Below, one piece after another: positions 1-21,726 of a stretch of DNA of 21,726 bases (the stretch's first letter is position 1; each line of letters starts with the position of its first letter). Location: positions 1-21,726 of the IMG/VR virus record IMGVR_UViG_3300024259_000168, one strand, 5' to 3'. The stretch is from a virus. The notes below the pieces were generated by a model. It worked only from the letters and a program-made list of their open reading frames with translations, was not told the DNA's origin and did not search any database. The position numbers and the translations under genes are program-made.

Positions 1-106
1 TTTTAAAAATCATCTTATCCAGACGTTGATGGTATGAATAAGTTTATACAAAGATTAAGAAACATGAGTTCTTATGATCAAATGCTAGATAAGATGATTT
101 TTAAAA
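1..106. repeat. 19-bp perfect inverted repeat at window start
   Basis: Bases 1-19 are the exact reverse complement of bases 88-106, leaving a 68-base loop. The left arm starts at base 1 and carries an in-frame stop (TAA at 4-6) just upstream of the first gene. A perfect fold-back ending exactly at a sequence end is typical of a chimera made by multiple-displacement amplification or of an assembly error. A real terminal hairpin is possible but less likely. If it is an artefact, only sequence from about base 20 onward is genuine here. Confidence 0.85.
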
Positions 107-213
107 CTGTGAGTAAGATTAAAAAAGATCCGCCAAGAGATAGTGGTCTAAAAGAAGATGGCATGTCTCTTGATGAGATACTATATAGAAATGATTTAAA
201 GTTGACTAAGTGA
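34..213 (+). CDS. Small hypothetical protein, possibly 5'-truncated
   Basis: An ATG at 34 opens a 59-codon frame ending in TGA at 211-213. The product is charged and Lys/Asp-rich (begins MNKFIQRLRN, ends RNDLKLTK) with no recognised domain. No good ribosome binding site precedes the ATG. The frame stays open back to the TAA at 4-6, but that stop lies in the inverted-repeat arm, which may be artefactual, so the real gene may begin further upstream. The stop overlaps the GTG of the next small frame, which suggests coupled translation. Function unknown. Confidence 0.5.
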   Translation: MNKFIQRLRNMSSYDQMLDKMIFKTVSKIKKDPPRDSGLKEDGMSLDEILYRNDLKLTK

Positions 214-314
214 TTGACCTTTTAATATTGGTAGCATTGGCGGTTATTTTCGATATGATCAAAGATGGAATTAAAAACGTTATAGAAATATTGGAAGAAA
301 TAAGAGACAAATAA
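210..314 (+). CDS. 34-aa hydrophobic peptide (GTG start)
   Basis: GTG at 210-212 overlaps the preceding TGA (GTGA) and opens a 34-codon frame to TAA 312-314. The product has a short hydrophobic run (LLILVALAVIF) followed by an amphipathic Ile/Glu-rich helix, which suggests a small membrane-associated peptide. The 4-base stop/start overlap and the 3-base gap to the next ATG fit the gene packing of this operon. The call rests on packing and composition only. Confidence 0.4.
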   Translation: MIDLLILVALAVIFDMIKDGIKNVIEILEEIRDK

Positions 315-317
315 AAA

Positions 318-752
318 ATGAGTAATAAACAAGATTGGATGTATGAAAGGCTGGAGCGGTTAGTTAAGTTAGTTAAATCTACGGAGCCGGATCAGTTCGT
401 TGATGATTATCTATTCACTCCACACGTTATAGATGCACACGATATGTGTAAGAATGTACTTGAAAATTATGAGATTATGGATAATACCGAAAAAGTTAAC
501 ATAATGAAACAAGCTAATACGATATGGAAAACAAGACGAAAGATATGGAAGGGTGAATTTGATTTCGATTGGCAAGCTAATATGCACGCGGAGATAGTGG
601 ATCAAATAAAAGCAAAAGCTATTATACAGGCTATTAAACATTATAGACAAGAAACGGAAACTCATACAGGAACTACAGTAAGTTTAAGAGTGGCTAAAGA
701 TCACGTAGATAAAATAAGAGATAATTTAAAACAACAAGGAGTAATAAAATGA
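318..752 (+). CDS. Hypothetical protein, 144 aa
   Basis: The product is hydrophilic and probably mostly helical, with many Lys, Asp and Glu residues and a His/Asp-rich stretch near residues 35-43. No signal peptide, membrane segment or recognised motif is visible. The ATG lies three bases after the previous stop. Its stop overlaps the next ATG by four bases (ATGA), so the two genes are probably translationally coupled. This looks like a lineage-specific accessory gene of T4-like phages; function unknown. Confidence 0.8.
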   Translation: MSNKQDWMYERLERLVKLVKSTEPDQFVDDYLFTPHVIDAHDMCKNVLENYEIMDNTEKVNIMKQANTIWKTRRKIWKGEFDFDWQANMHAEIVDQIKAKAIIQAIKHYRQETETHTGTTVSLRVAKDHVDKIRDNLKQQGVIK

Positions 753-940
753 CAAAAGAGGAATGGTTAGAAGAAGAAGTGTTTGTAGATATATATGGTA
801 GAGAGCATAGTCTATCAGATGTACCAATGACTTTGATGACTAGAGAAACGGCTTTTGAAAAGCGTGGGTACGGTAAAAAGATGGTTAAGCAGCTTTGGAA
901 AGAAATAAGGCGCGAAGAAAATGAAGCAAAAGGATTTTAA
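749..940 (+). CDS. Small hypothetical protein, 63 aa
   Basis: It starts at an ATG overlapping the previous stop (ATGA), with AAGGAG about nine bases upstream inside the preceding gene. The N-terminal third is acidic (MTKEEWLEEE) and the C-terminal half is basic and helical (KRGYGKKMVKQLWKEIRREE), a split-charge layout common in small phage proteins that bind nucleic acid or a host partner. No family is recognised and the function is unknown. Confidence 0.7.
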   Translation: MTKEEWLEEEVFVDIYGREHSLSDVPMTLMTRETAFEKRGYGKKMVKQLWKEIRREENEAKGF

Positions 941-943
941 ATT

Positions 944-1105
944 ATGAAATCACGAATAGAAGTAATTAAAGAACTTGTTAAGAAGTATCCTAACAACTAT
1001 CAATTAGGTAGTATTATAAGGCAGTATCTTATGGAAGATTATTGGAATCCTCTTACTAAGGTGGATCCTAATGGCGAGTGGTTAGAGAGGTTAAGTAAGA
1101 TATGA
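944..1105 (+). CDS. Small hypothetical protein, 53 aa
   Basis: ATG at 944 follows an AAGGA at the end of the preceding gene; the frame runs 53 codons to TGA 1103-1105. The N-terminus is an amphipathic basic helix (MKSRIEVIKELVKKYP) and the rest carries aromatic residues (QYLMEDYW, GEWLERL). The stop overlaps the next start by four bases. No domain is recognised. The sense-codon composition and coupling make it a likely real gene. Confidence 0.6.
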   Translation: MKSRIEVIKELVKKYPNNYQLGSIIRQYLMEDYWNPLTKVDPNGEWLERLSKI

Positions 1106-1293
1106 AACAATTAATCAAAGATATATTAGAAGATGTTGCAAAGGGGCAACCTAACTTAGAATCAGAAGCGGCTAGGGAGATGATAGCAAATTTAATTGTT
1201 AGTGCTATTAAAGACAGGGGTGGACGGTTATTTTATGGAGAACCAACTACAGCTGATGAGCATAATAAAGAGTTTATTGGGACGAATGAATGA
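1102..1293 (+). CDS. Small hypothetical protein, 63 aa
   Basis: The start codon is shared with the previous stop (ATGA). The product starts with an acidic amphipathic helix (MKQLIKDILEDVAKGQ), then a helical Ala/Glu segment and a Gly/Arg-containing turn (KDRGGRLFYGEP). No transmembrane segment or motif. The stop again overlaps the next ATG by four bases, continuing the coupled chain. Function unknown. Confidence 0.65.
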   Translation: MKQLIKDILEDVAKGQPNLESEAAREMIANLIVSAIKDRGGRLFYGEPTTADEHNKEFIGTNE

Positions 1294-1406
1294 AAGCAAA
1301 AATTGATTGGTTTAATGTATTTGTGATATTAGTGGTTATGCCATTAATGACTTTTTTTAGTTGGTATGGGATTTATAAATTAGTAATGTGGATGATGTAT
1401 GGCTAG
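1290..1406 (+). CDS. 38-aa single-pass membrane peptide
   Basis: ATG at 1290 overlaps the upstream TGA (ATGA) and gives 38 codons to TAG 1404-1406. About residues 9-29 form one hydrophobic transmembrane helix, and the tail is rich in Met and Trp (VMWMMYG). GGGACG in the preceding gene may serve as the ribosome binding site. It overlaps the next gene by eight bases. Small membrane peptides in such phage operons can act in lysis control or superinfection exclusion, but nothing here identifies a role. Confidence 0.55.
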   Translation: MKAKIDWFNVFVILVVMPLMTFFSWYGIYKLVMWMMYG

Positions 1407-1566
1407 AAACTGGTATGGTAACAAAAAAATAACTAAAGAAGATATGTATACCAAAAAAAGAGTATCTCACTCTGATGTGAGAAGTGAATATTGGAAAATG
1501 GTATTTTGGGTCTTAGGTGGATACTTATATCTTCATTTCGTAATGGGGGTGTGGGCATGGTATTGA
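1399..1566 (+). CDS. 55-aa membrane-anchored small protein
   Basis: ATG at 1399 lies inside the previous gene; 55 codons end at TGA 1564-1566. The N-terminal half is polar and basic (residues 1-30), and residues about 33-55 form a hydrophobic, Trp/Tyr-rich helix (VFWVLGGYLYLHFVMGV), so a C-terminal tail anchor with a cytoplasmic basic head is likely. No strong ribosome binding site is visible, which suggests coupling to the upstream gene. It overlaps the next gene by ten bases. Function unknown. Confidence 0.55.
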   Translation: MARNWYGNKKITKEDMYTKKRVSHSDVRSEYWKMVFWVLGGYLYLHFVMGVWAWY

Positions 1567-1646
1567 TTGAAACATTAGCTTTATTAGTTGTATGTATGTT
1601 GGTTGCCGCTGCGGTACATTGGTACTCGGAAAAATATTTTGGATAA
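1557..1646 (+). CDS. 29-aa single-pass membrane peptide
   Basis: ATG at 1557 follows a strong purine-rich site (GGGGGTG) and encodes 29 codons to TAA 1644-1646. The sequence is almost one transmembrane helix (about residues 3-22, ETLALLVVCMLVAAAVHW) with a short charged tail. Its good binding site and place in a chain of overlapping genes argue that it is translated despite its size. Function unknown. Confidence 0.5.
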   Translation: MVLIETLALLVVCMLVAAAVHWYSEKYFG

Positions 1647-1660
1647 AGTAAGGAATAAAA

Positions 1661-1954
1661 ATGAATTTAGATGAGATGTTGAAATCTTCGGGAGTCCGAT
1701 TGTCCCGACCAACGCGTAAAGAGATTTATGCAAATGGAGACCAAATGATTTCTGAGTTGGAATCAGAGTTGGTTCATCACGTGAAACGTAAATCAGAACG
1801 GGCGACAGGATTCCACAAGTTAGTGCTTTTTTGGATATATGTTCCGTTGTTGATATTTATGGTCTCATTCTTAATGTTGTTGGTGGCATTCGCAATATCG
1901 GCGATGTTTGTAAAGGATTGGTTCGTGGGGCTTTTTCATTCATTAGTAAAATAG
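1661..1954 (+). CDS. Membrane protein with cytoplasmic N-terminal region, 97 aa
   Basis: AAGGA lies eight bases before ATG 1661. Residues 1-50 are polar and charged (includes VKRKSERATGFH). Residues about 52-85 form a long hydrophobic stretch that could be one or two membrane helices (LVLFWIYVPLLIFMVSFLM, then LLVAFAISAMFV). The layout resembles small phage inner-membrane proteins such as holin-like or exclusion proteins, but there is no specific match. It sits eight bases upstream of another membrane protein gene, so the pair may act together. Confidence 0.7.
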   Translation: MNLDEMLKSSGVRLSRPTRKEIYANGDQMISELESELVHHVKRKSERATGFHKLVLFWIYVPLLIFMVSFLMLLVAFAISAMFVKDWFVGLFHSLVK

Positions 1955-1962
1955 GAGTAAAT

Positions 1963-2268
1963 ATGAATTTTAAATCATATAGTGTTTATTGGGAAATTTT
2001 TAAATTAATCTTATTTGGATTATTTGTTTTTGTTGGGGTTGGATTAGCTTTAAGTATTCCACTTTGCTTACTTTGGAATTGGTTAATGCCACATATATTT
2101 GGATTACCTCCAATAAATATTTTAGAAGCATTTGGTTTATCAGCGTTAATTACATTATTGGCGCCGAGACCACTTACTTTAGAGCATAAACAAAAAATAG
2201 ACACATCTGATACTGAGGAAAAATTGGAAGAAGTTTTACAAGATATTACATCACAATTTAAAGCGTAA
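1963..2268 (+). CDS. Two-helix membrane protein, 101 aa
   Basis: I chose ATG 1963, preceded by GGAG at 1953-1956, over an earlier in-frame ATG at 1831, which would overlap the upstream gene heavily. The product has a first hydrophobic helix at about residues 12-40 and a second at about 50-66, containing the motif FGLPPINILEAFGL. An acidic helical C-terminal tail follows (DTSDTEEKLEEVLQD). Similar LP-x-I-x(4)-A-x-GL membrane proteins are common unassigned genes in tailed phages. Function unknown. Confidence 0.75.
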   Translation: MNFKSYSVYWEIFKLILFGLFVFVGVGLALSIPLCLLWNWLMPHIFGLPPINILEAFGLSALITLLAPRPLTLEHKQKIDTSDTEEKLEEVLQDITSQFKA

Positions 2269-2271
2269 CAC

Positions 2272-2279
2272 TATTTATA
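2272..2279 (+). promoter_or_regulatory. TATTTATA octamer upstream of the 53-aa gene
   Basis: The octamer lies in the short gap between two genes and ends 20 bases before the ATG at 2299. The same octamer occurs in the gaps at 12346-12353 and 14477-14484. It is the reverse complement of the T4 late promoter box TATAAATA. A late promoter role is an inference. Confidence 0.3.
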
Positions 2280-2298
2280 CTCAAAATGGGGAATGTAA

Positions 2299-2460
2299 AT
2301 GCTAGATTTAGAATGGATGAAGGAAGCGCTTAAAGAAGCAATTGAAGAAGAAAATTGGGAATTAGTTAGAGAAGTAATAGCTTATTTAAGTGATGATGAT
2401 GTGTTTCAGCAATACACGGAAGATGAGGATTGGTGGAGTGGCGCAGAAGATAAAGATTAA
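2299..2460 (+). CDS. Small acidic protein, 53 aa
   Basis: GGGGAA lies seven to twelve bases before ATG 2299; the frame has 53 codons to TAA 2458-2460. The product is acidic and helical, starting MLDLEWMKEALKEAIEEENW and ending in an Asp/Glu/Trp-rich tail (EDEDWWSGAEDKD). Its stop codon lies inside the first copy of the 29-bp tandem repeat upstream of the tmRNA. It resembles, in charge only, the acidic proteins at 3449-5521. Function unknown. Confidence 0.6.
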   Translation: MLDLEWMKEALKEAIEEENWELVREVIAYLSDDDVFQQYTEDEDWWSGAEDKD

Positions 2461-2516
2461 ATTTACGGATATAACCTTAAAAATTATATTAAATTTACGG
2501 ATATAACCTTAAAAAT
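2456..2516. repeat. 29-bp direct repeat, two perfect copies, next to tmRNA
   Basis: Bases 2456-2484 and 2488-2516 are identical and are separated by TAT (period 32). The second copy ends two bases before the mature 5' end of the tmRNA. Each copy includes GGATATAACCTT, in which TATAAC could be a -10 box; in the second copy this lies at 2502-2507, a suitable distance from the tmRNA start. It could be a duplicated promoter or a tandem operator. Two copies with a 3-bp gap is not a CRISPR array. Confidence 0.9.
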
Positions 2517-2518
2517 AT

Positions 2519-2938
2519 GGGGCTGTAAAGGTTTCGACAGGTGTTATTTGACAATTGAGTGCAGCAGAGTTTGAGTAAACTCTTAAATAAAACTCAACTA
2601 ACCTAATTGGCGATAATTCGCTAGACGGGTTGGTCATTGATTGGCATCTAGCTGAGTATGATTACTCGCCTATGGTTCCTGTCTCTAATGACGAACCGAC
2701 TTACGCTTACGCTTACGCTTAAGTCTTTGGGTTGTCTAACACCCGAACATAAAATAAGTTAGACAAACTCACTTTAGCTAGATGGAAGTTAGTGATTAAA
2801 GAAACTGCCAGTTGGCAACTCTGGACAAAGTTGTTGGTGGTTTGTAGGTAACTTCTCAGAGGGTAGTAACCTAACTAAGCTGTGAATGACTCATTGAAAA
2901 AAACAGACTGGACGCGGGTTCGATTCCCGCCAGCTCCA
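2519..2938 (+). ncRNA. ssrA: tmRNA (transfer-messenger RNA), one-piece
   Basis: The ends form a tRNA-Ala-like domain. The 5' GGGGCUG (2519-2525) pairs with CAGCUCC (2931-2937), including a G3-U wobble, the alanyl-tRNA synthetase identity mark. GGTTTCGACAGG follows the 5' end, and the T arm GCGGG-TTCGATT-CCCGC precedes the 3' end. The discriminator is A2938 and CCA is not encoded. The reading frame ends at TAA 2720-2722. By alignment with E. coli (GUC then ANDENYALAA), the resume codon is probably TCT 2684-2686, giving the tag SNDEPTYAYAYA. tmRNA rescues stalled ribosomes with SmpB and marks the products for proteolysis. The length, about 420 nt, is slightly above bacterial size. It is probably co-transcribed with the gene at 2951. 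Confidence 0.95.
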
Positions 2939-2950
2939 CAAAGGTAAAAA

Positions 2951-3382
2951 ATGGCAAATAAAACAAAACTATTAGAAGCGGCTGAAAAAGCATTAGAAGC
3001 TGCTAAGCAAGGTAGAAAAACTGCTAATTCAAGTAGTGTTAGAGCATCGGCGTTTGCATATGGAACTAAAATTGCTCCAGCAGTAGCTAACTTAACAGAA
3101 GTAAATCTTCAATTAGGTAAAATGTTACTACCACCACCAGAAGGATTACCGCCAGTTGCACTAACAACTCCACCTTTTAAAGTTTCTATAGCTAGTGTTA
3201 ATATTGCAATAGCCGCAGGTGGTGTAGTATCAGCAGCGATAGGTACTACAACAGCGGCTTCTGTAGCAGCATCAGGCGCTCCATTAGAGCCCGGCTTTTC
3301 AGTTGGTGTAGATAGTGTGGTTACGTCACTTGATGCTCTAATTGAATCAATAGACAAATTATTAGTAAAAACACAAAAATAA
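2951..3382 (+). CDS. Ala-rich hypothetical protein, 143 aa
   Basis: AAAGG at 2940-2944, just after the tmRNA 3' end, precedes ATG 2951. Residues 1-25 form a basic amphipathic helix (KTKLLEAAEKALEAAKQ). Residues 56-75 are Pro-rich (MLLPPPEGLPPV). Residues 80-118 are Ala/Val/Gly-rich and hydrophobic without being a clear membrane helix. The C-terminus is a helix (VVTSLDALIESIDKLLVKTQK). The make-up suggests a small structural or assembly protein, but no family is recognised. An antisense frame over it is a shadow. Confidence 0.75.
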   Translation: MANKTKLLEAAEKALEAAKQGRKTANSSSVRASAFAYGTKIAPAVANLTEVNLQLGKMLLPPPEGLPPVALTTPPFKVSIASVNIAIAAGGVVSAAIGTTTAASVAASGAPLEPGFSVGVDSVVTSLDALIESIDKLLVKTQK

Positions 3383-3395
3383 TTAAAAAAAAGAC

Positions 3396-3425
3396 TTGAC
3401 TTATATAGGTAAAATGTTGTATATT
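3396..3425 (+). promoter_or_regulatory. Early-type sigma70 promoter P1
   Basis: TTGACT (3396-3401) and TATATT (3420-3425) are separated by 18 bases. The identical hexamers and spacing occur at 4392-4421, and both are followed five bases later by ATGAAGAAAAGGAAAAAA. Transcription should start near 3431-3433, which leaves a leader of about 17 bases that contains the AAGGA binding site of the gene at 3449. Confidence 0.75.
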
Positions 3426-3448
3426 CCAGTATGAAGAAAAGGAAAAAA

Positions 3449-3655
3449 ATGAAAGTTACACCAATTAATGAAAAGTTACAAGCCATACTCGATATGCAAA
3501 AAGATATTCCAGATGTGAATATTGCCACCATTGATGATAAGGAAATAGTTGGAGATAATTATTTAGATTATTTGATGGGTGACGAAACCATTTCTGAAAA
3601 TTTAGGAGACATGGTAGAGTTTGAAGATTTTAGTAGCGAAAATTATATAGATTAA
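3449..3655 (+). CDS. Small acidic protein, 68 aa
   Basis: The frame could begin at ATG 3431 (MKKRKKMKV), but that codon falls at the predicted transcription start. The second ATG at 3449 has AAGGA at a proper distance, so I choose 3449. The product is strongly acidic: about 18 Asp/Glu against four Lys in 68 residues, with an acidic C-terminal half ending SSENYID. It is the first gene after promoter P1. Small acidic early proteins of T4-like phages often bind and reprogramme host enzymes; that role is an inference. No family is recognised. Confidence 0.7.
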   Translation: MKVTPINEKLQAILDMQKDIPDVNIATIDDKEIVGDNYLDYLMGDETISENLGDMVEFEDFSSENYID

Positions 3656-3679
3656 AAAATGAATCAATCAGGACACGCT

Positions 3680-4183
3680 ATGAAAAAGAACACGGTTATA
3701 TTTGACCTTGATGGTACTCTAGCTATTATAGATGCTCGGAGAGCTAAATCCTTAACCAATGATAAAATGGATTGGGATGTATTCTTCGACCCCGATAATA
3801 TTAGTTTAGATAAACCAAATCTTCCAGTTATTAAGATGGCTCAGTTACTTGCTCAAGATGGATTTAGAATCGCTATCTTTTCAGGTAGGAACGATAGGTC
3901 GTTTTTCACTACTAAGGATTGGTTAACTCTTAACAAAGTTCCATTTGATTTGTTAGTTATGAGACCTGATAAGTTTAAGAAAGATTCTTGGCCGATTGCC
4001 GATGGTAATCCAGCTACTAAAGAAATGAGGTGGATGCCTGATGAAATCTTAAAGAAGGAGATGTTAGATACATTTATAAATATGGATGAAGTTTTTCTTG
4101 TGGTTGATGACAGAGATAAGGTTGTTAAGATGTGGAGAGATTTAGGATTAAATACTTTTCAAGTTGCGCCAGGAGACTTTTAA
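3680..4183 (+). CDS. HAD-family polynucleotide 3'-phosphatase-like protein
   Basis: This is a single-domain HAD phosphatase closest in pattern to the C-terminal 3'-phosphatase domain of T4 polynucleotide kinase. Motif I is FDLDGT near the N-terminus (nucleophile and general-acid Asp), motif II is FSGR, motif III includes the basic residues before the C-terminal third, and motif IV is VVDDRDKVVKMWR. It ends QVAPGDF, as T4 Pnkp ends QVASGDF. No kinase P-loop domain is present. Such enzymes remove 3'-phosphates and 2',3'-cyclic phosphates in RNA or DNA repair, for example after host anticodon nucleases. An upstream in-frame ATG at 3659 lacks a binding site; ATG 3680 has AGGA six bases upstream. 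A tRNA gene follows directly. Confidence 0.85.
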   Translation: MKKNTVIFDLDGTLAIIDARRAKSLTNDKMDWDVFFDPDNISLDKPNLPVIKMAQLLAQDGFRIAIFSGRNDRSFFTTKDWLTLNKVPFDLLVMRPDKFKKDSWPIADGNPATKEMRWMPDEILKKEMLDTFINMDEVFLVVDDRDKVVKMWRDLGLNTFQVAPGDF

Positions 4184-4187
4184 AAAT

Positions 4188-4258
4188 GCGAGTGTCGTAT
4201 AATGGTAATACCTCAGCCTTCCAAGCTGATGCTGTTGGTTCGATTCCAACCATTCGCT
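4188..4258 (+). tRNA. tRNA-Gly(UCC)
   Basis: This is a complete cloverleaf. Acceptor GCGAGTG pairs with CATTCGC (one G-U). The D arm is GTA-TAATGGTAA-TAC with the GG of the D loop. The anticodon stem TCAGC/GCTGA has loop CTTCCAA, so the anticodon is UCC. The T arm is GTTGG-TTCGATT-CCAAC. The discriminator is T4258, and CCA is not encoded. It would read GGA, a glycine codon used often in this AT-rich genome. It lies four bases after the phosphatase gene. Confidence 0.95.
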
Positions 4259-4289
4259 CAAAAATAAAATACACTTTAGGAGATTTCTA

Positions 4290-4373
4290 ATGAATGAGTT
4301 TGAATCAAATGCCTGTAAGGTTTTGGGATTCATAATAGTCTTACTATTTATGATTTTATGGATATTACTTTAA
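4290..4373 (+). CDS. 27-aa single-pass membrane peptide
   Basis: GGAG at 4279-4282 is well placed before ATG 4290; 27 codons end at TAA 4371-4373. A polar N-terminus (MNEFESNACK) is followed by one transmembrane helix (VLGFIIVLLFMILWILL) reaching the C-terminus, so a tail-anchored micropeptide is likely. The strong binding site argues for translation. Function unknown. Confidence 0.55.
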   Translation: MNEFESNACKVLGFIIVLLFMILWILL

Positions 4374-4391
4374 AATGAATGAAGAAAGTCC

Positions 4392-4421
4392 TTGACTTGT
4401 ACCAGGTTTTAGTGTTATATT
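4392..4421 (+). promoter_or_regulatory. Early-type sigma70 promoter P2
   Basis: TTGACT (4392-4397) and TATATT (4416-4421) with an 18-base spacer match P1 at 3396-3425. The 18 spacer bases differ almost completely between the two, while the hexamers and the downstream ATGAAGAAAAGGAAAAAA leader are the same, which points to selection rather than a recent copy. It drives the acidic gene at 4448. Confidence 0.75.
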
Positions 4422-4447
4422 TAGGTATGAAGAAAAGGAAAAAAACA

Positions 4448-4741
4448 ATGAAAACAGAAATAATAATTGAAATAGAAAGTGTTGGTTGTTTTATCAATAC
4501 AGAAGATGGTATGACTTACGCAGCACACGCTGATGGTGGTTTGGATGAAGTGAGTGGTATTCATATCCATGATCTTGAGTGTGATGAATGGTTTGAATCT
4601 TTGAGTGACGAAGATTTAGATGTTGTTGGAGAAATTTCAGAGTCTCTATTAACTGAAAAAGAAAGGTCTGATTTTAATGATGCTATGAATGGTGACTATA
4701 CTGGGTTTGATTCTTTTTTAGAAAATAACTTAATAGCTTAG
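4448..4741 (+). CDS. Acidic protein, 97 aa
   Basis: The in-frame ATGs at 4379 and 4427 are rejected: 4379 lies upstream of promoter P2 and 4427 lies at its transcription start. ATG 4448 has AAGGA in the shared leader. The product begins with a beta-like segment (MKTEIIIEIES) and continues Asp/Glu-rich, with about 26 acidic against four basic residues. It includes SDEDLDVVGEISESLLTEKE. No family is recognised. Its strong early-type promoter and extreme charge suggest a host-takeover or nucleic-acid-mimic role, which is an inference. Confidence 0.75.
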   Translation: MKTEIIIEIESVGCFINTEDGMTYAAHADGGLDEVSGIHIHDLECDEWFESLSDEDLDVVGEISESLLTEKERSDFNDAMNGDYTGFDSFLENNLIA

Positions 4742-4751
4742 GGAGTAACAA

Positions 4752-5096
4752 ATGAACTTAAACGAAACGATTTATGGTAATAGTTACTTACTCGGAAAGG
4801 ATGTTTACATTGATGGTAAACATAGGATTGAAAATATTGCCTTTGATAAGTATTTAAAAGAGTTAAATTTCATAACTCATCCAGGTAATGTTCATAATCT
4901 TGCTGTGGTTTGGTACAATACTGATGATGGTATGCACAACGATACCCATATCTCTCAAATTTACGACCATGACACTGGTGAAGTTTATTGGGAAGAACCA
5001 TCTGATAACGCGTGGTCATCTGATGATGATGAAATTACAAATGCCTTACTTATGTATGGTAATTTAGAACAACAAATAGGAACGGGGAGTTATTAA
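4752..5096 (+). CDS. Hypothetical acidic protein, 114 aa
   Basis: GGGAG lies seven bases before ATG 4752. The product is mixed alpha/beta with many aromatics. Residues 40-85 contain His/Asp-rich segments (THPGNVHNL, HNDTHISQIYDHDTGEVYWEE) that could bind metal, but no known motif fits. The charge is about -15. The next gene starts directly after its stop, so the two are an operon pair. Function unknown. Confidence 0.75.
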   Translation: MNLNETIYGNSYLLGKDVYIDGKHRIENIAFDKYLKELNFITHPGNVHNLAVVWYNTDDGMHNDTHISQIYDHDTGEVYWEEPSDNAWSSDDDEITNALLMYGNLEQQIGTGSY

Positions 5097-5282
5097 ATGG
5101 GAAATATATATGATGCATTAATTGACTTTGGTTATGATGATACTGAAGATGATTTTGAAACTGAGATGGATCTGGATAGGGATACGCCAGACAATCCATT
5201 TTCAAATGATGTTGATATTGAAGAGTATGAAGATTGGGTTGAGTCTATGATTGGTGAACCAGAATACTTAGGAGAAAGGTAA
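5097..5282 (+). CDS. Very acidic protein, 61 aa (possible DNA mimic)
   Basis: The ATG abuts the previous stop, with GGGGAG about nine bases upstream. I count 23 Asp/Glu and two Arg in 61 residues, a net charge near -21, spread along the whole chain (DDTEDDFETEMDLDRD, VDIEEYEDWVE). Length and charge resemble phage DNA-mimic inhibitors (the T7 Ocr type), but no sequence family is recognised, so this is an inference from composition. Its stop overlaps the next ATG by one base. Confidence 0.7.
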   Translation: MGNIYDALIDFGYDDTEDDFETEMDLDRDTPDNPFSNDVDIEEYEDWVESMIGEPEYLGER

Positions 5283-5521
5283 TGACTTTAAAAGAAATAT
5301 TAAACACCTTACAAGAAATAGAAGGTCATTTAGATGACGCTTACTATTCTTTGCCAGAATGGGAAGGTGTTTCGGATGGCAAGTCTTATATAGATGGTGC
5401 ACGAAATGACGTGTATAATCTTAAAGATGAAATCGAAAGAACTCTATTGGATAAAGTTATATCTGGAAAAGAACTAGAAGAAGTTATGAATACATCACCA
5501 ACATTAGCTAAATTATTATAG
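5282..5521 (+). CDS. Helical acidic protein, 79 aa
   Basis: ATG 5282 overlaps the preceding TAA by one base (TAATG), with AGGAGAAAGG just upstream. The product is mostly alpha-helical, with heptad-like leucines (MTLKEILNTLQEIEGHLDD and IERTLLDKVISGKELEEVM), so a helical bundle or dimer is plausible. It is the last gene of the acidic cluster driven by P2. No family is recognised. Confidence 0.7.
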   Translation: MTLKEILNTLQEIEGHLDDAYYSLPEWEGVSDGKSYIDGARNDVYNLKDEIERTLLDKVISGKELEEVMNTSPTLAKLL

Positions 5522-5533
5522 AGTAAAATACTT

Positions 5534-5562
5534 TTGTATTTGAGAATATATGTATATATTTA
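5534..5562 (+). promoter_or_regulatory. Promoter-like element P3 before the tRNA-like gene
   Basis: TTGTAT (5534-5539), a 17-base spacer and TATTTA (5557-5562) form a candidate sigma70 promoter. Six bases after the -10 box is 5568, the first base of the tRNA-like gene. It shares TTTGTATTTGA with the element at 6898-6926. It overlaps a weak hairpin (AAATAC/GTATTT). Confidence 0.45.
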
Positions 5563-5567
5563 TTATT

Positions 5568-5639
5568 GCGGATGAAGAGTTATAAGAAACTCGCTTTGAT
5601 TCCATCGAAGAGATGTAGGTGCGACTCCTACCATCCGCT
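5568..5639 (+). tRNA. Aberrant tRNA-Gly(UCC)-like gene
   Basis: The acceptor GCGGATG pairs perfectly with CATCCGC (5632-5638). The anticodon stem CTTTG/CGAAG carries loop ATTCCAT, anticodon UCC, and the T stem is GTAGG/CCTAC. Several near-universal bases are missing: position 8 is A instead of U, the D loop (TATAAGAA between GAGT and ACTC) has no GG pair, and the T loop is TGCGACT rather than TTCGANN. The discriminator is T and CCA is not encoded. It has the same anticodon as the canonical tRNA at 4188 but low similarity. It may be a divergent or decoy tRNA, a decaying one, or a tRNA-like regulator. Confidence 0.7.
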
Positions 5640-5691
5640 CAACTTTTGGCCAGCTAGGCTATTTAACTATTGAAAATTAACAGGAAATAAT

Positions 5692-6885
5692 ATGGGATTC
5701 GATTCATTTTTCGATGAGCCAAAATTTAACTTCGATGCTGAACGCAAGAAGTTTATCGACAACTTAGACTATCTCAAGTCTATGTCCGTACAAGAACAAA
5801 CATTATATAAGAAGTGGCAAGAATTTAATGCTGATGTCTATTCAATGACTCAGAAAGCATCTAAATTTAAAAGAATTAATAATTCACTTTGGTGTCCTAC
5901 TGATATTGATAATAAAGAACAAACCATTAAAGAAATTGAAGCATTAGAACCTTACGTTGAAATGTTAGAACAGGGTGACGCTAAGGATAATGAGACTTGG
6001 ACATTAGTTCGTAGATTGATTCATACCATGGAGTTTACCGCTAACCCTGGCAGAAATCTAAAGTTCTATGTTAAAGACAGACCAACAAATAAGATATTAG
6101 GAATTATCTGTATGGGTTCTGATGTAACTTCATTAGGAGCTAGAGATAAATTCATAGGTTGGACTAAGGATAATAAATTTAAAGATGGCAAACTTAAATA
6201 TACTTCTATTGGAACTACAATTTGTTGCGCTCAACCATTAGGATATAATTTCTTAGGTGGTAAGTTAGTAGCTACTTTAGTTACATCGTCAGTAGTTAGA
6301 GATGCTTGGAAGAAAACGTATGGTCAGACTTTAGTTGGCGCTTCTACTACATCTCTTTATGGTATTCATTCTATGTACAATGGTATCCCACATTGGAAAA
6401 CCTTAGGCGAATCAGTTGGTAGAGTAGCATTGAAGCCAGATAATTCAACTTATGAAGTTTGGGTTGATTGGTTAAAAGAAAACCGAGCAAGTGAATATAA
6501 AATAATGAATACACAAAAAGAAGGTGTAGCAGGACCGCCAACGGGAATTAAACAAAAAATTATTGGGATGATTTTTAAAGCAGTTGGAGTTAAATCATCT
6601 AATTATCAGCACGGATTTAAACGTGGTATCTTCTTTGCTGATATCTATGAGAATGGTAAAGAGTTTTTGCGTGGCGAGATAGAAGAAGCAGGTTTGAAAA
6701 TGAAACCGAAGTATAATGATGATAGTGACTACATAATGAAGTGGTGGAAACCAAAAGCTATCAGAAGATATACTAAGTTATTTGATGAAGGTAGACTTAA
6801 ACCAGAGAAGTTATTCTACGGCGATATCGTAGGTAAGACTTGGGAAGAAACTAAAGAACAATATCTTGGCGAAGTTGGAAGATAA
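5692..6885 (+). CDS. DUF4338 (DruA-like) family protein, 397 aa
   Basis: AGGA at 5682-5685 supports ATG 5692. Residues about 105-245 match the DUF4338 pattern known from DruA of the Druantia defence system: ILGIICMGSD, then ARDKFIGWT (150-158), a Cys pair (I178-C179 region), GGKLVATLVTSS (189-200), a helix ending WKKTYGQTLVGASTTS, and WKTLGESVGR (235-244). The N-terminal 100 residues are helical and specific to this protein. The C-terminus is basic (WWKPKAIRRYTKLF). The biochemical activity of DUF4338 is unsettled. In a phage it could act on competing phages or host DNA. The next gene is a DUF262-HNH nuclease, which supports a defence-like theme. Family assignment is moderately sure. Confidence 0.65.
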   Translation: MGFDSFFDEPKFNFDAERKKFIDNLDYLKSMSVQEQTLYKKWQEFNADVYSMTQKASKFKRINNSLWCPTDIDNKEQTIKEIEALEPYVEMLEQGDAKDNETWTLVRRLIHTMEFTANPGRNLKFYVKDRPTNKILGIICMGSDVTSLGARDKFIGWTKDNKFKDGKLKYTSIGTTICCAQPLGYNFLGGKLVATLVTSSVVRDAWKKTYGQTLVGASTTSLYGIHSMYNGIPHWKTLGESVGRVALKPDNSTYEVWVDWLKENRASEYKIMNTQKEGVAGPPTGIKQKIIGMIFKAVGVKSSNYQHGFKRGIFFADIYENGKEFLRGEIEEAGLKMKPKYNDDSDYIMKWWKPKAIRRYTKLFDEGRLKPEKLFYGDIVGKTWEETKEQYLGEVGR

Positions 6886-6897
6886 TTGCAGAAATAT

Positions 6898-6926
6898 TTG
6901 TATTTGAAAAATTTATATACTATATA
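6898..6926 (+). promoter_or_regulatory. Promoter-like element P4 before the DUF262 gene
   Basis: TTGTAT (6898-6903), 17 bases and TATATA (6921-6926) form a candidate promoter; TATAAT at 6925-6930 is an alternative -10. It shares the AAATA..TTGTATTTGA segment with P3. It leaves a leader of about 120 bases, long for this genome, which holds CTTTGAC twice and a hairpin GGTAG/CTACC (7019-7023, 7034-7038) three bases before the AGGAG binding site. Confidence 0.45.
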
Positions 6927-7051
6927 TAATATGTATCACAAACGCTTTGACAGAAAGTTTAAGAAAATTCTTTGACGAGTAAGTAAGTAAAATTGGGATA
7001 CGAAGTAAAACAACAAACGGTAGTTAATTGAGGCTACCATAGGAGTTCCAA

Positions 7052-8818
7052 ATGGCTAAATTAGGCCAAACAACAGAAGCAATTCGAGATACGGCTTCCA
7101 CTATAATGCAATCTCTTAGTGAATTAGATAACATAACCTTAAACTATAAAGAAAAACGCGAGTTACAAAAGTCACTGCAGCGTTTAGTCAAAAAGAATGG
7201 ACTTCATTTACATACTATTCTCTCTGATGAAGGTGCGGTTAAGCAATTTATTTTAAATGTTTTCGATGGTGACACCAAGTCATCTGAAGATGGAGTGAAG
7301 GTTACAATCAAATTTTTGCGAGAACAGAGAAACGACTCTGGTCTTGACACACAACCTCGTTCATATCAACGTGAAAAAGTTGCGAGTTATGAATGGAAGT
7401 GTGAAATTATAAAGACTATCCTAATCGATAAAACCTATAAGATTCCAGCAATTCATATCAGAATTGTTCGTAATGAAAATGGTGATATTATCGGATATGA
7501 AGTTGCTGATGGTCAGCAAAGAGTTACCGCCGTATTTGACTTTATGGACAACCAGTTCACTTTACCCGTACAGAAAAAAGATCCATCTTTTCGTAGGTAT
7601 TGTGGAATGAATTGGACTAAGTTACTTATGATATATCCAGATGCTTGTGAAGAAATTAAAAATTATGGAATAGCAACTACTTTCTATGATAACTTCACAG
7701 ATGAAGATATCTCAACCCTATTCATTAAGATTCTTAACAACACAACCGACTTGAATGTTCAAGAAAAGAACAACGCAACTCGTAGTAGATTAGCTGATTT
7801 TGTCAGATACACTTCTCGTAATGGAAATGGTGAATGGGCAGACAAAGCTCATATGTTTCATGAGTTGTTTTCGAGAGATACTCTAAACAGAGGTACGCAA
7901 AAAGAAGAAACAGTTTGGAGTTACTTCAATAGTTTAGGTATCGGTCGTATGCAAGGTGACCAGTGGTTAGCTATGCTAGTGTATATGGTAGTTAATGATA
8001 ACTGGAAAAATGGAGCAACTGCATTATCAGTATCCAAGTTTTATGAAGAAACTTCGGTATCAAGTGGTCATGAAATTGGTTGGAATTTCAAAGATAAGTT
8101 ATCAACAAATTCAATGCCTAAAATAGAAAAAGAAGTTACAGATTTACTAAATATAGCTTTAAAATTTTCTGAATGGGTTTTGAAGTACAAAACTACCAAA
8201 ACTAATAGCAAGGGTAAAGAAGTACGAAAAATTTCAAATGCAAAGGCTTACTTAAAACATAACTTTATGTTTTTTGTAATCTTATTTGCTAGAGATTATA
8301 AGGAAGCTATGAAATCTGGTGCTGTCGATTGGAATTTGTATTTTGAAAAAATAACTGATGTTTATGATAAGTGGAATGAACCATCAGTTTATGAGAAAGA
8401 TGAAAATGGAAAATCTCGTTACCAATCGAATGGAACTACTATGTTAGGTGCTTTTAAAGCATTATGGGGTTCTTTTAATTCTAATGTGATTAGAACTGCT
8501 TTGGATATTATTTTATCTGAAATGGCTTTCGATCCAGATTGGGGATTTGTTGAAATTGATCGTAAAAACTTTACGAATAAACAAATCGAACAGAGATACA
8601 ATGAGAATGGTGGGATAGATGACTACACAGGCAAACCCACTCCCTTAGAAGATCTAGTTGGTGACCATGATATACCTCGTGCTTGGGGTATAGACAAAGG
8701 CGGTGTTACTGAGTATAGTAATCTCAAAATTACTACTGCTTATCATAATGGTCAGAAATTGACTATGAATGGCGAGGCTTATATGGCGAAGTTACGTGAA
8801 GATAAGAAGGCTGCTTAA
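7052..8818 (+). CDS. DUF262 + HNH nuclease (GmrSD-like, single chain), 588 aa
   Basis: AGGAG at 7041-7045 supports ATG 7052. Residues about 85-260 match DUF262 (ParB/sulfiredoxin-like NTPase): RSYQREKV (103-110), the key DGQQR (153-157), and FIKILNNTTDLNVQEKNNA. The C-terminus is an HNH module: GDHDIPRAWG with His539, YSNL with Asn557, and His565-Asn566 then Lys569. The Cys pair often seen in HNH zinc folds is absent. In GmrSD type IV restriction, DUF262 uses nucleotide to control an HNH-type (DUF1524) nuclease that cuts glucosylated DNA. Here both parts are in one phage gene, next to a glycosyltransferase. A role in attacking rival phage or host DNA is an inference. Confidence 0.85.
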   Translation: MAKLGQTTEAIRDTASTIMQSLSELDNITLNYKEKRELQKSLQRLVKKNGLHLHTILSDEGAVKQFILNVFDGDTKSSEDGVKVTIKFLREQRNDSGLDTQPRSYQREKVASYEWKCEIIKTILIDKTYKIPAIHIRIVRNENGDIIGYEVADGQQRVTAVFDFMDNQFTLPVQKKDPSFRRYCGMNWTKLLMIYPDACEEIKNYGIATTFYDNFTDEDISTLFIKILNNTTDLNVQEKNNATRSRLADFVRYTSRNGNGEWADKAHMFHELFSRDTLNRGTQKEETVWSYFNSLGIGRMQGDQWLAMLVYMVVNDNWKNGATALSVSKFYEETSVSSGHEIGWNFKDKLSTNSMPKIEKEVTDLLNIALKFSEWVLKYKTTKTNSKGKEVRKISNAKAYLKHNFMFFVILFARDYKEAMKSGAVDWNLYFEKITDVYDKWNEPSVYEKDENGKSRYQSNGTTMLGAFKALWGSFNSNVIRTALDIILSEMAFDPDWGFVEIDRKNFTNKQIEQRYNENGGIDDYTGKPTPLEDLVGDHDIPRAWGIDKGGVTEYSNLKITTAYHNGQKLTMNGEAYMAKLREDKKAA

Positions 8819-10192
8819 TTGAACATATTTCAATTTAGCGATGTCGAGGACAACGACAAAGAATACAAATACAAAATACTTGTATATCCAAATATAACTT
8901 ATTTAAAAGATTTGGAAAAAGATTCTTATGTTGTTGTCCTAGGCAACATCATTAAAGAACTGAATAAGATACGTGATGATTTCTTCTTTACAATTATATC
9001 TCCAGCTCATATCAATAGTTTAGAGTTTGAGAATACTGAACAATTGGTGATTCGTGAGTTTAATGGTAAAAAATATTATGATTCTTTTCGTAACTATCCT
9101 AATTCTATGAGAATGGATTTTCCTTTTAGAGAAGTTTTTGATGCTATTAAATGGAAAGAAAATGATTATGATATTATATATTCGCATCTACCAGAACATA
9201 CGGGAAACTTAAAGTGCTTATTAGAAAATACTACTAATATATCTCCTTCTATAATAGGTGGTTATACTCATTGGACAGAGTTTAAAGAGGTATCAAACTA
9301 TCACTATAATGTTGGCTTAGCTTATAATATAGTTGGTCTTTTAGAAATGATTAGTTGTGGTATAAACACCCAAGCTCAAAAAGATTTGGTATTGAAGAAT
9401 GCTAAAGAGTATTTTAATGATGATGTTATAAAAAAATTAGATAATATTCTTGTACCACTTTATCTTGGCTGGGAAACGCCCGAATACGAAAAACAAACTA
9501 CAGAAAAAAAGATTATTGTTTATAATCATAGACCACATACTTATAAGAACTACCCATGGTTTTTAGAACAGATGGATAAGTTGTGGGAAAAGAGAAAAGA
9601 TTTTGAAGTATGGGTGCCGCTTGCAGAAAGTAGAGAAAGAGAATACATCACAAATGAGAAGTTTGATAGGGTAGGTTACTTCTCTAAGCTATCTTCTTGT
9701 CGTGTTGGTGTATGCTGTAGGCAAAAATATGATGGGTGGGCTGTATCCGCTACGGATGGTATGAGTGTAGGAGTTCCTTATTTATTTTCAGATGACGATA
9801 GCTATCATGAATTAGCTGGGGATTTAGGAATATATTATGCAAATGAAAAAGCTTTTATGCGTAAGTTAGAATCACTTTTAGATAATGATGATACTCATAG
9901 AACTTACTCTAACATGGCATTAAAAAGATTTGAAGGAAGTAAATGGGAAAAAGCTATTAATCATTTTAATGATATGTTTAATGTAGCAATAGATAATGCG
10001 CCTATGTTAAAAGAAGATACCGAGTCATATAATAAAATCGTAGATTTTATTCACAAAAAGAAATCGGTAACAAAAAAACAAATATTGGAACATCTTGGCT
10101 GGGGAGTTAGAATATCCTTTAGCGGCTATCGTAATAGACTCAGGACAAATCCAACAATCAAATTCACAAAAAATAGATATGAGGTTAAATAA
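8819..10192 (+). CDS. GT-B glycosyltransferase with C-terminal winged-helix-like tail
   Basis: The frame starts at TTG 8819, directly after the previous stop; AGAAGG inside that gene is the binding site, and the next in-frame Met is far inside (residue 97). Residues 1-220 form the N-terminal Rossmann-like lobe. Residues 230-390 form the donor lobe: KIIVYNHRPHTYKN (231-244), VWVPLA, and SATDGMSVGVPYLFSDDDSY (310-329), the GT4/GT-B signature region. Residues about 404-457 look like a small winged helix (IVDFIHKKKSVTKKQILEHL, then basic RNRLRTNP). That tail suggests DNA binding and hence glycosylation of phage DNA, as with T4 glucosyltransferases. Modification of a surface glycan is the alternative. 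It may be coupled to the nuclease gene. Confidence 0.75.
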   Translation: MNIFQFSDVEDNDKEYKYKILVYPNITYLKDLEKDSYVVVLGNIIKELNKIRDDFFFTIISPAHINSLEFENTEQLVIREFNGKKYYDSFRNYPNSMRMDFPFREVFDAIKWKENDYDIIYSHLPEHTGNLKCLLENTTNISPSIIGGYTHWTEFKEVSNYHYNVGLAYNIVGLLEMISCGINTQAQKDLVLKNAKEYFNDDVIKKLDNILVPLYLGWETPEYEKQTTEKKIIVYNHRPHTYKNYPWFLEQMDKLWEKRKDFEVWVPLAESREREYITNEKFDRVGYFSKLSSCRVGVCCRQKYDGWAVSATDGMSVGVPYLFSDDDSYHELAGDLGIYYANEKAFMRKLESLLDNDDTHRTYSNMALKRFEGSKWEKAINHFNDMFNVAIDNAPMLKEDTESYNKIVDFIHKKKSVTKKQILEHLGWGVRISFSGYRNRLRTNPTIKFTKNRYEVK

Positions 10193-10954
10193 ATGAAACA
10201 ACTTACAGAACAACAAATAGTAGATAATTGGAATAAGTTAATTAAACTTATAGAAGATACATTTGAAGGAGAACGTAAAGAGAAACTCTTAAAGATGTAT
10301 AAGTACTTTGAAGATAGAATGTCAGTAGCACCAGCTAGTGGTAAAGCCGCTTATCATAATGCTATGGTAGGTGGTTATGTAGAGCACGTGTTGCACGTAA
10401 CTGATTGCGCTATTCAAATTAAAAAGGTGTGGGAGTCTAATGGCGCTATGATTAACTTCACCGATGAGGAATTGATCTTCGCTGCTGTGCATCACGACTT
10501 AGGTAAGGTAGGTGACTTAAATCAAGATTATTATATCCCACAAGATTCCGAATGGCATCGTAAGAATAAAGGGGAAATATTCAAACACAATCCGAAACTT
10601 CAATACATGACCGTTACCGACCGAGCTATTTTTCTTTTAAATCACTTCGGTGTTTCTATGTCGGAATGGGAATATATCGGATTACGTTTAACTGATGGTT
10701 TGTATGAAGATGGTAATAAATCTTACTATATATCTTATAACCCTGATTGGAGTTTAAAAAGTAATATAGCATACATACTTCACCAAGCTGATATGATGGC
10801 GACACATATTGAATCGGATGAATGGGATCGTTTGGATGAAGAAGTAAGTAATAACTTTCAAAAAGCCGTTGTCACCGAAGAAAAAACACAACCATCACCG
10901 AAGTTGAGTGTGAAATCACAAGACCTTTTTGAAGAGTTGTTTGGAGATAAATAA
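10193..10954 (+). CDS. HD-domain metal-dependent phosphohydrolase, 253 aa
   Basis: The ATG abuts the preceding stop, with a GAGG about nine bases upstream. HD signature residues are visible: His55 (AYHNAMVGGYVEHVLHV also gives His65 and His68), His100-His101-Asp102 followed by LGK (AAVHHDLGKVGD), and Asp200 (HQADMMA). This family hydrolyses nucleotides, cyclic nucleotides or RNA phosphates with divalent metals. The C-terminal 40 residues are a Lys/Pro-rich tail. Next to the glycosyltransferase it could serve nucleotide supply or modification, or remove host alarmone or defence signals; the substrate cannot be told from sequence. Confidence 0.85.
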   Translation: MKQLTEQQIVDNWNKLIKLIEDTFEGERKEKLLKMYKYFEDRMSVAPASGKAAYHNAMVGGYVEHVLHVTDCAIQIKKVWESNGAMINFTDEELIFAAVHHDLGKVGDLNQDYYIPQDSEWHRKNKGEIFKHNPKLQYMTVTDRAIFLLNHFGVSMSEWEYIGLRLTDGLYEDGNKSYYISYNPDWSLKSNIAYILHQADMMATHIESDEWDRLDEEVSNNFQKAVVTEEKTQPSPKLSVKSQDLFEELFGDK

Positions 10955-11211
10955 TGTTATTAGAAATAAGTCTCGCATTAATGATTATTTTGTTTGTAAC
11001 TTCATGTTATGTAATATGGAACTTAAATGGAAAAGTCGAACTTATGGAAGGTTGGATAGCCAATTTTACAAATCGTATAATTGAAACAAATAAAACAATC
11101 CAAAAAATAGATTACAAAGGATATTTTGAGGACGATGATGAAGTGGGACAGATATTTAATCAACTTAAAGATACAGTAAACGAACTAACAAAATTCGAAG
11201 GAGAAGAATAG
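10954..11211 (+). CDS. Membrane-anchored coiled-coil protein, 85 aa
   Basis: ATG overlaps the preceding TAA (TAATG). Residues 2-24 form one hydrophobic helix (LLEISLALMIILFVTSCYVIW); the rest is a polar acidic helix that may coil (IIETNKTIQKIDYKG, VGQIFNQLKDTVNELTKFE). A lone Cys17 in TSCYV is not a convincing lipobox. The topology suggests an N-terminal inner-membrane anchor with a cytoplasmic or periplasmic helix. No family is recognised. It lies between the HD gene and the late sigma gene. Confidence 0.7.
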   Translation: MLLEISLALMIILFVTSCYVIWNLNGKVELMEGWIANFTNRIIETNKTIQKIDYKGYFEDDDEVGQIFNQLKDTVNELTKFEGEE

Positions 11212-11213
11212 TA

Positions 11214-11990
11214 ATGGCTACAGCAACAGTATCAGGATCAGCAACTAAGGGTAAGGTGCCAGCAGTACCTAAAAAGAAGAAAAAACCAAAGAATTATTAT
11301 TTTCACCAAGGAACTGAAAAGGCTATAATTCGTTATAATAAAACAGATGATGCCAGATTAAAGAATATTATTTATAATGAACATATTGCATATCCATTTG
11401 ATAAATTGGCTGAAAATATAATTCATACATTTAAATTTTATTACTTTGATATACCATCTGAACAAGTAAAGCACGAAGTTGTATCTTTTCTTGTCATGAA
11501 CATTCATAAATTCAAAGAAGGTAAAGGTAAAGCTTTTTCTTACTTTAGTATTGTTGCGAAGAACTATTTAATCTTACATAATAATAGAAATTATAGTATG
11601 GGAAAGATACACTCTCAAATGGATGTGCTTGACTACAAACGTAATACGTTATCGGAAAGAGCTGCTTCGGAAAGGTCGGAAGGTGCTGCTATGTTTGTTG
11701 ATGAATTGCAAAGATTTTGGGAAACTAATTTAACAATTATATTTACTAGACAAAAGGATATTCGTGTAGCAGATGCTGTTTTACATATATTTCGAATGAA
11801 AGCGGATATAGAAAATTTTAATAAAAAGGCTTTGTATATTCTCATTCGAGAGATGACAAGTTCTAATACTCAACATATTACTCGTATTATAAATGTGATG
11901 AAAAAATATAATGAACGGTTGAGATATGAATTCGGAAAATATGGTATGGTAGATGCTAGTGATTCTGGATCACTAATAAAATATAACTAA
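11214..11990 (+). CDS. gp55: gp55-like late-transcription sigma factor
   Basis: GGAGAA upstream supports ATG 11214. The N-terminal 30 residues are low-complexity and Lys/Pro-rich (VPKKKKKPKNYYF). Residues 40-130 match the phage late sigma pattern: LAENIIHTFKFYYFD, then MNIHKFKEGKGKAFSYFSIVAKNYLI, resembling sigma region 2 of T4 gp55 (helix, HNFDETK..., aromatic-rich helix). gp55 replaces sigma70 on host RNA polymerase and directs it to late promoters with the help of the sliding clamp and gp33. The C-terminus (DASDSGSLIKYN) could hold the short clamp-binding tail. At 258 aa it is longer than T4 gp55 (about 185). A strong terminator follows directly. Confidence 0.8.
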   Translation: MATATVSGSATKGKVPAVPKKKKKPKNYYFHQGTEKAIIRYNKTDDARLKNIIYNEHIAYPFDKLAENIIHTFKFYYFDIPSEQVKHEVVSFLVMNIHKFKEGKGKAFSYFSIVAKNYLILHNNRNYSMGKIHSQMDVLDYKRNTLSERAASERSEGAAMFVDELQRFWETNLTIIFTRQKDIRVADAVLHIFRMKADIENFNKKALYILIREMTSSNTQHITRIINVMKKYNERLRYEFGKYGMVDASDSGSLIKYN

Positions 11991-11996
11991 AAACTT

Positions 11997-12030
11997 CAGG
12001 GGAAGCATACACTTCCCCTGTTTTTTTTTT
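11997..12030. terminator. Bidirectional intrinsic terminator
   Basis: A nine-base-pair stem CAGGGGAAG (11997-12005) / CTTCCCCTG (12012-12020) with a six-base loop is followed by ten T on the plus strand. On the minus strand the same hairpin is followed shortly by TTTTT. It lies between the converging sigma gene and the minus-strand membrane gene and can end both transcripts. Confidence 0.95.
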
Positions 12031-12035
12031 CGTAA

Positions 12036-12257
12036 TTACTTACGGAATAAACCCACCAACACCAACAGAGCGACAAGCCCAGCAAATCCGGACTCACCGA
12101 ATGTGTTTATGATTGATGTCAGGTTACCAATAACTTTGACGCCAAAGACACCGCTCCCAAAAATTACTTCAGAAATTGCGCCTATAGCAACAAAAGACAT
12201 CATAAGATGAGCTAAGTCATCTATATAGCCTTTTACCATTGTTATTACTTCCTTCAT
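12036..12257 (-). CDS. Two-helix membrane protein, 73 aa (only minus-strand gene)
   Basis: On the minus strand the ATG at 12257-12255 is preceded by GGGAGAAT about four to eleven bases upstream, a strong binding site, and the gene ends just before the bidirectional terminator. Two membrane helices are clear: residues about 16-34 (LMMSFVAIGAISEVIFGSG) and 52-71 (FGESGFAGLVALLVLVGLF). The N-terminus is MKEVITMVKGYIDDL and the end is the basic RK. Size and topology fit a small holin or a virion/membrane protein, but similar helices are common in phage proteins of unknown role. A possible promoter lies in 12258-12384. Confidence 0.8.
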   Translation of the reverse strand: MKEVITMVKGYIDDLAHLMMSFVAIGAISEVIFGSGVFGVKVIGNLTSIINTFGESGFAGLVALLVLVGLFRK

Positions 12258-12345
12258 GGTTATTCTCCCATTAGTTAATGAAAAGTAGGTATTTCTACCT
12301 AATAATAACTATTATATATATTTATTAAAAAGTAGAGTTATAGAA

Positions 12346-12353
12346 TATTTATA
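12346..12353. promoter_or_regulatory. TATTTATA / TATAAATA late-promoter-like octamer
   Basis: Read on the minus strand it is TATAAATA, the T4 late promoter box, about 88 bases upstream of the minus-strand gene. Read on the plus strand it is TATTTATA and ends 31 bases before the ATG at 12385. The 127-base gap 12258-12384 separates divergent genes, so it must hold a promoter for at least one of them. A small inverted repeat, TAGGT/ACCTA (12286-12290, 12297-12301), also lies there. Confidence 0.45.
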
Positions 12354-12384
12354 TACAACCACATTTATATCAAGGAGTTTAATT

Positions 12385-12777
12385 ATGAGCATTGAATATG
12401 AAATATTTAAGGGCAAAACATTATCAGGTGTATTCAAGGATATCTATGATAACACCGAAAGAAATAAAGAACAATTAGAAGTTCTTATGAAAGAAGTTGT
12501 TGGATTTATTAAAGACGGTGACACTGCAGTTCAAATAATCCCAATGTTAAAAGAGTATTTAGAAATCAATGTAAAAAATGATGACCAATTAGTAAAAATG
12601 GCAGCTATCGTGCAACGTATTATAGCGGCTGAAAATAAAAGTGGATCTGATGACGGTTTAATTTTAAGTGACTCAGAGAAGGAACAGCTCTTAACGGCAG
12701 TAAATGAAGTTGCAGATGATGTTCAAAAATATTCAGATAAATTGGAAAGTGTAGATTATGGCACAGATAGCGATTAG
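12385..12777 (+). CDS. Hypothetical protein at head of the baseplate operon, 130 aa
   Basis: AAGGAG at 12373-12378 supports ATG 12385. The product is acidic and all-helical (IYDNTERNKEQLEVLMKEVVGFI, LVKMAAIVQRIIAAEN, SDSEKEQLLTAVNEVADDVQKY), possibly a helical bundle or a small structural/chaperone protein. No family is recognised. It overlaps the gp5-like gene by 20 bases in another frame, so the two are probably coupled. It is the first gene after the divergent promoter region. Confidence 0.75.
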   Translation: MSIEYEIFKGKTLSGVFKDIYDNTERNKEQLEVLMKEVVGFIKDGDTAVQIIPMLKEYLEINVKNDDQLVKMAAIVQRIIAAENKSGSDDGLILSDSEKEQLLTAVNEVADDVQKYSDKLESVDYGTDSD

Positions 12778-13954
12778 ACGACAATCATCACAAGATAGTG
12801 TTGATCAATCTATAACAGGAGTTCCCACATATTCTAAAATTATAGATATTATAGACAGTAGGCTGGGTAGCTCAGAGTTTTATGAAATCGTGCCAGCCAG
12901 AGTTTTGAAGGTTTATTCGGAAGAAGCGGATTTGCCGATAATAACTGTCAAAGATAAAAAGAATTTCAATTGGTCTCTTCTATACAGCATAGATGTAGAA
13001 GTAATTGAAGATGGTAGGGTAATTAATAATGTACAACCATTATCTATAAACTTCATACAATTGCCTGTTACTGATGAGGTAGTTAACTTAACGGCCCACG
13101 GAGGAACAATATATTATTCTGCCCCCGTCAATTCAGAAAACGATGTGACTGCAAACATCAAGGGATTAGAATCCAATGATAATAAAGTTTTTAGAAATAA
13201 AAATGCTCATAATAGAAAATCATATAGTTATCATGGTGATACTATTCTACAAGGTAAATTTGGTCAGCACATAACTTTTTCAGGGTTTCCTGACGATACT
13301 GGTCAATATGTAAGCCCATTGATATTGATAGGATCTAATCAATTTAATGATAAGAATCAATTAACATATAAAGATGGTGACAGACATATGCCACATATTC
13401 ATAATGTTAATAGTTTTGGATCAGCTATAGAAATTTCGTCTGGAAATTATATGACCATGATTGAACCCGCCTTCACCGATTTCGAAAATTTACTCAAGCC
13501 TTTAAAGTTGGGTGGTGATCAAATAGTAGTAAATTCCGATAGGGTTATTATAAATGCAAAAAGGGATACAATACGGAATACTCAGAGTGGAGATATTCAC
13601 TTCTTTGCTGGAAGAAATGTGAATATTGGAGCTACAGAGGAAATAAATTTAGAAATTACTCCGGGCGATAATCTCAGTAAAATTACACTTGCGGATGCAA
13701 ATAGTGTGAATCCATTAGTTAAAGGAAATGAATTATTAGAGATGATGGAATCTTTAATTGCAAAAGTGGTAATATTTACAAAAGTTCTTACGGATGAGGG
13801 GGAGGAAGATGGTGAGGCAGTTTCTAAAAAAACTATGGGTGCGGCTGCAAAAACCTTGATCGCAGATTTACAAACATTAAAATCGAATTTTCTTACGCCA
13901 ACGGATGTGAATAAGAAAGGTAAAATATTTAGTAATAAAATATATATAGGATAA
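12758..13954 (+). CDS. gp5: gp5-like baseplate hub/spike protein, lysozyme domain absent
   Basis: The ATG lies inside the preceding gene, with GGAAAG about 10 bases upstream. Residues about 35-160 are beta-rich and fit the gp5 OB-fold domain (ARVLKVYSEEADLPIITV, QLPVTDEVVNL). Residues 190-230 include SPLILIGSNQFND and the His-rich DRHMPHIHNVN. Residues 250-305 are a regular beta pattern (GGDQIVVNSDRVIINAKRD, GDIHFFAGRNVNIGATEEINLEI) like the intertwined beta-helix of the gp5/VgrG spike. In the tail it forms the central membrane-piercing spike. T4 gp5 has an internal lysozyme domain; none is seen here, so peptidoglycan cutting must be done elsewhere. The C-terminal 70 residues are helical. Confidence 0.75.
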   Translation: MAQIAIRRQSSQDSVDQSITGVPTYSKIIDIIDSRLGSSEFYEIVPARVLKVYSEEADLPIITVKDKKNFNWSLLYSIDVEVIEDGRVINNVQPLSINFIQLPVTDEVVNLTAHGGTIYYSAPVNSENDVTANIKGLESNDNKVFRNKNAHNRKSYSYHGDTILQGKFGQHITFSGFPDDTGQYVSPLILIGSNQFNDKNQLTYKDGDRHMPHIHNVNSFGSAIEISSGNYMTMIEPAFTDFENLLKPLKLGGDQIVVNSDRVIINAKRDTIRNTQSGDIHFFAGRNVNIGATEEINLEITPGDNLSKITLADANSVNPLVKGNELLEMMESLIAKVVIFTKVLTDEGEEDGEAVSKKTMGAAAKTLIADLQTLKSNFLTPTDVNKKGKIFSNKIYIG

Positions 13955-13957
13955 ATT

Positions 13958-14476
13958 ATGGGAATGCTAGCAGATGTAGTAAGAAATTATATTAAAGAGG
14001 AAGTTAATAGTCGTATCGGTGATATTGATGTGGATGTTAATGAAAAGATTGAAATGTTAAATGCGGGCGGAGCAGAAGCTGATAAAGCTGAAGCTGAAAT
14101 TGATGAAATACAAGGTAAGTTGGATGATCTAGAAAAATTACAAGAAGATATAGATGAAAAGGAAGCCCAATTGGAAGGAGTTCAAAAATCATTAGACACT
14201 GCGCAAAAAACTGCAGAGGCGACTGAAAAATCTTCAACGATCGGTGGGGCTTTAAATCCAGTGGCAGCCGCTCTTGCTGTTGTTCAAAAATATGTTATTG
14301 AAAAAGTAAAATCTGAAATTAAAGATTTAAGAGATGTTAAAACAATACTAAAGCCAACAGCAGAGAATATCGGAGATTATGCGAGAGACACTAAGAAGAA
14401 AATTAAAAGAACAATTGATGATAGAAAAGAAAGGCAGAGAATCCGCAAGGAAAAAATGAGAAAGTTATCTAATTAA
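13958..14476 (+). CDS. Coiled-coil baseplate-region protein, 172 aa
   Basis: ATG 13958 is three bases after the gp5-like stop. Residues 40-92 are a strong coiled coil (EADKAEAEIDEIQGKLDDLEK and onward). Residues 95-110 form a small Ala/Gly-rich hydrophobic segment (IGGALNPVAAALAVVQKYV). The C-terminus is highly basic (KKKIKRTIDDRKERQRIRKEKMRK). An acidic coil followed by a basic tail suggests a scaffold or connector in tail assembly. No named family is recognised. Confidence 0.75.
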   Translation: MGMLADVVRNYIKEEVNSRIGDIDVDVNEKIEMLNAGGAEADKAEAEIDEIQGKLDDLEKLQEDIDEKEAQLEGVQKSLDTAQKTAEATEKSSTIGGALNPVAAALAVVQKYVIEKVKSEIKDLRDVKTILKPTAENIGDYARDTKKKIKRTIDDRKERQRIRKEKMRKLSN

Positions 14477-14484
14477 TATTTATA
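14477..14484 (+). promoter_or_regulatory. TATTTATA octamer in gap before the 158-aa gene
   Basis: The octamer begins at the base after the stop of the coiled-coil gene and ends 20 bases before ATG 14505, with AGGAG in between. There is no minus-strand gene for it to serve, so if functional it must act on the plus strand. See the matching sites at 2272 and 12346. Confidence 0.35.
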
Positions 14485-14504
14485 TATAATAATAGGAGTT
14501 TATT

Positions 14505-14981
14505 ATGTCACATACAAAAAAGCTTGTAACTTTAATTAGGGAATTAGTTCAGATTGAAGTAAAAAAAGAAGTTAATAAGATATTTATTAAGGAAGGAGTT
14601 AAAGCTGTAACTCAGAATAAGAATTATGTTCCAGAAGTACTAGCAAAGCCTGTTCCTAAAAAAACTAAATCCAAAGAAGTAAGTTATACTAAAGATCCAA
14701 CTTTAAATAAGATACTTAATGAGACTGCTCAGACTCAAGAATTTGAAGAGTATCCAAGTATGGGTGAGTATGATACTTCTAATATGGCAGAACTTTTAGG
14801 ATATGGTGGAACACCTTTTGGTGGTGGAGATGATGAAACAAAAAGAAAAGTGTCTGCCGCACAAACTGCTAAATCAGCTGGAATAGATCCCGCCAATCCT
14901 AAAGTAGAAAGTGTTATGAATGCTATGTCAAGGGATTATAGGGAAGTAATGAAAGCAATAGATAAGAAACAGGGTAGATAA
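14505..14981 (+). CDS. Hypothetical virion-type protein, 158 aa
   Basis: AGGAG lies eight bases before ATG 14505. The product begins with a basic amphipathic helix (KLVTLIRELVQIEVKKEVNKIF), then a Pro/Lys linker (LAKPVPKKTKSKE), a Gly-rich stretch (YGGTPFGGGDDE) and a helical Ala/Lys end. This mix of helix, flexible linker and glycine loop is common in small T4-like structural or assembly proteins. Its stop overlaps the gp25-like start by one base, so it belongs to the baseplate operon. Exact role unknown. Confidence 0.75.
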   Translation: MSHTKKLVTLIRELVQIEVKKEVNKIFIKEGVKAVTQNKNYVPEVLAKPVPKKTKSKEVSYTKDPTLNKILNETAQTQEFEEYPSMGEYDTSNMAELLGYGGTPFGGGDDETKRKVSAAQTAKSAGIDPANPKVESVMNAMSRDYREVMKAIDKKQGR

Positions 14982-15385
14982 TGTCAACAATAGAAAAAGA
15001 TTTAAATCCAGATACTTATATAGGAATATCTTTACCTGTTAAGTTTGGTAGGAACGGAGATTTTAATAGAACTAAAACCACTCTAAGGCAAACAGCATCT
15101 AATATTAAAAATTTACTTTTAACAAGAAGGGGTGAACGACTAGGCAATCCTACATTTGGATCAGAATTAAAGTCAGTATTATTTGAACCTATGGATGGCA
15201 ACTTGGAAACTAAACTAGAGGAGTCAATAAGAGCATCATTGTCAGAATTTTTACCTTTTGTTAATTTATTGGATATTAAGTTTAGCAGATCTGAAAATAC
15301 AATTTCTCCTAAAATTATATTTACAATGGATATAGATAATACTACAATAGAAGAAGTGAATTTAAGTCTTGATTTGTCGGAATAG
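14981..15385 (+). CDS. gp25: gp25-like baseplate wedge protein (GPW_gp25)
   Basis: ATG overlaps the preceding stop (TAATG), with AGGGTAG upstream. The family core is clear: TTLRQTASNIKNLLLTRRGERLGNPTFGSELKSVLFEP, with the conserved GER...P.FG pattern, followed by a helix (LEESIRASLSEFLPFV) and beta strands (VNLLDIKFSR, KIIFTMDI). gp25 joins the wedge ring to the tail sheath and has a lysozyme-like fold in T4 and P2. At 134 aa it is of typical length (T4 gp25 is 132). The gene order gp25-gp6 is the usual T4-like and Mu-like order. Confidence 0.92.
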   Translation: MSTIEKDLNPDTYIGISLPVKFGRNGDFNRTKTTLRQTASNIKNLLLTRRGERLGNPTFGSELKSVLFEPMDGNLETKLEESIRASLSEFLPFVNLLDIKFSRSENTISPKIIFTMDIDNTTIEEVNLSLDLSE

Positions 15386-15395
15386 GAGATTATAA

Positions 15396-17351
15396 ATGCC
15401 AGCAACAACACCAAAAAAATCAGTAAAAGAAGTTAGATACTTAAATAAAGATTTTACATCTTTTAGAGATAATCTAATAGAATTTGCTAAAATATATTTC
15501 CCAACAGATTATAACGATTTTAATGAAGCATCGCCCGGTATGATGTTTATTGAAATGGCATCCTATGTAGGTGATGTACTTTCTTATTATGTAGATAATC
15601 AATTCAAAGAGAGTTTATTGGCCTTCGCTGAAGAAAAAAGAACTGTATACAATATGGCTCAAGCTTTGGGGTATAAACCAAAATTAGCATCACCCTCGAT
15701 GGTAGATATTGATATTTTCCAAACAGCGCCTTCTATATCCAGCGGAACTGGATTAGATTATACAACTAAACCAGATTTAAGATATGGCTTAAATGTAAAC
15801 GCGGGGATGGAATTACAAAGTGATACTGGAGTTAAATTTATTACTTTAGAAGATTGCAATTTTAAATATTCATCTTCTTACGATCCACTTACTGTAACTG
15901 TATATGAAACTAATAATAATGTTCCTGTAAGTTATCTGCTTAAAAAAACCATAAGAGCTAGTAGTGGGGATGTTTCTATTGATTACTTTACTTTTAATGC
16001 TGCTACGAAATATAATCGTGTAGCTTTAAGTAAAGAAAATGTGACCGAAATAATTTCTGTTACGGATAGCGATGGTAATAATTGGCACGAAGTTCCATTT
16101 TTGGCTCAAGATACTGTGTATGCGGAAGCGGAAAACACCACCGCAACAGATCCTGATTTGGCTGGTTATTCTGATCAAGCTCCATATTTACTTAAACTTT
16201 TAAAAACTGCTCGGAGATTTATAACTTATATTAGAGAAGATGGTAAAACAGAATTAAGATTTGGAGCTGGAACATCTGATAATCCAGATGAAGAGATAAT
16301 TCCTAATCCTGATAGTGTTGGATCTTCTTTGCCTGGCTCCCCATCAAAATTGGGAACTGCGTTTGATCCTTCTAATTTTTTAAACACCAAAGCATATGGC
16401 CAAGCACCATCAAATACTCAATTAACTGTTACATATAGAGCTGGTGGTGGGGTAAATAATAATGTTAGGGCTGGGAGCTTAACCAGTGTTCAATCTTCAA
16501 CAATTACATTGGATGAAACGGGACTTGGATCTACTTTAGTTGCACAAACTAAGAATTCGGTTGCTGTGACAAATCCAAAACCAGCTTCAGGTGGAAAAGA
16601 TAAAGAAAGCATTATAGAAGTAAAAAATAATTCATTAGCTTATTTCCAAGCTCAACAGAGAGCAGTTACTAAAGCAGATTATATTACAAGAGTATATGCA
16701 TTACCAGCTAAATACGGTAATATTGCTAAATGCTATATTGTACAAGATTCACAATTGGATGCTGGTACGGGCGCAGCTAATTCAGATAGCCGTATTATAA
16801 ATCCATTAGCACTTAATTTATACACATTGGGATTTGATGCTAACAAAAACTTGACACAAATAAACCAAGCAGTAAAGGAAAATATTCAAACTTATCTAAC
16901 ACAATTCAGAATGGTAACGGATGCTGTAAATATAAAGGATGCTTTTGTGATCAATATTGCAGTTAAATTTAACATCTTAACGAAAGTTGGTTATAATGCT
17001 GATAATGTTGTACTTAGAGCTATACAAAAAGTAAAAGACTTTTTTGATATTGATAAATGGCAAATAGGTCAGCCAATTATTTTATCAGATTTAGCTTATC
17101 AGATATCATTGGTGGAAGGTGTTTCAGCAGTCGTTGCGCCAGAAGAAAATAATCCTAATGGTCAGCCTATATTAATAGGAAATAAAGCTATTGCTTCACA
17201 AGGATATTCGGGTAATATATATGATATTTCAGCCGCAACGGTGGACGGTGTCGTATATCCTTCAATGGATCCAAGTTGTTTTGAATTGAAATTTCCAACA
17301 ACAGATATCGAGGGTCGGTCAGTTGGAAGCTCGACAGCAGGAGGTAACTAA
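15396..17351 (+). CDS. gp6: gp6-like baseplate wedge protein (Baseplate_J family)
   Basis: AGGAG at 15385-15389 supports ATG 15396. The N-terminus has the family hallmarks: VRYLNKDFTSFRDNLIEFAK, FNEASPGMMFIEMASYVGDVLSYYVDNQF, then ALGYKPKLASPS. A beta-rich middle follows, then the conserved AYFQAQQRAVTKADYITRVYALPAKYGNIAKCYI near residue 420 and the C-terminal helical/beta part (IVLSDLAYQISLVEGV-like). gp6 forms the ring connecting the wedges around the hub. The length, 651 aa, matches T4 gp6 (660). Its TAA overlaps the next ATG. Confidence 0.95.
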   Translation: MPATTPKKSVKEVRYLNKDFTSFRDNLIEFAKIYFPTDYNDFNEASPGMMFIEMASYVGDVLSYYVDNQFKESLLAFAEEKRTVYNMAQALGYKPKLASPSMVDIDIFQTAPSISSGTGLDYTTKPDLRYGLNVNAGMELQSDTGVKFITLEDCNFKYSSSYDPLTVTVYETNNNVPVSYLLKKTIRASSGDVSIDYFTFNAATKYNRVALSKENVTEIISVTDSDGNNWHEVPFLAQDTVYAEAENTTATDPDLAGYSDQAPYLLKLLKTARRFITYIREDGKTELRFGAGTSDNPDEEIIPNPDSVGSSLPGSPSKLGTAFDPSNFLNTKAYGQAPSNTQLTVTYRAGGGVNNNVRAGSLTSVQSSTITLDETGLGSTLVAQTKNSVAVTNPKPASGGKDKESIIEVKNNSLAYFQAQQRAVTKADYITRVYALPAKYGNIAKCYIVQDSQLDAGTGAANSDSRIINPLALNLYTLGFDANKNLTQINQAVKENIQTYLTQFRMVTDAVNIKDAFVINIAVKFNILTKVGYNADNVVLRAIQKVKDFFDIDKWQIGQPIILSDLAYQISLVEGVSAVVAPEENNPNGQPILIGNKAIASQGYSGNIYDISAATVDGVVYPSMDPSCFELKFPTTDIEGRSVGSSTAGGN

Positions 17352-18478
17352 TGTATTATTTTATTTATCCCGAAGTGGACACGACATTATATCAATCAAG
17401 TGGAAGTATGAATACTGGTTTAGATGAAATATTAGAAATAAGAAAAGATATGTCTGCCGCTGGTTCAAATATTAAGGTTTCCCGTATATTAATGAAATTT
17501 GATTTAAGTGAAGTTTCAAGATCTATAGTTAGTGGGCAAATTGCATCGGATGCTAAATTTTATTTAAATATGTATGATGCGAAACCAACCGATTTATCAT
17601 ATAGCCAATCTTTATTTGCTTATCCCGTAAGTCAAAGTTGGGTTCCGGGAGAAGGTAAATTTCACGATAATCCTGTAACAGGCGAGGGGGCAAGTTGGTA
17701 TTATAAAGATGGTTCGACAGCAAAAACAATGTGGGATTCAGCAATTACGTCATCGGGCGGGACTTGGTATACAGAAGTGTATGCTACACAGTCCTTTGCA
17801 TGGGGAACAACGGATATGCGAATGAATGTCACTCCCATTGTGAATAAGTGGTTAGATGGAACTTATCCAAACGAAGGATTTATGTTAAAAAGAAGTGGTA
17901 GCGTAGGTAATTCGGATGTCAATACAGATGAGGCTAGTACAGATAGATTGGGTTCTTTTTCTTTTTTCTCGAGAGAAACGAATACTATATATCCACCCAA
18001 ATTAGAAGTGGAATGGTATGATACGGTATGGAATACTGGATCACTTAGTGCATTATCATCAACAAATTTAGAAGATTTAGTATTTTATATGAAGGGGATG
18101 AGACCTGTATATAAAGAGAAATCAAAAGTAAAATTCAGAGTAGTCGGCAGAGAAAGATATCCAACTAAATCTTATTCTAATACTGCTTCAGAATACCTTA
18201 CTGCAAAATACTTACCAAGTGGAAGTAAAGGAAGTATTGGTGGTGATGGAACTTATTATTCTGTTAAAGATGCTATAACTGAAGATATTATTGTTCCATT
18301 TGGAACTGGTTCTCTTGTAAGTTGTGACTCAACGGGAAATTATTTTAACCTTTGGATGAATGGATTACAGCCCGAAAGATTTTACGAATTTTCATTTAAA
18401 GTAGTTAGTGGCAGTAACACAACTGGAGAGACTGTACAGTATTTTGAAGATGGTTATACTTTTAAGATTGAGAGATAA
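17351..18478 (+). CDS. DNRLRE-like beta-sandwich structural protein, 375 aa
   Basis: ATG overlaps the gp6 stop (TAATG). Residues 1-220 resemble a DNRLRE-type carbohydrate-binding beta domain: DTTLYQSSGSMNTGLDEILEIRKD, ISRILMKFDLSEV-like (residues 44-54), SQSWVPGEGKF, a second Trp-rich strand, VTPIVNKWLDGTYPNEGFML, FFSRETNTIYPPKLEVEWYD. A C-terminal part (240-375) is a further beta domain with FRVVGRERYP and FYEFSFKVVSG. By position it takes the place of a T4 gp7/gp8 wedge component but does not look like gp8. It may be a baseplate-attached receptor- or glycan-binding subunit. The DNRLRE call is moderate. Confidence 0.5.
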   Translation: MYYFIYPEVDTTLYQSSGSMNTGLDEILEIRKDMSAAGSNIKVSRILMKFDLSEVSRSIVSGQIASDAKFYLNMYDAKPTDLSYSQSLFAYPVSQSWVPGEGKFHDNPVTGEGASWYYKDGSTAKTMWDSAITSSGGTWYTEVYATQSFAWGTTDMRMNVTPIVNKWLDGTYPNEGFMLKRSGSVGNSDVNTDEASTDRLGSFSFFSRETNTIYPPKLEVEWYDTVWNTGSLSALSSTNLEDLVFYMKGMRPVYKEKSKVKFRVVGRERYPTKSYSNTASEYLTAKYLPSGSKGSIGGDGTYYSVKDAITEDIIVPFGTGSLVSCDSTGNYFNLWMNGLQPERFYEFSFKVVSGSNTTGETVQYFEDGYTFKIER

Positions 18479-18480
18479 AA

Positions 18481-18789
18481 ATGCCATATACAAAAGAAGA
18501 ACTTGAAAATAATGAGTATTATAAAAATCTCAGAGATGAAGATGAACAATTATACTTAACACAACGAGAATTGTATAAGACTGCATTTTTTGCAAATGGT
18601 GGTGTGGATGATGGGAGTCTTTTAGTACGAGATGAAGATGGAACTGTTTTATTATTTGAAAATCCTTGGACAGAAGAATTGTATAAGGATGAAACAACAA
18701 CTCTTATACAACCATTAGATGTAGTACAATTTAAAATAAATGAAGATATTTTGGATGACATAATAGATAGGGACATAGTTGAAATATAA
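18481..18789 (+). CDS. Acidic hypothetical protein, 102 aa
   Basis: ATG 18481 is two bases after the previous stop. The product is acidic (for example RDEDEQLYLTQRELY, LVRDEDGTVLLFENPWTEELY, EDILDDIIDRDIVEI) with a Gly-turn (FFANGGVDDGS). It sits between two large structural genes and shares a stop/start (TAATG) with the next, so it is probably a baseplate component or an assembly factor for the neighbouring protein. No family is recognised. Confidence 0.7.
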   Translation: MPYTKEELENNEYYKNLRDEDEQLYLTQRELYKTAFFANGGVDDGSLLVRDEDGTVLLFENPWTEELYKDETTTLIQPLDVVQFKINEDILDDIIDRDIVEI

Positions 18790-21726
18790 TGGCAAGTAGT
18801 TTATCACAACAAGACATAGGTATTTTATCTTCTGGTAATTCCATTAGGATCGGCAATAAACCATATGAAAATGGTATATATGGTACTAATCCCAACAGAG
18901 ATTTTATTTTCTTAGAAATTTCTGATACTAATGGTAATGCCATAGAACATAAAAATCTAAATTTTTCCAGCATTGTATTAAATGAAGATGGAAAAATTCA
19001 ATTATCCCCACCCGAAAATATAGAAGAAGCTGGTATTACTGCAGGAACTTTTAATCTCACATATAGATTTTTAAGAAGATTGGCGGGAGATGATAAAGCT
19101 GTATTGGTTAGAACGAAGCCAGATGCTGCGGGGAAATTTTTAATATGGGATGATTATTTAAATATAGAAATTACAGATGATGGGATAGTTTATGAAAATG
19201 ATATAATAAATAATACAAGAGGACAAGAACTACAACTTAAAAATTTAAAATATCAAATTGATGCTATATCCCCATCAAGAACTGAAGTTAGAATAAAAGC
19301 ACAAGACTTTGATGGTTCTGATTATAAAGAAGATTTTTTCCATCTTGGGATTGATCACAGAAGAGATATAAATGATAATGTAACAATAGAATTTATACTA
19401 AATGCTGACGAAGATAATGACTTCAACGAATCCAATATGTTACAAATAACTCTTACTGATGGTGGATTTGTATTTTCACCAAAGATGGTTGGTGGAACTG
19501 TAACAATTCCAGATGTATATACAGTAGGCCGAACTACAACTTTTACAAGAACAGATAGGAATATAGTACCTAATCCGAGTGGAGAACAACTATCCTTAAC
19601 GGATTTGGGTGAACCAATATTCCTAGGAGACAGCCACCCATGGGATTCAAATTTACACCAAAAAGCAATACAAGTAGAAGATTGGTCGACTGGCTGGTTA
19701 CATTGGTATCCAAATAGTACGCTTTGGGGAGATAGCTACGCTTTAGGATATTTCGCGCATTGGGTTCAAGGGGAAGGTGTAGATGGTGGAGTTTGTATGA
19801 AATTTCCAGACTTAAATGCACCGTTCGCTCAACAATATATTGAGTGGCCAACCAATGCGCCACATAGATCTTTAATGATATGGTCGACAATTTATGAGCA
19901 ATTACCATCTTTGGGTATAACGTTTAATGATAAAGCTATAGTAAGTTTTGATATCAAAAGTTCTATACTAAATAACTGGCCAATGGTTGTTTATCTTCGT
20001 TATCCATACGATGTGGATGCAGAAGAAGGATTTCTACCTGCGCCTCCACCGGAAGGATTTTATGATCCAGATGCACCAACGCCGGATGAGGTTATGCCAA
20101 CATCTCCCCCCGATGGATATGTTGCTAATACAGTTGCTAATGCTATGGTTATAGAACAGAAACCACCAAATCTGACGGAAGATTTACTGATGCACTTTGG
20201 TACGAACAAATTTGGCGAACCTCTAACTTTCTTTGATGGGGCGGTCGGCGATACAACAGCTGGTTGGGGTGGCGCTGGAGCTTGGAAGATTGTCGCATAT
20301 CATGATCCAAATACAGACATTGATGGCGGCGCGGTTGCTGGTTATGAATGGGCTCCTTCATTGGATACATTTGTGCTAGGAAATAGAGATGGAACTTTAA
20401 GTGAAGAGGAAGTGTGGATATGGGAAAATGGGCAGTGGATTATAAATTCTAATATACAGAATCCCAACTACCCTGAACCCCTAGTGGGTACAGTATTTCC
20501 AGATGATTGGGGCTCCAATGTAGTAAATGCTCACCCATATCAACATTCGGGAGTGGGAACACCGATATTTGCAAGAAATACTAGAAGGGGTGAGAATGAT
20601 GGATGGCAAACGGGTTGTCAAGTAGGCCAGAGCAGATACATGCTATTTAAAGATGATTTAGTTTGGTCTAACGCGAAGGATCAAACAACTGATAATGATA
20701 TGTGGTTCATGGATATAGAAACTTGGTCTGAAAGTAATTTATTTAGAAATATGGAAGTTGTTGGAGAAGATGGTATTACAAGGTCATTATATAATGATAT
20801 TTTTGAAAATGGTTTTATTCAATCGGTTACAAGGCCCCAAAAAACAAACGCCTGCTCTGTAAGAACAGGTAATTATATGATATTTTATAACGATGGAAGA
20901 GGAAATGCTAATACTTCTAATAAATGGTTTCAGATGCAGATCGGTACGGGAACCAATTTTATCAAAGGATCTAGCACGACAACACAAGTAGATTTTTTAA
21001 AAGATTTAAGTGAAGTACTCAATGATGAAGTAAATGATAACAATTTAAAATTTGAAGTTACTTTTTGGAGAAAGGAGAATGATGATAGGTTTAGATATTA
21101 TTGGGCGGTAGGAAACTTCAATGATGATGGTGTGTTACAAGGAGGTAGGGTTCATAGGTCTATCGATGGTAATGGGGATATTAGAAATGATACGTTTTCT
21201 GCTGATTCAACTTATCCAGGTAATATAACCGATGTATTTGATCACGTACCAGCTATGCCAGATGTGTGGTTTCCTAAAGACGCGACTAATAAAACCGACC
21301 ATTTTAGATATGATGCAGTGATTGGTACTACAGTGTATCAAGAGAGCGCAACTAAAACTACTAATGAGGTATTTTATAAGGCTGGTGAGGTAGGACACGG
21401 CGGAGCAGATTTAATTTATGGTTCAAGAAATCCGGGGGCTACAAATTATAATCCAGATGCTATTTACGATGATGGATCTAGTACGTTTGAGTTTTCTGAT
21501 GATCCAAGAAAATTAGGTACTTTAAGTCCAGGTGGCTTTTACGAATGGATGGGTCCAAATGACCAAAGCGATTTATATCATTGGCAATATATAGGTCAAA
21601 TGCCCCCAAGATTTTTATATAAAGGTAGTCCCGCAAATACCGCAGTAGCTACAAATATAAATGAATGGGAACGTGTGGAATTGGAACTTTCAATTCCTGG
21701 GGATTGGAGGTATGATGGTTCTTATT
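18789..21726 (+). CDS. Very large baseplate/tail structural protein, C-terminus off window
   Basis: From ATG 18789 the frame is open for 979 codons to the window end with no stop, so the gene is incomplete. Residues 1-245 are beta-rich, with motifs like SGNSIRIGNKPYENGIYGTN. At about residue 257 NIVPNPSGEQ resembles the start of a carbohydrate-binding (CBM4/9-like) module. Residues 417-445 are Pro-rich (PAPPPEGFYDPDAP). The rest is dense in Trp, Tyr, Asn, Asp and Gly, typical of receptor-binding or baseplate peripheral proteins. Position after gp6 suggests a gp7/gp10-type wedge or a short-fibre protein, unproven. All minus-strand frames here are shadows. Confidence 0.8.
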   Translation, partial: MASSLSQQDIGILSSGNSIRIGNKPYENGIYGTNPNRDFIFLEISDTNGNAIEHKNLNFSSIVLNEDGKIQLSPPENIEEAGITAGTFNLTYRFLRRLAGDDKAVLVRTKPDAAGKFLIWDDYLNIEITDDGIVYENDIINNTRGQELQLKNLKYQIDAISPSRTEVRIKAQDFDGSDYKEDFFHLGIDHRRDINDNVTIEFILNADEDNDFNESNMLQITLTDGGFVFSPKMVGGTVTIPDVYTVGRTTTFTRTDRNIVPNPSGEQLSLTDLGEPIFLGDSHPWDSNLHQKAIQVEDWSTGWLHWYPNSTLWGDSYALGYFAHWVQGEGVDGGVCMKFPDLNAPFAQQYIEWPTNAPHRSLMIWSTIYEQLPSLGITFNDKAIVSFDIKSSILNNWPMVVYLRYPYDVDAEEGFLPAPPPEGFYDPDAPTPDEVMPTSPPDGYVANTVANAMVIEQKPPNLTEDLLMHFGTNKFGEPLTFFDGAVGDTTAGWGGAGAWKIVAYHDPNTDIDGGAVAGYEWAPSLDTFVLGNRDGTLSEEEVWIWENGQWIINSNIQNPNYPEPLVGTVFPDDWGSNVVNAHPYQHSGVGTPIFARNTRRGENDGWQTGCQVGQSRYMLFKDDLVWSNAKDQTTDNDMWFMDIETWSESNLFRNMEVVGEDGITRSLYNDIFENGFIQSVTRPQKTNACSVRTGNYMIFYNDGRGNANTSNKWFQMQIGTGTNFIKGSSTTTQVDFLKDLSEVLNDEVNDNNLKFEVTFWRKENDDRFRYYWAVGNFNDDGVLQGGRVHRSIDGNGDIRNDTFSADSTYPGNITDVFDHVPAMPDVWFPKDATNKTDHFRYDAVIGTTVYQESATKTTNEVFYKAGEVGHGGADLIYGSRNPGATNYNPDAIYDDGSSTFEFSDDPRKLGTLSPGGFYEWMGPNDQSDLYHWQYIGQMPPRFLYKGSPANTAVATNINEWERVELELSIPGDWRYDGSY

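What the first reader, a model, noticed from the sequence alone, without database searches (positions are those of the whole stretch)
5692..10954. DruA-like, GmrSD-like, glycosyltransferase and HD genes in one phage island
Four consecutive genes encode a DUF4338 protein, a DUF262+HNH single-chain nuclease, a GT-B glycosyltransferase coupled to it by an abutting TTG start, and an HD hydrolase with no gap. DUF4338 and DUF262-HNH are known from bacterial anti-phage systems, and GmrSD specifically cuts glucosylated DNA. Together they may form a phage-borne attack-and-protect system: the nuclease destroys competitor or host DNA while the glycosyltransferase marks phage DNA or feeds the nuclease's specificity.
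Basis: partly seen in the sequence, partly recalled or inferred. Interest (0 to 1): 0.75.

Follow-up and report, generated by a model that had tools for sequence, protein, structure and literature searches.

The report
Phage DNA-marking island with swappable nucleases
In a large family of ocean and lake phages, two probable DNA-marking enzymes sit beside a slot that holds a different DNA-cutting or DNA-marking gene from phage to phage, which suggests these viruses mark their own DNA and cut the DNA of rivals or hosts, although nothing has been tested at the bench.

Summary
Four ORFs lie where stated: a DUF4338 protein, a DUF262-HNH nuclease, a GT-B glycosyltransferase (TTG start abutting the nuclease stop) and an HD protein, in a T4-like phage contig.

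In a scan seeded only with the nuclease, 24 of 32 dereplicated homologues lie within 41 bp upstream of a homologue of this glycosyltransferase, usually near DUF4338, in three different T4-like genome layouts. Two other nuclease families (GIY-YIG+ParB-like, ParB-like+PD-(D/E)XK) occupy the same place. In 53 related loci the DUF4338-GT junction is a hypervariable slot. It also holds Mom-family acyltransferases, DNA methyltransferases and extra glycosyltransferases, or nothing.

DUF4338 folds as a GNAT, with phage Mu Mom as its best structural match, so it is more likely a DNA-modifying enzyme than part of Druantia. The HD gene travels with the gp55 block and is probably not part of the system.

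Best reading: DUF4338 and GT mark phage DNA, and exchangeable ParB/DUF262-family nucleases cut unmarked or differently marked DNA. The main rival is homing endonucleases. Neither DNA modification nor nuclease activity has been shown.

The parts
5692..6885 (+). DUF4338 protein (397 aa), GNAT-fold; predicted DNA-modifying acyltransferase
   Evidence: PF14236 92 bits; AlphaFold model pLDDT 88, best VIA-align match phage Mu Mom 8bv8 Z 11.1; present in 52 sampled related loci upstream of the slot
5935..6720 (+). GNAT domain of the DUF4338 protein (residues 82-343)
   Evidence: range spanned by structural matches
7052..8818 (+). DUF262-HNH single-chain nuclease, occupant of the variable slot
   Evidence: GmrSD_N below cut-off, PADLOC NsnA 5.5e-10, conserved DGQQR and HNH residues; purifying selection, no broken copies
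7508..7522 (+). DGQQR motif (residues 153-157), predicted NTP site
   Evidence: invariant in alignment A8; motif described for GmrS in PMC4619093
8660..8758 (+). HNH core (residues 537-569: GDHDIPRAWG...EYSNL...YHNGQK)
   Evidence: H539, G550, N557, N566 invariant in 9 homologues
8819..10192 (+). GT-B glycosyltransferase (457 aa, TTG start abutting the nuclease stop)
   Evidence: homologues immediately downstream of nucleases in three lineages
10016..10189 (+). Conserved C-terminal domain of the GT (residues 400-457), helix-helix-helix-strand-strand, winged-helix-like
   Evidence: secondary structure of model, pLDDT 85-95; 15 invariant columns; no Pfam hit, so the DNA-binding role is inferred
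10193..10954 (+). HD-domain phosphohydrolase; conserved neighbour, probably not part of the system
   Evidence: present with o85 and gp55-like in Flavobacterium phage immuto without GT or DUF4338 nearby and directly after DUF4338 where GT is missing (L061, L062, L070)
11214..11990 (+). Probable late sigma factor gp55 (context marker)
   Evidence: profile of 67 relatives hits T4 gp55 weakly, 11 bits; T4 a-gt also lies upstream of gene 55

Best explanation
A phage-borne 'mark and cut' island. DUF4338 (a Mom-like GNAT) and the glycosyltransferase (GT-B core plus a winged-helix-like tail) add chemical marks to the phage's own DNA. The gene between them is an exchangeable effector: here a DUF262-HNH enzyme whose DUF262 domain is predicted to bind NTP and sense DNA state and whose HNH domain cuts. 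The nuclease is predicted to cut DNA lacking the phage's own mark, or carrying another phage's mark, that is host or co-infecting phage DNA. Related phages carry other effectors in the slot. Shown here: gene order, domain content, predicted fold, recurrent nuclease-GT adjacency in three lineages, module swapping, purifying selection. Inferred: that DNA is the substrate of DUF4338 and GT, which bases are marked, and what the nuclease cuts.
For: A scan seeded only with the nuclease found 53 loci. Of 32 dereplicated full-length homologues, 24 end between 10 bp inside and 41 bp before a GT homologue, in three layouts, although those GTs are only about 33-40% identical to the window's. Two more nuclease families behave the same way, including upstream of GT in the polymerase-linked lineage (L251). 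Slot contents in relatives are DNA-modification and DNA-cutting genes: Mom PF25680 (7.8e-40), D12 and N6_N4 methyltransferases, TET-associated GT (7.7e-11), HNH, GIY-YIG. DUF4338's best structural match is Mu Mom, Z 11.1 against 9.6 or less for other GNATs. Tandem Mom genes lie beside DUF4338-nuclease-GT in the polymerase-linked lineage. GT and DUF4338 lie by replication genes gp43/44/45 in other lineages. GT alleles switch (18 of 34 close pairs under 70% identity) while HD and gp55 do not. dN/dS is mostly 0.08-0.35 and 0 of 42 long nuclease hits have a stop. A paper predicts the same logic for jumbo-phage Mom-REase fusions (PMC7824862).
Against: No modification or cleavage has been measured. 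The GT core is closest to GT4 enzymes acting on small molecules or glycans and has no sequence similarity to T4 AGT. No hydroxymethylase (PF00303) was found in the window-like contigs, though these are fragments. The winged-helix reading of the GT tail is unsupported by sequence searches. Five of 32 nuclease homologues lie on fragments with no GT or DUF4338. GIY-YIG slot proteins match homing endonuclease families.
Confidence: 0.55

Rival explanations
1. Homing hot spot. The slot is a favoured landing site for free-standing homing endonucleases (HNH, GIY-YIG, PD-(D/E)XK) that target conserved DNA near the GT gene; they are selfish and the modification genes are only their neighbours.
For: GIY-YIG slot proteins match PHROG homing endonucleases (1.5e-12). 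In T4 the HNH homing endonuclease gene mobB sits beside a-gt, next to the gene 55 region. Homing genes cluster near replisome genes, and one locus can host unrelated ones (PMC10448857). Occupants are exchanged often.
Against: The slot also holds Mom, methyltransferases, TAGT and GHKL ATPases, which do not home. The nucleases carry ParB/DUF262-type domains typical of modification-sensing enzymes, not of homing endonucleases. They follow the same GT family through three layouts whose GTs are probably too divergent to share a cut site. No decayed copies were seen.
Confidence: 0.22
2. Anti-restriction only. DUF4338 and GT shield phage DNA from host restriction; the slot nuclease mainly breaks down unmodified host DNA for nucleotides rather than attacking rival phages.
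For: Modification genes are kept in about ten genomes whose slot is empty. T4-like phages are known to degrade host DNA (general knowledge).
Against: Diversification of slot nucleases and of the GT and DUF4338 alleles looks like conflict with varied opponents; host DNA degradation alone needs no such variety.
Confidence: 0.15
3. The GT is a surface or virion glycosyltransferase (host glycan remodelling), and its position beside nucleases reflects operon sharing only.
For: GT4-like core, top hits MshA, BshA, PimA, WaaG; variable GT clusters for surface glycans are described in cyanophages (PMC7824862).
Against: Tight link to DUF4338, Mom and replication genes, a conserved extra C-terminal domain, and adjacency to DNA nucleases in three lineages.
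Confidence: 0.08

Closest known systems
Mom-REase systems of jumbo phages (PMC7824862)
   Same: GNAT/Mom DNA modification linked to an endonuclease, predicted to protect phage DNA and attack host or superinfecting phage DNA
   Different: There fused in one protein; here separate genes with a GT, DUF4338 in place of or beside Mom, and an interchangeable nuclease slot
GmrSD / BrxU / SspE (DUF262 + HNH or DUF1524)
   Same: Single-chain ParB/Srx-type DUF262 with DGQQR plus C-terminal HNH nuclease
   Different: Phage-borne, below Pfam GmrSD_N cut-off, no DUF1524 match, tied to the phage's own GT rather than to bacterial defence islands
Phage Mu Mom
   Same: GNAT fold; best structural match of DUF4338 (Z 11.1)
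   Different: No profile similarity to the Mom proteins found in relatives' slots and no Pfam Mom hit; larger protein; carries the DruA/DUF4338 signature
T4 alpha-glucosyltransferase locus (a-gt, mobB, gene 55)
   Same: GT near gene 55 with an HNH endonuclease gene alongside
   Different: GTs not detectably homologous in sequence; T4's neighbour is annotated as a homing endonuclease, with no DUF262/ParB domain named
Phage homing-endonuclease loci (PMC10448857)
   Same: Variable nuclease genes next to replisome genes at points of genetic exchange
   Different: Slot also holds modification enzymes; nucleases carry ParB/DUF262-type domains and stay beside one GT family

Membership tests
GmrSD type IV restriction family | DUF262 (PF03235) match at the curated cut-off | tested here: not met
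   20.6 bits against 33.2; remote homologues do pass, L236 35.3 and L238 83.2 bits
GmrSD type IV restriction family | (I/V)DGQQR motif in DUF262 | tested here: met
   DGQQR at residues 153-157, preceded by Ala instead of I/V; invariant in A8
GmrSD type IV restriction family | C-terminal HNH with E/D-H-N-N residues | tested here: met
   D538 H539, N557, N566
GmrSD type IV restriction family | DUF1524 (PF07510) domain | tested here: inconclusive
   No Pfam hit for the protein or its C-terminal 92 residues; remote similarity not excluded
GmrSD type IV restriction family | Cleavage of glucosylated hmC DNA | not testable with these tools
   needs purified protein
Druantia | DruA / DUF4338 protein | tested here: met
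   PF14236 92 bits; PADLOC DruA 2.5e-22
Druantia | Large DruE helicase in the same locus (from general knowledge of Druantia) | tested here: not met
   No helicase among the scanned window proteins
Mom (Mu-type adenine hypermodification) | GNAT fold close to Mom | tested here: met
   Best match 8bv8 Z 11.1, rmsd 4.2, 184 aligned
Mom (Mu-type adenine hypermodification) | Pfam PF25680 sequence signature | tested here: not met
   No hit for the window DUF4338; hhalign against slot Mom proteins gives no similarity
Mom (Mu-type adenine hypermodification) | Modified adenine (momylation) in DNA | not testable with these tools
   needs virion DNA LC-MS
Phage DNA glucosyltransferase (T4 AGT-like) | GT-B fold | tested here: met
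Phage DNA glucosyltransferase (T4 AGT-like) | Sequence homology to T4 AGT | tested here: not met
   profile of 144 GT relatives against T4 AGT gives no score
Phage DNA glucosyltransferase (T4 AGT-like) | Hydroxymethylated base made by a thymidylate-synthase-like enzyme in the genome | tested here: inconclusive
   No PF00303 in window-like contigs up to 96 kb, all fragments
Free-standing homing endonuclease | HNH or GIY-YIG catalytic domain of a homing family | tested here: inconclusive
   GIY-YIG slot relatives match PHROG homing endonuclease; the window nuclease does not
Free-standing homing endonuclease | Site-specific cutting and copying into nuclease-less relatives | not testable with these tools
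   needs mixed infections

The most novel reading that the evidence does not exclude
A modular phage restriction-modification system in which one shared marking pathway (DUF4338 Mom-like acyltransferase plus a glycosyltransferase, probably building a new glycosylated or acylated base) gives self-immunity to a slot of interchangeable ParB/DUF262-family nucleases with unrelated catalytic cores (HNH, GIY-YIG, PD-(D/E)XK), used in phage-phage competition across marine and freshwater T4-like phages.
Probability: 0.35. Interest if true: 0.85.

Novelty: new variant of a known kind. Interest (0 to 1): 0.64.

Why it matters
If true, lytic phages in the ocean and in lakes carry a common, swappable weapon slot whose self-protection rests on a shared DNA mark. 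It would assign a role to phage DUF4338 (31 phage records match it, mostly labelled hypothetical), point to an unknown hypermodified base in T4-like phages, and give a genomic handle on who excludes whom when phages co-infect. It also makes an open question testable: which variable nucleases beside phage glycosyltransferase genes (as in T4) are selfish homing genes and which are weapons.

Tried and rejected
Druantia membership of DUF4338: rejected, since no DruE-type helicase was seen and the fold is GNAT. HD as a fourth component: rejected as a general neighbour of gp55, also present where the locus has no GT. Direct sequence relation of DUF4338 to Mom by hhalign: none found. Sequence relation of GT to T4 AGT: none. 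TET-associated GT elsewhere in 26 related contigs: none. hmC-type hydroxymethylase in window-like contigs: none found, but these are fragments. GT and nuclease against the phage record collection: no match, so the evidence rests on IMG/VR contigs. Close relatives of the nuclease by single-sequence scan: none; the alignment-based scan succeeded. GT in bacterial genome assemblies: three metagenome-assembled loci, two of them with a DUF4338 beside the GT, probably phage contigs.
Full report
CHECKING THE OBSERVATION. The four ORFs exist at the stated coordinates and in the stated order. The sequence shows nuclease stop TAA directly followed by the TTG of the GT, the GT stop directly followed by the HD ATG, and the next gene overlapping the HD stop. 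DUF4338 and nuclease are separated by 166 bp. DUF4338 is a strong match (PF14236, 92 bits; PADLOC DruA 2.5e-22). The nuclease is a remote DUF262 protein (20.6 bits against a cut-off of 33.2) with a DGQQR motif that is invariant in its closest homologues and an HNH core conserved in nine homologues. The window is a 21.7 kb virus fragment from a T4-like phage: a gp6-like baseplate wedge and a gp55-like gene, the latter resting on a weak profile match to T4 gp55.

RELATED LOCI. Scans seeded with the GT and with DUF4338 gave about 185 loci, some of them overlapping. In 52 distinct ones with a DUF4338-to-HD segment, plus the window, the usual order is DUF4338 - slot - GT - HD - small gene - gp55. 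The slot is the hypervariable point: 39 of 49 DUF4338-GT intervals have room for a gene, against 1 of 49 for GT-HD and 0 of 36 for the next two intervals. In about ten genomes the slot is empty and DUF4338 and GT are directly joined; in three, GT is missing and DUF4338 joins HD.

WHAT FILLS THE SLOT. By clustering and family searches: DUF262-HNH proteins; a GIY-YIG plus ParB-like family (10 loci; two of three tested members reach PHROG homing endonuclease, best 1.5e-12); a ParB-like plus PD-(D/E)XK-like family (5 loci; the motif D...D..EIKV is conserved, and the domain names are my reading of the alignment because Pfam gave no hit); Mom (PF25680 7.8e-40; 5 loci); D12 (3.3e-26) and N6_N4 (8.5e-56) DNA methyltransferases; a TET-associated glycosyltransferase (7.7e-11), a PLOD-type GT and another GT-B enzyme; GHKL ATPases; and some unknowns. 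The last slot gene nearly always overlaps or abuts the GT start.

MODULES ARE SWAPPED. Among 34 pairs of loci with HD at least 85% and gp55 at least 80% identical, GT is under 70% in 18 and DUF4338 under 70% in 10 of 33, while HD, gp55 and o130 never are. Examples: L028/L058 have DUF4338 97%, HD 93%, GT 49%; L028/L133 have DUF4338 59%, HD 95%, GT 81%; L002/L006 have DUF4338 92% and GT 96% with wholly different slots. Some structural genes further downstream also vary, so variability alone is not specific to this island.

THE NUCLEASE-SEEDED TEST. A scan with only the DUF262-HNH profile returned 53 loci. After adding the window and one more locus and dereplicating at 95% identity, 32 full-length homologues remain. 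For 24 of them the nuclease stop lies between 10 bp inside and 41 bp before a GT homologue. One more (L193, the same contig as L005) is in the island but upstream of DUF4338; one (L232) lies in a DUF4338-GT-Mom-Mom island; one (L228) has GT and DruA elsewhere on its contig; five show neither on their fragments. The 24 fall into three layouts: window-type (GT-HD-gp55), a type beside gp43/gp44 (DUF4338-nuclease-GT), and a polymerase-linked type (Mom-Mom-DUF4338-nuclease-GT-gp43-gp45 and variants). GTs of the other two types are only about 33-40% identical to the window's. The nuclease tree needs 8 label changes where 4 is the minimum, and supported branches force at least 3 changes for the window-type label, so nucleases next to window-type GTs are not one clade. 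The ParB-like/PD-(D/E)XK scan gave the same picture, including one directly upstream of a GT in the polymerase-linked type (L251); the GIY-YIG scan found only slot members. dN/dS between DUF262-HNH relatives is mostly 0.08-0.35 and none of 42 long hits has an internal stop.

FOLDS. The GT model (pLDDT 83) is GT-B, GT4-like, Z 24-26 to a mannosyltransferase and BshA, with an extra C-terminal domain (residues 400-457) of topology helix-helix-helix-strand-strand and many invariant residues. It looks winged-helix-like, but sequence searches do not confirm this. The DUF4338 model (pLDDT 88) is a GNAT; the best VIA-align hit is phage Mu Mom (8bv8, Z 11.1, 184 residues), above other GNATs at 9.6 or less. 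The margin is modest and the Foldseek E-values are weak (best 3.4e-3), so the statement is 'GNAT, nearest Mom', not 'is Mom'. Independently, a published analysis calls DUF4338 a GNAT domain (PMC10853773).

MECHANISM. The most economical reading is a mark-and-cut module: DUF4338 and GT (and Mom where present) mark phage DNA, and the slot nuclease reads DNA state through its DUF262 or ParB-like domain, powered by NTP, and cuts DNA without the self mark. For Mom-REase fusions in jumbo phages the same logic has been proposed (PMC7824862). The known DUF262-containing enzymes GmrSD, BrxU and SspE are modification-responsive nucleases (PMC4619093, PMC10952713). The substrate of the GT is open: no hydroxymethylase was found in window-like contigs, so the acceptor may be another adduct, or the contigs may be incomplete.

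RIVALS. Homing is the strongest rival: T4 itself has the HNH homing gene mobB beside a-gt and near gene 55, and homing genes cluster near replisome genes (PMC10448857). Against it stand the non-nuclease slot contents, the ParB/DUF262-type domains, the association with one GT family across divergent sequences, and intact copies. It is not excluded.

LIMITS. All relatives that carry the module are metagenomic fragments; no isolate with the GT or the nuclease was found in the phage collection. Host, modified base and cleavage specificity are unknown. The HD protein is treated as a bystander.

Noticed in passing
window 2519-2941: One-piece tmRNA gene in a T4-like phage (Rfam RF00023, 103 bits; tag EYDYSPMVPVSNDEPTYAYAYA). 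ARAGORN finds tmRNAs with similar tags upstream of DUF4338 in L002, L034, L039 and L040, and others in L140 and L152.
   Followed up: partly
window 3659-4183: PNKP-type HAD phosphatase (PF25109, 4.1e-27) just upstream of the island; in L005 it directly precedes a DUF262-HNH gene.
   Followed up: no
window 4188-4259 and 5568-5640: Two tRNA-Gly(UCC) genes; the second lies directly upstream of DUF4338, a position where related loci (L002, L005, L006, L009, L036, L038-L041, L140) also have a tRNA-Gly.
   Followed up: partly
L198 3020-4583; also L202, L203, L217, L219, L231: Tandem Mom-family genes beside the DUF262-HNH gene and GT in T4-like contigs where GT precedes gp43; 17 of 27 related contigs tested carry PF25680, mostly two copies.
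   Followed up: partly
L156 6175-6978; L087 1670-2428; L132 1529-2566: Extra glycosyltransferases (TET-associated GT, PLOD-type GT, GT-B) inserted in the same slot.
   Followed up: no
L090 7001-9224: Two tandem DUF4338 genes (57% and 35% to the window protein) and no GT before the HD gene.
   Followed up: no
L225 5839-10246 and L228 5845-10916: DUF262-HNH genes without a neighbouring GT lie about 1-2.3 kb upstream of a carbamoyltransferase (PF02543); an enzyme with carbamoyltransferase domains carbamoylates 5hmC (PMC8670742). The family is on all six such contigs.
   Followed up: partly
L004 239-1867; L056 and L057 slots: GHKL ATPases (Pfam HATPase_c_3 6.7e-14 and NCBIfam MzaB 7.1e-7 in L004; read from the open frame in L056/L057) upstream of GT.
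   Followed up: no
window 12758-14476: Two genes between the gp55-like and baseplate genes that are very divergent (medians 52% and 34%) among otherwise close relatives.
   Followed up: no
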